Of a DNA stretch of 64,000 nt, positions 1 to 64,000 are shown one piece after another; within the stretch, counting starts at the first letter, position 1, and every line of letters begins with the position of its first letter. Below the pieces are notes generated by a model. That model searched no databases. It saw only the letters and a list, made by a program, of their open reading frames with translations, and was not told the origin of the DNA. Source of the stretch: Alphaproteobacteria bacterium (GTDB taxonomy: Bacteria; Pseudomonadota; Alphaproteobacteria; Micavibrionales; Micavibrionaceae); the NCBI GenBank assembly GCA_021775915.1, contig JAJFGW010000029.1:62001-126000 (forward strand). The letters are read 5' to 3'. A program made the position numbers and the translations under genes.

Positions 1-1677
1 CCGGAAGGACAAATTGAAGAACGCATTGAAAAACATAGCGTGGGAGGTAGTGCTCTGCCCTCATGGAAAATAGAATATGAAGCGACTGTTGTTGATACAA
101 AGAACAATTTTATTGAGTTTGATGATGTGGGCAACAGAAGCAGGGGAACAGACGAAGGCGGCCTAGCCTATAGTGGTTCCATGAGGCTGGGAGTTAATCG
201 ATGGATGTCTCTTTTTGCTACGGGAGCACAATCCAGAATATTTACAGGAGAGAAAAAATACGCGACCGTTGGCGCCGACCTCACCCTGGGGCGGATACGT
301 GCAAATGTTGAGGCCTACCGGGAGGTAGGGGGTGGAAAAGCGATTGACACAAGAGTGGCAACAAGGTTGAAAGGATGGCGTGTTAATCTCAAAACACAGT
401 TTTTAAATGATTTTGAAAGTGACAGGGCCGGGTTTGGCGACAGGGCCAAGACTTTTGATGCAAGCGCCAACCTTTCAAAACGTTTTACAACAAAATTGGG
501 GACGATGGGACTGACTGTTTCAGGAAGTCACAAAAAAAGAAAGGGGGGCACAAGCACAAGCCGCGTAAGGCTAAGCAAGTTCTTATCTATCAATAAACAG
601 AGGTACGGAAATAGCCTATCTGCCAACTACACAGATCACGCCCTCTCCGCAGTTGACGGGCAGGCAAATGCCTCATTCAGGCTTTCCCGTAAACTACGTT
701 CCCGTATGATACTGTCTTATAAAGTCAGGCCGAGCTTTTATTTTAATTCTGGATCGCTGGATATTGATTATAAACATTCTAAAAAGCTGCGAGGAAGTGT
801 TGGACTGGGACAAACTTTACAAACCTCCAACACCACGGCTAATACAAATATAAGCTATGATTTTGGTAAATTTTTGGGGTCTGTTTCTTCAAACTGGAGT
901 CAAAATGGCGGCGTGAGCGTTCTTTTGCGAGCCTCCACATCATTGGCACCCTTTGGTGAAGATGGCTCTTATATCATGAGCAGCCGCAGTCTAAAAAATC
1001 AGAACGCCTTAAACAGCCACGTCTATCTCGACAGGAACCTGAACAACCTTTATGATTCGGGTGATGATCCGCTCGAAGATGTCATGCTGCTCTTTAATGG
1101 ACGTGAAGCTGAAAAAACAAGCACTGAGACAGGCTTTTATAGAAAAATCCAAGGCATTAACGGCGATTATGCGGCACTAACTCTGGATGATAAATCAGTA
1201 AACAACCCTTTTCATGCGTCTTCCCGTCCGGGCTTTAATGTTTTACTCCGGCCTGGGGTAACGCAAGACATTAACTTCCCCCTCGTTGAAACCGGCGTTA
1301 TCGACGGCACCGCCTATTTTGATGATGGCCGCCCTGTACCCGGCCTGAGATTACAGCTTGTGAATGGAGAAGGCGACATTGTCAAAGAAACGCTGACCTC
1401 TTTTGACGGCTTCTATACATTTGAATTTGTCAGACCCGGCGGTTACGTTATTCGCTCTGACCCTGCCCGTAACCTTAATATGCCGCCACGCCTGACAACA
1501 GTGTCCCCGGACGCCCTGTTTGCTTACGGTGTGAATGTAAAGCTTCTCGAAAAAGGCGGTCTCGCTCCATCAGCGATAGACATAGACAAAAATATGGTAG
1601 AAAAAAACCAGTACCCTATTTTAGGAGCACTGGTCAGGCTGCAAAGCACGTTAAGAAACGCCGTCAGCGGATCATAA
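1..1677 (+). CDS. Outer-membrane usher-like / beta-barrel protein, C-terminal part (5' truncated)
   Basis: The reading frame is open to base 1, so the gene begins left of the window and the GTG at 40 is only an internal codon. The first ~300 visible residues alternate polar and hydrophobic positions and are rich in Arg, Ser, Tyr and Gly, as in an outer-membrane beta-barrel. Two beta-sandwich, carboxypeptidase-regulatory/SdrD-B-like segments follow: one around DRNLNNLYDSGDDPLEDV with a Ca-loop look, and one starting at GVIDGTAYFDDGRPVPG. This order is typical of ushers of alternative (CS1/alpha-type) chaperone-usher systems; a generic barrel with CarboxypepD-reg domains is the alternative. No chaperone or pilin gene lies to the right; they would be off the left edge. 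Confidence 0.5.
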   Translation, partial: PEGQIEERIEKHSVGGSALPSWKIEYEATVVDTKNNFIEFDDVGNRSRGTDEGGLAYSGSMRLGVNRWMSLFATGAQSRIFTGEKKYATVGADLTLGRIRANVEAYREVGGGKAIDTRVATRLKGWRVNLKTQFLNDFESDRAGFGDRAKTFDASANLSKRFTTKLGTMGLTVSGSHKKRKGGTSTSRVRLSKFLSINKQRYGNSLSANYTDHALSAVDGQANASFRLSRKLRSRMILSYKVRPSFYFNSGSLDIDYKHSKKLRGSVGLGQTLQTSNTTANTNISYDFGKFLGSVSSNWSQNGGVSVLLRASTSLAPFGEDGSYIMSSRSLKNQNALNSHVYLDRNLNNLYDSGDDPLEDVMLLFNGREAEKTSTETGFYRKIQGINGDYAALTLDDKSVNNPFHASSRPGFNVLLRPGVTQDINFPLVETGVIDGTAYFDDGRPVPGLRLQLVNGEGDIVKETLTSFDGFYTFEFVRPGGYVIRSDPARNLNMPPRLTTVSPDALFAYGVNVKLLEKGGLAPSAIDIDKNMVEKNQYPILGALVRLQSTLRNAVSGS

Positions 1678-1683
1678 AAAGTT

Positions 1684-2133
1684 TTACTCTTTCAAACTTT
1701 CCGGCTTTGCCCCTATTGATATTTCCGATTTTGTCTCTTTTTTCTTTTCTCTACCAAGAAGACGTAGCATCTCAATACTTCTACCCTCTCCTATTTGCAG
1801 GACAAAGTTCTGCTCCAGAACATTGGTAATTTCAGGAATGAGAATAAAGGTCTCTTTCAAAACCAGCCTCATGGGATGCCCCAAATATTTAGCCGTAATG
1901 TCAGCAAGTTCTCCATTTTTTTCATCACTTAAAGTGAAATAAATATATTTACCCTCGCCGCTTTCCTCCCAGGCGACAATATCATCATCACTTAAAGAAA
2001 AAGACACCCGCTCCAGAGGGCTATTCAGACCGGAAGACTCCATAAGGATTTCACTTCTCGCGCAACCAACATCCACAACAGTGAAGAAGAGGGAAACTAA
2101 GAAAGTAAGTATTAATGGTTTTTTACAGGTCAT
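1684..2133 (-). CDS. Small exported protein resembling the SecD P1-head subdomain
   Basis: 149 residues from the ATG at 2133, chosen because GTGAGGA sits just upstream; a 9-codon-longer start at 2160 lies inside the upstream gene. The N-terminus is a signal sequence (KPLILTFLVSLFF) ending near VDVGC, which is a poor lipobox. Residues ~85-135, with YLGHPMRLVLKE and GEGRSIEMLRLL, follow the pattern of the SecD/SecF P1 head (G.PLAIVLDG...I.G.....A..L). Such stand-alone domains occur in proteobacterial periplasmic proteins of unknown role. The gene starts 11 nt after the acid phosphatase stop, so the two are probably co-transcribed. The SecD-like assignment is by pattern only. The C-terminus is lysine/glutamate-rich. 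Confidence 0.55.
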   Translation of the reverse strand: MTCKKPLILTFLVSLFFTVVDVGCARSEILMESSGLNSPLERVSFSLSDDDIVAWEESGEGKYIYFTLSDEKNGELADITAKYLGHPMRLVLKETFILIPEITNVLEQNFVLQIGEGRSIEMLRLLGREKKKETKSEISIGAKPESLKE

Positions 2134-2143
2134 TGATAAATCC

Positions 2144-2971
2144 TCACTTAGGCCCTTCAAAAGGTTTTAAATACTGGTCTTTAGGCTCTTTCAAAAATCT
2201 TAGTGAAGAGCCATAGGCCGGGTTAGGAATCATAAACCACTTTGCTCCCCACTTATCCGCATGCTCTTTGGCAAGAGCCCGGCGCACTTCCGGCGCTGCT
2301 TTCCTGACACCGGAGATAAAGTCGTTAAAATCATCACCAACCAGCATAAGAATGCGATGCGATGCTGCAACAAAGGTGCGGCGCGATGTTTTGTCCGAGC
2401 CCCATTCTTTTCGTTCTTTCTTTGTCAGAAGGGTGTCAACGCCTTCAGTAAGGGGGAATCCAAGGTCCTTTAAATTTTTGAACGTGGCTTCCTCTACTTT
2501 ATGAGAACGGTTAGTAACATAAAAAATTTCTACGCCCGCATCATGCGCTTTTTGCAAAAATTCGCGGGCCCCGGCGAGCGGCGTTGCCTCAGAAAGCTTG
2601 TTCCACGCCGTCCATTTATCATGATTAAAGTCTTCATTATCTTGAATCATTTGCGCTTGAAAATTCGCATTGCTCCAGACAGATTCATCAAGATCAACAA
2701 TGATGGCTTTTGGTTTATTGGAAAAATCCGTGCCTTCCTGTTCAGTGGCGGCCGTCCATGCCGGATTATTTATGGCCTGCTGCAAATGCGCCGCTGCTGC
2801 GTTATAAGCCTGCATGCTTGACGCATCATATTCGGCAGATGTTGTCATCCACAAAACCGCACTTCGTTTGTCATGAGGTTTGATTTTATTTTCTTCTTCA
2901 CCATAAGCCGTAGAATTAACGCTCGCTGCTATTGCAAAAGCGCCGATCAATCCCAAAGCCAGCTTACCCAT
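2144..2971 (-). CDS. Class C acid phosphatase / 5'-nucleotidase (HAD, lipoprotein e(P4)-like)
   Basis: 275 residues with a signal peptide (about residues 1-24, ending NSTAYG). HAD motif I is DLDESVW (Asp nucleophile plus general-acid Asp), motif II is the Thr of FYVTNRS, and motif IV is the acidic pair of LVGDDFNDF. These identify the DDDD class C phosphatases that dephosphorylate nucleoside monophosphates in the periplasm. Unlike Haemophilus e(P4) there is no lipobox cysteine, so it is probably soluble or cleaved by signal peptidase I. It is the first gene of a two-gene unit with the SecD-head-like protein. Confidence 0.85.
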   Translation of the reverse strand: MGKLALGLIGAFAIAASVNSTAYGEEENKIKPHDKRSAVLWMTTSAEYDASSMQAYNAAAAHLQQAINNPAWTAATEQEGTDFSNKPKAIIVDLDESVWSNANFQAQMIQDNEDFNHDKWTAWNKLSEATPLAGAREFLQKAHDAGVEIFYVTNRSHKVEEATFKNLKDLGFPLTEGVDTLLTKKERKEWGSDKTSRRTFVAASHRILMLVGDDFNDFISGVRKAAPEVRRALAKEHADKWGAKWFMIPNPAYGSSLRFLKEPKDQYLKPFEGPK

Positions 2972-3056
2972 AGTTTTGATTTCCCTACCTGTAAAACACA
3001 GCAGAGATAACCATAATTATATAAAGTCTGTCAAATGGTTATTTTACAGATATGCT

Positions 3057-3812
3057 TTAGGCCGCCTCGGCCATCATATCTTCATACATCACTTGCATTT
3101 GGCCTTCCATTGCCTTCGGATCTGTTAAATATTGCTCATACATATCCTCGGCAAAAGAATCCGGCAGCAGGTCTTCAGCGCCCTCTTCAATCGCTTTGAC
3201 TGTACGCTCTGCTACATGCTGAGGCGTATCTTTAGGCAGATCTATGTCCTTTGCCATATCGGTATCAATCGGACCGGGATAAACACCCAGCACCTTTGTG
3301 CCTTGCGCCGCCAAAATAGTACGCGCCGATTGCGTTATAAAATGCACGGCGGCCTTGGACGCAGAGTAAGTCGGCAAGCCTGGAAATGAAACAAGCCCGG
3401 CAATAGAGGAAAGATTAACAATCTGCCCGCCACCATTGGCCTTCAAAACAGGCGCGAAAACCTGCATAAGAGACAGCAGCCCGAAATAATTAACTTCCAT
3501 CTCAAGACGCGCATTTTCCATGTCCTGATCCCCGGTCAATCCGCCGCCAGACAAGGCGCCGGCATTATTAACCAAAATTGTAATATCTTTGGCCGTTTCG
3601 GCTGCATTACGGATGTCCTCTGCCTTTGTAACATCAAGCGGCAGGGCAACGAGCCTGCCCGGGTGCTCTGCCATCAAATCGGCGACACTGCCCAGATTAC
3701 GAACGCCCATATAAATCTTTTTAGCGCCTGCTTTTAAAAACTCTTCGACATAGGCTTTGCCAATGCCACGATTTGCGCCGGTAACAAGTATGATTGAATC
3801 CTGAATTTTCAT
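3057..3812 (-). CDS. SDR family oxidoreductase (classical)
   Basis: 251 residues from the ATG at 3812, which has AAGGA 9 nt upstream; the frame runs further 5' but has no better start. It has the NAD(P) motif TGANRGIGKAY near the N-terminus, NNAG, the catalytic Ser of NLSSIAG and the YSASK active site, then PGPIDTDMA. It is a classical NAD(P)H-dependent short-chain dehydrogenase whose substrate cannot be told from sequence. The C-terminal tail is Met-rich and acidic (MEGQMQVMYEDMMAEAA). It is divergent from the kynurenine operon, with 87 bp between the starts. Confidence 0.85.
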   Translation of the reverse strand: MKIQDSIILVTGANRGIGKAYVEEFLKAGAKKIYMGVRNLGSVADLMAEHPGRLVALPLDVTKAEDIRNAAETAKDITILVNNAGALSGGGLTGDQDMENARLEMEVNYFGLLSLMQVFAPVLKANGGGQIVNLSSIAGLVSFPGLPTYSASKAAVHFITQSARTILAAQGTKVLGVYPGPIDTDMAKDIDLPKDTPQHVAERTVKAIEEGAEDLLPDSFAEDMYEQYLTDPKAMEGQMQVMYEDMMAEAA

Positions 3813-3839
3813 GATTTTTTCCTTCGGTTTGCTTTCGGT

Positions 3840-3868
3840 TTGATCGCCCGCAGACGACATGCTACAAA
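3840..3868 (+). promoter_or_regulatory. Putative sigma-70 promoter of the kynurenine operon
   Basis: TTGATC at 3840-3845, a 17-bp spacer, then TACAAA at 3863-3868. The predicted start of transcription (~3875) lies 25 nt before the first ATG at 3900. It sits in the 87-bp gap between two divergent SDR genes. Confidence 0.4.
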
Positions 3869-3899
3869 AATGCCTGCACAAGGATATAGGGACTAAATA

Positions 3900-4688
3900 A
3901 TGAATATCAAGCTTAACGGTAAAAATGCAATTGTATGCGGTGCTTCTAAAGGCATTGGTAGGGCCACAGCGATTGAGCTGGCCAAGATGGGCGCTTCTGT
4001 AACTATGATAGCGCGGAACATGGAAGCACTGGAAGCTGTGAAAAACACGCTGGATGCATCAGAAAAACAGGAACACCACGCCCTTATGGCCGATTTCTCT
4101 GACCCGGCGCAGCTCAAAGAAGTGCTGTCCGGTCATTTATTTGCCTGCGGCACCTTTCATATTCTGGTTAACAACAGCGGCGGACCGCCCGCAGGGCCGG
4201 TACATACCGCCACGGAAGATGCGTTTCTGGCCGCCTTTACCCAGCATTTGCTCGGTAACCATATCATGATGCAAGCGCTGCTGCCCGGTATGCAGGAAGC
4301 GGGCTATGGCCGGATCATTAACATTATCTCTACTTCGGTGAAATTGCCTCTAAAAGGGCTGGGCGTTTCCAACACCATTCGCGGCGCAGTTGCAAATTGG
4401 GCCAAAACGCTGGCCGGAGAAATCGCCGGGGACGGCATTACCGTCAATAACGTGCTGCCGGGGGCAACCGACACCGACCGCCTTGGCGAAATTATCGCGG
4501 GCAAGGCCAAAAAACTGGATATGTCCATTGAAGACACTATCACCATGGAAAAAGGGCATATTCCAGCCGGACGATTTGGAACACCCGAGGAGCTGGCACA
4601 GACCATCGCCTTCCTCGCCAGCCCGGCAGCTTCCTATATTAACGGCATTAACCTTCCCGTCGATGGTGGCCGGACAGGATGCCTTTGA
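3900..4688 (+). CDS. SDR-fold protein with a substituted catalytic motif, first gene of the kynurenine operon
   Basis: 262 residues; AGGATATAGGGA precedes the ATG. The nucleotide-binding motif is CGASKGIGRAT, followed by NNSGGPP and a C-terminal GINLPVDGG. The usual active site YxxxK is replaced: after the Ser region (ISTSVKLP) the aligned positions read SNTIR, so Tyr becomes Ser and Lys becomes Arg. This SNTxR variant is a recognisable divergent SDR branch. Its place ahead of aminomuconate-pathway enzymes suggests a role on a late intermediate, for example an enamine/oxo-acid reductase, but that is inference. It is 62 nt upstream of the aldehyde dehydrogenase. Confidence 0.8.
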   Translation: MNIKLNGKNAIVCGASKGIGRATAIELAKMGASVTMIARNMEALEAVKNTLDASEKQEHHALMADFSDPAQLKEVLSGHLFACGTFHILVNNSGGPPAGPVHTATEDAFLAAFTQHLLGNHIMMQALLPGMQEAGYGRIINIISTSVKLPLKGLGVSNTIRGAVANWAKTLAGEIAGDGITVNNVLPGATDTDRLGEIIAGKAKKLDMSIEDTITMEKGHIPAGRFGTPEELAQTIAFLASPAASYINGINLPVDGGRTGCL

Positions 4689-4750
4689 AGTTTGACGTAA
4701 CACGCGGGCTGCTGTATAAAAACACAGCATAAAAACAGGGGAAATCACCA

Positions 4751-6223
4751 ATGACACTACATAATGAAAAAATCCTGAATTATATCGGCGGTGACATGCG
4801 CGAGCCGGAATCCGGCGATTATATAGAAACGGTTAATCCGGCAACAGGCAAGGCTTATGCCCTCGTTCCCGATTCAGATACAGAAGATTTACAGCGTGCT
4901 GTTGATGCCGCAAAAAATGCCTTTCCCGGCTGGCGCGATACGTCTCCTGAAGACCGCGCCGTCATCATGAACAAGATGGCCGATCTGCTTGAAGATAATT
5001 TTGAAAGACTAGTCGATGCCGAGGTGAATGATAATGGCATGACACGCGGTTTTGCCTCAAATGTCGAAGTGCAGCGCGGCGCAGCAAATTTAAGAGCCTT
5101 TGCCAAGGCTTCTCTTGAATTTTGCAAACCGCGCCATTTTAAACAGGACAATGCCGAAGGTTATGTATCGCATCAGCCCGTCGGTGTTGTCGCAACGATT
5201 TCACCGTGGAATTTACCGTTACTTCTTTTTACCTGGAAAATCGCCCCGGCCTTAGCATCAGGAAACTGCGTCATTGCCAAGCCAAGCGAAATTACACCGA
5301 TGACGGCCTCTATCCTTTCCACGCTGGCCAATGATGCCGGGTTCCCGCCCGGTGTGCTTAATATTGTGCATGGCACCGGGCCGAAAATCGGCAATGCGAT
5401 TACAAGCCATCCCGATATATTACGCATCTCTTTTACCGGCAGCACGGCGACAGGAAAAGCGATTAATATGGCTTGCGCTGAGCAATTTAAAAAACCGCCT
5501 TCTCTAGAAATGGGCGGCAAGAATCCGAGCATTGTTTTTGACGATGCTGATTTTGATACGGCGTTGGAAGGCATTAAAACAGCCGCTTTTGCCAATCAGG
5601 GGCAGATTTGCCTGTGCGGTTCGCGGGTCTATGTGCAAGACACGATCTATGAGAAATTCCGCGATGCGCTGGTTGAAAAAGCCAAAGCCATTAAAATCGG
5701 CGACCCTGCGGAAGAAGGCACGCAGCACGGCGCCACGGTATCCGAAGATCATATGAACAAAGTGCTCAGCCATATTGAACTAGCCGTTGAAGAAGGCGGA
5801 ACAATATTATGCGGCGGCAAGCGTCATGAAATGGAAGGACGCTGTGCCGATGGTTATTTTATTGAGCCCACGCTGATCGAGGGACTTGATAATAGCTGCC
5901 GTACCAATCAGGAAGAAATTTTTGGCCCCGTTGCCACGTTAATTCCGTTCAGCACAGAAGAAGAAGCCATTGCCCTGGCAAACGATTCGACTTACGGGCT
6001 GGCGGCCTCCATATGGACACAGGATCATGAAAAAGCCATCCGTGTGGCGGACAATCTGGAAACAGGCATGCCGTGGATTAATTGCTGGAATTTACGCGTA
6101 CTGGAAACGCCATTTGGCGGTTTCAAAAATTCAGGCAATGGCCACCGCGAAGGCGTACCGGACGCAATGGAATTTTTTACCGAGAAGAAAACAGTGACCG
6201 CACCAAAACTGGGAGGGCTTTAA
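4751..6223 (+). CDS. nbaE: 2-aminomuconate-6-semialdehyde dehydrogenase (ALDH family)
   Basis: 490 residues, full ALDH length; AGGGGAAATCACC precedes the ATG. It has the catalytic Cys in GQICLCGSR, the general-base Glu in SLEMGGKNPS, the NAD-site FTGSTATG and the EEIFGPV motif. The GQICLC and C-terminal FGGFKNSGNG patterns match the ALDH8A1/NbaE group. This enzyme oxidises 2-aminomuconate semialdehyde to 2-aminomuconate with NAD+. The assignment is firm at family level and strengthened by HAO, ACMSD and deaminase genes in the same operon. The next ATG begins directly after the stop codon. Confidence 0.85.
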   Translation: MTLHNEKILNYIGGDMREPESGDYIETVNPATGKAYALVPDSDTEDLQRAVDAAKNAFPGWRDTSPEDRAVIMNKMADLLEDNFERLVDAEVNDNGMTRGFASNVEVQRGAANLRAFAKASLEFCKPRHFKQDNAEGYVSHQPVGVVATISPWNLPLLLFTWKIAPALASGNCVIAKPSEITPMTASILSTLANDAGFPPGVLNIVHGTGPKIGNAITSHPDILRISFTGSTATGKAINMACAEQFKKPPSLEMGGKNPSIVFDDADFDTALEGIKTAAFANQGQICLCGSRVYVQDTIYEKFRDALVEKAKAIKIGDPAEEGTQHGATVSEDHMNKVLSHIELAVEEGGTILCGGKRHEMEGRCADGYFIEPTLIEGLDNSCRTNQEEIFGPVATLIPFSTEEEAIALANDSTYGLAASIWTQDHEKAIRVADNLETGMPWINCWNLRVLETPFGGFKNSGNGHREGVPDAMEFFTEKKTVTAPKLGGL

Positions 6224-6595
6224 ATGACAATTTCTGCGCAGCATAAACAAGCCATGGAAAGCTATATCAATGCTTTTAATGAAAGCAATCTTGATGGCGT
6301 TTTAGCGCTGTTCAGTGAGCAAGCGCGCATTTATTCTCCAACACAAGCCGAACCAAAAACGCCCGGTGATTTTTATCCGGCGCTGCTGGAACGCTCCAAA
6401 GGCAACACCAAATTTGAGTTGAAGGCCGTTTTTGGCGGTGAAAACGAAAACACGGCCTGTATGCTTTTTGACTATCATAAGACCATGGACCAAGGCACAG
6501 TCACATTCGATTGCGTTGATGTTTGTTCTTTTGATGAGAGCGGCAAAATTGAAGAAATGCGGATTATTTTTAACCCTAAAAACCTAGGATTATAA
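6224..6595 (+). CDS. NTF2-like / SnoaL-like protein in the kynurenine operon
   Basis: 123 residues. The pattern MESYINAFNESNLDGVLALFSEQARIYSP is that of the SnoaL-like/nuclear-transport-factor-2 fold: a helical start followed by a curved sheet, ending EEMRIIFNP. Members are small ligand-binding proteins, isomerases or dehydratases. It starts on the base after the dehydrogenase stop and ends 3 nt before the deaminase start, so it is translated with the pathway. A role in isomerising or binding a muconate intermediate is possible but unproven. Confidence 0.75.
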   Translation: MTISAQHKQAMESYINAFNESNLDGVLALFSEQARIYSPTQAEPKTPGDFYPALLERSKGNTKFELKAVFGGENENTACMLFDYHKTMDQGTVTFDCVDVCSFDESGKIEEMRIIFNPKNLGL

Positions 6596-6598
6596 ATC

Positions 6599-7048
6599 AT
6601 GACACAACCGATGATGAAAAACTCCGAAAACGCGCCGATGCCGGTGGCAGATTATTCCCATGCGGTCGAAGTCCCCATGGGAAATGGCAAAAGCATGCTT
6701 TATATCTGCGGTATGGGACCACGCGACAAGGCCACCGACACAGTGCCGGGCGTTACGTTTGATGATGCGGGTGATGTGAATGATTACGATATTACAGCGC
6801 AGACGCAAAATGTTTTTCAAAATATTGGTACCGTTATTAAAGATGCGGGCGGGCGCGGCCTGCGCGATGTTGTCGATGTGCAGGTTTTTCTGGTTGATAT
6901 TGACCGCGATTTTGCGGACTTCAACAAAGTCTGGAAAGAAAACATGGTGTTTGAGGACGGCTGGAAACCGGCACGGACAACAGTTCAGGTGCCTGCCTTG
7001 CCGCTTAAGGAAATTTTTGTAGAACTTAAATGTATTGCTGTGATTTAA
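6599..7048 (+). CDS. nbaF: RidA-family 2-aminomuconate deaminase
   Basis: 149 residues of the RidA/YjgF family, including the conserved Arg in PARTTVQVPALP and the C-terminal VELKCIAVI. RidA trimers hydrolyse enamines/imines. In the 2-nitrobenzoate and 2-aminophenol pathways the RidA-like NbaF/AmnD deaminates 2-aminomuconate to 4-oxalocrotonate, and the position right after the semialdehyde dehydrogenase supports that job. The first ~20 residues (MTQPMMKNSENAP) extend the usual ~130-residue length. Confidence 0.8.
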   Translation: MTQPMMKNSENAPMPVADYSHAVEVPMGNGKSMLYICGMGPRDKATDTVPGVTFDDAGDVNDYDITAQTQNVFQNIGTVIKDAGGRGLRDVVDVQVFLVDIDRDFADFNKVWKENMVFEDGWKPARTTVQVPALPLKEIFVELKCIAVI

Positions 7049-7060
7049 AGGAGAAACGAA

Positions 7061-7591
7061 ATGCTGCCACCGTTTAATTTTAAAGAATGGATTGATAATA
7101 ACCGCGAAAAATTAAAGCCGCCTGTTTGTAACCGGGAGCTTTACGAGATGGGTGATTTTATCCTGATGGTTGTCGGCGGGCCAAATGGCCGCAAGGATTA
7201 CCACGATGATGCGGGCGAAGAGTTTTTCTATCAGGTCGAAGGTGACATGGTGCTGCGCATCCGCGAAGACGGCAAACCTAAAGACATCACCATTAAAGAA
7301 GGCGAAGTCTTTTTGTTACCGTCCCATATTCACCATTCACCACAGCGTTTTGAGAATACCGTCGGGCTTGTGGTTGAACGCAAGCGCGCCGAAGGGGAAC
7401 TAGACGGTTTTATCTGGTATTGCGATGAGTGTAACCACAAGCTCTATGAAGAATATGTACCACTGAAAAATATTGTTGAAGATTTACCGGTCGTGTTCGG
7501 ACATTTTTGGGACAACGTAGAAAATCGCACCTGTAAAGAGTGCGGCCATATCATGCCAAAGCCAGGCGAAGAACTTAAAAAAGCGAGCTAA
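7061..7591 (+). CDS. nbaC: 3-hydroxyanthranilate 3,4-dioxygenase
   Basis: 176 residues; AAGGAGAAACGA precedes the ATG. A small cupin with the iron ligands expected for HAO: His of DYHDDAGEEFFYQ with the following Glu, and His in LPSHIHHSPQR. The C-terminus carries two CxxC pairs (YCDECNH and CKECGH), the rubredoxin-like second metal site of bacterial HAO. It opens the ring of 3-hydroxyanthranilate to 2-amino-3-carboxymuconate semialdehyde (ACMS) using O2. It ends 2 nt before the decarboxylase that consumes ACMS. Confidence 0.93.
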   Translation: MLPPFNFKEWIDNNREKLKPPVCNRELYEMGDFILMVVGGPNGRKDYHDDAGEEFFYQVEGDMVLRIREDGKPKDITIKEGEVFLLPSHIHHSPQRFENTVGLVVERKRAEGELDGFIWYCDECNHKLYEEYVPLKNIVEDLPVVFGHFWDNVENRTCKECGHIMPKPGEELKKAS

Positions 7592-7593
7592 TC

Positions 7594-8859
7594 ATGACCT
7601 ATCCATTTAAAGCCAAAGAAAAATGGGACGTGCATACGCACACAACTTTGTCACCGGAGACTTTTGAGGATCTGGAAAAATTCACATCTTACGCGAAATT
7701 CGTGCGTATCCGCGCCCATAAAACCAAGCCTTGCTGCGCCGAGATGGTCAACAGCAAAGGCGAAGTGCAGCGCGTAATTGAGGATGACGCCTATGACGCA
7801 AAAGCGCGCCTGAAGGCCTGTGACCACGACGGCGTGAGCATGCAGGTACTTTCCCCGACACCGATGATGATCCCTGACTATGTTGAAAATGCGCAGGATG
7901 CCGGGGAAATTTGTAAAATTCTTAATGATGATAATGCACGTCTTGTGAATGAATTTCCTGACCGTTTTCTTGCGATCGGCGCGTTGCCGATGTTGCATGT
8001 GGACGAAGCCATAAAAGAAATGGAACGGATCAAAGCCATGGGCATGAACGGCTTTGAGGTTAATTCAAACGTCAACGGCATGGATCTGGATGATGCAAAA
8101 CTCTTCCCGATTTTTGAGGCTGCCGCCGCACTGGGTATGGGCGTGTTCGCTCATCCGTGGGGCGGGTTTATGAGCCCGACAGAAGAGGCGCTAAAAAGCC
8201 GCATGAATGCGAATTTGAACTGGCGCCCGTGGCTGATCGGTATGCCGCAGGAAACGGCGCTGGCCTTTGAATCGATGTTCCGGGGCCGGGTCCATGAACG
8301 CCTGCCTGATTTGCGCGTTCTTTATGCCCATGGCGGCGGCGGATTTCCGGCGCTACTCGGACGTCTGGAGCATGGCGCTTATTGCCGCCCGGACTTATTC
8401 AAAGAATATTTTGAAAAGGCCGCGCATAAAACGCCTTACGATATGCTGAATAATTGCGGGGTCTACACTGACACGCTGACCCACAATCCGTGGATGCTCA
8501 AAATGGTGATGGATGTGCTCGGCTCCAGCCGCATGGCGATGGGCTCTGATTATCCTTACCCGCTGGGAGAGGTTGAGCCGTTTGATGTGCAAAGCCTTAA
8601 AGATCCCAAAGGCAATAAAGCGCCTTACGATAAAGCCAAAGCCATTTATCCTGGCCACATGATCGAGCATCTGCCGTCCTCTGCAAACGAGATGAGCAAA
8701 GCGTGGGAGCATTTTAACTGGCTCTCGCGGCACAATGCCGACGGGCCGCGCGACTTGCCGCTTTTAACAATGCAGCAAAAAGACAATATGCTCCACAAAA
8801 CGGCTAAGGAATGGCTCGGTTACACGGAAACGGCAATACAGAAGAAAGTGGCACCTTGA
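7594..8859 (+). CDS. nbaD: ACMS decarboxylase (amidohydrolase superfamily)
   Basis: 421 residues. Metal-site motifs: VHTHTTLSP near the N-terminus, AHPWGG in the middle, and the Asp of MGSDYPYPLGE near the C-terminus; YAHGGGGFP carries the mid His. This is the zinc-dependent decarboxylase family that turns ACMS into 2-aminomuconate semialdehyde, steering carbon away from quinolinate. At 421 residues it is longer than the ~330-residue Pseudomonas and human enzymes. The extra length lies after the HTH motif (residues ~20-65) and at the C-terminus. The stop codon overlaps the TTG start of the next gene. Confidence 0.87.
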   Translation: MTYPFKAKEKWDVHTHTTLSPETFEDLEKFTSYAKFVRIRAHKTKPCCAEMVNSKGEVQRVIEDDAYDAKARLKACDHDGVSMQVLSPTPMMIPDYVENAQDAGEICKILNDDNARLVNEFPDRFLAIGALPMLHVDEAIKEMERIKAMGMNGFEVNSNVNGMDLDDAKLFPIFEAAAALGMGVFAHPWGGFMSPTEEALKSRMNANLNWRPWLIGMPQETALAFESMFRGRVHERLPDLRVLYAHGGGGFPALLGRLEHGAYCRPDLFKEYFEKAAHKTPYDMLNNCGVYTDTLTHNPWMLKMVMDVLGSSRMAMGSDYPYPLGEVEPFDVQSLKDPKGNKAPYDKAKAIYPGHMIEHLPSSANEMSKAWEHFNWLSRHNADGPRDLPLLTMQQKDNMLHKTAKEWLGYTETAIQKKVAP

Positions 8860-9617
8860 AAATCACACTGGAATTTGATGACGGAAATTATGCGGTTGAC
8901 CTGACCGCGTCCCGTGATATTTCCATTCCGGTGCAATTTGAAGGTGATCAACTTTCGGCTTTTGGCGCGCCGCCCGCAAAAAAGGAAGTCTACAAGGCCG
9001 AAGAGTTTGTTGGTAATGTGGCACAAGGCGGCAGCTGCAATTGCGAGACTTATAGTTTTAGCCCGCATCTCAACGGCACACACACCGAATGCGTGGGGCA
9101 TATATCCGGCAATCAAATAAATATTCACGATATTATTGAAGACTCGTTTATCCCCGCTACGCTTGTGACAGTTACGCCGGAAGAGGGATTAATTACACGC
9201 TCTTTATTAGCCAAGGCTTTATCGCAGCATAACTCTGATTTTATGGCGGCGCTTATTGTCCGCACAATGCCCAATGATGCCGGGAAAATAGCGCGTAATT
9301 ACGGCGAATCCATGCCGTCTTACTTCTCGGAAAAGGCCATGGAGTATATATCAGAGCTTCACGTGAAGCATTTGCTGGTTGATATGCCGTCTGTCGATAA
9401 ATTAGATGATGGCGGAGCCCTTGCCAACCACCGTATTTTCTGGAATGTTAAGCCGGGTGAAACGGATATTAAGCCCTCACCAAAAACGATTACCGAGCTG
9501 ATTTATGTGCCGGACGAGATTAAAGACGCATCATATTTGCTCAATCTTCAGGTCGCAGCGTTTAAGGCCGATGCCGCGCCCAGCCGCCCCGTTTTATTTG
9601 AGGTGAAGCCGCTATGA
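8856..9617 (+). CDS. kynB: Arylformamidase / kynurenine formamidase (cyclase family)
   Basis: Start placed at the TTG at 8856, overlapping the upstream TGA (TTGA), with GAAGAAAG upstream; an ATG at 8811 would overlap 49 nt of the decarboxylase. This gives 253 residues. The cyclase-family metal motif appears as HLNGTHTECVGH. The family hydrolyses N-formylkynurenine to kynurenine and formate. The protein is more divergent and longer than typical KynB (~210 residues), so the assignment leans on the operon. It overlaps kynU by 4 nt (ATGA). Confidence 0.75.
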   Translation: MKITLEFDDGNYAVDLTASRDISIPVQFEGDQLSAFGAPPAKKEVYKAEEFVGNVAQGGSCNCETYSFSPHLNGTHTECVGHISGNQINIHDIIEDSFIPATLVTVTPEEGLITRSLLAKALSQHNSDFMAALIVRTMPNDAGKIARNYGESMPSYFSEKAMEYISELHVKHLLVDMPSVDKLDDGGALANHRIFWNVKPGETDIKPSPKTITELIYVPDEIKDASYLLNLQVAAFKADAAPSRPVLFEVKPL

Positions 9618-10909
9618 TAAAATTCGAAACAAACGCTTCTTTTGCGAAAACTATGGACAATGACGATCCGTTGGCAAGTTACCGCGATCAATTCTACATT
9701 CCCAAAACAACCGAAGGCAAAGATTGTATTTATTTCTGCGGCAACTCTCTAGGGCTACAGCCCAAGGCAACAGAAGAAGCCGTATTGCAGGAATTAAAAG
9801 ACTGGCGTGAACTCGGTGTAGAAGGTCACTTTAATGCCAAAAACCCGTGGCTCCCCTACCATGAATTTCTAACCGCGCAATATGCGGAAATTGTCGGCGC
9901 AAAGCCGTCCGAAGTTGTGGCGATGAATACGCTGACGGTTAATGTTCATTTAATGATGGTGTCGTTTTACCGGCCTACGAACGAGCGCTTTAAAATCATC
10001 ATTGAAAAAGGCGCATTTCCTTCCGACCAATATGCCGTCAAAACACAAATCAAATATCACGGCTTTGATCCAGATGCAGCGCTCATAGAGCTTGCCCCGC
10101 GCGACGGTGAGGACATACTGCGCACTGAAGATATTGTCCAGCAGATCGAAAACGAAGGTGACAGCGTTGCGCTGATCATGATTGGCGGCGTGAATTATTA
10201 TACCGGCCAGTTTTACAATCTTGAAGAAATCACGAAAGCCGGACACAAAAAAGGCTGCGTAGTCGGATTTGATCTCGCGCATGCCGCCGGAAATATTCCG
10301 CTTTCCTTACATGACTGGGATGTCGATTTTGCCTGCTGGTGCTCCTATAAATATCTAAATTCCGGGCCGGGAAGCGTTGCGGGCTGTTTTGTTCATCAGC
10401 GCCACGGCAATGATTTTGATCTGCCGCGCTTTGCCGGATGGTGGGGGCACGACAAAGAAACACGCTTTAAAATGGGCCCGGAGTTCAAAGCCATCCCCGG
10501 TGCAGAAGGCTGGCAACTGTCCAACCCCCCTATTTTATCATTGGCTGCAGTCAAGGCTTCTCTGGATATTTTTGCCAAAGTAAGCATAAATCCTTTACGT
10601 GAGAAAAGCGTAAAACTCACAGCCTATTTTGAATTTTTACTCGATAGCCTGAACAACGATGCTTTTAAAATTATGACACCGCGTGACCCCGAAGAGCGCG
10701 GTTGCCAGCTTTCTATTGTTGTTCACAAAGATGGAAAACAGGTTTTTGAAGCACTGGAAAAAGAAGGCGTTATTTGCGATTGGCGCGAACCGGATTGCAT
10801 TCGCGTTGCCCCGGTGCCACTTTATAACAGCTTTACAGATATCTATAACTTCGTACAAATTTTTGCCGCGCAAATAAGCGCATCAGATCAAATGAAGGAG
10901 GCCGTATAA
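9614..10909 (+). CDS. kynU: Kynureninase
   Basis: 431 residues, the usual length. A fold-type-I PLP enzyme: FCGNSLGLQPKAT at the N-terminus, FDLAHAAGNIPL, the PLP lysine in WCSYKYLNSGPG, then FAGWWGHD. It cleaves kynurenine and 3-hydroxykynurenine to anthranilate or 3-hydroxyanthranilate plus alanine. Translationally coupled to kynB (ATGA) and 1 nt from kmo. Its partners in the operon imply that 3-hydroxykynurenine is the physiological substrate. Confidence 0.95.
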   Translation: MIKFETNASFAKTMDNDDPLASYRDQFYIPKTTEGKDCIYFCGNSLGLQPKATEEAVLQELKDWRELGVEGHFNAKNPWLPYHEFLTAQYAEIVGAKPSEVVAMNTLTVNVHLMMVSFYRPTNERFKIIIEKGAFPSDQYAVKTQIKYHGFDPDAALIELAPRDGEDILRTEDIVQQIENEGDSVALIMIGGVNYYTGQFYNLEEITKAGHKKGCVVGFDLAHAAGNIPLSLHDWDVDFACWCSYKYLNSGPGSVAGCFVHQRHGNDFDLPRFAGWWGHDKETRFKMGPEFKAIPGAEGWQLSNPPILSLAAVKASLDIFAKVSINPLREKSVKLTAYFEFLLDSLNNDAFKIMTPRDPEERGCQLSIVVHKDGKQVFEALEKEGVICDWREPDCIRVAPVPLYNSFTDIYNFVQIFAAQISASDQMKEAV

Positions 10910-10910
10910 A

Positions 10911-12263
10911 ATGACCAAACAGACAATCCATGTTGTTGGTGGCGGGCTTGTTGGGCCTTTAACCGCCATTTTCCTCGCCCGTCACGGCTTTGATGTTGAA
11001 CTTTACGAGCGCCGCCACGATATGCGCAAGGTCGATATTTCGGCAGGAAAATCCATCAATCTTGTCGTGACCCCGCGCGGCCTTGTCGCGCTGGACAAAG
11101 TCGGGTTACAGGAAAAAATCATGGAGCTTGCCATTCCGCTAGATGGGCGCATGCTGCACGATGTCAAAGGCGAAGAAACTTATGTCCCTTATGGTCACAA
11201 AGAAGGAGAAGTTATCAATGCCGTATCACGCGGCCTGCTTAACCAGAGACTACTGGAAGCCGCAGACGAGTACGAAAATTTGAATATCCATTTTCAGCGG
11301 CACTGCACGGACTATGATGTCAATACGCGCACTTTAACATTTAGAAACGAAGAAACAGACACAGAAGAAAAAGTTGAAACGGAGATTGTCATTGGTACAG
11401 ATGGTGCTTTTTCCGCCATTCGTAAAACAATGCTGGAAAATGTCACGAATTTTGATTATGCGCAGAGCTTTCAAAAGCACGGCTATAAGGAGCTTGTCAT
11501 TCCCGCTTCCGCAGATGGTAGTCATCTTATCAAGAACGGTGTCTTTCATATCTGGCCACGTGGCAATTATATGCTTATCGGCATCCCTAATCTGGATGGC
11601 AGCTTTACCTGCACGCTCTTTTTACCTTACGCAGGCGAAAAAAGCTTTGAAACGCTTAAAACAAAAGATGATGTTGATAACTTCTTCAATGAAACCTTCC
11701 CTGACGCCACGCCACTCATGCCGACATTAACCAATGATTTCTTCGATAATCCGACAGGCGCGCTCGCAACGGTTAAATGCTCCCCGTGGAATATTGGCGG
11801 GCAAGCCATGGTACTGGGCGATGCGGCACATGCGATCGTGCCGTTTTACGGACAGGGTATGAATTGCGGCTTTGAGGATTGCACCGCGCTAGGCGACTTG
11901 CTCGAATCCGGAGAAAAAGACTGGAACGTGATTTTCACAAAACTCGGGGCCTTACGCAAACCAAACACGGACGCCATTGCCGATATGGCGATTGAAAACT
12001 TCACCGAGATGCGCGATACCACTGCCGACCCGAAATTCCAGCTTAAAAAACAGGTTGGGTTTGAGCTTGAAAACCGTTTCCCGGAGCAATTTATTCCGCG
12101 CTATTCCATGGTTATGTTCCACCCGGAAATTCCGTTTGCGGAAGCGCGGCGTCTTAGTGAGATTCAGGAAACCATGCTTGATGATCTTTGCGCCAACATC
12201 AACGCACCCGACGAAGTTGACTGGGACAAGGCCGAAAAGTTGGTGAAGAAAATAAGCGGCTAA
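10911..12263 (+). CDS. kmo: Kynurenine 3-monooxygenase (FAD)
   Basis: 450 residues. N-terminal FAD motif VVGGGLVGPLTA followed by the ribose-binding Glu in ELYERR, and the second FAD motif GDAAHAIVPFYGQG, diagnostic of KMO. It hydroxylates kynurenine with NADPH and O2. C-terminal hydrophobic anchoring like that of the eukaryotic enzyme is not evident. AAGGAGG upstream of the ATG is a strong ribosome site. It is the last gene of the operon, convergent with gshA 6 nt away and without an obvious terminator. Confidence 0.95.
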   Translation: MTKQTIHVVGGGLVGPLTAIFLARHGFDVELYERRHDMRKVDISAGKSINLVVTPRGLVALDKVGLQEKIMELAIPLDGRMLHDVKGEETYVPYGHKEGEVINAVSRGLLNQRLLEAADEYENLNIHFQRHCTDYDVNTRTLTFRNEETDTEEKVETEIVIGTDGAFSAIRKTMLENVTNFDYAQSFQKHGYKELVIPASADGSHLIKNGVFHIWPRGNYMLIGIPNLDGSFTCTLFLPYAGEKSFETLKTKDDVDNFFNETFPDATPLMPTLTNDFFDNPTGALATVKCSPWNIGGQAMVLGDAAHAIVPFYGQGMNCGFEDCTALGDLLESGEKDWNVIFTKLGALRKPNTDAIADMAIENFTEMRDTTADPKFQLKKQVGFELENRFPEQFIPRYSMVMFHPEIPFAEARRLSEIQETMLDDLCANINAPDEVDWDKAEKLVKKISG

Positions 12264-12269
12264 GTTATA

Positions 12270-13523
12270 TTACGCCGTCTTTGCTGAACACAAATCATGG
12301 ACTAATCTATCCTGAAATGGAGACAGAAGGATCTTTTCTTCCTGCGAAAGACCTTGCTCTGCAATCGCCAAAATGTCCTTAGCCAGACCGCACAAATCGG
12401 GCCGTACCGGATCGTTTAACGCGGCCTCCAGACCATAGCGGGGCACAGCATCGCGCAACCTTTGATGCTCTTCCACCGGCCAGTCTTTGATAATCTCCCA
12501 CGCCTGATTTAGGGCCGTTTCATTATATAAAAGCCCAACCCAGAAAGCTGTCATCGCAGTGACCATCTCCGGCGAACTACTGTCCATACCGCGCAATTCC
12601 AGATAATGCTTTAAGCGCACTTCCGGGAACAACGTGCTCAAATGATCGTGCCAGTCTTCTATGGTGGGGCGCTCACCTATACACTCGGGCGCTGTGCCGT
12701 CCATAAAAGCCCGGAATGATTTACCGGCGACATTAATATATTGTCCGCCCCGGCGAATAAAATACATCGGCACATCCAGCACATAATCAACGTAACGGGC
12801 AAAACTCATATCCTCGCTAAAAACAAAAGGCAGAATACCGCAACGATCCGGGTCTGTATCCGTCCAGATAAAAGAGCGGTAACTGACATAGTCCGTATCT
12901 TTTCCCTCCTTAATCGAGGAGTTGGCCATCATGGCCGTCACAACAGGTTGAAGGCCAATGGCAACGCGGAATTTTTTTACCATGTCCGCTTCGCTATCAA
13001 AGTCGATGTTAATCTGCGTACCACAAGTCCGCAGCATCATATCAACACCGTGATCGCCTTTTGTCTCCATATAAGGGTGCATAATGTCGTAACGCGCCTT
13101 GGGCATCCAGTCGATCTCTTCCCGCGTCCATTGCGGGTGAAGCCCCTGCGCTAGAAAACCGATATTTAAGGACTCAGCCACTTGATTAAGAGCGCGATAA
13201 AAACGCTCCATCTCACCTTTGGTTTCATGAATTGTATGAAGCGGAGAGCCCGAATATTCAACTTGCCCACCCGGCTCCAGAGTTAAATTCATGCCGTCCT
13301 TTTGAAGGGCAATCAAATTTCCGTTATCCAAAACCGGAGTCCAGCCATCAGCAGCCGCAAAAGTCTCAAGCAATTCCCTTATGCCGGGAGAGCCATCATA
13401 AGAAAGCGCCCCGCCCGTTTCCCGGTTAAAAGCAAATTGTTCGAGCTCCAGCCCAATACGCCACGCGCTTTTAGGCTTGCATCGGGACACCATATCATTG
13501 ACAAGATCATCATATGTCAGCAT
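12270..13523 (-). CDS. gshA: Glutamate-cysteine ligase (plant/alphaproteobacterial type)
   Basis: 417 residues; AGAGGCG precedes the ATG. GCS2-family features: GLELEQFAFNRETG near the N-terminus, LEPGGQVEYSGSPL, and RTCGTQINIDFDSEADM. This is the type-3 ligase found in alphaproteobacteria and plants; it makes gamma-glutamylcysteine with ATP, the first step of glutathione synthesis. It is slightly shorter than the ~455-residue norm. Its start is 37 bp from the divergent gshB, so both glutathione genes share one short promoter region. Confidence 0.92.
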   Translation of the reverse strand: MLTYDDLVNDMVSRCKPKSAWRIGLELEQFAFNRETGGALSYDGSPGIRELLETFAAADGWTPVLDNGNLIALQKDGMNLTLEPGGQVEYSGSPLHTIHETKGEMERFYRALNQVAESLNIGFLAQGLHPQWTREEIDWMPKARYDIMHPYMETKGDHGVDMMLRTCGTQINIDFDSEADMVKKFRVAIGLQPVVTAMMANSSIKEGKDTDYVSYRSFIWTDTDPDRCGILPFVFSEDMSFARYVDYVLDVPMYFIRRGGQYINVAGKSFRAFMDGTAPECIGERPTIEDWHDHLSTLFPEVRLKHYLELRGMDSSSPEMVTAMTAFWVGLLYNETALNQAWEIIKDWPVEEHQRLRDAVPRYGLEAALNDPVRPDLCGLAKDILAIAEQGLSQEEKILLSPFQDRLVHDLCSAKTA

Positions 13524-13560
13524 TCTTTACGCGCCTCTAACTCTTTATGGAACAGCAGAT

Positions 13561-14508
13561 ATGAACCATTCTAAAATTAAAATCGGGGTCGTTATGGACC
13601 CAATCGGGCATATTAGTCCAGAGAAAGACACAACGCTAGCCATAATGTTAGCGGCGCAGGAAATGGGGGCTACCCTGTTTTATATGGAGCAGGACGACCT
13701 TTACCTGCAAGACGGCGCTGCTTTTGCAACGATACGCGAAATGAAGGTTTTTTATAATTCAGAAAAATGGTTTGAACATAGCGCGCCAAAACGCATGGCC
13801 TTAGGCGATCTGGACGTTATCCTGATGCGCAAAGATCCGCCAATGAACAAGCGCTTTATTCATGCCTGCCATATGCTGGAACAAGCAGCCCGAGACGGCG
13901 CGCGGGTGGTTAACGATCCAACGAGCCTGATCCTCTATAATGACAAGCTTTTAGCCACACATTTTCCTGAATTTTGTCCACCTTATGTTGTGAGTTCCGA
14001 TCTCGAAGTTTTAAGAGATTTTTGGAAGCAGCACGAAAATATTATTATCAAGCCGCTGGACTCTATGGGCGGAGAAGGCATTTTTTTGGTCGATAAAAAC
14101 AGTGTCAATTTCGATGTTATCTGGGAACTGGAAACGCAAAAAGGAACCTACCCCGTACAGGCGCAGGCCTTTATTCCCGAAATCACAGAAGGCGATAAAC
14201 GCATTGTTATTTTAAACGGGGAGCCTTTTACGCACGCCCAGATACGTCTGCCGAAAGTGGGCAGCATAAGGGCCAATATAGCGTCCGGGGGCAATTCTGA
14301 TTTCCGTCCTCTCAATGATCGTGAGCTTGAAATAGCGACGACTGTTGGCAAGCGTCTGATCAAAGAAGGTATTATTTTTGCCGGCATTGATATTATTGGT
14401 GACTATCTGATTGAGGTCAATATCACAAGCCCGGGTAGCCTGCGAACATTGTCAGAGCCTTGCGGCGTTGATTTAGGAAAAGTGCTGATGGAAAAAATTC
14501 TGTCTTAG
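13561..14508 (+). CDS. gshB: Glutathione synthetase
   Basis: 315 residues from the ATG at 13561, where the conserved N-terminus (IKIGVVMDPI) begins; a frame running back to 13477 would overlap gshA. ATP-grasp motifs: KPLDSMGGEGIF, the glycine-rich IRANIASGGN, and the C-terminal VNITSPGSLRTL. It joins glycine to gamma-glutamylcysteine. Divergent partner of gshA; it converges on the cNMP-binding gene 9 nt away. Confidence 0.95.
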   Translation: MNHSKIKIGVVMDPIGHISPEKDTTLAIMLAAQEMGATLFYMEQDDLYLQDGAAFATIREMKVFYNSEKWFEHSAPKRMALGDLDVILMRKDPPMNKRFIHACHMLEQAARDGARVVNDPTSLILYNDKLLATHFPEFCPPYVVSSDLEVLRDFWKQHENIIIKPLDSMGGEGIFLVDKNSVNFDVIWELETQKGTYPVQAQAFIPEITEGDKRIVILNGEPFTHAQIRLPKVGSIRANIASGGNSDFRPLNDRELEIATTVGKRLIKEGIIFAGIDIIGDYLIEVNITSPGSLRTLSEPCGVDLGKVLMEKILS

Positions 14509-14517
14509 GAATGGCTG

Positions 14518-15096
14518 TTATTTGCCTTTAACTTCGGCCACTTTTTCTTCAACAGCATTGCCCTGATCCTGATGTCTTTTTGTCTTTTTGAGGCCCTTTA
14601 TTTCTTTTATCAGACCATTTAAATGCGGCAAAATTGCTTTTTCATACTGGAATTTTTTGTCCGGCGGTAAATTAGAAATAAGCGCCTGCACAAGCTGTAC
14701 CGCATCATCATCAATTTTCGCGTCTTCACCAGCCTGACCAATCAACACAGAATCTCTTTCGAATAACTTGCTAATGACCTGGTTAAATATCGTTTTGACC
14801 GTTTTATCGACGCGATTCATCTTTTTCTCAAAATCCTGCCGCGTTATTGTGACTACGGTGGTACTCACTATGGCTTCAAAGCTCATTTTTATAGGGTCAT
14901 CCAGAACCAGACAAACCTCTCCGATAATCGTACCCGGGCCGTACTCAGCCACTTCAATTTTTTCGCCCTCTTTAACAATAAAAGCACTGACCTTGCCCTG
15001 CTGAATCACATAGGCACGGTTATTTTCCTCACCGGCTTTAATAAAAACCTTACCGGCGTGAATAACCTTTCGTTCTAAAACGTCTGCGCCTGCCAT
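14518..15096 (-). CDS. Cyclic-nucleotide-binding domain protein without an HTH
   Basis: Start at ATG 15096 (192 residues); an 11-codon extension would need a TTG/GTG start. Residues ~10-115 form a cNMP-binding domain: VFIKAGEENNRAYVIQQGKV, then GTIIGEVCLVLDD in the position of the phosphate-binding cassette. The canonical Arg-rich PBC is not clear, so ligand binding is uncertain. The C-terminal ~75 residues are helical and end in a Lys/Glu-rich tail. No CRP-type DNA-binding domain is visible, so it is more likely a protein-interaction or signalling module than a transcription factor. Confidence 0.75.
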   Translation of the reverse strand: MAGADVLERKVIHAGKVFIKAGEENNRAYVIQQGKVSAFIVKEGEKIEVAEYGPGTIIGEVCLVLDDPIKMSFEAIVSTTVVTITRQDFEKKMNRVDKTVKTIFNQVISKLFERDSVLIGQAGEDAKIDDDAVQLVQALISNLPPDKKFQYEKAILPHLNGLIKEIKGLKKTKRHQDQGNAVEEKVAEVKGK

Positions 15097-15264
15097 ATAC
15101 TTAAAACCCTTTTTTAATTCCCGCACCAAAAAGGAAACTTATCCGTCATTATAAGAGATAAAGTCCTAATAAATAAGAAACTTTTTTGAAAATGACGCTG
15201 TTTGTATATGTAAATCATGTGTGATATAGTCGCGGCTCTTTAAAAACAGAGGTTACAAGGCAAA

Positions 15265-17055
15265 ATGATGGCAAATTCAGACCTGAAAAACACAATTAAT
15301 CAAGCGGCAGGCTTCGCTCCGGCAGATTTTCTGATTAAAAATGCAAAAGTTCTTAATGTGGTCACGGGCGCCATAGAGCTCTCCGACATCGCCATTAACC
15401 GCAAAACCGGCATGATTGTCGCGACCTATGATGAAGGACGCGAGGGGATCGAGGAACTGGATGTCGAAAGCAAGCTTTTTGCCGTTCCCGGCTTTATTGA
15501 TTGCCACGTCCATGTTGAAAGCTCGATGGTCACGCCGCAGGTTTTTGATGAAGCAGTTCTCGCCCACGGCACGACCACGGCCTTTTGCGACCCGCATGAA
15601 ATAAGCAACGTACTCGGCGAAAAGGCGCTGCGCTATTTCATCGAGTCCTCGGAAAACACCATCATGGATTTGATGATCGGACTGTCTTCCTGCGTTCCCG
15701 CCACCGGACTGGAGACTTCAGGAGCCACACTGGACGCCAAGGCTTTGGCGCAGTTTATCAACCACCCCAATGTCTATGGCGTTGCCGAATTTATGAGCAT
15801 CAGCGATGTGCTGGATCATGATCAAGGCGCTTTGGACAAGCTGGAGACTTTTAAAAACAACCATATTGACGGTCATATGCCTTTCGGTGTCACGACCGGC
15901 ATGATGAATGCCATGAAATCATGCGGCATTCGCAACTGCCACGAAAATACAGATCTTGACCATGCGGCCGAAAAGTTAAAACGCGGCATTCAGGTTTTTA
16001 TCCGTGAAGGCACGGTATGTAAGGACGTAAAAACGCTGGCACCGCTGATTAACGAATTTCAATCGCCCTTCCTCGGCTTTTGCACCGACGACCGTAACCC
16101 GGTTGATATTGCCGCCGAAGGCCATATCGACCACATTATCCGCATGCTGATCGCCGAAGGCGCGGACGTGGCGAGCGTGTACCGGATTGCCACCTGGTCA
16201 GCAGCCAATCATTTCGGCATGGCCGGGCGCAACCCAAAGGGCTGGAAACCGCGCGGCATGATTGCCGCCGATAATCTGGCTGATATTGTCCTTCTGAACG
16301 ACCTTGAGACCTGCGACATTCATTCGGTCTATAAAAACGGCGCCCTTGTCACACCGGAAACTTTTGCTTCACGGCCAAAAGTAAAGCCTGTCGGACAAAA
16401 CTCCATGAAAATCGACCATATTCAGACTGATGACCTGAAAAGACAGGGCAGCAATGTTGGTGTTCCTGTCATCGGCCTGATTAAAGACCAGATTGTGACA
16501 ACCTACGAAGAAGCGACAGTGCCGACCGCGACAGATGGCACTCTGCTCGCCGACCCGGAAAATGATATCCTCCATATCGCCGTCATAGAGCGCCACGGCC
16601 ATAATGGCAATATCGCGCGCGGCTTTGTCAGGGGCTTTAACATTACAGAAGGCGCGATGGCCGTTTCTGTTGGCCATGATTCGCATAATATTGCCGTCGT
16701 CGGCGCAACGCACGAAGACATGGTCATCGCGGTCAACCGCGTCATTGATAATGACGGCGGCAAAGTGGTCGTTAAAAATGGCGAAATTTTAGGGGAGATC
16801 TCCTTACCTGTCGCCGGGCTAATGTCTGATAAAACGGACCTTGCCGAGACAGCCAAAGACCAGATGGCGCTTTTAGATGCCGTCGCGCAACTGGGCTCTG
16901 ACTGGGAAGATCCGCTTATGTTGCTTGGGTTTTTACCGCTATGCGTTATTCCCGATGCCAAAATCACCGACTTCGGTATTACCAGATTCAATCCAGCAGA
17001 AGGTATCATGAAACCGATCTTGATTGATGATCAGCGGAAAAAGCCTTCAATCTAG
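15265..17055 (+). CDS. ade: Adenine deaminase
   Basis: 596 residues, the normal length. Amidohydrolase with the metal site PGFIDCHVHVESSM, then AHGTTTAFCDPHEISNV, and the C-terminal Ade-specific region with GHDSHNIAVVG. Converts adenine to hypoxanthine and ammonia in purine salvage. AAGG lies upstream of the tandem ATG ATG; the second (15268) is equally possible. It stands alone and converges on the arsR-type gene 2 nt away. Confidence 0.95.
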   Translation: MMANSDLKNTINQAAGFAPADFLIKNAKVLNVVTGAIELSDIAINRKTGMIVATYDEGREGIEELDVESKLFAVPGFIDCHVHVESSMVTPQVFDEAVLAHGTTTAFCDPHEISNVLGEKALRYFIESSENTIMDLMIGLSSCVPATGLETSGATLDAKALAQFINHPNVYGVAEFMSISDVLDHDQGALDKLETFKNNHIDGHMPFGVTTGMMNAMKSCGIRNCHENTDLDHAAEKLKRGIQVFIREGTVCKDVKTLAPLINEFQSPFLGFCTDDRNPVDIAAEGHIDHIIRMLIAEGADVASVYRIATWSAANHFGMAGRNPKGWKPRGMIAADNLADIVLLNDLETCDIHSVYKNGALVTPETFASRPKVKPVGQNSMKIDHIQTDDLKRQGSNVGVPVIGLIKDQIVTTYEEATVPTATDGTLLADPENDILHIAVIERHGHNGNIARGFVRGFNITEGAMAVSVGHDSHNIAVVGATHEDMVIAVNRVIDNDGGKVVVKNGEILGEISLPVAGLMSDKTDLAETAKDQMALLDAVAQLGSDWEDPLMLLGFLPLCVIPDAKITDFGITRFNPAEGIMKPILIDDQRKKPSI

Positions 17056-17057
17056 GT

Positions 17058-17348
17058 TTAAGCCGCCTTATCGCAGCAATTTTCCACCATATAACGCAGC
17101 AGATTTTTCATGCCTTCGTTATTAGCGCTGTAGATGATAAACCGCCCCGCGCGGCGGCGGTTTATCAAACCGGAATGTTCCAGATGACTGAGATGGAAAG
17201 ACAAGGTATTTTGCGGCACGCCCAAAGCAAGGCTAATATCACCCGCTGGCAAGCCGCCCGTACCCGTCTCAACAAGCAAGCTCAGAACTTTTAATCGTGT
17301 ATCCTGAGACAGTGCCCCGAATGCCTTTGTAACCTCTTCAATATCCAT
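17058..17348 (-). CDS. ArsR/SmtB-family transcriptional regulator
   Basis: 96 residues, a single winged-helix domain. Recognition-helix region LGVPQNTLSFHLSHLEHSGL and wing RRRAGRFIIYS. The C-terminal ENCCDK offers vicinal cysteines that could sense metal(loid) or thiol stress. A 26-bp perfect-arm inverted repeat covers its start codon and likely serves for autorepression. Targets other than itself are not evident; the divergent small ORF at 17491 is a candidate. Confidence 0.88.
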   Translation of the reverse strand: MDIEEVTKAFGALSQDTRLKVLSLLVETGTGGLPAGDISLALGVPQNTLSFHLSHLEHSGLINRRRAGRFIIYSANNEGMKNLLRYMVENCCDKAA

Positions 17349-17378
17349 GTTTCTACGATAAATGAAACATGATAGAAA
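17346..17378. promoter_or_regulatory. Candidate ArsR operator (nested inverted repeats)
   Basis: CATGTTTC at 17346-17353 and GAAACATG at 17364-17371 form a perfect 8-bp inverted repeat with a 10-bp AT-rich centre. A second pair, TTTCTA (17350-17355) and TAGAAA (17373-17378), is nested with it. The left arm includes the arsR start codon, a common layout for ArsR autorepression. Confidence 0.5.
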
Positions 17379-17490
17379 TCAAGGACAACTCACATTATTT
17401 ATTTTATAGTAACACCTTGTTAACCTTTTCCATCTAAATATTAGGGCTATTAAAAAAAACAAAAAACGACTTTGAACAGGAGATCACGTT
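17379..17490. other. AT-rich intergenic leader between arsR and the small ORF
   Basis: About 110 bases, AT-rich with A-runs. It is probably the promoter region for the small ORF at 17491. No clear paired -35/-10 could be fixed. Confidence 0.3.
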
Positions 17491-17634
17491 ATGTACGCAT
17501 CAACAGCCGGAGGCGGCGCCATGAGTTTAGCTTTCAAACCCGTAACCCCCGAAAAAAAAGCCGCGAAACCATTGGTAAAACTTCCTGATATAAAACAGCC
17601 GCTCAAGAAAAAGAAGGCTGCAAAAACGAGCTAA
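17491..17634 (+). CDS. Small basic protein, 47 residues (uncharacterised)
   Basis: ATG at 17491 preceded by a strong ribosome site (AACAGGAG, 9 nt spacing) and closed by TAA at 17632. The product starts MYASTAGGGAMSLAFKPV and ends in a Lys/Ala-rich tail (KKKKAAKTS). It has no membrane segment and no known domain that I can see. It is divergent from the ArsR gene, whose operator lies between them. The ribosome site and the isolated position make it more likely real than chance, but there is no homology support here. An in-frame second ATG at 17521 is a shorter alternative. Confidence 0.5.
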   Translation: MYASTAGGGAMSLAFKPVTPEKKAAKPLVKLPDIKQPLKKKKAAKTS

Positions 17635-17760
17635 GGTCAGGACTTATTAATTTTTATAAAATTTGATAGTTATTTATAATAACCCACTGATATTTCTCAT
17701 AAATTTGCCACATTCTTATATTAATATTAAGATATAGACTGGTGGGAAATGGCCCTAAAA

Positions 17761-17832
17761 ATCGTCATACTGAGCGTTAGTGAAGGATCTTGCTGTTATA
17801 GCTAAAAGATTTTTTGCGACGCTCAGGACGAT
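17761..17832. repeat. Imperfect palindromic repeat of the GTCATnCTGAGCG type
   Basis: Left arm ATCGTCATACTGAGCG followed by TGAAGGATCT; right arm AGATTTTTTGCGACGCTCAGGACGAT, roughly its reverse complement. The wording is that of dispersed bacterial intergenic palindromes (GTCATCCTGAGCGAAGCGAAGGATCT). The right arm supplies the last codons and stop of the hydrolase gene at 17823. Bases 17635-17760 between the small ORF and this repeat are AT-rich with nothing recognisable. Confidence 0.65.
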
Positions 17833-18584
17833 AAATCCTGAATTTGTTGGTCCAATAACTCCAAATCCTCAGGCCGCGATAATCTATGATCCCCGCTTTC
17901 AACCAAGAGCACCTCCCCAAGACTCGCATCAGGTATTGCATTTTTAATACGGTACGCTTTTTGCCAAGGGACATCTGTGTCCTGCATCCCCTGTACCAGA
18001 CGAACGGGAATCGTTAAAGCAATCTCATTATCCAGCAAGCAATGCCGCGCCCCATCATCAATCAGAGCTTTTGTAATACGGTAAGGCTCATCGCTGTAAT
18101 CACTCGGAATATCAACGTAGCCCTGCTTTTCCAGCAAGGCGCGGTGCCCATCATCAAAATGTTCTTCATAAATTTCTCTGGTAAAATCAGGCGCAGCCGC
18201 AATCCCTACGAGCCCCTTAACAAGATCCGGCCTCTCAAGCGCCGCAAGAAGCCCTATCCAGCCGCCCATTGATGAGCCCGCGATAATAACAGGCTCTGCT
18301 ATTACCTGATCTATGATCGCTAGCGTATCGTCTTTCCAGTCTCCGATTGTGCCCTCATTAAACAAACCGTCCGAAGCGCCGTGACCGCTATAATCAAACC
18401 GGATATAGGCCTGCCCGCGGGCCTTGCACTCATTTTCCAAAAATTGCGCTTTTGTACCTTCCATATCGGATCGAAAACCCCCACAAAAAAGGAGTGTAGG
18501 CCGCGCTGCGCCTTCTTTTCCTGCTTCAAGTTTCCTATATGCCAGACGAGGCTTATCGTTGCGCTCAATATATTTTATAGACAT
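17823..18584 (-). CDS. Alpha/beta hydrolase, ABHD10-like
   Basis: 253 residues. Nucleophile elbow GSSMGGW, acid residue in GMQDTDVPW and His in SGDHRLSRPEDL complete a Ser-Asp-His triad. The N-terminal FCGGFRSDMEGTKA and RFDYSGHGASDG match ABHD10-type thioesterase/esterases (protein depalmitoylation or acyl-glucuronide hydrolysis in mammals); the bacterial substrate is unknown. The last codons and the TGA lie inside the palindromic repeat, so the 3' end has been modified by, or tolerates, that element. Divergent from the glycosyltransferase at 18671. Confidence 0.85.
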   Translation of the reverse strand: MSIKYIERNDKPRLAYRKLEAGKEGAARPTLLFCGGFRSDMEGTKAQFLENECKARGQAYIRFDYSGHGASDGLFNEGTIGDWKDDTLAIIDQVIAEPVIIAGSSMGGWIGLLAALERPDLVKGLVGIAAAPDFTREIYEEHFDDGHRALLEKQGYVDIPSDYSDEPYRITKALIDDGARHCLLDNEIALTIPVRLVQGMQDTDVPWQKAYRIKNAIPDASLGEVLLVESGDHRLSRPEDLELLDQQIQDLSS

Positions 18585-18670
18585 GAATCAAACACGCTGT
18601 ATTTCATAGTCAGAACCGCATATAGTGTGGTAAATCTATTGCAGGAACACAAGAAAGAAGTTTTTAAAGA

Positions 18671-19897
18671 ATGAGCAATCAGGTCACAACAGGAAAGACG
18701 CCTGTTATTATGCAGGTTTTACCAAATCTTGGCACGGGCGGAGCCGAACAAGGCTGCGTTGATATTACGGCCGAGCTAACGCAAGCAGGCGCCACGGCGC
18801 TGGTCGTGTCCAATGGCGGCCCGCGTATTCATGATATTGCCCGCGCTGGCGGCACCCATATCCAAATGCCGGTTCATAGCAAGAATCCGCTGGTCATGAT
18901 GCAAAATGTTGGCAAATTAAAAAAACTAATCCAGCAATATAACGTGGATATAGTCCATGCGCGTAGCCGCGCCCCAGCCTGGAGTTGCTTCCGCGCCTGC
19001 AGAGGCACCGCCGCCAAATTCATGACCACGTGCCATGCGCCCTATAATTTTGATAACGGTGCCAAAAAACTCTACAATTCCTCTATTGCGCGCGGGGAAC
19101 GAGTGATTGCTGTTTCCCGTTATCTTGCTGATTATTTACAGGAAAATTACAGACTAAATCACAAACGTGTCAGGGTTATTCACCGCGGCCTTGCTCTGGA
19201 AAAATTTCATCCCACAGCCGTAACACCGGAACGGTTAATCCGGCTGACAAAAGAATGGCGTGTGCCTGATGGCGCCAGCATCATCATGCTACCCGGGCGC
19301 TTAACGCGCTGGAAAGGCTACCATGTTCTGATTGATGCGATTGCAAAGCTGGGGCGCAAAGATATTTTCTGTGTTCTTATTGGCGCCGATCAGGGGAACA
19401 CCGGCTATAGGCTGGAACTGGAAGAAGCCATCCGCGATAACGGACTGGAAGGACATGTCCGCATTACCGACCGTTGTGATGATATGCCTGCTGCCTACAT
19501 GCTGGCAACTGTGGTTATCTCGGCCTCTACGGACCCCGAAGGCTTTGGCCGTGTTCCGATTGAAGCGCAAGCCATGGGACGGCCCATTATAGCCACCGAC
19601 CACGGCGGCGCGCGCGAAACCATTATCCGCGGGGAAACCGGCTGGCTGATTCCGCCCAGCGATGCGCAAGCTTTAAGCCGCGCCATCACAGAAGCCCTTT
19701 CGCTCGACCCGACCCAGCGCGCCATTCTGGCAACAAGAGCCATGGCCCACATCGCCAATAACTTCACCAAAGAAAAAATGGGCGATGAAACCTTGAATGT
19801 CTATGCCGAATTACTGGAAGAAAAGCTCACGGGGACCGGGAAGCTGCACAGAAAAAAACAGCGCAACGCCCTAAACCTGAAAACAGCGGCTGAATGA
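18671..19897 (+). CDS. Glycosyltransferase family 4
   Basis: 408 residues; AAGAAAGAAG lies upstream of the ATG. GT-B fold: N-terminal PNLGTGGAEQGC acceptor loop, PGRLTRWKGYHVLIDA opening the nucleotide-sugar domain, and the EX7E-type donor motif in DPEGFGRVPIEAQAMGRP. It probably transfers a sugar in LPS-core or envelope polysaccharide synthesis; donor and acceptor cannot be read. Its stop overlaps the start of the family-9 transferase by 4 nt (ATGA), so the two likely act in one pathway. Confidence 0.88.
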   Translation: MSNQVTTGKTPVIMQVLPNLGTGGAEQGCVDITAELTQAGATALVVSNGGPRIHDIARAGGTHIQMPVHSKNPLVMMQNVGKLKKLIQQYNVDIVHARSRAPAWSCFRACRGTAAKFMTTCHAPYNFDNGAKKLYNSSIARGERVIAVSRYLADYLQENYRLNHKRVRVIHRGLALEKFHPTAVTPERLIRLTKEWRVPDGASIIMLPGRLTRWKGYHVLIDAIAKLGRKDIFCVLIGADQGNTGYRLELEEAIRDNGLEGHVRITDRCDDMPAAYMLATVVISASTDPEGFGRVPIEAQAMGRPIIATDHGGARETIIRGETGWLIPPSDAQALSRAITEALSLDPTQRAILATRAMAHIANNFTKEKMGDETLNVYAELLEEKLTGTGKLHRKKQRNALNLKTAAE

Positions 19898-20832
19898 ACT
19901 CTTCGCAAAAGATTTTAGTGATTAAGCTCGGCGCCCTGGGTGATTTTGTACAAGCCCTTGGCCCCATGGCAGCCATTGCTCGCCATCATCCGGACGCTGA
20001 TATTACACTTTTAACCACGGAGAATTTTGTTAGCCTCGGCATATCTTGCGGTTATTTCGATCACGTATGGAATGATGAAAAACCGAAACGGTTAAATCTA
20101 AAAGGCTGGGCTTCCTTAAGAAAAAGGCTAAACCAGGGAAAGTTTGATCGTGTTTATGATTTGCAAAATAATAAACGCACAGCTTTATATTTCCGTCTTT
20201 TTAAAAAGAAACCTGAATGGGTTGGCGCGGCTAAAGGCGCTTCGCACAGAAACGATTCTCCGCAGCGAACGGCAGGGCACTCTTTTGATGGCCATATACA
20301 AACCTTAAAGCTGGCCGATATTAACGATGTAACCATTGATAAAATGGACTGGGTCAAAGGCGATATAAATCATTTCGATATACAGAAACCATATATCTTA
20401 CTGGTTCCTGGCTGCGCTCCGGAAAGACCGGAAAAACGATGGGCCGCAAAAAACTTTGGCGCTCTGGCCCGTACGCTTCATGGCTGGGGTTATACTCCGG
20501 TCATTCTCGGCACAAAAAGCGAAGAAGACATTGCCGAAACAATCTGTAAAATATTTCCCGAAAGCATTAATTTAACCGGAAAAACGGCTTTATCCGATAT
20601 TATACTACTGGCAAGGCACGCTGCCACCGCCATTGGCAATGACACCGGCCCCATGCATTTAATTGCGCAAACAAGCTGCCCGAGCTATGTACTATTTTCG
20701 CGCCATAGCGATCCGGTTAAACACGCCCCCAAAGGAGAGAGCGTTCTTACAATCAGAATGGATGAAATAAACGATATAAGCCTGGATAAGGTTATAAGCA
20801 CTCTCAGCGTACACGACTTTAGAGCGGCTTAA
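19894..20832 (+). CDS. Glycosyltransferase family 9 (heptosyltransferase-like)
   Basis: 312 residues. N-terminal IKLGALGDFVQALG and C-terminal GNDTGPMHLIAQTSCP are hallmarks of ADP-heptose:LPS heptosyltransferases. VPGCAPERPEKRW gives the conserved mid-region. It probably adds heptose, or a related sugar, to lipid A/Kdo core, in line with the LPS-transport genes nearby. Translationally coupled to the family-4 enzyme. Its 3' end overlaps the convergent regulator gene by 4 nt. Confidence 0.88.
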   Translation: MNSSQKILVIKLGALGDFVQALGPMAAIARHHPDADITLLTTENFVSLGISCGYFDHVWNDEKPKRLNLKGWASLRKRLNQGKFDRVYDLQNNKRTALYFRLFKKKPEWVGAAKGASHRNDSPQRTAGHSFDGHIQTLKLADINDVTIDKMDWVKGDINHFDIQKPYILLVPGCAPERPEKRWAAKNFGALARTLHGWGYTPVILGTKSEEDIAETICKIFPESINLTGKTALSDIILLARHAATAIGNDTGPMHLIAQTSCPSYVLFSRHSDPVKHAPKGESVLTIRMDEINDISLDKVISTLSVHDFRAA

Positions 20833-21131
20833 GAATTTTCCGGGCAACAAATATCATAAAGCGTACATAAAATGGCCTCGGTAGATTTGTCATTCATTGA
20901 ATAATATATTGTCTGGGCATCACGGCGTGTACCGACCAGCCCATCGCGCCGCAAACGGGCAAGGTGCTGTGATAAGGCAGATTGGCTGAGACCTATAATG
21001 TGCTCTAATTCGCCAACGCTTTTCTCACCTTTATAGAGCGTACACATGATCATCAGGCGGCGCTCATTTGACAGGGCTTTTAAAAGCCTGGTCGCCATCC
21101 CTATATTTTGTTCAACCTTATTAACGTCCAT
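20829..21131 (-). CDS. ArsR-family regulator, SqrR/BigR-like
   Basis: 100 residues. Winged helix with SQSALSQHLARLRRDGL and wing TRRDAQTIYYS. Cysteines lie in IMCTLYKGEKSVGEL (helix 2) and in LYDICCPENS (C-terminal helix), the two places of the redox/persulfide-sensing pair of SqrR, BigR and YgaV. Persulfide sensing is therefore a fair inference. No sulfide oxidation gene is in the window. Converges on the GT9 gene with a 4-nt overlap. Confidence 0.85.
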   Translation of the reverse strand: MDVNKVEQNIGMATRLLKALSNERRLMIMCTLYKGEKSVGELEHIIGLSQSALSQHLARLRRDGLVGTRRDAQTIYYSMNDKSTEAILCTLYDICCPENS

Positions 21132-21324
21132 ATTATAAATACTGCAAATTAACGTTTAACTATATTTTTTCCCCTTATACATTGGGGAGATACTCTTAAA
21201 TTAAGCAGTCTGTAAATTAATAATTCTTTATATACTTTAGTTCAGAACCCTAATCTGATCAGGGCTTTTGTCAAGCGAAAATGAGAACGGTTTTCATATA
21301 CTCTTGTGTGTATATATTACATGT
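21132..21324. other. Intergenic, AT-rich, weak hairpin
   Basis: About 190 bases between the SqrR-like gene and the SDR. It contains a weak hairpin (CCCTAA/TCAGGG at 21249-21265) followed by CTTTT, a poor terminator candidate, and runs of A/T likely to hold the regulator's promoter. Nothing else is recognisable. Confidence 0.25.
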
Positions 21325-22110
21325 CTACGATTTTTCCGGCAATTTTGAAAATATTCCTAAAGACAAGACATGCGGCAACATGCCAAAAAATCCTGCCAAA
21401 AGATACGTTTGCCATGGAAAAGCAATCCGGCCTGCATTTTTTTCAAGGCCACTTGCGATAATAGAGGCCGCTTTATCAACCCCCATCAAAAAGGGCATTT
21501 TATAATCATTCACGTCTGTCATTGGCGTTTTAATAAAGCCGGGACAAACTACATTTATCTTAACACCCTTAACAACCATACTGCCCCTCAAAGCTTCGCC
21601 ATAAAGCCGAAGAGCACCTTTAGAAGCGCTATAAGCCGGAGCACCGGGCCAGCCGCTAAAAGAGGCCAACGAGCTCACCAACGCCACCTGCCCCCTCTTA
21701 CGGAGAACCATGCACGGCAACACCGGCTCGATTGTGTTCAAAACACCGATCAGGTTAATGTCAAATATCTTCCGTGCCTGCGCAACGGTTTCGCCCTCAT
21801 CATTCCCCCTCTCATCACTGCCACCCGTACCGCCGGAAATACCGGCATTGGCAATGACAAGGTCAAGCGGCTGGCGCTGATCAAGGTCCTCAATCCAGCT
21901 TTGCATGGCGGCCTGATCTGTTACATCAATGATTTTTTCCTCGATGTCTGCGCCTGTTTCCCGGCAGGCTCGCGCAACATCACCAAGCCGCACTTCATTA
22001 CGCCCGGCAAGCGCCAAAAAGACACCCTTCCCGGCGTAATACTCCGCTAAGGCAGCACCAATACCGCTTGAAGCGCCAGTAATGAGTATGTTTTTAGGGG
22101 AGGTAATCAT
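21325..22110 (-). CDS. SDR family oxidoreductase with hydrophobic C-terminal tail
   Basis: 261 residues. TGASSGIGAAL nucleotide motif, NAGISGG, the Ser of SSLASFSG, and YSASK, all intact. Residues ~235-258 (WQTYLLAGFFGMLPHVLSL) form a hydrophobic stretch that may anchor it to the membrane, as in DHRS7/17beta-HSD-like SDRs acting on lipids. Its ATG overlaps the stop of the CMP-kinase-like gene by 4 nt. Substrate unknown. Confidence 0.85.
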   Translation of the reverse strand: MITSPKNILITGASSGIGAALAEYYAGKGVFLALAGRNEVRLGDVARACRETGADIEEKIIDVTDQAAMQSWIEDLDQRQPLDLVIANAGISGGTGGSDERGNDEGETVAQARKIFDINLIGVLNTIEPVLPCMVLRKRGQVALVSSLASFSGWPGAPAYSASKGALRLYGEALRGSMVVKGVKINVVCPGFIKTPMTDVNDYKMPFLMGVDKAASIIASGLEKNAGRIAFPWQTYLLAGFFGMLPHVLSLGIFSKLPEKS

Positions 22111-22685
22111 GCCGCCTGAGTAAGGCGCTCTTTATAAAGCGCAAAAGCCGCATCAAATGCAGAGAGTACGTCTTCCTGCGTTTTGTGGGATGTATTAATA
22201 ACCAGATCAAAATTAGAATCATCGCTAATATCGACATGATAAAGCGCCTGATAACGATGAATTTCGCTCTTTTTACGGCGCTCCACCTCCTTAATGGCGT
22301 CCTGCTGCCCCATTTTTTCTTCAACACCGCGCTCGGTATCTCTAAAAATACGCTCGGCAGCAACATCAGGGTCAACAGCCAAACGAATTTTCAAGGCATT
22401 TGCCAAAAAATGCCACGCCATCCGCGAATCAAGCACCAGATGCTCTTTCTTTTTGTTCAGAGACTTAATGTAGTCATCAACTTCACGATCAAGCTCTTCT
22501 TGCGTTTCGGCAAGCTCGTTAAGCGCAGTCACCGAAATACCCTTTTGACGCGCCAGTTCCCGGAACATATTCCCGGTCGTAATAAGCTCATACCCAATGC
22601 GCGCAGAAACATTACGGGCAAAAGAAGTCTTGCCGCTGCCCGGATCGCCGGTAATCGTAATACGATGATACGTTGTTTCAGTCAT
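22107..22685 (-). CDS. Cytidylate-kinase-like P-loop kinase
   Basis: 192 residues. Walker A is GDPGSGKTSFA; a lid-like DTERGVEEK segment and the RMAWHF region follow. The short length and order resemble the archaeal-type CMP kinase group (AAA_33/Cmk-like) rather than the ~225-residue bacterial Cmk. It may phosphorylate (d)CMP or another small substrate. It follows rsmA on the same strand by 30 nt and is coupled to the SDR downstream. Confidence 0.7.
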   Translation of the reverse strand: MTETTYHRITITGDPGSGKTSFARNVSARIGYELITTGNMFRELARQKGISVTALNELAETQEELDREVDDYIKSLNKKKEHLVLDSRMAWHFLANALKIRLAVDPDVAAERIFRDTERGVEEKMGQQDAIKEVERRKKSEIHRYQALYHVDISDDSNFDLVINTSHKTQEDVLSAFDAAFALYKERLTQAA

Positions 22686-22715
22686 GCTTTGTTATAAGGG
22701 GCGGTTTTTAACGGG

Positions 22716-23558
22716 TCAAGCACTCTGCTTGGCAAGGTCTACAAACTTCCCAACCGGGAGATTTTCAGCGCGTAAATGTGAGTCAATACCACACCCTTCA
22801 AAAAATGCCGCGTAGCCTTTCAGGCTGGAGCGCAACATTTTCCGCCGCTGCCCAAAAGCGGCCGCTGTTACGGCTTCGATGGCAGAAAACTCCGGGGCGT
22901 CCGGTAGCAAAGTTTTCGGACTAAACCGCACAATACTGGACTTAACTTTCGGCGGCGGGGTAAAGGCCTGCGGCGGCAGAGAGAACAAACTCTCAACATC
23001 GCAAAGCCACTGCGCCAATACAGAAAGCCGTCCATAGGTTTTTGCATCAGGCCTACCCACGATCCGGTCGGCGACCTCACGCTGGAACATCAGGATCATA
23101 GTTTTAAAAGCGCTCTCATTGTCCCTGATTTGCCGCAGCCAGCCTATAAGAAGAGGCGTCGCGATATTATAAGGCAAATTAGCAACGATGACCCGCTCTC
23201 CTGTCGGCGCTAAAGTAAGAAGATCAGCGTCCAGCGCATCACCCTGAACGATTTGCAACCGTCCGGCCGCAAACTCTTCCAGCTCCTGCAATGCGTTTAC
23301 TGCTCTGGGGTCAAATTCAATGGCAATTACTTTTTTCGCGCCTGCTTTTAACAAACTGCGCGTTAAACCGCCGGGGCCGGGGCCAATTTCAAAAACAGTC
23401 ACGCCGGTAAGGTCACCGGCCGCACGGGCAATTTTATCGGTAATATTCAGATCAAGGAGAAAGTTTTGTCCCAGCTTCTTTTCGGCGCGCAACTCATAAC
23501 GGGAGATAACCTCACGAAGAGGGGGAAGTGAATTCCAGTCTGCAGGCAGATCAGACAC
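22716..23558 (-). CDS. rsmA: 16S rRNA A1518/A1519 dimethyltransferase
   Basis: Start set at the GTG at 23558, which overlaps the surA stop by 8 nt; a longer frame to 23693 would lie wholly inside surA. About 280 residues. SAM site FEIGPGPGGLTR, then QGDALD and the NLPYNIATPLL motif that binds adenine. It dimethylates two adenines of the 3' hairpin of 16S rRNA during 30S maturation. surA-rsmA adjacency is conserved in many proteobacteria, but pdxA, usually between them, is absent here. Confidence 0.95.
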   Translation of the reverse strand: MSDLPADWNSLPPLREVISRYELRAEKKLGQNFLLDLNITDKIARAAGDLTGVTVFEIGPGPGGLTRSLLKAGAKKVIAIEFDPRAVNALQELEEFAAGRLQIVQGDALDADLLTLAPTGERVIVANLPYNIATPLLIGWLRQIRDNESAFKTMILMFQREVADRIVGRPDAKTYGRLSVLAQWLCDVESLFSLPPQAFTPPPKVKSSIVRFSPKTLLPDAPEFSAIEAVTAAAFGQRRKMLRSSLKGYAAFFEGCGIDSHLRAENLPVGKFVDLAKQSA

Positions 23559-24501
23559 GGTGCTCAATAAACGCCTCGGTTTTAAGATTGAGCAAATAGC
23601 GGCGTTGCAGGCGGTCCAGACGCTCCATGCCCAAACGGTGCATAATCTCGTCTCGCGAAGGGATCGTTTCTTCGGTAATGATCCTTTTGCCACTCAAATG
23701 TAAAATATGGAATCCAGCCAAAGAGCGCACAGGCTTACTCAATTCACCTTCATTCATCTTTGCCAGCATCTCATCCAAAGCTTCAGCCAGCTGCCCTTCT
23801 TGTACCCAGCCCAAATCACCACCTTTGGAAGCCCCGGCAGCTTGCGAAAACTGTCCGGCAAGGCGCGGAAAAGGCACTTTCCCTTCAACAAGCTGCTTAA
23901 CAAGCCTATCAGAAAGTCTTTTTATATCGCCTTCTTCCGATGGCTTTTCAACCGGCAGGAATATCTCTGAAACCCTGTACTCACTTTTACCTTTGTTTTC
24001 TTCAAGTCGCTCAATAACAGAATCAACTTCATTATCAGCAATAGACACCTGCGAGCGCAGTTTTTTCTGAACAACACGGGACCAGGCAATTTGCGAGCGA
24101 ATCTGATCCTCCAGTGTTTTCACCGGAATACCCTCTTTTCTTAAAACTGACCGGAATTGCTCTGCTGAAAAATTATTTTGCCCGGCAATAGCCCCGAACC
24201 CTTTAATAATTTCTGCCTGCGGAATTTCTATTTCAAGACGATTTGCTTCCTGAATTTTAAGCTTTTCATCAATGAGCACGCCTATAATTTGCGGCACCAA
24301 GCGTTCACGAATTTCTTTGTTATTCGGCAACCCTGAGGACACAGCCACCAATTTAAGGCGCGCGGCCACATCGGAGTTAGACACGGCCTCCTCATTCACA
24401 ACAGCAGCAATAGTTTCCGTACGCGATGACTGCGCCGCCACCGGCTGCACAGTCAGCACAAAAACCATAGATAAAATCAAAGACCATATAAAAAATCGCA
24501 T
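23551..24501 (-). CDS. surA: SurA-like periplasmic peptidyl-prolyl isomerase
   Basis: 316 residues from the ATG at 24501, chosen because it gives a clean signal peptide (MRFFIWSLILSMVF... QPVAA); ATG 24513 and GTG 24537 are alternatives. A SurA-type N-terminal chaperone domain (AAVVNEEAVSNSDVAARL) is followed by one parvulin domain (residues ~175-275, with GGDLGWVQEGQL and FHILHLSGKR). E. coli SurA has two parvulin domains, so this is the short form. It escorts outer-membrane proteins through the periplasm. Confidence 0.87.
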   Translation of the reverse strand: MRFFIWSLILSMVFVLTVQPVAAQSSRTETIAAVVNEEAVSNSDVAARLKLVAVSSGLPNNKEIRERLVPQIIGVLIDEKLKIQEANRLEIEIPQAEIIKGFGAIAGQNNFSAEQFRSVLRKEGIPVKTLEDQIRSQIAWSRVVQKKLRSQVSIADNEVDSVIERLEENKGKSEYRVSEIFLPVEKPSEEGDIKRLSDRLVKQLVEGKVPFPRLAGQFSQAAGASKGGDLGWVQEGQLAEALDEMLAKMNEGELSKPVRSLAGFHILHLSGKRIITEETIPSRDEIMHRLGMERLDRLQRRYLLNLKTEAFIEHRV

Positions 24502-24582
24502 GAGTAACCACATACAAAATTTAACGCCGCTATGCACGCTTTTTATTATAAAACCTACTACCGGGGCCGTATTTTCCGTATT

Positions 24583-26037
24583 TTATTTGTTTTTCTTCTC
24601 TTTCCGTCTTTGCACCGAAGAGGGAATACGCATCGCTTCGCGGTATTTGGCGACAGTACGGCGCGCAATATCAATCTCTTCTTTTTGCAGGAATTCGACG
24701 ATTTTATCATCGGACAGGACTTTGGCCGGGTCTTCAGCATCAATCAGGTTTTTGATCTTTGCCTTCACCGCTTCGGCAGAATGCGCATCTTCGCCCGTTC
24801 CCAACGCCGTTGAAAAGAAATATTTCAGCTCAAAAATACCGCGAGGCGTACCAATATATTTATTATTGGTCACGCGCGATACCGTGCTCTCATGCATATC
24901 AATGCGCACGGCTATATCCTTTAAAGTCAGCGGCCTTAAAAATTCGATACCGTAAAGAAAGAACGGTTCCTGCTCCTCAATAATTTCCCCGGCAACTTTG
25001 AGAATGGTTTTAGCGCGCTGATCCATAGCCTTAACCAGCCAGTTAGCATTTTGTAACTGCTCATTAAGATAGCTTTTGTCTTTCTTGTCTTTGGCAGCTT
25101 GCGCGACCTCCGTATAATAAGTATTATTCACCAGCACTTTCGGCAAAGTCTCGCTATTAAGTTCAACCCGCCAGCCGCCGCCCATATTTTTCGGCAGGCG
25201 CTTCATCAGCACATCGGGGATAGCCGTCTGCACAACCAGATGATCAAACTCACCGGCGGGCTTGGGATTAAGCTCACGGATTTCAGCAACCATGTCCTGC
25301 AAATAAGTTTCATTAACACCGCACAGTGACGCCAATTTTTCATGGTCATGCGCCGCCAGAAGATCAAGGTGCTCCATAAACTTTTGCATCGGCGCATCGA
25401 GCCGCCCCTGCTCTTCCAGTTGCAGCGCCAGACATTCGTTCAGATCTTTTGCAAATATCCCGGTCGGATCAAAGCCTTTCATAGTGCGTAATAACTTTTC
25501 AATACGCGCAGGCTTACAGGCCAGCAGCTCGGTCAACTCTTCTTGTCCTTCACGCAAATAACCGCTCTCATCCAGACGATCAATCAACATCGCCCCGATC
25601 ATACGGTCGCGTGGATCGGAAAAACTGACATGGAGCTGCTCTCCTAAATGTTCGCGCAATGTCACCTCTCGACTCATACGATTTTCAAAGCTCTGCTCCG
25701 CACTGTCAAAATTCGTATTACCACCCGCGCCGACATTGGCCATATTAGAGCCAGGATCAAAATCAGAGGCCGTATTATTGGCGGATTCATTACCCGTCCA
25801 AACATCATCGAAATTCCCTTCGAGAGAATCCGTTTCTTCTTTTTTAGCTTGCTCTTCATTTTCCGGCTGCTCGGACTCGTCTTTTTCCAGCAGAGGGTTT
25901 TGCGCCAGCTCTTCTTCAACAAACTCGGACAGTTCCATATTACTGAATTGCAGCAGCTTAATTGCCTGCTGCAATTGCGGCGTCATCACAAGGTTCTGTG
26001 ACTGTCCCATATTGAGTTTTTGTGAAATACCGCTCAT
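24583..26037 (-). CDS. rpoN: RNA polymerase sigma-54 factor
   Basis: 484 residues from the ATG at 26037. Region I is MTPQLQQAIKLLQ with NPLLE; the acidic linker follows; the C-terminal RpoN box is RRTVAKYREAM (canonical ARRTVAKYRE). Region III has STVSRVTNNKYIGTPRG. It directs enhancer-dependent transcription. No Shine-Dalgarno precedes the ATG; instead an extended -10 (TGGTATAAT) ends 6 nt before it. It sits downstream of the lpt block, as in many proteobacteria, but hpf and ptsN do not follow. Confidence 0.96.
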   Translation of the reverse strand: MSGISQKLNMGQSQNLVMTPQLQQAIKLLQFSNMELSEFVEEELAQNPLLEKDESEQPENEEQAKKEETDSLEGNFDDVWTGNESANNTASDFDPGSNMANVGAGGNTNFDSAEQSFENRMSREVTLREHLGEQLHVSFSDPRDRMIGAMLIDRLDESGYLREGQEELTELLACKPARIEKLLRTMKGFDPTGIFAKDLNECLALQLEEQGRLDAPMQKFMEHLDLLAAHDHEKLASLCGVNETYLQDMVAEIRELNPKPAGEFDHLVVQTAIPDVLMKRLPKNMGGGWRVELNSETLPKVLVNNTYYTEVAQAAKDKKDKSYLNEQLQNANWLVKAMDQRAKTILKVAGEIIEEQEPFFLYGIEFLRPLTLKDIAVRIDMHESTVSRVTNNKYIGTPRGIFELKYFFSTALGTGEDAHSAEAVKAKIKNLIDAEDPAKVLSDDKIVEFLQKEEIDIARRTVAKYREAMRIPSSVQRRKEKKNK

Positions 26038-26043
26038 GCAATT

Positions 26044-26052
26044 ATTATACCA
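26044..26052 (-). promoter_or_regulatory. Extended -10 promoter for a possibly leaderless rpoN mRNA
   Basis: On the minus strand TGGTATAAT is a perfect TGn-TATAAT. With 6 nt between the hexamer and the ATG at 26037, transcription would begin on or next to the A of the start codon. No ribosome site is visible, which fits leaderless translation. Confidence 0.45.
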
Positions 26053-26118
26053 CGAGTACACGGCTTTCGCAGAGAGAATCCTTCCCCCTCAATACATCCG
26101 TCTGGTATTTTGCCCTGC

Positions 26119-27273
26119 CTATGAGTGATTAAAGCGCGGCGGTTTAAATTGCGAATCGGGCTCTTCCGAGGTAGGGCTATTGTCCTGCTCCCTTGCCGCC
26201 TCATTAAAGGGCAGGTAGGCAGGCGGAGACTCACAAATTTTATGGAGATTATCAGAGTCATCAAAATCATTTGGCGGCGCTTCGTTATGCCCTTTATGAT
26301 GCCTCTGAATTTTATTCATTTCCTCAAAAATTTTAACCTCTGCAATCGCACGGTTTTTAACCTTGGCAAGGTCTGGATCTTGTTTAATAAGCTCTTCGCC
26401 TATACTCGCCAATGTATTGCGCCGATGCTTTGTTTTCGGGTGAGACCTGAAAACCCGGATCATAAAGCGTCCAAAAGCCCCCGGTCTTTGCCTGTTTTTC
26501 ATTTTCAGCGTATCTAGCTGTAACTCAACGATACGCCCTAATGCCGAGGCAAGAGCCCATGGGTTTTTGGTCAGGGCGGCAGAGCCTCTGTCTGCTCTAC
26601 GTTCCCTTGCCCGCGATATGGCCGCCTGCGTAACAAAAGTAGCGGCAACGCCACCAAAAGCGGTCAATGCCGTTGTGGTAGCCAAAGCAGGAAGAGAAGC
26701 AAAACCGAGAAGGGCAAGCACAGCGGCAGCGCTTGTATAGAAAACAGAAATCATTGCCATTTGTGCAAAACTTCCCTGAAGCACCCCTAGTTCCGTATCT
26801 GAATTTTTAATATGGATGATCTCATGCGCCAGTACGGCATTAAGCTCAGCCGGAGTCATGCTTTTTTCTATACCACGGGAAATCAAAATGACGCTTGATG
26901 ACGGCGTGCCTATCGTCCCCGCAAAAGGAACCTTTCCAACACCGTAAGCTCTTCCCGGAACCATGATACAGCGTGGCTCGTTCTCAAGCCCGGCCTGTTT
27001 AGACAGCTTTTTTATCATTTGCGAAACTGGGTGTTTTCCCGGCAAATGCCTCTTTTTGTTTTTTTCCGCCATCATCGCCGGAACATCAACTTTTTGACTC
27101 GTCCAGGCATTCAATGTTGCCAAACCACCCGCTATGAATAACAGCGCAGAGCCTCCTGTTGCAAAAGCCGTTGCCCCTCCTATCCCGATAAGAAGCGCCG
27201 TACCTAATGGTTTTATAAGAAAATCATCCCACGCTTTGCGTAACGCAAAGGGGTCCTTGTCCCTGGAGGCCAT
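26119..27273 (-). CDS. M48 family zinc metalloprotease (HtpX-like)
   Basis: 384 residues. The zinc motif is HEIIH at residues 150-154 in VLAHEIIHIKNSD. Two hydrophobic segments precede it (~25-55) and one or two follow (~170-215), so it is a membrane protease with a cytoplasmic active site like HtpX. SRARERRADRGSA supplies the third zinc ligand region. The C-terminal ~110 residues are charged and Pro-rich, beyond the usual HtpX length. A role in membrane-protein quality control is inferred. CAGGGAAC precedes the ATG. Confidence 0.87.
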   Translation of the reverse strand: MASRDKDPFALRKAWDDFLIKPLGTALLIGIGGATAFATGGSALLFIAGGLATLNAWTSQKVDVPAMMAEKNKKRHLPGKHPVSQMIKKLSKQAGLENEPRCIMVPGRAYGVGKVPFAGTIGTPSSSVILISRGIEKSMTPAELNAVLAHEIIHIKNSDTELGVLQGSFAQMAMISVFYTSAAAVLALLGFASLPALATTTALTAFGGVAATFVTQAAISRARERRADRGSAALTKNPWALASALGRIVELQLDTLKMKNRQRPGAFGRFMIRVFRSHPKTKHRRNTLASIGEELIKQDPDLAKVKNRAIAEVKIFEEMNKIQRHHKGHNEAPPNDFDDSDNLHKICESPPAYLPFNEAAREQDNSPTSEEPDSQFKPPRFNHS

Positions 27274-27386
27274 AATTTTAGTTCCCTGTTCAAAACGTTT
27301 TTTATTTTTAGTTTTTTATCTCTATAGGGGAACATATTGGCAAGAAAATGCCAATAGTAAAAATTGGAGATAAGGGGGTAAGGCCT

Positions 27387-27797
27387 CTAGTCTGATTCTG
27401 GCCCTGTTGAGTGATGCATAATACCAGAACGACCGGCATCGCGAGCAATTTCGGCTAATTCCCGAAGCGATAACGCATCCCGTCTATAAGAAACTTCGCA
27501 AAGCATCGGCAAATTAACGCCCGCCACGATCTCTATGATTGCCTTTTGCATGAGAGACTTTGCGATTTGTCCAGCGGACTCCTCAAAACTATCGACCAGC
27601 AACAACACCCCTTCACCGGAATCAACCTGCAACACGGCCTTTAGCAAAGCCTGCCGCTGCGCTTCAATTTCATTCTCATCATTTGAGGGCTTTAAAGGCA
27701 CGGCGCAAATATTATCCTGCGGCACGGTCGCAAGCTGCAGCGAAACCAGCAGCGCTTCCGGCATTTTATCGTAGCCACTTACAACAAGTCCGATCAT
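27387..27797 (-). CDS. Degenerate EIIA-Man-family protein (no phospho-histidine)
   Basis: 136 residues. The back half follows the mannose-type PTS EIIA fold closely: VDSGEGVLLLVDSF, IIEIVAGVNLPMLCEV, SLRELAEIARDAGR. But the active-site loop that normally reads VTHGxLA is VSGYDKMPEA, with no histidine, and the GGTPSN loop reads EESAGQ. It therefore cannot take phosphate from HPr at the normal site and is probably a structural or regulatory relic. Its start overlaps the stop of the unknown gene upstream by 4 nt. No HPr or HPr kinase is in the window. Confidence 0.78.
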   Translation of the reverse strand: MIGLVVSGYDKMPEALLVSLQLATVPQDNICAVPLKPSNDENEIEAQRQALLKAVLQVDSGEGVLLLVDSFEESAGQIAKSLMQKAIIEIVAGVNLPMLCEVSYRRDALSLRELAEIARDAGRSGIMHHSTGPESD

Positions 27798-28753
27798 ATC
27801 TGTCCATCCCCCATTTTAGCGCGAATATTATCCTGCCTGTCCTGCGCATTGGCAACCGTCTCAGCGTCCGGCTCTACAATAGGAACCTGATAATAAACAT
27901 CTTCATGCAAATCTTTTTGTTCCACAGCTTCCAGTCTTTCCCTTTCCAAGGGGTGCATTCTCTGACGATGCTCGGAGGCCTTTTCCAGCAATATTTTTTC
28001 TTCTTCACTAAGAGGCTTGCCTTCTTTTAGCGATCTACTGGTTTTGCGCCGCAAATAATCAAGGCCTGTCCGAAAACCGGGCTTTATTGTATGGACGTTC
28101 ATATAAGGACCTTCGGTGCGCTCTTCATTAATCGAAGTCGCAATGATAACAGCTTGTTCTTCCAGGGTAAGGTCCTTATCACCAACATAAAGCGGCCCTT
28201 TCTTGTCAGCAACGCAGGCCACGCCTCTAACTATCTGCCTGTCCTCCGCTTCGGCCTCCAGCAACTGAAAAGCATAAATCGGCATATTGGGCGGGCTTTC
28301 CCGCTCGACAAATTCTTCAAGAAAACTAATAACACGGTCGGCAAAGTTAAGACCCTTAGAGAGACTTGTCTTAAGATTAACCTCAAGAATACCGCCGACT
28401 ATTTCAGACTCCGGATCAGAATCATCAAGACCAATGGTTAAGCTCGGCTTTTCTGCTGTTCCGCGTAAAAATACATCCTTGACGCAAAAACTGGTTTTCC
28501 AGCCTTTAAGACTGGCATCATACGTTACATCCACTCCCTCAAGAGGATTATGCAACAAAGAGGCGCCAGCAAAAACCCGCGCCGCGCCGGTAGTTTCTAT
28601 TTCATTGATAAAGTCCTGCCGCGCCGCTTCACCCTTAACGCGGAGCTTGTTCTCAAGAAAAGCGTCAATACGGTCATACTCATCCGTTGGGAATTCTATT
28701 TTCTTGGCTTTAGACAAACGTGCCCCCTGTAAATGTTTTACGTAAGCTAACAT
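27794..28753 (-). CDS. Uncharacterised 319-residue protein between lptB and the EIIA-like gene
   Basis: No family recognised. The product is soluble, without signal peptide or membrane segments, acidic overall, with a helical charged C-terminal third (YLRRKTSRSLKEGKPLSEEEKILL). The middle region (~60-140) looks like a beta-rich domain (GVDVTYDASLKGWKTSFCV). It lies 24 nt after lptB and overlaps the degenerate EIIA gene by 4 nt. The position, where many alphaproteobacteria keep hprK or PTS regulators, hints at a partner of the EIIA-like protein, but no P-loop is seen. Confidence 0.75.
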   Translation of the reverse strand: MLAYVKHLQGARLSKAKKIEFPTDEYDRIDAFLENKLRVKGEAARQDFINEIETTGAARVFAGASLLHNPLEGVDVTYDASLKGWKTSFCVKDVFLRGTAEKPSLTIGLDDSDPESEIVGGILEVNLKTSLSKGLNFADRVISFLEEFVERESPPNMPIYAFQLLEAEAEDRQIVRGVACVADKKGPLYVGDKDLTLEEQAVIIATSINEERTEGPYMNVHTIKPGFRTGLDYLRRKTSRSLKEGKPLSEEEKILLEKASEHRQRMHPLERERLEAVEQKDLHEDVYYQVPIVEPDAETVANAQDRQDNIRAKMGDGQI

Positions 28754-28777
28754 TAAGCTTATTTCTTTAATTTTTGC

Positions 28778-29536
28778 TTAAAGCGAGAAACCTTCGCCGA
28801 GATAAACCCGCCGTACGTCTTCGTGGGCAACAATCTCATCCGGCGTGCCTTCATGCAGGACATGGCCATCATGGAGAATATAGGCGCGATCAACAATATC
28901 GAGCGTATCGCGCACATTATGGTCGGTAATCAAAACGCCGATATTTTTAGTTTTTAAATAGCCGATCAGCTCGCGAATTTCGCCAACGGCGATTGGGTCA
29001 ATTCCCGCCAAAGGCTCATCCAAAAGGATAAATTGCGGACGGCTGGCAAGGGCGCGGGCTATCTCAACGCGGCGGCGCTCCCCGCCCGACAGGGAAACCG
29101 CAGGCGTACGGCGCAAATGCCCAATGGCAAATTCGCTCATCAACTCTTCCAAAAACAAGTCCTGATCTTCACGGCTTAAATCTTGTGCTTGCAAAACGGC
29201 ACGAACATTGTCCTCAACGGACAGGCCACGAAAAATAGATGCCTCCTGCGGCAAATACCCGACGCCAAGGCGGGCACGGCGATACATCGGCAAGGCCGTA
29301 ATATCCTGGCCATCCAGCATGACATAGCCGGAATCCGCAGCAATCAGCCCGGTCATGATATAAAAACATGTCGTTTTTCCCGCCCCGTTCGGCCCCAGCA
29401 AGGCCACGGCTTCGCCGCGCTGAATAGCCACAGACACGTCCCGCAACACGGGGCGCTTTTTATAACTCTTTGAGAGATGCTCGACTTTCAGCCCCTTGGA
29501 GACTGACTTTAAACGTGGATGTTTCATCACCTTCAT
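28778..29536 (-). CDS. lptB: LPS export ABC transporter ATPase LptB
   Basis: 252 residues. Walker A LGPNGAGKTT, signature LSGGERRR, Walker B ILLDEPLAGIDP, and the H-loop in ITDHNVRDTLDI, which with GYLPQEASIFRGL is LptB-specific. It powers LptFG to extract LPS from the inner membrane; lptF and lptG are 20 kb away in this window. The start is ATG 29536 (AGGT upstream); ATG 29527 is possible. Confidence 0.96.
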   Translation of the reverse strand: MKVMKHPRLKSVSKGLKVEHLSKSYKKRPVLRDVSVAIQRGEAVALLGPNGAGKTTCFYIMTGLIAADSGYVMLDGQDITALPMYRRARLGVGYLPQEASIFRGLSVEDNVRAVLQAQDLSREDQDLFLEELMSEFAIGHLRRTPAVSLSGGERRRVEIARALASRPQFILLDEPLAGIDPIAVGEIRELIGYLKTKNIGVLITDHNVRDTLDIVDRAYILHDGHVLHEGTPDEIVAHEDVRRVYLGEGFSL

Positions 29537-29606
29537 AATACCTAAACCTTACAAATCCTACAATGAGGAAGATTTTTCAGCGGGAAACGCTTCATATAGC
29601 TTTTTT

Positions 29607-30539
29607 CTACTGTCCCAGCAACATTGGTCTGTTTTGGAACTTTTTTTGAGATTGAGACGGCGCAGGCACTTTCTCAATAACAGGCTTTTTGTCACTGCCC
29701 GGATAGAAAACACCACGAACCCGCCCTGTCCCGTTAGTACCTTGCACAGGACCACCCAGCATTTTACTGACATTAGTCGTGAGATTAACCTCGGCGCGCT
29801 CACCTTCCAAAACATTAGGGCCACGGGTAATTTTCACATCACCGCTTAACACAGCAATATTGGTCACGGCTTCATACCGGCCCTTTTTACCTGTGACAAT
29901 TTCGTTCGGGGTCGTAATACGGACGTGACCATCAGCCGTCAGATTTTTTAACTGCCGCGTCCCCGTCGCATCTTCGGTAAAAATAGCGGCCACAATATCG
30001 GCATCCAGCGTGTCCCCGCCCATACGGGTCACATGAGCACCACCCCGCGCCGTCAAACGCCCTTCTGTCACCCAATATTCAAAACTATCACGGGCCGTTA
30101 CAGATTGATCCGGCGCGGCGAGGCGTAAATTATCACCGGTCATAACGGCAACGCCGCGATCAACGTCGTAAACAGCTTTCTGACCGTAAGCGACATTACC
30201 CTTTGAGCTAATTTTTACATTACCGTCAGCGCTTAAACGATAAATTTCAAAAGCTGACGCACTGGTTTCGCGGTAATCAGCCGTTAAAATATCAGCTATA
30301 ATTGTGACATCACCCTGTTTTGCAATGACGCTACCGCGCGCAATATATTGCTGGTTGTCACGGTGCCACTCCAGAGTTTGCTCCGCCGTAATTTCCAGCG
30401 GCTGATCACGGTCAGGATTCATCCCTTGCTGCGCGAAGGCTGAAGTGTTTAGTGAATAGTGAATAGTGAATAGTAAGCAGAAACAAAAAACTCTGACCAA
30501 ACTAATCACTAACAACTGACCACTAATAACTAACTTCAT
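29607..30539 (-). CDS. lptA: LPS transport periplasmic protein LptA (OstA-like)
   Basis: 310 residues. After the signal peptide, OstA-type beta-jellyroll repeats run from residue ~45 (LEITAEQTLEWHRDNQQYIARG) to ~245, with the repeated pattern T..R..Y. It bridges LptC to LptD. It is longer than E. coli LptA (185), as is usual in alphaproteobacteria. Oddity: the signal peptide (residues 1-36) is encoded by two blocks of 7-bp tandem repeats facing each other (see the repeat entry), so it looks newly made. The start overlaps the lptC stop by 4 nt (ATGA). Confidence 0.92.
   Translation of the reverse strand: MKLVISGQLLVISLVRVFCFCLLFTIHYSLNTSAFAQQGMNPDRDQPLEITAEQTLEWHRDNQQYIARGSVIAKQGDVTIIADILTADYRETSASAFEIYRLSADGNVKISSKGNVAYGQKAVYDVDRGVAVMTGDNLRLAAPDQSVTARDSFEYWVTEGRLTARGGAHVTRMGGDTLDADIVAAIFTEDATGTRQLKNLTADGHVRITTPNEIVTGKKGRYEAVTNIAVLSGDVKITRGPNVLEGERAEVNLTTNVSKMLGGPVQGTNGTGRVRGVFYPGSDKKPVIEKVPAPSQSQKKFQNRPMLLGQ
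30444..30536. repeat. Two opposed heptanucleotide repeat blocks inside the lptA signal-peptide region
   Basis: On the plus strand AGTGAAT repeats exactly three times at 30451-30471, with degenerate units on each side (30444-30478). Five CTAATCA-like units run at 30502-30536 (ctaatca, ctaacaa, ctgacca, ctaataa, ctaactt). Read on opposite strands the two blocks share the unit CTAWTCA, so they are roughly inverted and could fold back. The class resembles short tandemly repeated heptamers known best from cyanobacteria. Confidence 0.75.
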
Positions 30540-31192
30540 TCCAGCCCCTCAATCGCGCGATTTAAAACCAGCTTCACCGGGCCTGTAAAAATAAGCCGGT
30601 CGGTTACAGCGTCAGCCTGCATACCCGTAGCCTCCAATGTGCCTGCCGGGCCCTGTCCGCTGACAGGCTCATCAGACCAGGCATCTCGGCTTTTGAGGTT
30701 GAGCAGTAATTTTTCAGTTTTGAGTTCATAACCCTTGTCATGGAACAGCTTGACCTTTCCCTGCAAAAGCAATCTGTCAGCATTTTGCCTGTACGCGCCA
30801 CGCTCGGCCTCTGCTGCCATCCATGCGCCACTATTCATAGTAATATCAGCCACCGGGTTTTCCAGCAGGACAACCGAAGGATCACGAGCACTTTGAATGG
30901 CGCGTTTTGCGGTAATTGTAAAAGGCTGGTTTTTCTCATCCGTGCTTTCAAAACGCGGATTCACAAGCTCGTTCTTGCCCACGGTCTTTGGAACAACGGC
31001 CGCGACAGGTATCGGCGCCAGAGCCTTTTCAACGCGAGGCCATGATAACAAAAGTCCGATAATACCAATGGCAACAAGAGGCAGAGCCAAACGCATAACA
31101 CGCACAAAATAGCTATAGCCTTTGCCGGACGAGCTTTTTTTCTGTCCGGTTTGCCCTAATTGGGAAAATCTCTTTTCAGGTCTATCATCCAT
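30536..31192 (-). CDS. lptC: LPS export protein LptC
   Basis: 218 residues. A short basic cytoplasmic N-terminus, one membrane segment (~31-50, VMRLALPLVAIGIIGLLLSW), then a periplasmic LptC jellyroll with NPRFESTDEKNQPFTITA and LFHDKGYELKTE. It receives LPS from LptBFG and passes it to LptA. Operon order kdsD-lptC-lptA-lptB is conserved in proteobacteria. 10 nt after kdsD; 4-nt overlap with lptA. Confidence 0.92.
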   Translation of the reverse strand: MDDRPEKRFSQLGQTGQKKSSSGKGYSYFVRVMRLALPLVAIGIIGLLLSWPRVEKALAPIPVAAVVPKTVGKNELVNPRFESTDEKNQPFTITAKRAIQSARDPSVVLLENPVADITMNSGAWMAAEAERGAYRQNADRLLLQGKVKLFHDKGYELKTEKLLLNLKSRDAWSDEPVSGQGPAGTLEATGMQADAVTDRLIFTGPVKLVLNRAIEGLE

Positions 31193-31202
31193 AATTTATT
31201 AA

Positions 31203-32252
31203 TTAGGCAATACCGGCCTGAAGACAATCCTGTAACCGGATCATGCCAGCCAGTTTACCGTCCTTATTTTCCGTGACAATCAGGCTGGTAATATACCGGC
31301 CCGGCGTGTTTGTCATGATGTTCATCGCCTCAACCGCCAAGGCGTCCTGTTCAATACTCTGCGGCCCTGTGCTCATAATATCTGTAACGGATTTTTGCAT
31401 CAGATCAGCGCTCATATGGCGCTTCAAATCACCGTCAGTAATAATACCTTTTAACTCATTCTGCCCGTCAACAACGAGGACAACACCGAGGTTCTTTTCA
31501 CTCAGCATAATGATCGCTTCGTCCATTTTGGAGCTCTCCAAAACCAGCGGCAGATCAGAAACCCCATGCATAATATCAGAGACCTTTTGCAATTTCTTGC
31601 CGAGCTTACCGCCAGGATGAAAGACCTTGAAATCATCTGCCGTTAAACCCATACGCTCTAAAAGAGACACCGCCAAAGCATCACCCAGAGCCATCATCAT
31701 GGTTGTCGATGTCGTCGGTGCCATACCATTCGGGCACGCTTCCGGCACTTTAGGCAATAACAGCACAATGTCAGCATGTTTTGCCAGCGTGCTTTCCGGG
31801 TTACTGGTCATGGCAATCAATTTAATCGCAAAGCGGCGCGTATAATGGATCAAATCAGATAATTCCGCATTTTCTCCGGAATTAGACAGCATCAGCACAA
31901 CATCATTTTCCGTGACCATGCCCAGATCACCATGGCTGGCCTCGCCCGGATGAACAAAATAAGCCGGAGTGCCCGTCGAAGCGAAGGTCGCCGCCAATTT
32001 ACGGCAAACATGGCCGCTTTTACCAATCCCGGCAATAATCAGGCGGCCACTGCGCCCGGAATTCTTCATTTTATCAATGACTTCAACGGCTTGGGAAAAG
32101 CCGCCATCCAAAGACTTGGCAAGCGCCCGCAACCCTTCAATCTCCGTTTCAAGCACATTGCGGCCAATCGCAACGTCTTTACCGGAATCATTTGCCATTT
32201 CAGAGTCTGAAATCTTTTGTACTGTCATAGTTTTCAACGCTTTCTCATCCAT
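31203..32252 (-). CDS. kdsD: D-arabinose 5-phosphate isomerase (KpsF/GutQ family)
   Basis: 349 residues. SIS domain (~40-185) with GIGKSGHVCRKLAATFAS and HPGEASHGDLGM, then two CBS domains with ITDGDLKRHM in the first. It makes arabinose 5-phosphate, the precursor of Kdo. About 20 residues longer at the N-terminus than E. coli KdsD; internal ATGs at residues 9 and 19 are alternative starts. It is 65 nt downstream of the RNase D-like gene. Confidence 0.93.
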   Translation of the reverse strand: MDEKALKTMTVQKISDSEMANDSGKDVAIGRNVLETEIEGLRALAKSLDGGFSQAVEVIDKMKNSGRSGRLIIAGIGKSGHVCRKLAATFASTGTPAYFVHPGEASHGDLGMVTENDVVLMLSNSGENAELSDLIHYTRRFAIKLIAMTSNPESTLAKHADIVLLLPKVPEACPNGMAPTTSTTMMMALGDALAVSLLERMGLTADDFKVFHPGGKLGKKLQKVSDIMHGVSDLPLVLESSKMDEAIIMLSEKNLGVVLVVDGQNELKGIITDGDLKRHMSADLMQKSVTDIMSTGPQSIEQDALAVEAMNIMTNTPGRYITSLIVTENKDGKLAGMIRLQDCLQAGIA

Positions 32253-32317
32253 AAAGTCTCTAAATTTATGGGGGCTTTATGGCACAAAACGGCAAAAAAA
32301 GCGAGAAAAGTTGGAAA

Positions 32318-32932
32318 TTATTTATGGGCAAAAATATCAGTTTCCAGCCAGCCGGACAGATCCAGTTCAGCGCGCGCCGAAATAAAATCAAAACAGCTTT
32401 GCGCCAGAGCCTTTCGCCCCTCACGCTCCAACATCCCATCAAGCCGCGCGCGCAGAGCATGAAGGTAGAGCACATCACTAGCAGCATAACTTTGCTGTTC
32501 GGACGTAAGCTCACTATTGCCCCAATCGGAAGATTGTTGCTGTTTATTAAGATCAACACCAAGAATTTCCTTACACAGATCTTTAAGACCGTGCCTGTCC
32601 GTATAGGTACGCGCCAATGAGGACGCTATTTTCGTGCAATAAAGCGGGCAGCATTCAACGCCTAGATATTTTTTAATAATCGCGACATCAAAGCGAGCAT
32701 AGTGAAAAAGCTTGGTAATCTTGGTGTCACCCAAAAGCGCCTTAAGATTTGGCGCATCATATTGACCTTTTTCAAGCTGCACCAGATGCGCCGTTCCGTC
32801 ACCACTTGAAAGCTGTACCAGACACAAACGGTCACGGTGATTATTAAGCCCCATAGCTTCAGTGTCTACGGCAACTGAATCGCCGAACTCAATGTCTTTA
32901 GGTAAATCACCCTGATGTAGTGTAATGCTCAT
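32318..32932 (-). CDS. RNase D-like 3'-5' exonuclease (catalytic domain only)
   Basis: 204 residues from the ATG at 32932; the open frame extends into the tRNA. DEDD motifs: DTEAMGL (Asp and Glu), ARFDVAI, and YAASDVLYLH (YxxxD). The HRDC domains of full RNase D (~370 residues) are absent, as in the short exonucleases common in alphaproteobacteria. It probably trims tRNA or other RNA 3' ends. The tRNA-Leu gene lies 33 nt upstream on the same strand, so the two may be co-transcribed. Confidence 0.9.
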   Translation of the reverse strand: MSITLHQGDLPKDIEFGDSVAVDTEAMGLNNHRDRLCLVQLSSGDGTAHLVQLEKGQYDAPNLKALLGDTKITKLFHYARFDVAIIKKYLGVECCPLYCTKIASSLARTYTDRHGLKDLCKEILGVDLNKQQQSSDWGNSELTSEQQSYAASDVLYLHALRARLDGMLEREGRKALAQSCFDFISARAELDLSGWLETDIFAHK

Positions 32933-32965
32933 GAATATTTTCAACCTGACTCTATGGTAATTTGT

Positions 32966-33053
32966 TGGTGCCCAGAAGAGGACTCGAACCTCCACTCCCA
33001 TAAAGAGAACTAGCACCTGAAGCTAGCGCGTCTACCAATTCCGCCATCTGGGC
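32966..33053 (-). tRNA. tRNA-Leu (anticodon CAG)
   Basis: The minus strand starts GCCCAGATGGCGGAATTGG and ends CTGGGC plus A and an encoded CCA (32966-32968). The anticodon stem CTAGC/GCTAG encloses loop TTCAGGT, anticodon CAG. It has the long variable arm of a class II tRNA and GGTTCGAGTCC in the T arm. 88 nt including CCA. Confidence 0.97.
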
Positions 33054-33144
33054 ACAGCAATTAAACAAGCACCCGTATCTAACTTACCATTGCAAAAATG
33101 TCAAACAGGATTACACTGGCACAAAATATGGTTTTATTGAAAAA
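33015..33144. repeat. Direct repeat, copy A: tRNA-Leu anticodon region plus promoter flank
   Basis: Bases 33015-33030 (acctgaagctagcgcg) and 33078-33144 recur at 33736-33818. Copy A holds the intact tRNA and promoter. Its right edge coincides with the stop codon of the orphan gene at 33145. Confidence 0.8.
33076..33104 (-). promoter_or_regulatory. Sigma-70 promoter of tRNA-Leu
   Basis: On the minus strand TTGACA (33104-33099), a 17-bp spacer, and TAGATA (33081-33076). The tRNA 5' end at 33053 would be about 16 nt from the start of transcription. A decayed copy of this promoter lies at 33753-33778. Confidence 0.7.
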
Positions 33145-33645
33145 CTAATGACGTTCGAATTTTCTGCGAACCTCCTCCATAGACATACATTTAAAATTTG
33201 CATGACCGTTTGTTAAGTCATTAACGGCCTTCTCATCCGCATTGGGTCCAAATTCAGATTTTTTAAAATGCCACCCCATATTGATCATGGTTTCAGCAAT
33301 ATCCGGATAAATTGGTGTCCAAGCGCCAGAAACAGAGCCCTCTGCCATGTTGTAACTATTACCATGGTCACAATCACCTACACGTTGTATTTCCATTCCA
33401 TCGGGAACAATAACGTTTATAGCATTTGCACCGCATCCTTTAGGAATAGATGCGGATTGCGTTGCCATTTTAATGTATGATCTTCCGAAGGGGTAATCGT
33501 AAGTATGACTAATTTTTCCACCCTTTTCGAGATGCTTGCACAGAAACCCAACATATTGAAGCAGAGTAGCTGTTTCCAATGAGCGTACACCTTCTTCAAG
33601 TGAGCTGTTTTCTGCTCTAAAATCCCGTGTAGGTTCAGCAGTCAT
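33145..33645 (-). CDS. Orphan 166-residue protein of unknown function beside tRNA-Leu
   Basis: No family recognised. AAAGGACA lies 8 nt before the ATG, a strong ribosome site. The product is soluble and mixed alpha/beta, with two Cys-containing stretches (FLCKHLEKGG, GDCDHGNSYN) and a charged C-terminus (EEVRRKFERH). There is no signal peptide. It lies between a working tRNA-Leu promoter and a mutated copy of the same DNA 590 bp away, so it arrived by, or together with, a duplication or integration at the tRNA. Confidence 0.75.
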   Translation of the reverse strand: MTAEPTRDFRAENSSLEEGVRSLETATLLQYVGFLCKHLEKGGKISHTYDYPFGRSYIKMATQSASIPKGCGANAINVIVPDGMEIQRVGDCDHGNSYNMAEGSVSGAWTPIYPDIAETMINMGWHFKKSEFGPNADEKAVNDLTNGHANFKCMSMEEVRRKFERH

Positions 33646-33678
33646 AACTATTGTCCTTTCAACTTTTTATCTAAAAGC

Positions 33679-33707
33679 AGTCTACTAAACTTATTTTCAT
33701 ATTACAA
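33679..33707 (-). promoter_or_regulatory. Putative promoter of the orphan gene
   Basis: On the minus strand TTGTAA (33707-33702), a 17-bp spacer, and TAGACT (33684-33679), about 35 nt before the ATG at 33645. Confidence 0.4.
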
Positions 33708-33735
33708 GGTTTGTTTTTACGTATTTTTGAATGGG

Positions 33736-33818
33736 ACCTGAAGCTAGCGCGCCTAACTCACCATTGCAAAAAGATCAAACAGGATTACACTGGCACAAAT
33801 ATGATTTTATTGAAAAAA
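33736..33818. repeat. Direct repeat, copy B: decayed copy of the tRNA-Leu anticodon/promoter flank
   Basis: Sixteen bases identical to the tRNA anticodon region are joined directly to the promoter flank. About 47 bases that in copy A hold the tRNA 5' part and leader are missing. The -35 has become TTGATC and the -10 is lost. Similarity continues to ttttattgaaaaa at ~33818. It cannot encode a tRNA. Confidence 0.8.
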
Positions 33819-33851
33819 ATGCAATTTTTTAGGGTTTTTTTTACCTGTCTC

Positions 33852-33879
33852 TTGGCACACTGGTTTTATAGGATAGAAT
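33852..33879 (+). promoter_or_regulatory. Putative promoter of the receiver-domain gene
   Basis: TTGGCA (33852-33857), a 16-bp spacer and TAGAAT (33874-33879), about 34 nt before the ATG at 33914. Confidence 0.5.
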
Positions 33880-33913
33880 AAGATTCTGAAGCTTCTTTGA
33901 CCGAAAGATACTT

Positions 33914-34756
33914 ATGAAAATTTTAGTAGTTGACCGCGATACTCTTTCAACCCAGCTGATTAAATCAAAGCTGGAGGTGATGGGACATATCATCACAGAA
34001 GAACCCGTCAAAAATAATGCCCTTGAACTGCTGGAAAAAGAAGAATTCGATACGATCTTTTTCGACCCGGCACCGCTAAATAACGCGCGGCCTATCGTTC
34101 TCGGAATTCGGCGGTCAGTTAAAAACTACCCTTATATTGTCTTAATGTCCCAGGATATGAATCAAGAAGAGGCTATCCGCTCCGGCGCAAATGACCTTTT
34201 AGCCAAGCCGCTTGATGCCAGCAAACTTGAAGATATGGTAGGGAACGCCCAGCGTATAACAAGTTTAATCACCCGAATGGGTGATGAAAAAGAGGATTTC
34301 CCCAGCGCCGGTGGTGTTATTGCAAAATCAGCCTTCAACCAGCTATTTCTATCGGCTATTGACCGAGCTGACCGCTACGGCGAACAATCTTTCCTTGTTT
34401 TTATCGGTATTAAAAATTACCAGGAATTACTCAGTATGGACGGGCCGCACGCCGCTGCCTATTCCACAGCTAAATTATCACAATATTTGGTGCGCTTGCG
34501 CCGCCAGAGTGACATTATCGCCCAGACCGGGCAAAGCGAATATTGCCTCATGCTGCAAAGACCACAATATGAAACAGAGCCTATGGAAGCCGCCAACCGT
34601 TTTGCCGATGCTCTGGGCCAGCTTGATGATATTGCCTCCAGCGATAATGCGACAGTCGATGTCCATGTGACATTGCTTGACGTTCCTGTCGGTACAAAAC
34701 ATATCGAACATATTATTCGTTACGACAAGCAAGGCGTAAAAAAAGCCGGAAATTAG
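33914..34756 (+). CDS. Response-regulator receiver domain fused to a degenerate GGDEF domain
   Basis: 280 residues. Receiver domain (1-115): acidic pair at D7/D9, phospho-acceptor D51 (IFFDPAP) and K98 (AKPLD), so phosphorylation is plausible. The second half (~135-275) follows a diguanylate cyclase layout (AIDRADRYGEQSFLVFIGIKN), but the GGDEF signature is GQSEY and the metal and substrate residues are missing. It is probably not a cyclase; it may bind c-di-GMP or serve as an interaction domain. No histidine kinase is adjacent. Confidence 0.78.
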   Translation: MKILVVDRDTLSTQLIKSKLEVMGHIITEEPVKNNALELLEKEEFDTIFFDPAPLNNARPIVLGIRRSVKNYPYIVLMSQDMNQEEAIRSGANDLLAKPLDASKLEDMVGNAQRITSLITRMGDEKEDFPSAGGVIAKSAFNQLFLSAIDRADRYGEQSFLVFIGIKNYQELLSMDGPHAAAYSTAKLSQYLVRLRRQSDIIAQTGQSEYCLMLQRPQYETEPMEAANRFADALGQLDDIASSDNATVDVHVTLLDVPVGTKHIEHIIRYDKQGVKKAGN

Positions 34757-34788
34757 AGGTAAGCCTCAGGGTAAGAGCTTTTTAGCTA

Positions 34789-34817
34789 TGGCCAGCCCGC
34801 AAAAGCTCTTATATAAT
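34789..34817 (+). promoter_or_regulatory. Putative promoter with inverted repeats for the beta-barrel gene
   Basis: TGGCCA (34789-34794), a 17-bp spacer and a perfect TATAAT (34812-34817). An 11-bp inverted repeat (34772-34782 with 34801-34811) spans the promoter, and GTAACGTTAC, a perfect palindrome, lies at 34824-34833 on the predicted start site. Both are operator candidates. Confidence 0.45.
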
Positions 34818-34867
34818 GATCCTGTAACGTTACGCTCTTTTCTTTCCTCTCTTTTCAGAGGGTCTTC

Positions 34868-36298
34868 ATGCTCCGTTCTTTCCTCGCCGCACTACTAGGT
34901 GCGGGCATATTTTTGTTTTTTACCTCCGGCACTGTCATTGCTGCCGGACCGAGCAAGGGTCTTAAAATTGACCCGTTGCTGGAGCAGGCTATACGCAAAA
35001 CAGCGCAGCCGGAAATAGAAGAGGTAAAAGAAGTAGAAGAGCTATCCGCAAAAAAACCTGTTTTCGAAGAAGAACTTATTTGGAAAGAACCGAAAGCGGA
35101 GCCGCTTCCTGTTATTGAAGAAATTACAATCAAAGAAGAACCCCAAAAACCAAAAGGGCCGAGATCAATCGGCTCGAAATATAACGGCATGCTGTTTTTG
35201 CCCTCCTTCATCGCCAAAGAAGGCTGGAATGACAATGTTTTTGCAACGGATGGTAGCGGGAAATCGGATTTAGTAACCTATTTAACACCGAGCCTACGGA
35301 TCGAAATACCGGATATACGGCATGAAATTTCCTTTGAAGGCTCTTATGAGCTTAGAAAACACCTGGATAACAGCGATGAAGACCAGCACAACACAAAAAC
35401 AAAATTCGGGGGCCACCTGGAGGCCGAACGCGGATTTACTGTGCCCTTTGGTTTCGCCTGGGAGAGCACAAACGAAGAGCGCGAAGATGATTTAACCCAG
35501 CAAAGATCCGATAATCCGCTTAAAAGTGACGATTTCAAAGCAGAGGGGGGAATTCAATTTAAACCGGGAAGCTTTGGTCTTGCCCTAATAGGCCGCTACC
35601 ATAAACAACGCTACGAGGATGACACTTCAACAATCAACGCCGCCCAAGTTATCAGGCGCGATGCTGACCGCGACATAACAGGGTTTGAATTTAACACCTC
35701 ATTCGACCTCGACACTGAAAACACCCTGATGTTATGGGGCGGGACAGGGCAAAGAGATTATGAGCGACAAAACTTTCAAGGTGGCGGCTTTACCGGCCCG
35801 CGGCGAGACAGCAAGACCTTTTCCGGCATGATGAGCTGGCTATTTAATTATGAAGGCCTGGCGGGCCATATGAGCTTTGGAGTGCACGATTACAACTATG
35901 AAAGCCCGGCAATACAGGACGTAAAAGAATTTGTCGGCGACATAGAGATAGAGCATAAACTCAGCGATCTGACATCCCTAAATTTCCAGCTGGCGCGTAC
36001 CATCGACGAAGACGAAGAAGTTATTGATCCGATCATTCATTCCCGGGTAGGGCTTTATTTTGACCACCGACCATGGGAAGAAATTCTGGTTGCTGTCGGT
36101 GCTGATTATGATTTTCTGGAATTCAACAACTCTGGCCGTGATGATGAAACATGGAAATTCCGGGTGGTTGCCGATTATTTCATGAGCAATATCTGGGCTT
36201 TTGGCGGCGAATACGTCTACACAATAAGAGACAGCGAACTGAACGGCCTTGATTTTGACCGCAGCATCTTTTTATTACGGGCCAGAGGCCGGCTTTAA
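34868..36298 (+). CDS. Outer-membrane beta-barrel protein (BBP2-like)
   Basis: 476 residues; AGAGGG precedes the ATG. Signal peptide (MLRSFLAALLGAGIFLFF ... VIAAG), then a Glu/Pro/Lys-rich linker (~40-105, PKAEPLPVIEEITIKEE), then ~360 residues of alternating beta-strands (FIAKEGWNDNVFATDGSG starts it; the end is LLRARGRL). This is the layout of the BBP2_2/exopolysaccharide outer-membrane barrel families. It may be a polysaccharide export or adhesion barrel; no export partners are adjacent. The acidic linker may bind peptidoglycan or a periplasmic partner. Confidence 0.75.
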   Translation: MLRSFLAALLGAGIFLFFTSGTVIAAGPSKGLKIDPLLEQAIRKTAQPEIEEVKEVEELSAKKPVFEEELIWKEPKAEPLPVIEEITIKEEPQKPKGPRSIGSKYNGMLFLPSFIAKEGWNDNVFATDGSGKSDLVTYLTPSLRIEIPDIRHEISFEGSYELRKHLDNSDEDQHNTKTKFGGHLEAERGFTVPFGFAWESTNEEREDDLTQQRSDNPLKSDDFKAEGGIQFKPGSFGLALIGRYHKQRYEDDTSTINAAQVIRRDADRDITGFEFNTSFDLDTENTLMLWGGTGQRDYERQNFQGGGFTGPRRDSKTFSGMMSWLFNYEGLAGHMSFGVHDYNYESPAIQDVKEFVGDIEIEHKLSDLTSLNFQLARTIDEDEEVIDPIIHSRVGLYFDHRPWEEILVAVGADYDFLEFNNSGRDDETWKFRVVADYFMSNIWAFGGEYVYTIRDSELNGLDFDRSIFLLRARGRL

Positions 36299-36305
36299 AA
36301 AAGAT

Positions 36306-36334
36306 TTGACAAAAGAACATTTGTAGAACATTAT
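36306..36334 (+). promoter_or_regulatory. Promoter with LexA-type box GAAC-N7-GAAC
   Basis: TTGACA (36306-36311), a 17-bp spacer and CATTAT (36329-36334). The spacer contains GAACATTTGTAGAAC (36315-36329), the alphaproteobacterial LexA motif GTTC-N7-GTTC on the other strand. Transcripts would meet the terminator at 36363 or read through into the gene at 36413. Confidence 0.45.
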
Positions 36335-36353
36335 AGAGAAACAAAGAGACGAA

Positions 36354-36377
36354 ATGTATCCAAAGCCCGCTATTTAG
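36354..36377 (+). CDS. Possible 7-codon leader ORF inside a terminator hairpin
   Basis: ATG at 36354 preceded by AAAGAGACG; encodes MYPKPAI and stops at TAG within the loop of the hairpin at 36363. Ribosome presence would open the hairpin. It may be chance. Confidence 0.2.
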   Translation: MYPKPAI

Positions 36378-36390
36378 TGGGCTTTTTTTT
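36363..36390 (+). terminator. Rho-independent terminator
   Basis: Stem AAGCCCGC/GTGGGCTT (8 pairs, one G-U), loop TATTTA, followed by a run of T. It serves the beta-barrel gene and/or attenuates the LexA-type promoter just upstream. Confidence 0.8.
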
Positions 36391-36412
36391 GTTAAAATAA
36401 AGGAAATTAATC

Positions 36413-36748
36413 ATGACCACATTATTACCTACAGATGCTGATGATAACCCAATTCCAGCGATACGCCTAAAAGGCGGCAATGCCCACAGCATCACAACTT
36501 CGGCAACATCAGCAAAAAACACGACCGCTTTTGACAGTGAAACCCGTATCGTCAGCCTGTACGCTACAGAAGATATCTATGTAAAATTTGGCACTTCAAG
36601 CGTAACCGCCACAACATCAGATCATTTCTTCCCGAAAGGCATTTATTACGATTTTTCCATCGGTGGTGGCAATACATCGCAATTCACTCATATAGCGGCC
36701 CTGCAAGTTAGCGCTGCCGGAGTAGTTTACATCTCCGAAAAAGAATAA
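36413..36748 (+). CDS. Small hypothetical protein, phage-protein-like
   Basis: 111 residues; AAAGGAAATTAATC precedes the ATG. No signal peptide or membrane segment; Thr/Ser/Gly-rich and beta-predicted. The stretch EDIYVKFGTSSVTATTSDHF and the close GVVYISEKE resemble small uncharacterised proteins found with prophage structural genes, but no other phage gene is here. If read-through from the LexA-type promoter occurs, it would be damage-inducible. Convergent with recR, 3 nt apart. Confidence 0.7.
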   Translation: MTTLLPTDADDNPIPAIRLKGGNAHSITTSATSAKNTTAFDSETRIVSLYATEDIYVKFGTSSVTATTSDHFFPKGIYYDFSIGGGNTSQFTHIAALQVSAAGVVYISEKE

Positions 36749-36751
36749 TAG

Positions 36752-37348
36752 TTAGAGGGCGGCCCGGGACTTTAAGGCGGTGGTGATGGTGCCATCATCA
36801 AGGTAATCCAGCTCACCGCCAACCGGGACACCATGGGCCAGGCGTGTTATTTTAGCCTCAGTTACACTTTCCAGCTTATCCATTAAATAATGCGCTGTCG
36901 CTTGCCCATCGACTGTGGCACTCAGCGCCAGAATAATTTCCTGCGGCGGGCTCTGCTGTACGCGCCGGGTTAGCGCCGTAATACTCAGATCATCCGGCCC
37001 AATACCATCCAAGGCCGATAAAACGCCGCCAAGAATATGGTACTGGTCTCTGTACGCGCCTGTACGTTCAACCGCCCAGAGATCGGCAACACCGGCGACC
37101 ACACACAAAGTGGACTTAGCCCGCTTGGGGTCTCGGCAAATATGACAAGGGACAACCAAGTCCAGATTACCGCACAAATCACAAATTTTGATATTTTCAG
37201 CCGTTTGCTCCAGCGCATTAATAAGCGGATTCATCGCTTTGGCCTTATTGGTCAGAAGGTGCAGCGCAATCCGCCGCGCCGAACGCGGCCCCAGCCCAGG
37301 TAAACCGGCAAGCGCTTTAATCAAGCTATCAAGCGGCCCTTCTCTCAT
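36752..37348 (-). CDS. recR: Recombination mediator RecR
   Basis: 198 residues, normal length. Helix-hairpin-helix GLGPRSARRIALHLL, C4 zinc finger (CDLCGN ... CHICRD), and a Toprim domain (LCVVAGVADLWAVERTG). With RecF/RecO it loads RecA at gaps. The usual neighbours dnaX and ybaB are absent. lolA is 12 nt upstream on the same strand. Confidence 0.96.
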   Translation of the reverse strand: MREGPLDSLIKALAGLPGLGPRSARRIALHLLTNKAKAMNPLINALEQTAENIKICDLCGNLDLVVPCHICRDPKRAKSTLCVVAGVADLWAVERTGAYRDQYHILGGVLSALDGIGPDDLSITALTRRVQQSPPQEIILALSATVDGQATAHYLMDKLESVTEAKITRLAHGVPVGGELDYLDDGTITTALKSRAAL

Positions 37349-37360
37349 TTTCTGCTAATG

Positions 37361-37972
37361 CTAATCATTGTAATGTTCTTCAAACCGTTTCGGATTGCTA
37401 TATATAAAAAGATTATCGGCCAGCTCAATATTAGTTTTAAGCTGAAAAAGCTCAATTTCCGTGACCGCCCCCATAGAATCCGTGATCCGCCACTTTTTAA
37501 GGGCCATAGGGTTTTCAGTAAAGCCCAGCGTCAAGGAACCGGCATCCGGATCATCTGATTGTGCCAGCGTAATTTGTAAAAGCTCGCCCTTATTTTTAAC
37601 CTCCACCACACTAACTTCGCCCTCCAAGCGCAAATCAGGGCGCAACAGAAAATCAGCCAGTGTCATGCCAATGAGAGCATTGGTCTGCTCACCAAGCTCT
37701 GCATCATAAAAATAAATCAGAAAACCGTCGGCAACGACAAAATCCTCAATCGGATCATCATACTCAAACCGCAGCCTCCCGGGGCGATTCAGGTAAAACG
37801 TACCAATTAATTGTGCCCCGTTCTGCGCGGTTTGCAGGAAACGCGCCTGCGCCGTATTTAAACTATTCAAATAGCGCTCCGCCTCAACAACCACAGACGA
37901 GCGCTGCGGCCCTTCTGCAAAGGCAGGGACACAAAGCATCATCAGGACTATCGAAGAAAGAAACCATCTCAT
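37361..37972 (-). CDS. lolA: Outer-membrane lipoprotein carrier LolA
   Basis: 203 residues from the ATG at 37972, which begins a good signal peptide (MRWFLSSIVLMMLCVPAFA). LolA pattern: AERYLNSLNTAQARFLQ, NRPGRLRFEYDDP, then the hydrophobic half-barrel. It carries lipoproteins from LolCDE across the periplasm. Alphaproteobacteria often lack LolB, and none is visible here. Seven codons upstream would be needed for the longer frame. Confidence 0.9.
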   Translation of the reverse strand: MRWFLSSIVLMMLCVPAFAEGPQRSSVVVEAERYLNSLNTAQARFLQTAQNGAQLIGTFYLNRPGRLRFEYDDPIEDFVVADGFLIYFYDAELGEQTNALIGMTLADFLLRPDLRLEGEVSVVEVKNKGELLQITLAQSDDPDAGSLTLGFTENPMALKKWRITDSMGAVTEIELFQLKTNIELADNLFIYSNPKRFEEHYND

Positions 37973-38119
37973 ATCTGTATTGATATAGAACAAATTTATT
38001 AAAGAAAAGCCGAACGTTCCGAAAAAACATTGTTTTTAACTTGCAATATGTCCGATTACTTTGTCATAGTACGAACTTCATAAAGATAATAGCGCTCTAA
38101 ACGCAGGAGATTGGGACCA

Positions 38120-39460
38120 ATGAGTAATAATGATGACGGCAATAATAACAACAACGAAAGAGGCATGCTTTCCTGTTCCTTTTGTCACGCAAGTGAGCTT
38201 CAAGTAGATAGACTGGTCGCAGCAGAGACAACTCTTCCAGATGGCTCGAATGTAACGATATGTAATGAGTGCAATGAAGACGCCTCAGCCATTTTCAGGC
38301 AGCAAGCAGAAATATCACGCAACGACAATACAAATAAAGCCCCCATCCCCGAAGACATTGAAAAATTTCTCAGCGATTACGTGATTGGCCAGGACGAAGC
38401 AAAAAAAGTACTCGCCGTTGCTGTTTACAATCATTACCAACTTCTGGCTCACAATGAAACCAACAGCGATATTGAATTGTCCAAATCAAATATCTTAATG
38501 GTCGGGCCAACAGGCTCTGGAAAAACACTCGTTGCGGAAACACTGGCAGGCATTCTTGATGTACCCTTTACCATCGCTGATGCGACGACCCTGACCCAAG
38601 CCGGTTATGTCGGCGAAGATGTTGAAAATATCATTGGTAACCTTCTGGAAGCCGCAGAAGGCGATGTTGAACGAGCGCAGCGCGGTATCGTTTACATTGA
38701 TGAAATAGATAAAATTACCCGTAAATCCAGTAGCTCGACCCTCTCCCGTGATGTATCCGGCGAAGGTGTACAGCAATCTTTGCTAAAAATAATTGAAGGC
38801 CGCGACGTTTCTGTGTCACCGCAAGGAGGAAACAAACGTCCAGGAACAGAAGAGACTAAAAAAATTAATACGTCGAATATCCTGTTCATTTGCGGCGGCG
38901 CTTTTGCCGGACTAGACAAGATTATAGCCCGTCGTGGTAACGATAAATCTCTTGGTTTTGGTGCTGAAATCAAGGAAAAAGACAAACGTAATACAGGTGA
39001 AATCCTGGCGAATATAGAACCTCAGGATTTGCTAGAATACGGATTAATTCCTGAGTTTGTTGGCCGGGTACAGGTTATTACGACCTTGCGGGATCTGGAT
39101 GTGACCGCTTTAACCAAAATTTTGACCGAGCCTAAAAATGCACTGATTAAACAATACCAGAAACGTTTCAGTCTGGAGAACACAAAACTATCCTTTACCG
39201 ATGATGCGCTGGAGGCAATTGCGAAAAAAGCCATGGCTCGTGAAACAGGAGCGCGAGGTTTAAGATCTATCCTGGAAAATATATTACTTGATACAATGTT
39301 TAAGCTACCCGGCATCAAAAAAGTAAATAACAATCTTAAAGAAGTTGTCATTAATGCTGAGGTTGTAGCTGGCAATGCCAAACCGCTTTATGTTTACGAA
39401 GACAAACCGCAAAAAGAACCAGCCAATAAAAATGTGGCGGCAAAAAAAATCATGCCCTGA
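38120..39460 (+). CDS. clpX: ClpX-like AAA+ unfoldase, solitary copy
   Basis: 446 residues from the ATG at 38120 (AGGAG upstream; a TTG at 38111 is too close to it). Zinc domain with C19, C22, C48, C51; Walker A GPTGSGKT; Walker B YIDEID; pore loop GYVGED; sensor region [12 protein letters not shown]. The ClpP-docking loop normally reads IGFG and here reads SLGFG. An Asn-rich N-terminus precedes the zinc domain. No clpP, tig or lon is adjacent, so this may be a second ClpX. Confidence 0.9.
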
Positions 39461-39488
39461 GCCAGTATTCACTCTATGGCGCGGTTCA

Positions 39489-40253
39489 TCAGGGGGATAT
39501 CACGCCCCAGCTTACACCATCGCAAAACTCCAGAGCAGGGCCGCCAGTGCCAGGATTAACCATACAGACGAGACGCTTGGTATTGTCACAGCCGTCATTC
39601 ACTTCATTCCACCTGTTACCATTTGACCACTGCGTATGCCCCAGACGACCATTAACACCGGCCGAAGCCGTTGACCAGTTTGTACAATGATTTGTGCCTT
39701 GTGCGGCATTATTCCAATGCGTTGTATCTGTGGTAGCCCTGTTGGACCAGATATCAGAAACAACACCAAATTGTGCCGTAAGACTCCAATCGTCTGTATT
39801 GGCAGGGCCTATGCTGCTGCCATCCGTTATGAAAGAGCCTCCCCCATCACCGGTGACACTCGCATGAGCAAAGGCATACGACGTACTGGCATCCAGATTA
39901 TTACAGGTCGTACCATCACATAGGAAAGCTTTGACATGGGCGGCGTCAACCGAAGCCGTGCTCTTTCCTTTCCAATCATTTGCGTTTAAATCGGTTAGGC
40001 ACTTGGCGTCCGCACCGGAAAGCCCGCCCAGATTACCGGTATATGTGGCATTGGTTATAACAAAATAGCCGTTTGTGGGTGCCGCGCCGCTACTGTTATA
40101 GCGGATTGACCCCGCAAGGCTCGCTATGCAGGCGCGGTTATCATAGCCAATCAGGACAGAGCCTCCCGGAAAACCTCCTGATGTTTCCTGCGCGTGAAGC
40201 TCAACAGAAAAAACCAGCAAGAGAAGAAAAATAAAATTTATTACAATATGCAT
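39489..40253 (-). CDS. Secreted DUF1554-type protein
   Basis: 254 residues with a signal peptide (MHIVINFIFLLLLVFSVELHA). Residues ~65-235 match the DUF1554 layout: FVITNATYTGNLGGLSGADAKC, FLCDG, a Gly/Ser/Asn-rich middle, and several Cys likely to be disulfide-bonded (C-type-lectin-like fold). The close LEFCDGVSWGVI is a motif of surface proteins in this group. AAGGGG precedes the ATG. A long structured non-coding stretch lies upstream, so expression is probably controlled at RNA level. Function unknown; surface binding is plausible. Confidence 0.75.
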   Translation of the reverse strand: MHIVINFIFLLLLVFSVELHAQETSGGFPGGSVLIGYDNRACIASLAGSIRYNSSGAAPTNGYFVITNATYTGNLGGLSGADAKCLTDLNANDWKGKSTASVDAAHVKAFLCDGTTCNNLDASTSYAFAHASVTGDGGGSFITDGSSIGPANTDDWSLTAQFGVVSDIWSNRATTDTTHWNNAAQGTNHCTNWSTASAGVNGRLGHTQWSNGNRWNEVNDGCDNTKRLVCMVNPGTGGPALEFCDGVSWGVISP

Positions 40254-40261
40254 GTCTTAAA

Positions 40262-40522
40262 ACCCCTTCTTTTTCTTTCACAAAGAAAAGGCCGCCAAAG
40301 AGAAAAACTCTTGGCAGCCGGGAGTTAGTAACCGCTATACAAGAAACGGCGTGACAGCCTTTAGCTGACGCCTGGACATGCGCTGCCACCTCCCGGCCAA
40401 AGACCGAGTGACAGCATCCTTGATGCGCTTTACTAAAATAACGAAAACGCATCAATAACGGTTGATGCCAACCGCTTGTATAAAAGGGTTACTACGCCCC
40501 GAGCCTGTTCTCATGAACAGGC
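40262..40522 (-). ncRNA. Large structured intergenic RNA, possibly C4/cI-type antisense element
   Basis: The whole 394-bp gap 40254-40647 has no credible ORF. Visible pairings: GCCGGGAG (40317-40324) with CTCCCGGC (40390-40397); TAGTAACC and TATACAAG (40326-40333, 40336-40343) with CTTGTATA and GGTTACTA (40475-40482, 40487-40494), which crosses the first stem; GGCGT/ACGCC with inner CAGC/GCTG at 40348-40372; TGATGCG/CGCATCA at 40421-40454; CGGTTG/CAACCG at 40459-40474; GCCTGTTC/GAACAGGC at 40503-40522; and GCCAAAGAG/CTCTTGGC at 40294-40315. Many stems are mutually exclusive. On the minus strand it forms the 5' region of the DUF1554 gene. The GTTACTAACTCCCGGCTGCC stretch recalls phage P1/P4 C4/cI loci from memory only. 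Confidence 0.5.
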
Positions 40523-40647
40523 CTGTACTAATAATGAACAGAAACGGGGAAGAAGGCAAATAAAAATGAGAGGGCAAGCTCGATAATCCCGGTTTTCACA
40601 GGAAAGGTCATGAGGCATTTATAGCTACGTCTTAATAATTCCGAGTA
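40523..40647. other. Intergenic, no feature seen
   Basis: About 125 bases between the structured RNA and the end of ftsK, AT-rich. It could hold the promoter for the structured RNA; no clear hexamer pair was identified. Confidence 0.25.
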
Positions 40648-43098
40648 TCAGGCATCACTAAAATCACTGACCAGCACTTCGCGTTTGCCGGTTGCCGTTG
40701 CCTTGGAGACAACGCCCTGCCTTTCCATTTCCTCGATAATACGAGCAGCGCGGTTATAACCAATTTGTAAATAGCGCTGAATGAAACTGGTCGATGCTTT
40801 ACGCTCACGGGCGACAAGGGCAACGGCTTGGTCGTAGAGTTCATCTACAGAACTACCACCACTTTTTTCCCCTTCACCAAACATCGCCGCCATAATATCA
40901 CTGTCACCAAAATCACCACCTTCAGTCACGTCCTCAATATATTGCGGTGTGCCCTGATCTTTCAAAAAGCTAACGACATTTTCAACATCTTCATCGGACA
41001 CAAACGGGCCATGAACACGTTCAATCCGCCCGCCGGAAGCCATATGAAGCATGTCCCCCATGCCGAGCAATTGTTCAGCACCGCCCTCGCCCAAAATGGT
41101 ACGAGAATCGACCTTGGACGTGACCTGAAATGAAATCCGGGTTGGGAAGTTCGCCTTAATAACTCCGGTAATAACATCAACTGATGGTCTTTGCGTCGCC
41201 ATAATGAGATGAATACCGGCAGCTCTGGCCATTTGCGCCAAACGCTGAATAGCACTTTCCACATCCTTGCCTGCCACCAACATCAAGTCAGCAAACTCAT
41301 CAACGATGACGACAATATAAGGAAGCTCCGTCATATCCATTTGCTGGTCTTCAAAAACAGGTTTGCCGGACTCAGAATCAAAACCGGTCTGGACCTTACG
41401 CATCATGGTCTCGCCCTTCTTTTGGGCCTGCCGCAAGCGCTCGTTATAGCCTTCTATATTACGAACACCCAGCCGAGACATAGAGCGATAACGGTTTTCC
41501 ATTTCCTGCACTGTCCATTTCAGCGCCACAACGGCCTGACCAGGCTCTGTCACCACCGGCGACAAAAGATGCGGAATATCATCATAAACCGACAGTTCCA
41601 ACATTTTCGGATCAATCATAATCAAGCGGCATTTTTCCGGCGGCAGGCTATAAACCAGCGACAGGATCATCGTATTAATGGCTACGGATTTTCCCGATCC
41701 CGTCGTACCGGCAACCAGCAAATGCGGCATTTTAGCGAGGTCAGCAATAATAGGCTGGCCGCCAATGTCCTTACCAAGAACAAGCGGCAAATGCGCTTTT
41801 GTTTTCTGTACTTCGCTTGTTTCCAGCAACTCCCGCAAATAAACGGTCTGGCGATGACTGTTTGGCAGCTCAATCCCAATTACATTACGGCCCGGAATAA
41901 CGGCACAGCGCACCGAAACGGCAGACATAGAACGGGCAATATCATCGGCAAGACCAATCACACGCGATGTTTTTATCCCCGGCGATGGCTCCAACTCATA
42001 AAGCGTCACCACAGGGCCAGGATGAATGCTAACAATCTCGCCGCTCACATTAAAATCGGCCAGAACATTTTTTAACAGCTCGGCATTTTGGCGCAAGCCC
42101 GCTTCATCTAACTGCTCACAGGCATCCTCTGCCGGAACATCCTGCAATAAAGTTACAGACGGCAACTCCCATTCCGCGCCATCTTCCAGCGCAAAGCTGC
42201 TTTTCCCGCCAGCCTGTTTTGCTTTCTGCGGACTTATAACCTGAATTTTCGGCTGAACCTCTGACCGGACAGGTGCTGACTTTTGCGCCGGAATATCTTC
42301 TTTGGCCGTTAAAGGCGGTAATTTCTTTGCTTTTATTTTTAAGTTCGTGGAAATTTTAGGTTCGCGCTTCCGGCGTACAGGTGTTTCATAAGAAGGGTCA
42401 CCATAATGTCTGACCCAGTCATAAAAAGAATTCAGCACATGAACAGTGAAATAAACCGCATCTGTTACGACGCCCCAGACGGTTTTAAAAAAGAAAGCGC
42501 CTTCTACTCTGGAAAGGGCCACCGTATAAGCAAGAGAGGCAACAGCCAATAGACCGGATACGACCGCCACGATAGTATGTTCACCTTCAGAAATATAAGG
42601 ATTGATAAGTCCGGCAACACTATCAAGCATCAAAGCACCGCCGCTACCGCCCAGATAAGGGTGTAAAAGCCAGCTTCCCGCAGACAACCGCGCAAAAGCG
42701 ATAGAGGCCAGCAAAATAGCAACAATTCCCGCAGCAAAACGTTTCCACAACGGAAACAGGCTATGCCGCGCCCCTATGCGCGCGCCCCACAAGGCTAAAA
42801 TAACCCCCGCAATAACGCCGCCAAGGCCAATTGTTTGCAGAAAAAAATCAGAGGCATAAGCGCCGGGAATACTAAGCCAGTTTTGAATTTGTTCGGCACG
42901 GGCCGCACTCGCCGTATTCCATGAAGGGTCGGTATGACTGTAAGAGGCAATGGCCGCCAGCAGTGCCAGTCCACCCAGAAATAAAATCAGCGCCATACTA
43001 TCAATCAGGCGCCTGGCAACAAAAACCTGAACCAAGTCAGGAAGAATTGAAGAAGACTTCTTCTTTTTCTTTTTTACAATTTTTGAATAACGTCCCAT
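40648..43098 (-). CDS. ftsK: DNA translocase FtsK
   Basis: 816 residues from the ATG at 43098 (MGRYSKIVKKKKKKSS). N-terminal domain with four membrane segments (~30-195), a Pro/Lys linker (~240-310), then the RecA-like motor: Walker A GTTGSGKSVAIN, Walker B VIVDEFADLM, ATQRPSVDVITG. The C-terminal gamma winged helix (SFIQRYLQIGYNRAARI) reads KOPS sites. It moves DNA at the septum and activates XerCD. The frame continues 23 codons upstream but without a better start. Confidence 0.96.
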   Translation of the reverse strand: MGRYSKIVKKKKKKSSSILPDLVQVFVARRLIDSMALILFLGGLALLAAIASYSHTDPSWNTASAARAEQIQNWLSIPGAYASDFFLQTIGLGGVIAGVILALWGARIGARHSLFPLWKRFAAGIVAILLASIAFARLSAGSWLLHPYLGGSGGALMLDSVAGLINPYISEGEHTIVAVVSGLLAVASLAYTVALSRVEGAFFFKTVWGVVTDAVYFTVHVLNSFYDWVRHYGDPSYETPVRRKREPKISTNLKIKAKKLPPLTAKEDIPAQKSAPVRSEVQPKIQVISPQKAKQAGGKSSFALEDGAEWELPSVTLLQDVPAEDACEQLDEAGLRQNAELLKNVLADFNVSGEIVSIHPGPVVTLYELEPSPGIKTSRVIGLADDIARSMSAVSVRCAVIPGRNVIGIELPNSHRQTVYLRELLETSEVQKTKAHLPLVLGKDIGGQPIIADLAKMPHLLVAGTTGSGKSVAINTMILSLVYSLPPEKCRLIMIDPKMLELSVYDDIPHLLSPVVTEPGQAVVALKWTVQEMENRYRSMSRLGVRNIEGYNERLRQAQKKGETMMRKVQTGFDSESGKPVFEDQQMDMTELPYIVVIVDEFADLMLVAGKDVESAIQRLAQMARAAGIHLIMATQRPSVDVITGVIKANFPTRISFQVTSKVDSRTILGEGGAEQLLGMGDMLHMASGGRIERVHGPFVSDEDVENVVSFLKDQGTPQYIEDVTEGGDFGDSDIMAAMFGEGEKSGGSSVDELYDQAVALVARERKASTSFIQRYLQIGYNRAARIIEEMERQGVVSKATATGKREVLVSDFSDA

Positions 43099-43266
43099 GG
43101 TATGCCGTAAAAAATAGGTGGAAAAATGTGGAGGACCCACGGAGTAAGTGTACCTTTCTATAATCATAAAGACAAGAAAAGCTACAAAACAATGAAGACT
43201 ATTTATTAATTATTTGTTAGATTTTCTACTGTTTTGTATGCTGTTGGTAGAAATAAGGAGTTATTT

Positions 43267-43620
43267 ATGAGCGCAGTCGCACAATCGGCCGGTAAAGAGC
43301 AGGGAATCGAATATTCGATTTATACCTTTAATATGCCCGTTTCAGGCCAGAAAAATGCCAATGAGTGGGAAAAACAAGATACAAAAACTGAACGATCCGA
43401 TGCCATTAGCACCGCCGAAAAGCTGCTGTCATCCGGTAAATACAGCAAAGTCGAAATAAAACAAAAATACTTCGACAAAAAGAAGAACCGCAACATTGAT
43501 ATGACGCTAAAAACTTATGAGGCAAAGCCAAAAATGGAGATCAATGCTTTTATGATCCTTGTTTTTGCCATAGTTTGCGGCGGGCTGGCTTTTGCCGTGA
43601 CTTACTTTTTAAGCCAGTAA
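43267..43620 (+). CDS. Tail-anchored hypothetical membrane protein
   Basis: 117 residues; AAGGAG lies 8 nt before the ATG at 43267. The N-terminal ~90 residues are charged and soluble (KQDTKTERSDAISTAEKLL; KQKYFDKKKNR). One membrane helix sits at the C-terminus (~93-115, INAFMILVFAIVCGGLAFAV). The layout is that of a tail-anchored protein facing the cytoplasm. No family recognised. Divergent from ftsK; the 170-bp gap holds promoters for both. Confidence 0.75.
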   Translation: MSAVAQSAGKEQGIEYSIYTFNMPVSGQKNANEWEKQDTKTERSDAISTAEKLLSSGKYSKVEIKQKYFDKKKNRNIDMTLKTYEAKPKMEINAFMILVFAIVCGGLAFAVTYFLSQ

Positions 43621-43623
43621 ATA

Positions 43624-43827
43624 TCACGCCAACGACGAATCGTCGCCGCCTTCTTCGTCTTCAATACTTCCATTTGGATCTTGTTCTACCAATGTAGCGA
43701 CCTGGTCGAACACATTGGCATTTTCTTCCATCTGAGGCTGCAACGTATTATTTTGCTCGCCAACCGTTCTAAAAAATTTAGCGGCATCGCGCAAAAGACG
43801 CCCGGCAAGTTCTGCGTGTGTAGGCAT
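43624..43827 (-). CDS. Small acidic hypothetical protein
   Basis: 67 residues; GGGAG precedes the ATG. The helical N-terminal half (ELAGRLLRDAAKFFRTVGEQN) is amphipathic; the tail is very acidic (DEEGGDDSSLA). No known domain. It converges on the tail-anchored gene 3 nt away and lies downstream of pheA on the same strand (51 nt). Confidence 0.65.
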   Translation of the reverse strand: MPTHAELAGRLLRDAAKFFRTVGEQNNTLQPQMEENANVFDQVATLVEQDPNGSIEDEEGGDDSSLA

Positions 43828-43878
43828 AAAAAGACTCCCAAAATATTAAACCGTTAATAGACCCGTTACATTAGTGAG

Positions 43879-44730
43879 TTATACTGCACTCTCACGAAAT
43901 GAATGGGCCGAATATGTACCGAGAATTTTAACTTCGCTGGCGTAAAAATCAAGTTCTTCTCGCGCTAATTGAAAAGCACGACTATCCGGGTGTCCTTCAA
44001 CCTCTGCATAAAATTGCGCCACATTAAAGCCTTCGCCAACATAGCTTTCCAGCTTGGCCAAAGAAAGGCCATTGGTAGCAAAGCCGCCAAGAGACTTATA
44101 CAGCGCCGCCGGAATATTACGCACGCCGTAGACAAGACTTGTCAGAAATTTTTCATTTTCATTATAAGCCGGGACCTGAGGGTCACCGGACAAAATAAGA
44201 AACCGCGTCGTGTTATGATCCTCATCCTGAACATCATCAATTATAACATCCAGACCATAAATTTCAGCGGCCAGACTTGAGGCAATGGCGGCATGGGACT
44301 TGTCTCCTTGCTCGGCCACTCTGGCAGCGGCAGCGGCCGTATCCGCGCGGACATGCGGCTGTAACCCCAATTTTTTAATTATTTTTCGGCACTGCGGAAT
44401 AGCGTGGACGTGACTATGCGCATGTTTTAAATCTTCCGGTTTTGCGCCTTTAACGCCAAGCAAGGCATGGCGGATAGCCTGAAAATGCTCCGCTATAATA
44501 TAAAGCCCCCCTGCCGGCAGCAGGTGATGGACATCAGCAACCCGGCCTGCCAGCGTATTATCGACGGGGATCATGGCAAGATGCGCATCACCATTCCGCA
44601 CGGCCTTGAAAGCATCCTCAAAGGAGGCGCAGGGCAGTGTTTGCATATCCGGGCAGGCAGCACGGCAGGCAAGGTCAGAATAGGCGCCTTCGTGGCCCTG
44701 AAAAGCGATTTTACTCTTTGTATTGCTCAT
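43879..44730 (-). CDS. pheA: Prephenate dehydratase
   Basis: 283 residues. Catalytic TRF motif in HNTTRFLIL, N-terminal FQGHEGAYSDLA, and a C-terminal ACT domain (~195-280) where the usual ESRP reads ESYV, ending AQFYAEVEGHP. It makes phenylpyruvate for phenylalanine; the ACT domain gives feedback control. Monofunctional (no chorismate mutase), as usual in alphaproteobacteria. Divergent from cycM, an arrangement common in this class. Confidence 0.94.
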   Translation of the reverse strand: MSNTKSKIAFQGHEGAYSDLACRAACPDMQTLPCASFEDAFKAVRNGDAHLAMIPVDNTLAGRVADVHHLLPAGGLYIIAEHFQAIRHALLGVKGAKPEDLKHAHSHVHAIPQCRKIIKKLGLQPHVRADTAAAAARVAEQGDKSHAAIASSLAAEIYGLDVIIDDVQDEDHNTTRFLILSGDPQVPAYNENEKFLTSLVYGVRNIPAALYKSLGGFATNGLSLAKLESYVGEGFNVAQFYAEVEGHPDSRAFQLAREELDFYASEVKILGTYSAHSFRESAV

Positions 44731-44849
44731 AATTTCCGCACTTTAAAAAAAACAGGGCTCAGACCCTAAACTCTGTCGACAAGATGAAAAAGTTAGGTAT
44801 ATTAGGGTAAGAAAATTTACCAGATAACCTCGAAACCCGGAAGTATTTT

Positions 44850-45431
44850 ATGAGTGGCATGGAATTAAATAAATTAATGGCAGCAGTTCTCGTGGCGGGG
44901 ATTGTTGCAAGTTTTTCCGGTTTTATTGCAAAAGAATTTATACACCCGCACGAACTTCATGAAAATGCTGTAAAAATTGAGGGTGTCAGCAATGCTGGCC
45001 ACGGCGGCGTCCAAAAGCCAAAGATGCCCGACCCTGTTCTGGCCCTAATTGCCGGAGCCGACATTGCCAGAGGCCAGAAGATTTCACGCGCCTGTGCCGC
45101 TTGCCATTCCTTTAACAAAGGCGGCGCGAACAGCACCGGCCCCAATCTCTGGAATGTAATGAGCCGCAGCAAAGCCAGTGAAAGCGGCTACAGCTATTCC
45201 GGCGCCATGAAAGAGCAAGGCGGGCAATGGGACTACGCCGCGCTTAACAAGTTCCTGTGGAAACCCAAAGCCTACATGCCCGGCACGAAAATGAATTATA
45301 TTGGTCTGAAAAAGCCGGAAGATCGCGCCGCTCTTATCGCATGGCTGCGGACATTAGCAGATAGCAAACCGTCCCTGCCGTCTAAGGCTGATATAGCAGC
45401 GGAAGCCGCCGAACTTGCTACTGATCACTAA
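44850..45431 (+). CDS. cycM: Membrane-anchored cytochrome c (CycM/c552 type)
   Basis: 193 residues; GGAAG precedes the ATG. N-terminal anchor (~7-27, LMAAVLVAGIVASFSGFI), a linker, then one haem c site CAACH with axial Met in PGTKMNYIGL. It carries electrons from the bc1 complex to cytochrome oxidase. The C-terminus is Ala/Lys/Glu-rich, and its last codons and TAA fall in a CTAATCA-type heptamer repeat. Confidence 0.93.
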   Translation: MSGMELNKLMAAVLVAGIVASFSGFIAKEFIHPHELHENAVKIEGVSNAGHGGVQKPKMPDPVLALIAGADIARGQKISRACAACHSFNKGGANSTGPNLWNVMSRSKASESGYSYSGAMKEQGGQWDYAALNKFLWKPKAYMPGTKMNYIGLKKPEDRAALIAWLRTLADSKPSLPSKADIAAEAAELATDH

Positions 45432-45448
45432 AAACTAATCACTTCTTG
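45421..45448. repeat. Heptanucleotide repeat at the cycM 3' end
   Basis: Four 7-bp units ctgatca, ctaaaaa, ctaatca, cttcttg, in the same unit as the block at 30502-30536. It spans the cycM stop and reaches the end of convergent holC. Confidence 0.45.
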
Positions 45449-45885
45449 TCCCAGCCACCCTTTTCATTTTGTTGCCAGTAAGTGGCTTCAAAACCGGATT
45501 CTTTGTAAGTTTTCCATTTTTTACGGGTGGCGATGACAGCGTCTTCATTGCGGCCATCAAACATTTCACAGCATAGATTATAATCCGAAACCTGCTCGGA
45601 AGACGTACCACCGGTCAAAATAAGCACATCCGCCTTGTTCGGATTTTCATCAATATCCGTGAGCCAAATCGGCTGATCTTCGCTATGACCGTCCTTTTTA
45701 CTGCCATGGGGCAAAAAGCTCTCAGACCGAAAAACCCATAATTGTTCGTTTAATTTTTCAACGTCTTTATCATTGGCCGCCCGCACGACAATACGGTGAT
45801 CACCGGCCAAAGCTTTGGTCAGGATAAGCGGCAAAGCCTGTGCGGTGTCTTGCGTTTGCAGATGATAAAAACGAATTTCAGTCAT
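45439..45885 (-). CDS. holC: DNA polymerase III subunit chi
   Basis: 148 residues from the ATG at 45885, where the family N-terminus (MTEIRFYHLQT) begins; longer frames lack a start with a ribosome site. Features: RIVVRAANDKDVEKLNEQLW, DQPIWLTD, the close RKKWKTYKESGFEATYW. chi links the clamp loader to SSB. pepA-holC synteny is standard; here epmB lies between, and a promoter and terminator-bearing leader separate holC from epmB. Confidence 0.92.
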   Translation of the reverse strand: MTEIRFYHLQTQDTAQALPLILTKALAGDHRIVVRAANDKDVEKLNEQLWVFRSESFLPHGSKKDGHSEDQPIWLTDIDENPNKADVLILTGGTSSEQVSDYNLCCEMFDGRNEDAVIATRKKWKTYKESGFEATYWQQNEKGGWDKK

Positions 45886-45944
45886 GGCTTCTATTTTGAT
45901 GATACGGCTTCTAATTACAAGGCAAGAGAAGAAAAAAGGCACAG

Positions 45945-45978
45945 AAAAAGCGGCGAAGAGTTCCTCCGTCGCCGCTTT
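45945..45978 (-). terminator. Strong hairpin terminator upstream of holC
   Basis: On the minus strand the stem AAAGCGGCGA/TCGCCGCTTT (10 perfect pairs, 45947-45956 with 45969-45978) with a 12-nt loop is followed by a T run. It lies between a promoter and the holC start. Confidence 0.75.
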
Positions 45979-46087
45979 CTACTCTGCAAGGAGTAACCGT
46001 AACGCAGGCGATAAAGCCTACTTGGTCGACGGAGAAATCAGTGAACTGATGCCCCATCCCTAACTTTAAAATCTGTGAACCACCCAA
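45979..46087 (-). ncRNA. Leader RNA or small RNA with antiterminator-like pairing
   Basis: Transcribed from the promoter at 46088-46117 toward holC. CTCCGTCG (46034-46027) can pair with CGACGGAG (45971-45964), which shares bases with the terminator stem and loop, so the two folds exclude each other. Other hairpins: ATCAG/CTGAT near 46040-46050 and AGGC/GCCT at 46006-46019. Either a ~135-nt small RNA ending at the terminator or an attenuator for holC. No known riboswitch class recognised. Confidence 0.5.
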
Positions 46088-46117
46088 GATGTAGCACACA
46101 AAATTTTATACTGTCAA
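46088..46117 (-). promoter_or_regulatory. Promoter of the holC leader / small RNA
   Basis: On the minus strand TTGACA (46117-46112), an 18-bp spacer and TACATC (46093-46088). It begins 20 nt after the epmB stop, so it opens a separate transcript. Confidence 0.5.
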
Positions 46118-46136
46118 GAAAGATAGGGGATAAGGG

Positions 46137-47141
46137 CTAAACGCAAGGATAGTCGTGGCTTACACCTTCATGATCGGTCAAAACAAAGCCATTCTCGCTC
46201 TTTTCTATATAAGCATTTTCCAGCGGAATTTTGCCGTATCCGCCAGGAATATCGAGAACATAGTTCGGCAGGGCCAGCCCGGAAACGCGGGAGCGCAATG
46301 CCCGCATGAGTTTTTGGCCTTCTTCTATAGCAAGGCGAAAATGCCCGGTACCGGGCACTAAATCAGGGTGATGGAGGTAGTAAGGCTTTACCCGCAGTTC
46401 AAGAAGCCTGCTAAACAGGTTTTCCAGCGCCATAGTATTATTATTAACGCCCTTCAGCAGCACAGATTGCGAAAGTAAAACAACACCGCTTTTATGGAGC
46501 GCGAAGAGTGCTTTTTCAACTTCAGGCGTTATTTCCTGAACATGATTAACGTGAAGCACCATATAAAGCGGTTTCTTTCGATTCAATAATTCCAGAAAAG
46601 TTGTATTAAGGCGTTCAGGCGCAGCAACAGGGACGCGGCTATGAATCCTCATTATTTTCACATGGTCCATTTGCTCCAGCCTGCCGAGCAAATAATCAAG
46701 ACGTTTTGACGATAGAACCAACGGATCACCGCCAGTCAAAATAACTTCGCTGATTTCCGGATGCTGCGCGATATAGGAAAGGGCAGCATCCATTTCTTTC
46801 CAGTTCAGCGTTGCCGCAGGCGCTCCCAACATATTCTTACGAAAACAAAACCGGCAATTCACAGCACAAACAGAAGATGCCTTAAGGAGCACGCGCCCCC
46901 GATGACGGTGGACAATACCTTTAACGGGGGAATGGACGTGATCGCCAATCGGATCATCACGTTCCTCCGGGCTAATATCAAGCTCCCGTATATCAGGCAG
47001 ATATTGAAGCGCAACAGGATCAGCAGGACTTTGAATGGTCTCTAAAACAGCGGGCGTGATCCGTACGTCAAAGCGGCGCGCGACTTCATCCAGCGCATTA
47101 TCATCCTGCTTAAACGGAACGGCAAGGCGATTTCTATTCAT
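46137..47141 (-). CDS. epmB: EF-P beta-lysylation protein EpmB (lysine 2,3-aminomutase-like radical SAM)
   Basis: 334 residues, the EpmB length (KamA is ~415). Radical-SAM cluster CAVNCRFCF (CxxxCxxC), LTGGDPLVLSS, and the PLP lysine in GGYGKIPLEN. EpmB turns (S)-alpha-lysine into (R)-beta-lysine, which EpmA adds to EF-P. epmA and efp are not in the window. Its ATG overlaps the pepA stop by 8 nt. Confidence 0.88.
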   Translation of the reverse strand: MNRNRLAVPFKQDDNALDEVARRFDVRITPAVLETIQSPADPVALQYLPDIRELDISPEERDDPIGDHVHSPVKGIVHRHRGRVLLKASSVCAVNCRFCFRKNMLGAPAATLNWKEMDAALSYIAQHPEISEVILTGGDPLVLSSKRLDYLLGRLEQMDHVKIMRIHSRVPVAAPERLNTTFLELLNRKKPLYMVLHVNHVQEITPEVEKALFALHKSGVVLLSQSVLLKGVNNNTMALENLFSRLLELRVKPYYLHHPDLVPGTGHFRLAIEEGQKLMRALRSRVSGLALPNYVLDIPGGYGKIPLENAYIEKSENGFVLTDHEGVSHDYPCV

Positions 47142-48654
47142 AGTGATTAGCTATAAGGCGATCAAGGACACGTACGCCAAACCCCGTACCCGGCTTTGGG
47201 CAAGTGGGTGTATCGGCCTTAATCCAGGCCGTACCGGCAATATCCATATGCGCCCAGGGAATATCATTCTCGACAAAATGCTCTAAAAAACCGGCCGCCG
47301 TGCAGGCGCCACCAAAACGCCCCATACCGCCGAGGGTTTTAAGGTCGCCAATTTTACTTTCCATGTCTTTCTTGAAAGCCTTATCCAGCGGCATCCGCCA
47401 CAGTTTTTCACCGCTATCTTTACTAGCGTCCTCCAATTGAGACCAAAGATTATTATCATTAACGAACGTACCGCAATAATCATAGCCCAGCGCCACCATC
47501 ATCGCCCCGGTCAAGGTCGCGAGGTCAATTACAAAACGCGGTTTGTACGTACGCTGTACGTATGTCATACAATCAGCAAGGACCAGTCGCCCTTCAGCAT
47601 CCGTATTCATGATTTCAATCGTCTTGCCAGACAGAGAATCAATAACATCACTCGGACGGTAGGCCATATGCGAAGGCATATTTTCCGCCAGCCCGACAAT
47701 ACCAATAACATCCGCTTTTGATTTGCGCAGAGCGATTGTTTTCATCAACCCCACCACGGCAGCCGCGCCACCCATATCAAGCTTCATATCCTCCATACCG
47801 CCGCTCGGTTTTAAATTAACCCCGCCGGTATCAAAGGTCACACCCTTGCCAACAAAGGCCAGCGGGCCTTCCTTGCTCTTTTTACCGCTACCATTCCAGC
47901 GCATGATAACGACATGAGGGCCGCGCGCCGAACCCATCCCCACCGCCAGATGGGCGTGAAAGCCAAGCTTGTGCATTTTCTTTTCATCAAACATCTCGAT
48001 CTCAACACCCAGCGGCGCCAACTCGGCCTTAATAATTTTAGCAAAGCTTTCCGGGTACAACTCATTGGGCGGCTCATTAACCAGGTCACGCGCGAAAAAC
48101 ATGCCTTCGGAGGCACAATCCAAATCACCATAAAGGCGCTCTGCATCAGTTGCAGCGTCACTGATAACCTCAAATTCTTCCAATTCAAGCGTCTCTTTTT
48201 CTTCTTCTGTATTACCCTTATATTTATCAAACTTATAGGAACGTAACTTAACGCCCATAGCGATATGAGCCGCCATCGCCTCTGTTGTTATATTTTCACG
48301 CGCCTGATCGTCCTGAATGAAAAAATGCGCCCGCAGGGCACCGGCAGCGGATAAAACAAGGTAAAGCTTACCCCCGCTTGTTTCGCAATCTTCTTTGTTC
48401 AGCTTTGCCGCATCGCCGCAGCCAATAAGAATAAACCGGGTATAATCACTGCCCTTAGGGGCGGAAACAGTCAAAATTTGCCCTTTTTTGCCTGTGAATT
48501 TTTTCTGCTTTTTTAAATAATGCTGGATAAAGCCATCATTATTCCCATCAAGCTTTTCAGCAGGAGAAGACAAACGATTGTCCTTATATATACAAACAAT
48601 AGCTGTGTCGGCTCTGGTTTCGGGTTTCTTTTGAAAAGTTGTAGCGATGCTCAT
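47134..48654 (-). CDS. pepA: Leucyl aminopeptidase (M17)
   Basis: 506 residues. Metal-binding signature NTDAEGRLVLAD, VGKGVTFDTGG, and the bicarbonate-site region of the M17 C-terminal domain. A cytosolic hexameric, Mn/Zn-dependent exopeptidase; some members also bind DNA. Divergent from lptF with 55-91 bp between starts, the usual alphaproteobacterial order (pepA beside lptFG). The 3' end overlaps epmB and carries two CTAATCA-like heptamers. Confidence 0.96.
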   Translation of the reverse strand: MSIATTFQKKPETRADTAIVCIYKDNRLSSPAEKLDGNNDGFIQHYLKKQKKFTGKKGQILTVSAPKGSDYTRFILIGCGDAAKLNKEDCETSGGKLYLVLSAAGALRAHFFIQDDQARENITTEAMAAHIAMGVKLRSYKFDKYKGNTEEEKETLELEEFEVISDAATDAERLYGDLDCASEGMFFARDLVNEPPNELYPESFAKIIKAELAPLGVEIEMFDEKKMHKLGFHAHLAVGMGSARGPHVVIMRWNGSGKKSKEGPLAFVGKGVTFDTGGVNLKPSGGMEDMKLDMGGAAAVVGLMKTIALRKSKADVIGIVGLAENMPSHMAYRPSDVIDSLSGKTIEIMNTDAEGRLVLADCMTYVQRTYKPRFVIDLATLTGAMMVALGYDYCGTFVNDNNLWSQLEDASKDSGEKLWRMPLDKAFKKDMESKIGDLKTLGGMGRFGGACTAAGFLEHFVENDIPWAHMDIAGTAWIKADTPTCPKPGTGFGVRVLDRLIANHYE

Positions 48655-48709
48655 AAAAGGTGACCTTATGTTTGTTTTTCTTTATTGAAGTAACAATATA
48701 TGCTTTGTT

Positions 48710-49873
48710 TTGCAACTGGCCACCCCAAATAGAAATGACGACATAGTGATTTTCGACCGTTATTTATTTAAAGACCTGCTGACCGCGACAATTTTCATTG
48801 CCGTTACTCTGGCGTCTGTCATTTTTCTAACGCAATCACTACGCTTTCTGGAGCTGGTTATCAATTCCGGAGCCTCCAGCAGCGCTTTCTGGATTTTAAC
48901 AGTTCTGGCCCTGCCGCGCTTTTTTGAAATTATCCTCCCCATAGCCCTGATGGCAGCAACGGTTTTCATTTACAACAAGCTGACAATGGATAGCGAGTTG
49001 ATTGTTATGCGCTCTACCGGCGCATCACCCATGGCGCTGGCAAGACCGGCATTGATGATGGCAATCATCACAACCGTTATATTATGGATGATGACAATGT
49101 GGCTGGGGCCGACATCACTTTCAAATATGCAGCAAATGCGGCAGGTCATTAAAGCGCAGTACTCGACATTACTTTTCCGCGAAGGTGTCTTTAATTCCGT
49201 GTCCCCCGGCCTGACTGTTTTTATCCGTGACAAAAGCAGCAATGGCGAACTGCACGGCATTATGATTCACGATAACCGCGTAAAAAAAGCGCCACCTGTA
49301 ACAGTTTTGGCCAAACGCGGCGTCATTGTCGCCACTGACGAAGGACAACAGGTTTTGGTTTATGACGGATCGCGGCAGAGCATGAACGTAGATACCGGCG
49401 CGCTGGACAAGCTTGATTTCGACCGTTACTCGATTGACCTGCCGGAGGAAAGCGGCACGGTCAGGCAACGCTGGCGTGAACCGGACGAGCGAACATTTTT
49501 GGAACTTTTAAATCCTGACCCTGAAAATGCACGCGATGCCGAAAATAAATGGGAGTTTACGGTAGAGGCACACCGCCGCATAGTCAGCCCTCTGCTTGCG
49601 CCGGGCTTTGTTGTCATTGCTTTGAGTTTTCTGCTTCTGGGCCCGGTGGACAGGCGCGGGCAGGGTTGGCGTATTACCATGGCGGTCGTCGCAACAATTA
49701 TTATTCAGGGTCTCTATCTCGCCGCCTTTAATTTATCGCGGCACACAGGCTGGGGGCTCTTATTTATGTATGTCCTGACAATTCTACCTCTGGCTTCAGG
49801 ACTGTTCTTACTCAGCAGAGCTGGGGAAAATTTCAGACGGAAACTCTTGTTCAAGGAGCGCCTCCCAACATGA
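48710..49873 (+). CDS. lptF: LPS export permease LptF
   Basis: 387 residues if the TTG at 48710 is used; a GTG at 48746 gives 375 and fits the family start (VIFDRYLFKDLL) better. Neither has a good ribosome site. Six membrane segments in the LptF/G arrangement: three N-terminal, a periplasmic jellyroll (~130-270), three C-terminal. Forms the inner-membrane channel with LptG and LptB. Overlaps lptG by 4 nt (ATGA). Confidence 0.93.
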   Translation: MQLATPNRNDDIVIFDRYLFKDLLTATIFIAVTLASVIFLTQSLRFLELVINSGASSSAFWILTVLALPRFFEIILPIALMAATVFIYNKLTMDSELIVMRSTGASPMALARPALMMAIITTVILWMMTMWLGPTSLSNMQQMRQVIKAQYSTLLFREGVFNSVSPGLTVFIRDKSSNGELHGIMIHDNRVKKAPPVTVLAKRGVIVATDEGQQVLVYDGSRQSMNVDTGALDKLDFDRYSIDLPEESGTVRQRWREPDERTFLELLNPDPENARDAENKWEFTVEAHRRIVSPLLAPGFVVIALSFLLLGPVDRRGQGWRITMAVVATIIIQGLYLAAFNLSRHTGWGLLFMYVLTILPLASGLFLLSRAGENFRRKLLFKERLPT

Positions 49874-50973
49874 AGCTTTCCCTGACCCTTAATCGCTATC
49901 TTGCCCGCAATTATATTTTCAACATGCTGTTTATGCTGTTTGTCCTGTTTGGCATTATCTATCTTTTCGACACGGTCGAACTCTTGCGCCGCGCCGGTAA
50001 AAAAAGCGATGTCCCCTTGTCACTCGTGCTTAAAATGGGACTGCTGAAACTACCCGAAGTCGGGCAAATGCTGTTTCCCTTTGCCATTTTATTCAGCGCT
50101 ATGTTTACCTTCTGGCAACTAACAAAACGGCACGAACTGGTTGTCGTGCGCTCCGCCGGATTTTCAGTCTGGCAGTTTCTAGCGCCGATTGTAGGCGTGG
50201 CATTAATGATTGGCGTCCTCAATGTCACCGTCATAAACCCTGTTGGCGCTATGTTTTTAGCCAAGTTTGAAACGCTGGAAAATAAATATCTTTCAAATAA
50301 GAAAAATTATGTAACCCTGCTCAAAGAAGGGTTATGGCTGCGCCAAATTCAGGAAGAAAGCGACGCACAGGTTATTTTACATGCTGCACATATCAATCTG
50401 GAAGCATGGGAATTTTATGATGTCATGGTTCTGTTTTTTGAAGAAGAAGACCTCTTTGTACGCCGGATTGATGCAAAAAAAGCAAAGCTTGAAGACGGCA
50501 TGTGGCTTTTTGAAGAAGCCACAAGCAATTATGCCGGGCAGCGGCAAGCCGAAACGCTGCCGCTCGTCGCTCTTCCAACAGAGTTAACAATGGAAAAGCT
50601 GGAAGAGAGCTTCGCCTCGCCGGAAACCTTATCTTTTTGGAAGCTGCCGGGTTTTATCAAAACCATGGAAACGACAGGCTTTGACGCCACATCAATGAAA
50701 ATCCATTTTCAGGCGCTTTTGGCCCAGCCCCTTTTATTTGCCGCCATGGTTTTACTCGCCGCTGCCGTTTCCTTAAGACCGCCTCGTTTAAGCGGCACCA
50801 TGGGCCTCATTTCCATAGGTGTTATGATTGGCTTTATTGTATTTTTTATGTCTAGTTTTCTCCAAGCCCTCGGCGCTTCACACCAGATACCTGTGTTTTT
50901 AGCGGCCTGGTCACCGGCTCTGATTACATTCCTGCTGGGCATCGCCGTCATGTTAAATCTAGAAGACGGTTAA
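49870..50973 (+). CDS. lptG: LPS export permease LptG
   Basis: 367 residues. N-terminal LNRYLARNYIFNMLFM, TM segments at ~15-40, 60-85 and 100-125, a periplasmic jellyroll (~135-260), and three C-terminal TM segments. Partner of LptF in LPS extraction. lptD, which often follows lptG in alphaproteobacteria along with surA, is not next here; the downstream genes are mlaA and mlaC. Confidence 0.94.
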   Translation: MKLSLTLNRYLARNYIFNMLFMLFVLFGIIYLFDTVELLRRAGKKSDVPLSLVLKMGLLKLPEVGQMLFPFAILFSAMFTFWQLTKRHELVVVRSAGFSVWQFLAPIVGVALMIGVLNVTVINPVGAMFLAKFETLENKYLSNKKNYVTLLKEGLWLRQIQEESDAQVILHAAHINLEAWEFYDVMVLFFEEEDLFVRRIDAKKAKLEDGMWLFEEATSNYAGQRQAETLPLVALPTELTMEKLEESFASPETLSFWKLPGFIKTMETTGFDATSMKIHFQALLAQPLLFAAMVLLAAAVSLRPPRLSGTMGLISIGVMIGFIVFFMSSFLQALGASHQIPVFLAAWSPALITFLLGIAVMLNLEDG

Positions 50974-51040
50974 AAAGCATGAATTTATACAGATTCCTGA
51001 TTGACCAAAATCAATAACTCAATAGAGTGTGTAGTTCGTG

Positions 51041-51064
51041 GAAACATGAATTGTTTCTATTTTT
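51041..51064 (+). terminator. Weak AT-rich terminator candidate after lptG
   Basis: GAAACA/TGTTTC stem with a 5-nt loop, followed by TATTTTT, 68 nt past the lptG stop. The stem is only 6 bp and AT-rich. Confidence 0.3.
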
Positions 51065-51176
51065 CAGAATGTTGGAAGCGTTTTTTTTAAATAAAAAAAT
51101 TAACCAAGTAGTAATGTCCAGATGTTTTACTCTAACAAGGGTAGTCTCTGAAAAAGGCGCAGAAAGGCCGAAAACC

Positions 51177-51944
51177 ATGATAAAGTACGAAAGAAAACAA
51201 AGGTTTTTAACAATTTGTCTTACGGCATTTTTATGCCTGTCTATGACAAGCTGCGCCAGCCATACGCAAACAGCCGGAGAAATATACGACCCGTTTGAGA
51301 ATATGAACCGGGCCGCCTTCAGTGTAAATGATGCACTAGATCAAGCTCTGGCAAAGCCTGTGGCAAAGGGTTACAAAGCTGTCTTTCCAAAACTGGTACG
51401 TAACAGCGTGCGTAATTTTTTACGTAACTTAAGAACACCTATCAATCTGGCAAATCAAATCCTGCAAGGCGATATTGAAGGCGCAGCAGGCGATCTTTCC
51501 CGTTTTGCCATGAATACGTCGATAGGAATTGGTGGCCTTTTCGATATTGCTGCTGATACCGGCCTTGAATATGAATATGAAGATTTTGGCCAGACTTTGG
51601 CCGTATGGGGTGTTGATCACGGCCCTTATTTAATGTTGCCGTTTTTCGGCCCCTCCTCCGTTCGTGATGCCACCGGACTTCTGGTTGACACATTTGCTGA
51701 CCCCGTTCGTCTGTACCTGCACAACACAGACCAGGAAGAATGGTATTATGCGCGCGTAGCCATGACAGGTATCGACAAAAGGGAAGCGCTACTTGTCGCA
51801 CTTGATGACCTAAGGGAAAACTCCTTTGACTATTACGCTGCCGTACGTAGTGCCTATATGCAAAAGCGCGAGGCTATGGTCAATGACGACGACCCTGACA
51901 AAACAACAGCGCCAAGCATCCCTGATTACGATGACGAAGAATAA
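51177..51944 (+). CDS. mlaA: MlaA (VacJ) family outer-membrane lipoprotein
   Basis: 255 residues from the ATG at 51177 (AGAAAGG upstream); the frame continues 50 codons upstream without support. Lipoprotein signal ends LSMTSC. MlaA signature YDPFENMNRAAFSVND, then LRTPINLANQILQGD and GGLFDIAADTGLEY. It removes phospholipids from the outer leaflet and hands them to MlaC, the next gene. C-terminus acidic. Confidence 0.94.
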   Translation: MIKYERKQRFLTICLTAFLCLSMTSCASHTQTAGEIYDPFENMNRAAFSVNDALDQALAKPVAKGYKAVFPKLVRNSVRNFLRNLRTPINLANQILQGDIEGAAGDLSRFAMNTSIGIGGLFDIAADTGLEYEYEDFGQTLAVWGVDHGPYLMLPFFGPSSVRDATGLLVDTFADPVRLYLHNTDQEEWYYARVAMTGIDKREALLVALDDLRENSFDYYAAVRSAYMQKREAMVNDDDPDKTTAPSIPDYDDEE

Positions 51945-52041
51945 CAGTTAAAGAGTTTACTTTTTGTATCTTTATGCCCGGTCTTCCCGAATTAATTGAA
52001 AATAGGGCATATCGATATTTTGGTAAAAACTGGAAACAATA

Positions 52042-52764
52042 ATGAGTAAGCGGCAATTATTTAAAAACAGCCTTTTCCTTGCATTAGTAACGTATATTGC
52101 AGGAAACTTTTCTGCCTACCCTGCTTATAGTATGCAGCGCGGTTTCCAGATAAGCGCCTCTCAAAAATTTGAACAAAAATCTTGTCTGGCTACCCCCTCC
52201 TGTCGCAGCGAAATAATTCAGATTAACGATACCGGAGATAAAGAAACCGGCACCGGAGCACAGAACTTTATCGAGAGTCTGGCTAACCGAGGCATTGATA
52301 TTCTGAGTAACGAAGAAATGAAGGCAGAGAAAAAGAAAGAAGCTTTCCGCAAATTACTTCAAGACAGCTTTGACATGAAAACAATTAGCCGGTTTTCACT
52401 GGGTCGTTACTGGCGCGTATCAACGCCCGAACAGCGCAGGGAATACCAAAATCTTTTTGAAATAATGATTCTTGATGTTTATACGCAAAGATTTTCAGGA
52501 TATGAGGGACAAAAATTTGAAACACGCAGCTTTCGCAGCGACGGACCAAAAGATACAATTGTGGTCTCTTTTCTTGTCCCTAAAGAAGGCCCTGAAATAC
52601 AAGTCGAATGGCGTATCAGATACAAAAGAGGCCGCTATAAAGTCATTGATGTCATCGTCGAAGGCGTTAGCATGTCTGTGACCCAGCGCTCTGATTTCTC
52701 ATCAGTCATCCAGCGCGGCGGCGGGGATATTCAGGTTCTCCTTACTCATTTAAGTTCACAATAG
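52042..52764 (+). CDS. mlaC: MlaC-family periplasmic phospholipid-binding protein
   Basis: 240 residues with an N-terminal signal segment (LFLALVTYIAGNFSAYPAYS). MlaC/Ttg2D features: FRKLLQDSFDMKTISRFSLGRYWR and VEWRIRYKRGRYKVIDVIVEGVSM. It shuttles phospholipid between MlaA and MlaFEDB; those inner-membrane genes are not in the window. About 30 residues of extra sequence after the signal peptide contain two Cys. 97 nt after mlaA, convergent with the DotA/TraY array. Confidence 0.92.
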   Translation: MSKRQLFKNSLFLALVTYIAGNFSAYPAYSMQRGFQISASQKFEQKSCLATPSCRSEIIQINDTGDKETGTGAQNFIESLANRGIDILSNEEMKAEKKKEAFRKLLQDSFDMKTISRFSLGRYWRVSTPEQRREYQNLFEIMILDVYTQRFSGYEGQKFETRSFRSDGPKDTIVVSFLVPKEGPEIQVEWRIRYKRGRYKVIDVIVEGVSMSVTQRSDFSSVIQRGGGDIQVLLTHLSSQ

Positions 52765-52789
52765 AGTAGTTTTTCATTACCTCACCACA

Positions 52790-55489
52790 CTACGAAGAGC
52801 GCATGGTAAGCCCCTGCAGACCTGAATTAACAGAACCGAGAGCCATTTGTGATCCCATGAAGGTGTACCGAACAAGGTTTGCCGCCGGATCGCCAGACTG
52901 CTCGCCAAAGGTGGAGACACTGGCCCCTACCCAACGCAAAACATTATTCGGAATAAGGTCCACTAATTTAAAAGACGACATGGCAAGCATATAAACGATA
53001 ATGGCATACATAATTGTATGAAAGAGTCTGTCTGCAGAATTTCTTAAATAATCAATACTACCAACCTCCGCGCCAACACCAACGCCAAGACCCGTGTTTG
53101 TTACGTCTGCTGCTGCCTGCAAGCCCTCTTTACTGCCATCAAAACCCATAACATTTGAAACAACCAGCTGCCAGACTTCGTTCAAAATTTGAACTTGCGC
53201 GGCAAAAATTACAATCCCGGCAAGCATACCAAAAACAATCAAAATCGGCCTGAGAAGAATTTCAAGAATAAGAAAATAACCATTCATAGCCGCGGGCCCG
53301 GGCAAGCCTTCACCATCAATCCGAATATGAGCCAGCGCCCACAAAGGCAATCCCACCATGGCTTCAAATATGCCTTTGATCCAGCCACCGACCGCAAAGA
53401 AAAAATAGATGAAGGGCAAAAACGGCAGAATGTAAAACAGTATAAAACCAATCGACAAACCAATTAACGCCACCTGCCCGGCAAAACTGGAAGCCGCCAT
53501 AGCAACACTACCAACCAGATCGCGACCAAGAATATTAGCAATACCACCAACAACACCGGAGCCAAATGAAAAGCCAAGATTTGTTACCGAACTTTCAATA
53601 AGGCTGCGTCCAATACCAATAAGCTGTGCCAAAGGATGAATATCCAGATTGCTCTGCATCTCAAACAAACCGGTCAAACCAAAAATTGATATAATAGAAT
53701 CTATAAAAGTATTACCGGAAGGCTGGACAAGAGACCCCCACCAGAATTGCTGGGCATAATAATAGGCCAGCGCAGGATGTTTATCCCTTTCATTTTCAAA
53801 CTCAATCATATTGCCATTGGACAAAGACGGATTAAACCGACCCTGCCCTTCAACAAAATCATTTTGTATACGTCTCTGACTCTTAACATGTTCCATGACT
53901 TCGGGATAAAGGTGCGGTGTTGGTATGCCATAAACAGAAGAAAAAAGCCCGCCCGTATATTCCGCTACTTTCTGATACCACATCGCCGCGCCGGCCCACC
54001 CCAGCTGTGTATAATTATCACGCCACTCTGCAGCAACCTGCGCATCTCTGGCTTCTTCGATTAAATCAGGAATATCCTGATTAAACCAGTCCAGTTCGGC
54101 AGCAATATAATTACTATTAGGCATGACTGCATCGGGCTCTCTTTCAGCCACAGGCATATAGCGCAAAGCAATATTTTCGGCGTAAAAGTCATTTGAAGGG
54201 TCTGTCCACATATCAAAAACAATATCATAATACCCCTCCTGCATACGCAGGGCACCCGGCTGATCAATATCCTTGGTATGGAAGATAATTTCACCGCAAA
54301 TTGGCTTCACATGGCCCGTAAAGCGTTTGAAGTTAATGTCATCGACAATACCAAAACGTACAACGATATCACCGTTATTCGCGTTAGCCAGTGCGGCATT
54401 AAAACCTCCTGCGACAAAAGGTGCGCTCTGCTCACCAAAAACCTGGAAGGCCTCGATCGGTGGCCCTCCTCCAATACCTCTCCGGTTAAGAAGTCTTTCC
54501 GAATGTTTGCATGTCTGGGCAACAAAGGTAAATTCAATCAGGGTAGTAACAAGCGGTGCATCTGGCCGGGCAACAAGCTCTTCCGGTCCGGCAACCAACT
54601 CCCCAACACGAGTAACGGGCATGGGAAGATAGTCAAGGTCTGTCATAAAGCTCTGCCAGCCGTTCGTCGCAAGGCTCGATCCCCACTTGGCAACCGTCAG
54701 CGTTAAAAGCTGAGCGCCGTTCAATCCATAAGATAGCGGCGTTAGAAGAGCAATGGCAATTACAAGTCTGGTCGGTGCCCACATCCCGTTAAAACGCTTG
54801 CCGAAAGGCGTCCCGCTTTGCGCTGTTTCACCAACAATTGTGACAATCATATACATGAAAATCATAAAACCGATGACAAGAATACCGATATTGTAAAACT
54901 CAAACAAGGCATGAAGCGCCGTATGAAACTGGGTAGGCCCGATAGAGGCCGGCCCAACAGGAACGCCAGCCGCAACACCCGGCACAAAAGCCAATTGGCA
55001 TTGCACGCCGGCATTAATAGCGCATGAATTAAAGATAGGACGGGGAGGGCCAAAACCAAAAGTCAGGTCAAGCATACGAAAAGCCAAATCATATGTCGGG
55101 TCTTGAGTGACAAAGAAAGATGCATAATATGCTGCCGCACCGGCACTGGCAGAAGGGATGAGGAGCCCCCCCAAAAGAAGAGCAAACTGCAAAAATAAAA
55201 TAGCGATACCAATCAGCAACGTAAAAAATATAATAATCTGATCAATATTTTCCTTCTTAAATTCCAAATTGCGCCGCGCTTCAAAAACAACATGGCGTAT
55301 CCCGTACTTTCCAGCATTTGCCGGATTAAGGTAAGGGTGATCACCAGGAAGCAAGCGCACATTTTTATAAACATAGGCCATATAAAAGGCGATATAAGAA
55401 AACCCGGACGCAAAGAACGCAATGATACGCGGCAAAATACCCGGAAGCAGGGTATAGCGTAAAATTTGTCCTGTTGTCACATTGCTCAT
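52790..55489 (-). CDS. DotA/TraY-family membrane protein, paralogue 1
   Basis: 899 residues; AAGAGA precedes the ATG. N-terminal amphipathic segment (FFASGFSYIAFYMAYVYK), TM segments near 83-110, 190-217 and 240-262, a large central soluble domain (~270-630, with LGWAGAAMWYQKVAE and HPLAQL), then a hydrophobic C-terminal block with FIYFFFAVGGWIKGIFEAM and WALAHIRIDG. This matches DotA of type IVB (Dot/Icm) secretion and TraY of IncI plasmids, inner-membrane proteins. Last gene of a four-member leftward array; most diverged from copies 2 and 3 along with copy 4. Confidence 0.82.
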   Translation of the reverse strand: MSNVTTGQILRYTLLPGILPRIIAFFASGFSYIAFYMAYVYKNVRLLPGDHPYLNPANAGKYGIRHVVFEARRNLEFKKENIDQIIIFFTLLIGIAILFLQFALLLGGLLIPSASAGAAAYYASFFVTQDPTYDLAFRMLDLTFGFGPPRPIFNSCAINAGVQCQLAFVPGVAAGVPVGPASIGPTQFHTALHALFEFYNIGILVIGFMIFMYMIVTIVGETAQSGTPFGKRFNGMWAPTRLVIAIALLTPLSYGLNGAQLLTLTVAKWGSSLATNGWQSFMTDLDYLPMPVTRVGELVAGPEELVARPDAPLVTTLIEFTFVAQTCKHSERLLNRRGIGGGPPIEAFQVFGEQSAPFVAGGFNAALANANNGDIVVRFGIVDDINFKRFTGHVKPICGEIIFHTKDIDQPGALRMQEGYYDIVFDMWTDPSNDFYAENIALRYMPVAEREPDAVMPNSNYIAAELDWFNQDIPDLIEEARDAQVAAEWRDNYTQLGWAGAAMWYQKVAEYTGGLFSSVYGIPTPHLYPEVMEHVKSQRRIQNDFVEGQGRFNPSLSNGNMIEFENERDKHPALAYYYAQQFWWGSLVQPSGNTFIDSIISIFGLTGLFEMQSNLDIHPLAQLIGIGRSLIESSVTNLGFSFGSGVVGGIANILGRDLVGSVAMAASSFAGQVALIGLSIGFILFYILPFLPFIYFFFAVGGWIKGIFEAMVGLPLWALAHIRIDGEGLPGPAAMNGYFLILEILLRPILIVFGMLAGIVIFAAQVQILNEVWQLVVSNVMGFDGSKEGLQAAADVTNTGLGVGVGAEVGSIDYLRNSADRLFHTIMYAIIVYMLAMSSFKLVDLIPNNVLRWVGASVSTFGEQSGDPAANLVRYTFMGSQMALGSVNSGLQGLTMRSS

Positions 55490-55518
55490 TCTCTTTTAAC
55501 CTTTCGCATCATGGCCAA

Positions 55519-58413
55519 TTAGTTCGACCGACCAGTCAGTTCGCCCAGCGCCTGCCCACCGGATTTTCCTGCTGCAGAAAGCCCGCCAGCTGCCTGCTTC
55601 ATCGGCCCTGAAACCATATTGGCACCGATAAAGCTATTACGGACCAAATTCTGCGCCGTATCACCACTTTGATCACCAAAGCTCGAAACACTGGCACCCA
55701 TCCAGCGCAAAACATGATTTGGCACCAAATCAATCAACTTAAATGAAGACATAGCCATCATATAACAAAGAATGGCATACATGATTGTGAAGAAAAACTC
55801 ATCTACGGCCCCCCGTAAATATTCTATACTTCCTGTTTCTGCAACGCCTCCTTTTGCCGCTGCGATTCCTCCTGATACATCAACAGAAAAACCGGCCACA
55901 TTAGAAACAACAAAAGACCATATCTCATTCAAAATCTGGACCTGAGCGGTAAAAATAGTAAGGCCGGCAATAAAACCAAAGACAATAAGGAGCGGCCTTA
56001 AGAAAATTTCCAGGATCAGGTAATACCCCCCCATAGCCGCATCACCGGGCAACCCCTCACCATCAATACGAATATGTGCGAGCGCCCATAACGGCACACC
56101 GACCATGGCCTCAAAAACAGCCTTGATCCAGCCGCCAACAGCAAAAAAGAAATAAATAAACGGCAGGAATGGAATAACATAAAATAAGACAAAACCAATC
56201 GCCAGCCCTATCATCGCCACCTGAAAAAAGAAGCTACTGGCTGCGCCTGAAAAACTACCAATTTGGTATTGCTGGAATAAATTTGCAAGACCACCGCCCA
56301 AACCAGCAGCAACCGAATAACCCAAATTACGGATTGCCGAATCAACAAGCGCTCTACCAATCGCAGAAAGTTGGGCAAGCGGATGAATATTTTGATTTTC
56401 CGGTCTGGTAATCGAAAATAACCCTCCCGTACCGAATATAGTATTGATAGCATCAATATACACGCTACTGCTTTTGCCCCTATCGGCGTAATGGTCGCGC
56501 CATATGGTTTCAGCATGGTACATAGCATCGGCAATTTGCTTTTCTGCATCATCTTCTAATTGAGTCTGCCCGTCCGTTCCCCTGTAAAGGCGGTGAGTAT
56601 TTTCTCCCGAAACAGCACCATCACTACCGGCTCGTTTTTTACGGGTCTCTTCCATGATAAAAGGATATTTTTTGACTGTCGGCATGGCAAAAACAGCGCT
56701 AACCAGACCACCATTAAGCTGGGCAATCTTGTTATACCAAACCGCCGCACCGCCCCAGCCAAGTTCTGTTAGTGACTCTGCCCATTCAGGGGAGCCTTGT
56801 TGATTAACAACAGCCAGGTCTACTTGAAAATTGATATATTCTTCGTAGGCTTCACGCAGGGACGTCAATTCTGCCGGTGTCGGCAAAAGCTCGTCCTTGT
56901 CATTAAAATATGAAATATGACGGCTGGCCATCTTTTCACCGATTTCATTGAAATTTATAGCAGCGCCCAGCGCAGAAGACCCTGAGGTAATGTCATCCCA
57001 CATTACAAATACAAGCAAATAATATTGCAATAACATAGACAGAGATCCCGGCTCAGTAACAACGCCCCCTCCTACATTAGTATAGGTTTGATCCAGTGAT
57101 ATTTCACCGCATAAAGGCGCCACACTCCCGTCCCATGTCTGGTATCGATCACCTTCACCCAGATTATCCGCAAATGCGCCAAAACGAACATTAACAGTGC
57201 CGCCGTTAAAATACTCTACGGCATCAGCATACGAAGTATCTAAAAGTCGCACGGGAGCCAAGGTTATATTTTCTGGATTCACCAGCCAGGCATCAATCTC
57301 AACCGGTGCGCGGCCAATCCTCTCGTGATACATACGCTCATAAGAAATTTTGCACGTTGCCAGAATTGAACCGAATGCCATCAAAGTATTAACAGGGGGC
57401 GTATCAGGTCTGGCGACAAGCGTGTCTGCAGCACCCAGCAACGTCTCTTCACCAGTTAAGGCATTGTTATAAATAACCCAGCCATTGGTAGCAAAGGCAG
57501 ACCCCCATTTCGCCGCATACATTAAAACCCACTGAGCAGAGTTTAAGCCATAGGTAATAGGCACCAATAACCCCATAGCGACAACAAGTCGTACCGGCAC
57601 CCAGAGATGGTTGAAGCGGCGACCAAAAGCAGTGCCTGTTTGTGCTGTCTCCGCAGCGACGGCAAAGATAAAATATAAAAAGATGAAAACACCGATCACC
57701 AACAAGCCGACACTATAAACCTGAAGCATCCCGCGCAAAGCTTCGTGATAGGGCCATGGAAAATTCAGGTTCTGGGTTGCTGTACGAGCATAATCAACAT
57801 AATACGTCCTGTCCGGTGTTATATCACGACTAGACTGCGCCAGATCAAAACATTCTATACCCTGAACAACACATGTGTAGCCACCGGCGGAATCAGTAAA
57901 AAAGCTCGTATTAATAGCCCCGCCAACACCAGGAATTCCAAACACGCGATCCAGTAAAACAAAAGCGAGATCATGCGTAACAGTTGCTCCCGGATCAGGG
58001 CCATTCGCATGCCCAATTTTAAAATAAGCGAAGAAATTAAGTGGGCTGCTACTAGGGTAAACACCCGCAGCATGAGCCACCTCCACAAAACCGGAGACAA
58101 AAAGTATAAAAAGCTGCGCCGCCATAAGAATTATACCCAAAATCATCAGGACATAAATCGCAATCTGGTCGATATTCTCCTTTTTAATTTCAAGATGATT
58201 ACCGGCTTCAGCAACAACATGACGAATACCAAAACGCCCCATATTGGCAGGGCTTAAATAAGGGTGGCCATCAGGCAACAACCGCACAGCACGATAAGTC
58301 TGCGCCATAAAAAAAGCGACATAGGAAAAACCAGAATAAAACAAATCCTGTATCCGCGGCATGAGCTGCGGAGTCAGGGTATATTTTAAAACTTTTTTTG
58401 TTTCTGCTTTCAT
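55519..58413 (-). CDS. DotA/TraY-family membrane protein, paralogue 2
   Basis: 964 residues. Same architecture as its neighbours: the N-terminus YTLTPQLMPRIQDLFYSGF is nearly identical to paralogue 3. Central motifs ELGWGGAAVWYNKIAQLNGG and IHPLAQLSAIGRA; C-terminal FIYFFFAVGGWIKAVFEAM, then NHVLRWMGASVSSFGDQSGD. The central domain (~300-660) varies most between copies, including DNTxGEG-type insertions and Cys residues. 29 nt separate it from paralogue 1. A recent duplication with paralogue 3 is likely from the end similarity. Confidence 0.82.
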   Translation of the reverse strand: MKAETKKVLKYTLTPQLMPRIQDLFYSGFSYVAFFMAQTYRAVRLLPDGHPYLSPANMGRFGIRHVVAEAGNHLEIKKENIDQIAIYVLMILGIILMAAQLFILFVSGFVEVAHAAGVYPSSSPLNFFAYFKIGHANGPDPGATVTHDLAFVLLDRVFGIPGVGGAINTSFFTDSAGGYTCVVQGIECFDLAQSSRDITPDRTYYVDYARTATQNLNFPWPYHEALRGMLQVYSVGLLVIGVFIFLYFIFAVAAETAQTGTAFGRRFNHLWVPVRLVVAMGLLVPITYGLNSAQWVLMYAAKWGSAFATNGWVIYNNALTGEETLLGAADTLVARPDTPPVNTLMAFGSILATCKISYERMYHERIGRAPVEIDAWLVNPENITLAPVRLLDTSYADAVEYFNGGTVNVRFGAFADNLGEGDRYQTWDGSVAPLCGEISLDQTYTNVGGGVVTEPGSLSMLLQYYLLVFVMWDDITSGSSALGAAINFNEIGEKMASRHISYFNDKDELLPTPAELTSLREAYEEYINFQVDLAVVNQQGSPEWAESLTELGWGGAAVWYNKIAQLNGGLVSAVFAMPTVKKYPFIMEETRKKRAGSDGAVSGENTHRLYRGTDGQTQLEDDAEKQIADAMYHAETIWRDHYADRGKSSSVYIDAINTIFGTGGLFSITRPENQNIHPLAQLSAIGRALVDSAIRNLGYSVAAGLGGGLANLFQQYQIGSFSGAASSFFFQVAMIGLAIGFVLFYVIPFLPFIYFFFAVGGWIKAVFEAMVGVPLWALAHIRIDGEGLPGDAAMGGYYLILEIFLRPLLIVFGFIAGLTIFTAQVQILNEIWSFVVSNVAGFSVDVSGGIAAAKGGVAETGSIEYLRGAVDEFFFTIMYAILCYMMAMSSFKLIDLVPNHVLRWMGASVSSFGDQSGDTAQNLVRNSFIGANMVSGPMKQAAGGLSAAGKSGGQALGELTGRSN

Positions 58414-58446
58414 ATTTTATCTTTTATTTGCAACTTTCTTATTATT

Positions 58447-61323
58447 CTAACTTGAGCGCCCAAAAAGTTCACCCATAGCCGCGCCGCCCTCCTTTGCAGC
58501 ACCACGGGCACTACCCATAGCGCCCTTAAGCGGATTTGAAACCATGTTCGAACCCATAAAACTATTACGAACCAAATTCTCTGCCGGGTCGCCACTTTGA
58601 TCACCAAAGGTCGAAACACTCGCGCCCATCCAACGCAATACATGGTTCGGTATCAGGTCAATCATCTTGAATGACGACATGGCAAGCATATAAACAACGA
58701 TCGCGTAAATGACGGTAAAGAAGAGTTTATCAATAGCGCCACGCAAGAAACGCCCGCCGCCTGTCTGGTTTTGGTCCTTAAGTGCCTTGGCAGATTCAAC
58801 ATCAAATCCCGTGACATTGGAAACAATCAACGGCCAGATTTCATGGAGTACCTGCACCTGCGCTGCAAAAATTGTAATGCTGGCAATAAAACCAAAGACA
58901 ACAAGGATCGGCCTTAAGAAAATTTCCAGGATTAGATAATATCCCCCCATGGCCGCATCGCCGGGCAAGCCATTACCATCAATACGAATATGCGCGAGCG
59001 CCCATAACGGCACACCGACCATGGCCTCAAAGATTCCTTTGATCCAGCCGCCAACAGCAAAGAAGAAGTAAATAAATGGCAAAAGAGGAATAATATAAAA
59101 TAAAACAAAACCGAGCGTTAAACCAATCATGGCGGCCTGTGTCAGAAAGCTACTGGCTGTCATCGCAACCCGCCCCACCATATGGTCGCCAAAAAGATTA
59201 ATAATACCGCCGCCCAGACCGGCCGCCGCAGAATAACCCAAATTTCTTACCGCGGTATCGATGATAGTGCGGCCAATAGAAGCAAGCTGCGCCAGCGGAT
59301 GAACTCCGGCATCAGCATTGTCATGAATATTAAACAACCCGGCGGTACCGAATATAGTGTTAATAATATCAATATACATATTACCGCCCTGTTTCTGTTC
59401 TGCATAATGATCGCCCCATATAGTTTGCGTTAAAAATAACGCTTTACCAATCTGGGTTTCTTCTTCGTCAGCGAGAACAATCGGCGCATCAGGGCCTCTA
59501 TAAAGCTGGTGACGCGTTGAGCCAGGTGCATCAGTGTCCGACGCCGCTTTTTTCCGGCGCACTTTTTCCATGATTAACGGATATCTTTTGATCGCAGGCA
59601 GAGCATAAACGGAACCAATGAGCGAGCCATTAAGCTGGGCTACCTTATTGTACCAGACCGCGGCCCCGCCCCAGCCAAGCGCCCTTAATTGTTCCGTCCA
59701 TTCGGTAGAATCTTGCTGAAGCTCAACGGCCGTATCTATAAAACCATTTATATAGTCTTGATACCACAACCTCATATCGTCTAAAAGAGTGGCATTTGGC
59801 AAGGGTGCGTTCGGATCGTTATCAATAGGCAAGTAACGATTGGCCGCATTAAAGCCTATACATCCCATTTTAAGAAGACCATCGGCTGGCGTATTAGGCT
59901 GAGCAGCTTCAAAAGTAGCCGCGTCACAACCAGAGGCCGCAAAAGTCTGAGAAGCGTCAAACCAAATAAAATCCTTCATCAAATTCCAATATGTTTCGAG
60001 CATAAAATCCGCGCCGGGGGAAATACTTTCACTATCGTCATACGGCCTTGTCGCCTGTATTACAATTTCACCGCAAAAAGGAACAACAGCACCATCACGG
60101 GTCTGATGCTCTTCATCCCTAAGTTCTCCAAAACGGATAATAATATCACCCTGATTAAAATAAAGAACAGCATCTTCAAATGTTGTGTCCTCAAGTCTAA
60201 CGGGAGCCATACCAACCTCATCCGTATTCACAAGCCAGGCATCAATATCAACCGGGTCACGGTCGTCCCGCTCATGATACATTCGTTCGTAAGCCTGCAC
60301 ACAAGTTGCCAGTATTGTACCGAACTCCACCAATGTATTGACCGGCGGGTAATTAGGGTGAGCAACAAGCGTACTGGTGCCCCCCAAAAGTGTAGGGGCG
60401 CCATCCGCAACTGCTCCGGCTAAAGCCGCATCATGAAACAATATCCAGCCATTGGTAGCAAAACCGGAACCCCATTTTGCGGCAAACATGAGAATATATT
60501 GTCCGGAATTCAGACCACTCGCCAGAGGCACAAGAAGACCAATCGCGGCAACAATACGAAGCGGCGCCCAGACATGATTAAAGCGCTGGCCGAACGGCGT
60601 ACCGCTTTGCGCCGTTTCAGCAGCGACAGCGATCACAAAATAAATAACTATAAAAACGGCAATTAGTAATATGCCGATGCTATAGGCCTCAAAAATTTTA
60701 TGCAGGGCAAGATGAAACGGCCATGGGAAATTAAGGGCGATCGGAGCCGTGCGAAAATAGTCAGTATAGATAACACTGTCTGGTGTAAATTCACGCGTGG
60801 ACTGGTTCAAATTAAAACACTGCACACCCTGCACCACACAGGTGGGATCACCACTTACGCCAGTAAAAAAATCGGGGAGGCCAAAAACCCGGTCAAGCAA
60901 GACAAGGGCAACATCGTGGGTGGCATCGGGCGTTAGAAAAAAGCCTAAAAAGGTCGTGGGCATAGCAATTCCGGAAGCATGGGCCGTTTGCACAAACATA
61001 CCCATACCCAGCATAAGCATCTGCGCCACCAAAAGAGCCATCCCGGCCAGCATCATAATATAGATAAGAATCTGATCTATATTTTCCCGCTTAAAGACAA
61101 GGTTATGGCCCGCCTCAACAATGACATGGCGCACACCGTAGCGGCCCATATTTGCTGCGCTTAAGTAAGGGTGACCAGCGGGAAGGAGACGCGCGGCGCG
61201 ATAAGTCTGCGCCATAAAAAAAGCAACGTAGGAAAAGCCGGAGAAAAAGAGTTCCTGTATCCGCGGCATAAGCTGCGGAGTTAAAGTATAACGTAGAATT
61301 TTTTTAGCAGTCTCATTCTCCAT
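58447..61323 (-). CDS. DotA/TraY-family membrane protein, paralogue 3
   Basis: 958 residues from the ATG at 61323 with GGTGA upstream; a GTG four codons earlier (61335) is possible. N-terminus YTLTPQLMPRIQELFFSGF; cytoplasmic loop AETAQSGTPFGQRFNHVWAP; central RALGWGGAAVWYNKVAQLNG and VHPLAQLASIGR; C-terminal FIYFFFAVGGWIKGIFEAM and NHVLRWMGASVSTFGDQSGD. Closest to paralogue 2. The central domain has an insertion with two extra Cys (GCDAATFEAAQ, KMGCIGFN). 33 nt before paralogue 2. Confidence 0.82.
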   Translation of the reverse strand: MENETAKKILRYTLTPQLMPRIQELFFSGFSYVAFFMAQTYRAARLLPAGHPYLSAANMGRYGVRHVIVEAGHNLVFKRENIDQILIYIMMLAGMALLVAQMLMLGMGMFVQTAHASGIAMPTTFLGFFLTPDATHDVALVLLDRVFGLPDFFTGVSGDPTCVVQGVQCFNLNQSTREFTPDSVIYTDYFRTAPIALNFPWPFHLALHKIFEAYSIGILLIAVFIVIYFVIAVAAETAQSGTPFGQRFNHVWAPLRIVAAIGLLVPLASGLNSGQYILMFAAKWGSGFATNGWILFHDAALAGAVADGAPTLLGGTSTLVAHPNYPPVNTLVEFGTILATCVQAYERMYHERDDRDPVDIDAWLVNTDEVGMAPVRLEDTTFEDAVLYFNQGDIIIRFGELRDEEHQTRDGAVVPFCGEIVIQATRPYDDSESISPGADFMLETYWNLMKDFIWFDASQTFAASGCDAATFEAAQPNTPADGLLKMGCIGFNAANRYLPIDNDPNAPLPNATLLDDMRLWYQDYINGFIDTAVELQQDSTEWTEQLRALGWGGAAVWYNKVAQLNGSLIGSVYALPAIKRYPLIMEKVRRKKAASDTDAPGSTRHQLYRGPDAPIVLADEEETQIGKALFLTQTIWGDHYAEQKQGGNMYIDIINTIFGTAGLFNIHDNADAGVHPLAQLASIGRTIIDTAVRNLGYSAAAGLGGGIINLFGDHMVGRVAMTASSFLTQAAMIGLTLGFVLFYIIPLLPFIYFFFAVGGWIKGIFEAMVGVPLWALAHIRIDGNGLPGDAAMGGYYLILEIFLRPILVVFGFIASITIFAAQVQVLHEIWPLIVSNVTGFDVESAKALKDQNQTGGGRFLRGAIDKLFFTVIYAIVVYMLAMSSFKMIDLIPNHVLRWMGASVSTFGDQSGDPAENLVRNSFMGSNMVSNPLKGAMGSARGAAKEGGAAMGELFGRSS

Positions 61324-61357
61324 GTTATCTTTCACCAGTTAACTGGTCAGTTATCAT

Positions 61358-64000
61358 CTATTTCTTAGGGGGCAAATTACCCATCCCTGACAAACCGCCT
61401 CCACCGCCTTTTCCTATATTACCAGCACCGCCGGGAACTACCGAAACATTACCAGCATTTCTGTTTGCCAACATACCGAACGGCAAACCAACGCCCTGGC
61501 CTGCTGCCTTCGCGCCTTGATTTAACGCGCCCGTCACCTGACCCGCTATCTGATTACCGCCAAAGGCCGCATATTGCACCATACCTTGCGCCGGGTCATC
61601 GCGCTGGTCACCAAAGGACTGCACGCCGGCGCCCATCCAACGCAAAATACTATTTGGAATCTGGTCGATCATTTTAAAAGATGATGTCGCGAGCATATAA
61701 ACCAGAATGGTATAAATAATCGTAAAGAAAAATTCATCAATCGGATTACGCTTAAACTCAATCCCGGCAGCCCCTACCGTATTACAGTCAGTACAATCAA
61801 AACCCGTCAGGTTTTCAACAACCAGATCAAAAACACCGTTTAAGGTACGCGCCATCGCCGAAAAAATAGCCATCGCAGCAATAAGGCCAAAGACAGTAAG
61901 AACTGGCCTTATAAAGATTTCAAAGATCAGAAAATAACCGTTTGAAGCGGCATCACCGGAAAAACCATTACCATCCACACGCAAATGCGCAAGCGCCCAT
62001 AGCGGCACGCCGACCATGGCTTCAAAAATTGTTTTAACCCAGCCGCCAACAGCGAAGAAAAAATACATAAAAGGCATAAAGGGCAAAATGTAGTAAAGCA
62101 TAAACCCTATAGTCAGCCCGACCGTTGTAAAGGCAACAAACATGCCGCTAATCGCGCTCGCCGCCGCCCCCAGATGCGTACCGATAATTTCACCCATGCC
62201 ACCTCCGGCCGAAAAGACAAGGGCCGACAAAAGATTACGGATAGACGCCTCAATAATGCTTTTGCCTAATGCGGAGAGCTGCGCCAAAGGATGAACATCG
62301 TCATTTTCACGCATCGTGAACAAACCGCCAATACCAAATACGGAATTAAGCAAATCAAAGAAAACATTACCGCTGGTTTGTAAATCACTGGCCAGCCCCT
62401 TGCCATCGGTAAACCAGTATTTGTAGGCCTCACAAAGCGTTTTACCAATGGGAAGGTCCCTGCCCTGAACCAGAGACACAGCACGGAAACCCTGCACAGA
62501 AGGACAATAACGATTTTCGGTATCAACGGCCTCATCATGAGAGCGCCGCTCTTCCTGAATATTTTCCATGATCATCGGAACTTTTCCGGGCGTGGGCGTA
62601 TTAATGGCGGCAGTAAATAATCCACCATTCCATTCGGCAATACGGTTGTACCATATGGCCGCCCCACCCCAGCCACGCGCCAGCAATTCATCGGGAATAT
62701 CATAAAAAGTAGCGCCAATACCAATCATCGTGTTGTACGCCGTCTCCATCTCCCCAAGATAAGTTCCCGCAACCCCGGCAACGACTGTTTTCTTAAATTC
62801 AGAATCAGGAAGCTGGATACACTCTCCCGGCAAACCGGCACCAACAGCACAAGGGTCCTCCGGAAAACCTTCATAAATTGACACCGCCCTCTCTGAGAAC
62901 TCCAACAGATCATCGTCAAACAAAAGATCTCTGACCATCTCAAAAAAAGCGCGCTGAAGAAGATAAGGGCCTACTCTCTGATCTCCGGGTTCAGAACCGT
63001 CTGCATTTCCGGCAACATTAGTGTGAATGGTTATTTCACCGCATGTAGGCTCAACATCACCCGTATAGTTTTTGTCCGTTGCATCAGGGAATCTATGGCC
63101 AAACACAATAGTGATGTCCCTGCTATTATAAAATGCCAGAGCATCCGCATAATCGTAAGCGTCATCCATCTCTTCTGCAAAAGTGTTACCATTCTCATTT
63201 TTAACCAGCCAGCCTCTAACATCTCTTACGTTAGGAGGCGTGGGGTAACTTACCCTGTAAGCCTCCTTACAGGTTTGAACAACGGACATATAAGCGACGA
63301 TATGTGTAATATCCGCTGGCTTGGGGCGGGCGATCAAGGTTTCATTATGCGTACCAACGGGCGTATCGGCGGCGGCCAATTCATTATTAAATATAATCCA
63401 GCTATTGGTGGCAAAACCGGAACCAAATTTAGCGGCAAGCAAAGTAATATATTGGGCAGAATTCAAACCATAATTTAACGGCACAAGAAGGCCAATGGCC
63501 GCGACAAGTCTCAGAGGCGCATAAATATGATTAAAACGACGACCAAACGGCGTTCCGGTATTGGCCGTCTCACCAACAACAAGAAGGATGTAGTATAGAA
63601 AAATGACAATACCGACGATCAGAATGGCGTAGCTATAATATTGAAACAGCTCCTGCAAGGCGCGATTAAAAACTGGAATAGCTCCAAATCCAGTACCGGC
63701 AGGGGCGAACTTGGAATTAAATATCTCAGGAACGCCAAAGACTTTATCCAGCAACATGTGAGCAATATCCAGACACTGGGCGCCGGGGTTAACGCATTCA
63801 GGTGTCGTAAACAAACCTGCAAAAGCGGCAAGCCCTCCGGCCGCGGCAGGCTTTACAAGAATCCCAAGAGCCAGTCCGGCGCATTGCAAAATAAGAAGAA
63901 CAAAACCAATAAGCAGCGCGAAGAAAATAATAACCTGATCTATATTTTCTTTCTTAATGACAAGGTTATTGGCCGCCTCGGCAATCACATGGCGAATACC
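61358..64000 (-). CDS. DotA/TraY-family membrane protein, paralogue 4 (5' truncated by window)
   Basis: 881 codons are visible; the frame runs off the right edge (the last codons read GIRH, matching GIRHVV of the other copies), so the GTG at 63988 is not the start and about 60 residues are missing. Central RGWGGAAIWYNRIAEWNGG and VHPLAQLSALGKS; C-terminal FMYFFFAVGGWVKTIFEAM. The C-terminus is extended with a Gly/Asn-rich tail (GGAGNIGKGGGGGLSGMG). A CTDCNTVG motif lies between the last TM pairs. 22-34 nt upstream of paralogue 3. Confidence 0.82.
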   Translation of the reverse strand, partial: GIRHVIAEAANNLVIKKENIDQVIIFFALLIGFVLLILQCAGLALGILVKPAAAGGLAAFAGLFTTPECVNPGAQCLDIAHMLLDKVFGVPEIFNSKFAPAGTGFGAIPVFNRALQELFQYYSYAILIVGIVIFLYYILLVVGETANTGTPFGRRFNHIYAPLRLVAAIGLLVPLNYGLNSAQYITLLAAKFGSGFATNSWIIFNNELAAADTPVGTHNETLIARPKPADITHIVAYMSVVQTCKEAYRVSYPTPPNVRDVRGWLVKNENGNTFAEEMDDAYDYADALAFYNSRDITIVFGHRFPDATDKNYTGDVEPTCGEITIHTNVAGNADGSEPGDQRVGPYLLQRAFFEMVRDLLFDDDLLEFSERAVSIYEGFPEDPCAVGAGLPGECIQLPDSEFKKTVVAGVAGTYLGEMETAYNTMIGIGATFYDIPDELLARGWGGAAIWYNRIAEWNGGLFTAAINTPTPGKVPMIMENIQEERRSHDEAVDTENRYCPSVQGFRAVSLVQGRDLPIGKTLCEAYKYWFTDGKGLASDLQTSGNVFFDLLNSVFGIGGLFTMRENDDVHPLAQLSALGKSIIEASIRNLLSALVFSAGGGMGEIIGTHLGAAASAISGMFVAFTTVGLTIGFMLYYILPFMPFMYFFFAVGGWVKTIFEAMVGVPLWALAHLRVDGNGFSGDAASNGYFLIFEIFIRPVLTVFGLIAAMAIFSAMARTLNGVFDLVVENLTGFDCTDCNTVGAAGIEFKRNPIDEFFFTIIYTILVYMLATSSFKMIDQIPNSILRWMGAGVQSFGDQRDDPAQGMVQYAAFGGNQIAGQVTGALNQGAKAAGQGVGLPFGMLANRNAGNVSVVPGGAGNIGKGGGGGLSGMGNLPPKK

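What the first reader, a model, noticed from the sequence alone, without database searches (positions are those of the whole stretch)
52790..64000. Four tandem DotA/TraY-family paralogues with no other Dot/Icm gene in view
Dot/Icm and IncI-type systems normally carry a single DotA/TraY. Here at least four copies of ~900-960 residues follow one another on the minus strand with 22-35 nt gaps. The shared parts (N-terminus LMPRIQ.LF.SGF, loop GTPFG.RFN, GWGGAA.WYN, HPLAQL, YFFFAVGGW.K, WALAH.R.DG) are near-identical, while the central domain differs. Copies 2 and 3 look recently duplicated. A set of alternative subunits forming a mixed channel, or several parallel channels, would be a new arrangement of type IVB secretion.
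Basis: partly seen in the sequence, partly recalled or inferred. Interest (0 to 1): 0.8.

Follow-up and report, generated by a model that had tools for sequence, protein, structure and literature searches.

The report
Tandem DotA channel paralogues in predatory bacteria
A family of bacteria that includes the bacterial predator Micavibrio carries three or four different genes in a row for the channel subunit of one secretion machine, where other such machines have one, which suggests a channel built from, or switched between, several distinct subunits.

Summary
The four genes are real DotA/TraY (B6-type) channel subunits: TIGR04346 201-259 bits; models of two copies match Legionella DotA at Z 19.8-19.9. 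Corrections: the fourth gene starts outside the window (64195). The copies are 40-59% identical, not near-identical. The closest pair (D2/D3) split before the related genome G108 diverged. The rest of a type IVB system lies elsewhere in the genome.
The lineage is the Micavibrio group. All 34 arrays that I read in the window's family hold three or four adjacent dotA genes (30 with three, 4 with four), whereas DotH is single in each of the 132 of 142 order genomes that have it. The nearest relative in another genome sits at the same array position for 105 of 106 copies, in another genus for 100 of 106: the positions are old and mostly not homogenised. Tandem VirB6 paralogues of the Rickettsia rvh system are the close precedent, in a type IVA machine.
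Best reading: co-expressed, non-redundant subunits of one T4BSS, most likely a mixed protochannel; alternative homomeric channels remain open. New variant of a known kind.

The parts
52790..55489 (-). D1, dotA paralogue at array position C (last in transcription order), 899 aa
   Evidence: TIGR04346 200.9 bits; model matches Legionella DotA 9ngy Z 19.9, 580 aligned; nearest relatives are last-position copies of other genomes
55519..58413 (-). D2, dotA paralogue, second B-type copy (B2), 964 aa
   Evidence: TIGR04346 251.2 bits; sister of D3 by a duplication shared with genome G108
58447..61335 (-). D3, dotA paralogue at position B (B1), 962 aa
   Evidence: TIGR04346 259.2 bits; PDB phmmer hit DotA 9ngy 6.6e-22; model vs 9ngy Z 19.8 and vs TrwI/VirB6 7o3v Z 10.0
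61358..64000 (-). D4, dotA paralogue at position A (first in transcription order), 945 aa; its 5' end lies outside the window at 64195 (L001:4195)
   Evidence: TIGR04346 252.5 bits on the part in the window; complete ORF in L001:1358-4195

Best explanation
The four genes encode B6-type (DotA/TraY) inner-membrane channel subunits of one chromosomal, apparently relaxase-independent type IVB secretion system of a Micavibrio-group bacterium. The system's other genes are scattered over at least three further contigs. Shown: family and fold (fold for two of the four), tandem operon-like layout, an old set of three positions (A, B, C) kept in order in the arrays read, a later doubling of B in this genus, and single copies of the core genes tested. 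Inferred: the genes are co-transcribed and all copies are made; they are not redundant; and, since they share one core complex in which Legionella DotA forms a pentamer with IcmX, the most likely arrangement is a mixed DotA protochannel in which different subunits occupy the ring. Their conserved membrane helices would hold the ring and the docking sites, and their divergent, probably periplasmic parts would give distinct faces towards an IcmX-like partner, substrates or the target cell. The natural use in this lineage would be delivery of proteins to prey (inference from lifestyle only).
For: DotA_TraY HMM, PDB profile and fold matches. One core complex: DotH exactly one match in each of the 132 of 142 order genomes that have it; DotB one 382-405-bit match in each of 20 genomes, all others at most 166 bits. 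34 of 34 arrays read hold three or four adjacent genes on one strand; 63 of 72 gaps are at most 100 nt. Position is heritable: the nearest relative in another genome sits at the same position for 105 of 106 copies (whole protein), 102 and 103 of 106 for the conserved or the variable part alone; in another genus (19 genera) 100, 95 and 94 of 106. Cys345 and Cys421 (D3 numbering) are kept in 106 of 106. Pentameric DotA-IcmX: PDB 9ngy and 9nh0 hold ten DotA chains in two entries; PMC12857230 and PMC12981334, passages.
Against: No expression, interaction or structure of a complex was seen. Rate covariation among A, B and C did not clearly exceed that with neighbouring control proteins. No residue separates the three classes cleanly (0 at 90%/10%), so distinct roles are not visible as fixed sites. 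No IcmX-like partner was identified. G104 and G107 have arrays but no DotH match; G055 has DotH but no DotA match. B and C are not each one clade over the family, and in 13 of 106 cases a paralogue of the same genome is nearer than any copy of another genus, so the set was in part rebuilt or converted.
Confidence: 0.5

Rival explanations
1. Alternative homomeric channels: the same core complex is fitted with a ring of only A, only B or only C, by growth phase, substrate or prey.
For: The middle part diverges most (mean paralogue identity 21-34% in D3 301-540 against 66-71% in the best conserved windows); positions are stable, as expected of specialised versions.
Against: All copies lie in one operon-like block on one strand in 34 of 34 arrays read, which favours joint production; no excess of sigma-70-like promoters over shuffles in the array (other promoter types are not covered).
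Confidence: 0.3
2. Division of labour beyond the ring: one paralogue is the channel, the others act as accessory or released proteins, for example at the contact with the other cell.
For: Legionella DotA was found in the culture supernatant (PMC12981334, passage citing Nagai and Roy 2001); lengths and variable parts differ.
Against: A last-position and a B copy both model onto the DotA channel fold at Z 19.8-19.9; 54 invariant columns are shared by all 18 copies, which include all positions.
Confidence: 0.13
3. Dosage or drift: redundant copies kept by chance or for amount.
For: Tandem duplication is frequent: this genus doubled B, G097/G098 have four copies, and G126, G359 and G447 appear to have duplicated on their own.
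Against: Own copies are 40-59% identical, the copies read in 34 arrays are full-length open frames of 872-1098 aa, and positions are kept.
Confidence: 0.05
4. Each paralogue belongs to a separate type IVB system.
For: One exception, G098, has four DotA, two T4CP-like proteins of the right size and three DotI-like genes.
Against: DotH is single in 32 of the 34 array genomes (no match in G104, G107), and DotB is single in the 17 of those 34 that were tested; G098 too has one DotH and one DotB.
Confidence: 0.02

Closest known systems
Dot/Icm DotA (Legionella) and IncI TraY, type IVB systems
   Same: Same family (TIGR04346), same fold, same kind of partner genes (DotB, C, D, G, H, I, L, M, N, IcmT)
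   Different: One gene there (recalled; not searched here in Legionella or IncI). Single copies were seen in six sister-family genomes, G121, G140, G118, G119, G002 and G130; three or four divergent ones here
Rickettsia/Rickettsiales rvh type IV system with VirB6a-e (PMC2653234; abstract, sections 8 part 1 and 16, passages)
   Same: B6-type subunit amplified as an array of old, divergent paralogues while the genes of the machine lie scattered in islets
   Different: Type IVA machine in obligate intracellular bacteria, paralogues about 80% divergent in the shared domain, with very divergent flanking regions; here type IVB, 53-60% divergent for five of the six pairs (41% for D2/D3), in the Micavibrio group
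pT4SSi of Micavibrionales (PMC9418006, passages)
   Same: Reports relaxase-lacking type IVB systems in seven marine Micavibrionales
   Different: The word DotA does not occur in its main text, so nothing on its copy number

Membership tests
DotA/TraY (TIGR04346) | Score over the curated cut-off of 100 bits | tested here: met
   200.9, 251.2, 259.2 and 252.5 bits for D1, D2, D3, D4
DotA/TraY (TIGR04346) | Legionella-type equivalog NF033886 over its cut-off of 500 bits | tested here: not met
   150-186 bits: DotA family, not the Legionella equivalog
DotA/TraY (TIGR04346) | Fold of the solved DotA | tested here: met
   9ngy Z 19.8, 583 aligned, rmsd 6.9 (D3) and Z 19.9, 580 aligned, rmsd 6.5 (D1); models of moderate confidence (mean pLDDT 68-69). 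D2 and D4 not modelled
Type IVB secretion system | Core parts DotC, DotD, DotH, DotG | tested here: met
   PF16932 257 bits, PF16816 124 bits, PF12293 269 bits, all over cut-off; DotG matches only the C-terminal part of its model, 139.5 bits against a cut-off of 750
Type IVB secretion system | DotI, IcmT | tested here: met
   NF038072 206.7 bits over 175; NF038220 89.1 over 40
Type IVB secretion system | DotF | tested here: inconclusive
   NF038218 26.4 bits, E 4.8e-06, cut-off 200
Type IVB secretion system | Coupling complex DotL, DotM, DotN | tested here: met
   TrbC_conju 405 bits, DotM 151 bits, DotN 96 bits: E-values 5e-121 to 2e-27, but all below the curated cut-offs of 800, 230 and 100
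Type IVB secretion system | ATPases DotB and DotO | tested here: inconclusive
   DotB 387 bits, below the 463.3 cut-off but far above PilT-like hits. DotO: a 1002-aa ORF in the right place with a Walker-A-like GAGKS, no family or PDB hit
Type IVB secretion system | IcmX/VirB5-like partner of DotA | tested here: inconclusive
   None among the proteins scanned; no dedicated search made
Conjugative IncI-type system | Relaxase alongside the machine | tested here: not met
   10 of 20 genomes have neither PF03432 nor PF03389; hits in the other 10 are patchy, the own genome's one is weak (26 bits). Other relaxase families not tested
Rickettsiales rvh (VirB6 arrays) | VirB6/TrbL domain (PF04610, named in PMC2653234) | tested here: inconclusive
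   No Pfam family reached its cut-off in the four proteins; the models resemble TrwI/VirB6 in fold (Z 9.9-10.0), a level that the tool says can be reached by unrelated helical proteins
Rickettsiales rvh (VirB6 arrays) | Type IVA core genes | not tested
   No VirB9/VirB10-type search made; the core found is of type IVB

The most novel reading that the evidence does not exclude
The family's secretion machine runs on an obligate hetero-oligomeric DotA ring, with fixed places for A, B and C subunits in the pentamer (comparable in principle to a nicotinic receptor), so that a five-fold channel is made asymmetric to match the six-fold ATPases or to handle different cargo. This would have arisen independently of, and in parallel with, the VirB6 arrays of Rickettsiales.
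Probability: 0.35. Interest if true: 0.8.

Novelty: new variant of a known kind. Interest (0 to 1): 0.6.

Why it matters
The DotA/VirB6 ring is five-fold while the ATPases below it are six-fold, and how they work together is unclear (PMC12624023, passages). A lineage that has kept several distinct versions of just this subunit, with single copies of the core genes tested, gives natural material to ask whether the ring is uniform or mixed and what its divergent part recognises. It also draws attention to a type IVB system in Micavibrio, whose 2011 genome paper reported no evidence of type III or IV secretion (PMC3189940, passage), as a candidate weapon for attacking prey. Amplification of the B6 subunit in Rickettsiales (type IVA), in this family, and apparently separately in other alphaproteobacteria (type IVB) suggests a common selective cause.

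Tried and rejected
Gene fusion: two genomes (G012, G058) were reported with open frames of 1812 and 1829 aa across two dotA genes, which would have been strong evidence for co-assembly. Reading the junctions showed stop codons and separate starts, so there is no fusion.

Pfam DotA PF11388 found nothing in the genome nor in any control; that answer is void, not negative. Within-genome homogenisation: the nearest relative of all lies in the same genome for 2 (conserved part) and 0 (variable part) of 106 copies. This count is helped by close relatives in the set (for example G046/G047 and G105/G107); leaving out the own genus, a same-genome paralogue is nearer than any copy of another genus in 13 of 106 (whole), 10 (conserved) and 16 (variable). 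So recent homogenisation is rejected, early B/C conversion or re-duplication is not. Rate covariation as evidence for co-assembly: inconclusive (18 genomes). Class-specific fixed residues: none (main subclades only). Clean single origin of A, B and C: they need 4, 7 and 6 label changes on a quick IQ-TREE tree, of which starred branches force at least 1, 5 and 5. For that tree I used 20 of the 34 arrays, so 44 of the 106 family copies and 5 of the 9 outgroup rows were left out. Promoter and terminator scans were at or below chance. The two VIA-align lists show no other family at Z 8 or more.

Full report
What was claimed and what is there. The window ends in four tandem minus-strand ORFs: D1 52790-55489 (899 aa), D2 55519-58413 (964), D3 58447-61335 (962) and D4 from 61358 to beyond the window edge. 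The neighbouring stretch of the same contig shows D4 whole: L001:1358-4195, that is to window coordinate 64195, 945 aa. The gaps are 29, 33 and 22 nt. All four score 201-259 bits against NCBIfam TIGR04346 DotA_TraY (cut-off 100), and the same model over the whole 2.45-Mb genome finds these four and no more. The Pfam DotA model gave nothing, also not in its controls, so it says nothing. Upstream of D4 lies a 559-aa gene that I take for an ABC-F protein by likeness to its counterpart in G047.

Family and fold. The only solved structure found by sequence is Legionella DotA, 9ngy and 9nh0, with ten chains in two entries (D3 alone 6.6e-22; profile of 18 relatives 1.4e-28). AlphaFold models of D3 (pLDDT 68.4, pTM 0.63) and D1 (69.2, 0.59) match 9ngy DotA at Z 19.8 (583 aligned, rmsd 6.9) and Z 19.9 (580, rmsd 6.5). 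The next family is R388 TrwI/VirB6, at Z 10.0 (247 residues aligned of 261) and Z 9.9 (255 of 261); everything else is at Z 5.8 or lower. The tool warns that up to about Z 13 can be chance for helical proteins, so the VirB6 match is support, not proof. D2 and D4 were not modelled.

How different the copies are. The six pairs of D1-D4 are 40-47% identical, except D3-D2 at 59%. Orthologues in the related genome G108 are 64-70% identical. So D2 and D3 are the youngest pair, but the doubling is older than the G000/G108 split, and the tree agrees. The best conserved windows (66-71% among paralogues) lie at 241-300 and 721-840 of D3, in or next to hydrophobic stretches. The most divergent ones lie at 301-540 (21-34%) and 601-660 (25%).

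The rest of the machine. The genome holds, on other contigs: DotI, DotH, DotG, a weak DotF match, a TraQ-like protein, DotN and a 1002-aa probable DotO on C31; DotD, DotC, DotB and IcmT on C43; and DotM and a TrbC/DotL-like coupling protein on C16. DotG, DotF, DotN, DotB, DotM, DotL and TraQ score below the NCBIfam curated cut-offs; except for DotF (E 4.8e-06) their E-values are 2e-12 or better. DotO rests on position, size and a Walker-A-like stretch; no family or PDB search found it. IcmX was not found. G047 has a like-sized and like-ordered set of ORFs, of which its DotL and DotM were confirmed by NCBIfam and DotH, DotI and DotB by genome search.

Who this is. Named relatives of D3 (33-40% identical) are a 'Micavibrio aeruginosavorus' MAG and four other MAGs named as Alphaproteobacteria or Rhodospirillaceae. 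Two of those records share exact contig lengths with G111 and G073 of the window's family. G047 has 2,481,983 bases, the size stated for M. aeruginosavorus ARL-13 in PMC3189940 (passages); that G046 is strain EPB, and that the order is GTDB's Micavibrionales, is recall. That paper says there is no evidence for type III or IV secretion in ARL-13 (passage), yet G047 has three DotA genes and the matches just named. PMC9418006 (passages) already reports relaxase-lacking type IVB systems in seven Micavibrionales, so the presence of a type IVB system in the order is not new.

Distribution. Of 142 genomes of the order, 135 have a DotA_TraY match; in the window's family 101 of 104, and 97 of 104 with three or more matches (a long gene can give two matches, so I read arrays directly). 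I fetched 33 further array regions of that family, chosen from the listed matches with enough flank, so not a random sample, plus 7 regions of sister families. With the window that makes 34 family arrays from 19 genera: 30 with three genes and 4 with four (G000, G108, G097, G098). Six sister-family regions have one gene; the seventh, G126, has three long ones. Some other sister-family genomes show three to six matches (G004, G005, G113, G123, G124, G127) that I did not read, so single copy is not shown for all sisters. In a class-wide draw 17 of 385 genomes match, four of them from the window's family; there at most three candidates per genome were scored, so copy numbers are lower bounds. Of the others, G359 has two adjacent copies, G447 two nearby, and G241 two apart. 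In a careful tree the copies of G126, of G359 and of G447 each group by genome, as independent duplications would (G447_2 and both G241 copies are long branches, so these joins are less sure).

Old positions. Taking order of transcription as A (first), B (middle) and C (last), 105 of 106 copies have their nearest relative in another genome at the same position; with conserved parts only 102 of 106, with variable parts only 103 of 106. Close relatives in the set help this count. Asking for the nearest copy in another genus gives 100, 95 and 94 of 106. In 13 of 106 cases a paralogue of the same genome is nearer than any copy of another genus. A mixture-model tree of 66 of the 115 proteins shows A as a deep line in most of the family, while B and C part inside each subclade, which means repeated early B/C duplication or early conversion. 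The neighbourhood is stable too: relatives of the window's MlaA-like, MlaC-like and ABC-F-like genes occur in 25, 24 and 30 of the 40 fetched regions (the ABC-F number may include other ABC proteins), and in G047 the flanks are LptF/G, MlaA, MlaC on one side and M50 protease, ABC-F on the other.

One machine. DotH has exactly one match in each of the 132 of 142 genomes that have it. DotB has one strong match in each of 20 genomes. DotI has one strong match in each of 20, with a weaker second in 18 of 20. A coupling-protein candidate of 746-921 aa is single in 19 of 20, and G098 has two; only those of the window's genome and G047 were named by NCBIfam, and several genomes also have stronger TraG/TraD-type hits of other sizes. 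Against one machine everywhere: G104 and G107 have arrays but no DotH match, and G055 has DotH but no DotA match. Relaxase families PF03432 and PF03389 are both missing in 10 of the same 20 genomes, so conjugation is unlikely to be the common function.

How it works, and how sure. In Legionella DotA and IcmX form a pentameric protochannel that rearranges for translocation (PMC12857230 and PMC12981334, passages; the original, Yue 2025, is not held). With a single core and several B6 subunits in one operon-like block (72 gaps, median 26 nt, 63 at most 100 nt), joint assembly into mixed rings is the simplest reading, next to alternative uniform rings. Nothing here shows expression or contact, rate covariation gave no clear signal, and no class-specific fixed residue was found. 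I put the mixed ring at about one half and alternative rings at about 0.3.

Known or new. PMC2653234 (abstract, sections 8 part 1 and 16, passages) describes five old, divergent VirB6 copies in the type IVA rvh system of Rickettsia, with arrayed orthologues of four of them in relatives and the system's genes scattered in islets. Bao 2009, seen only as a reference title ([quoted passage not shown] That is the same idea in another machine. For a type IVB system I found no report of DotA arrays (searches, judged from listings and a few passages; open-licence PMC papers only, so subscription papers on Micavibrio were not seen, and terms with a slash could not be searched). I file it as a new variant of a known kind.

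Noticed in passing
L092:5914-6801 (own contig C43) and L091:5902-6771 (G047): A DsbC/DsbG-like thiol-disulfide gene sits near dotD-dotC-dotB-icmT in both genomes, while all 106 DotA copies of the family keep a cysteine pair (Cys345, Cys421 of D3); a folding helper for DotA is possible.
   Followed up: partly
G000:C22:2019-2348, and 17 of the 19 other genomes (two places in G098): A second, weaker DotI/IcmL homologue exists apart from the strong one; role unknown.
   Followed up: no
G047 (L079, L090, L091, L100): A genome with the exact size of M. aeruginosavorus ARL-13 carries type IVB genes although its genome paper reports no type III or IV system.
   Followed up: partly
L063 (G126), L102 (G359), L101 (G447): Apparently independent DotA duplications in other alphaproteobacterial families; in G126 three copies of up to 1330 aa.
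   Followed up: partly
G055 (one contig): DotH present but no DotA match in a one-contig genome of the same family; loss or assembly gap.
   Followed up: no
L085:4697-5941: DotG is only 414 aa and matches only positions 737-1007 of the 1008-position Legionella-type DotG model; the IncI TraO model has 381 positions.
   Followed up: no
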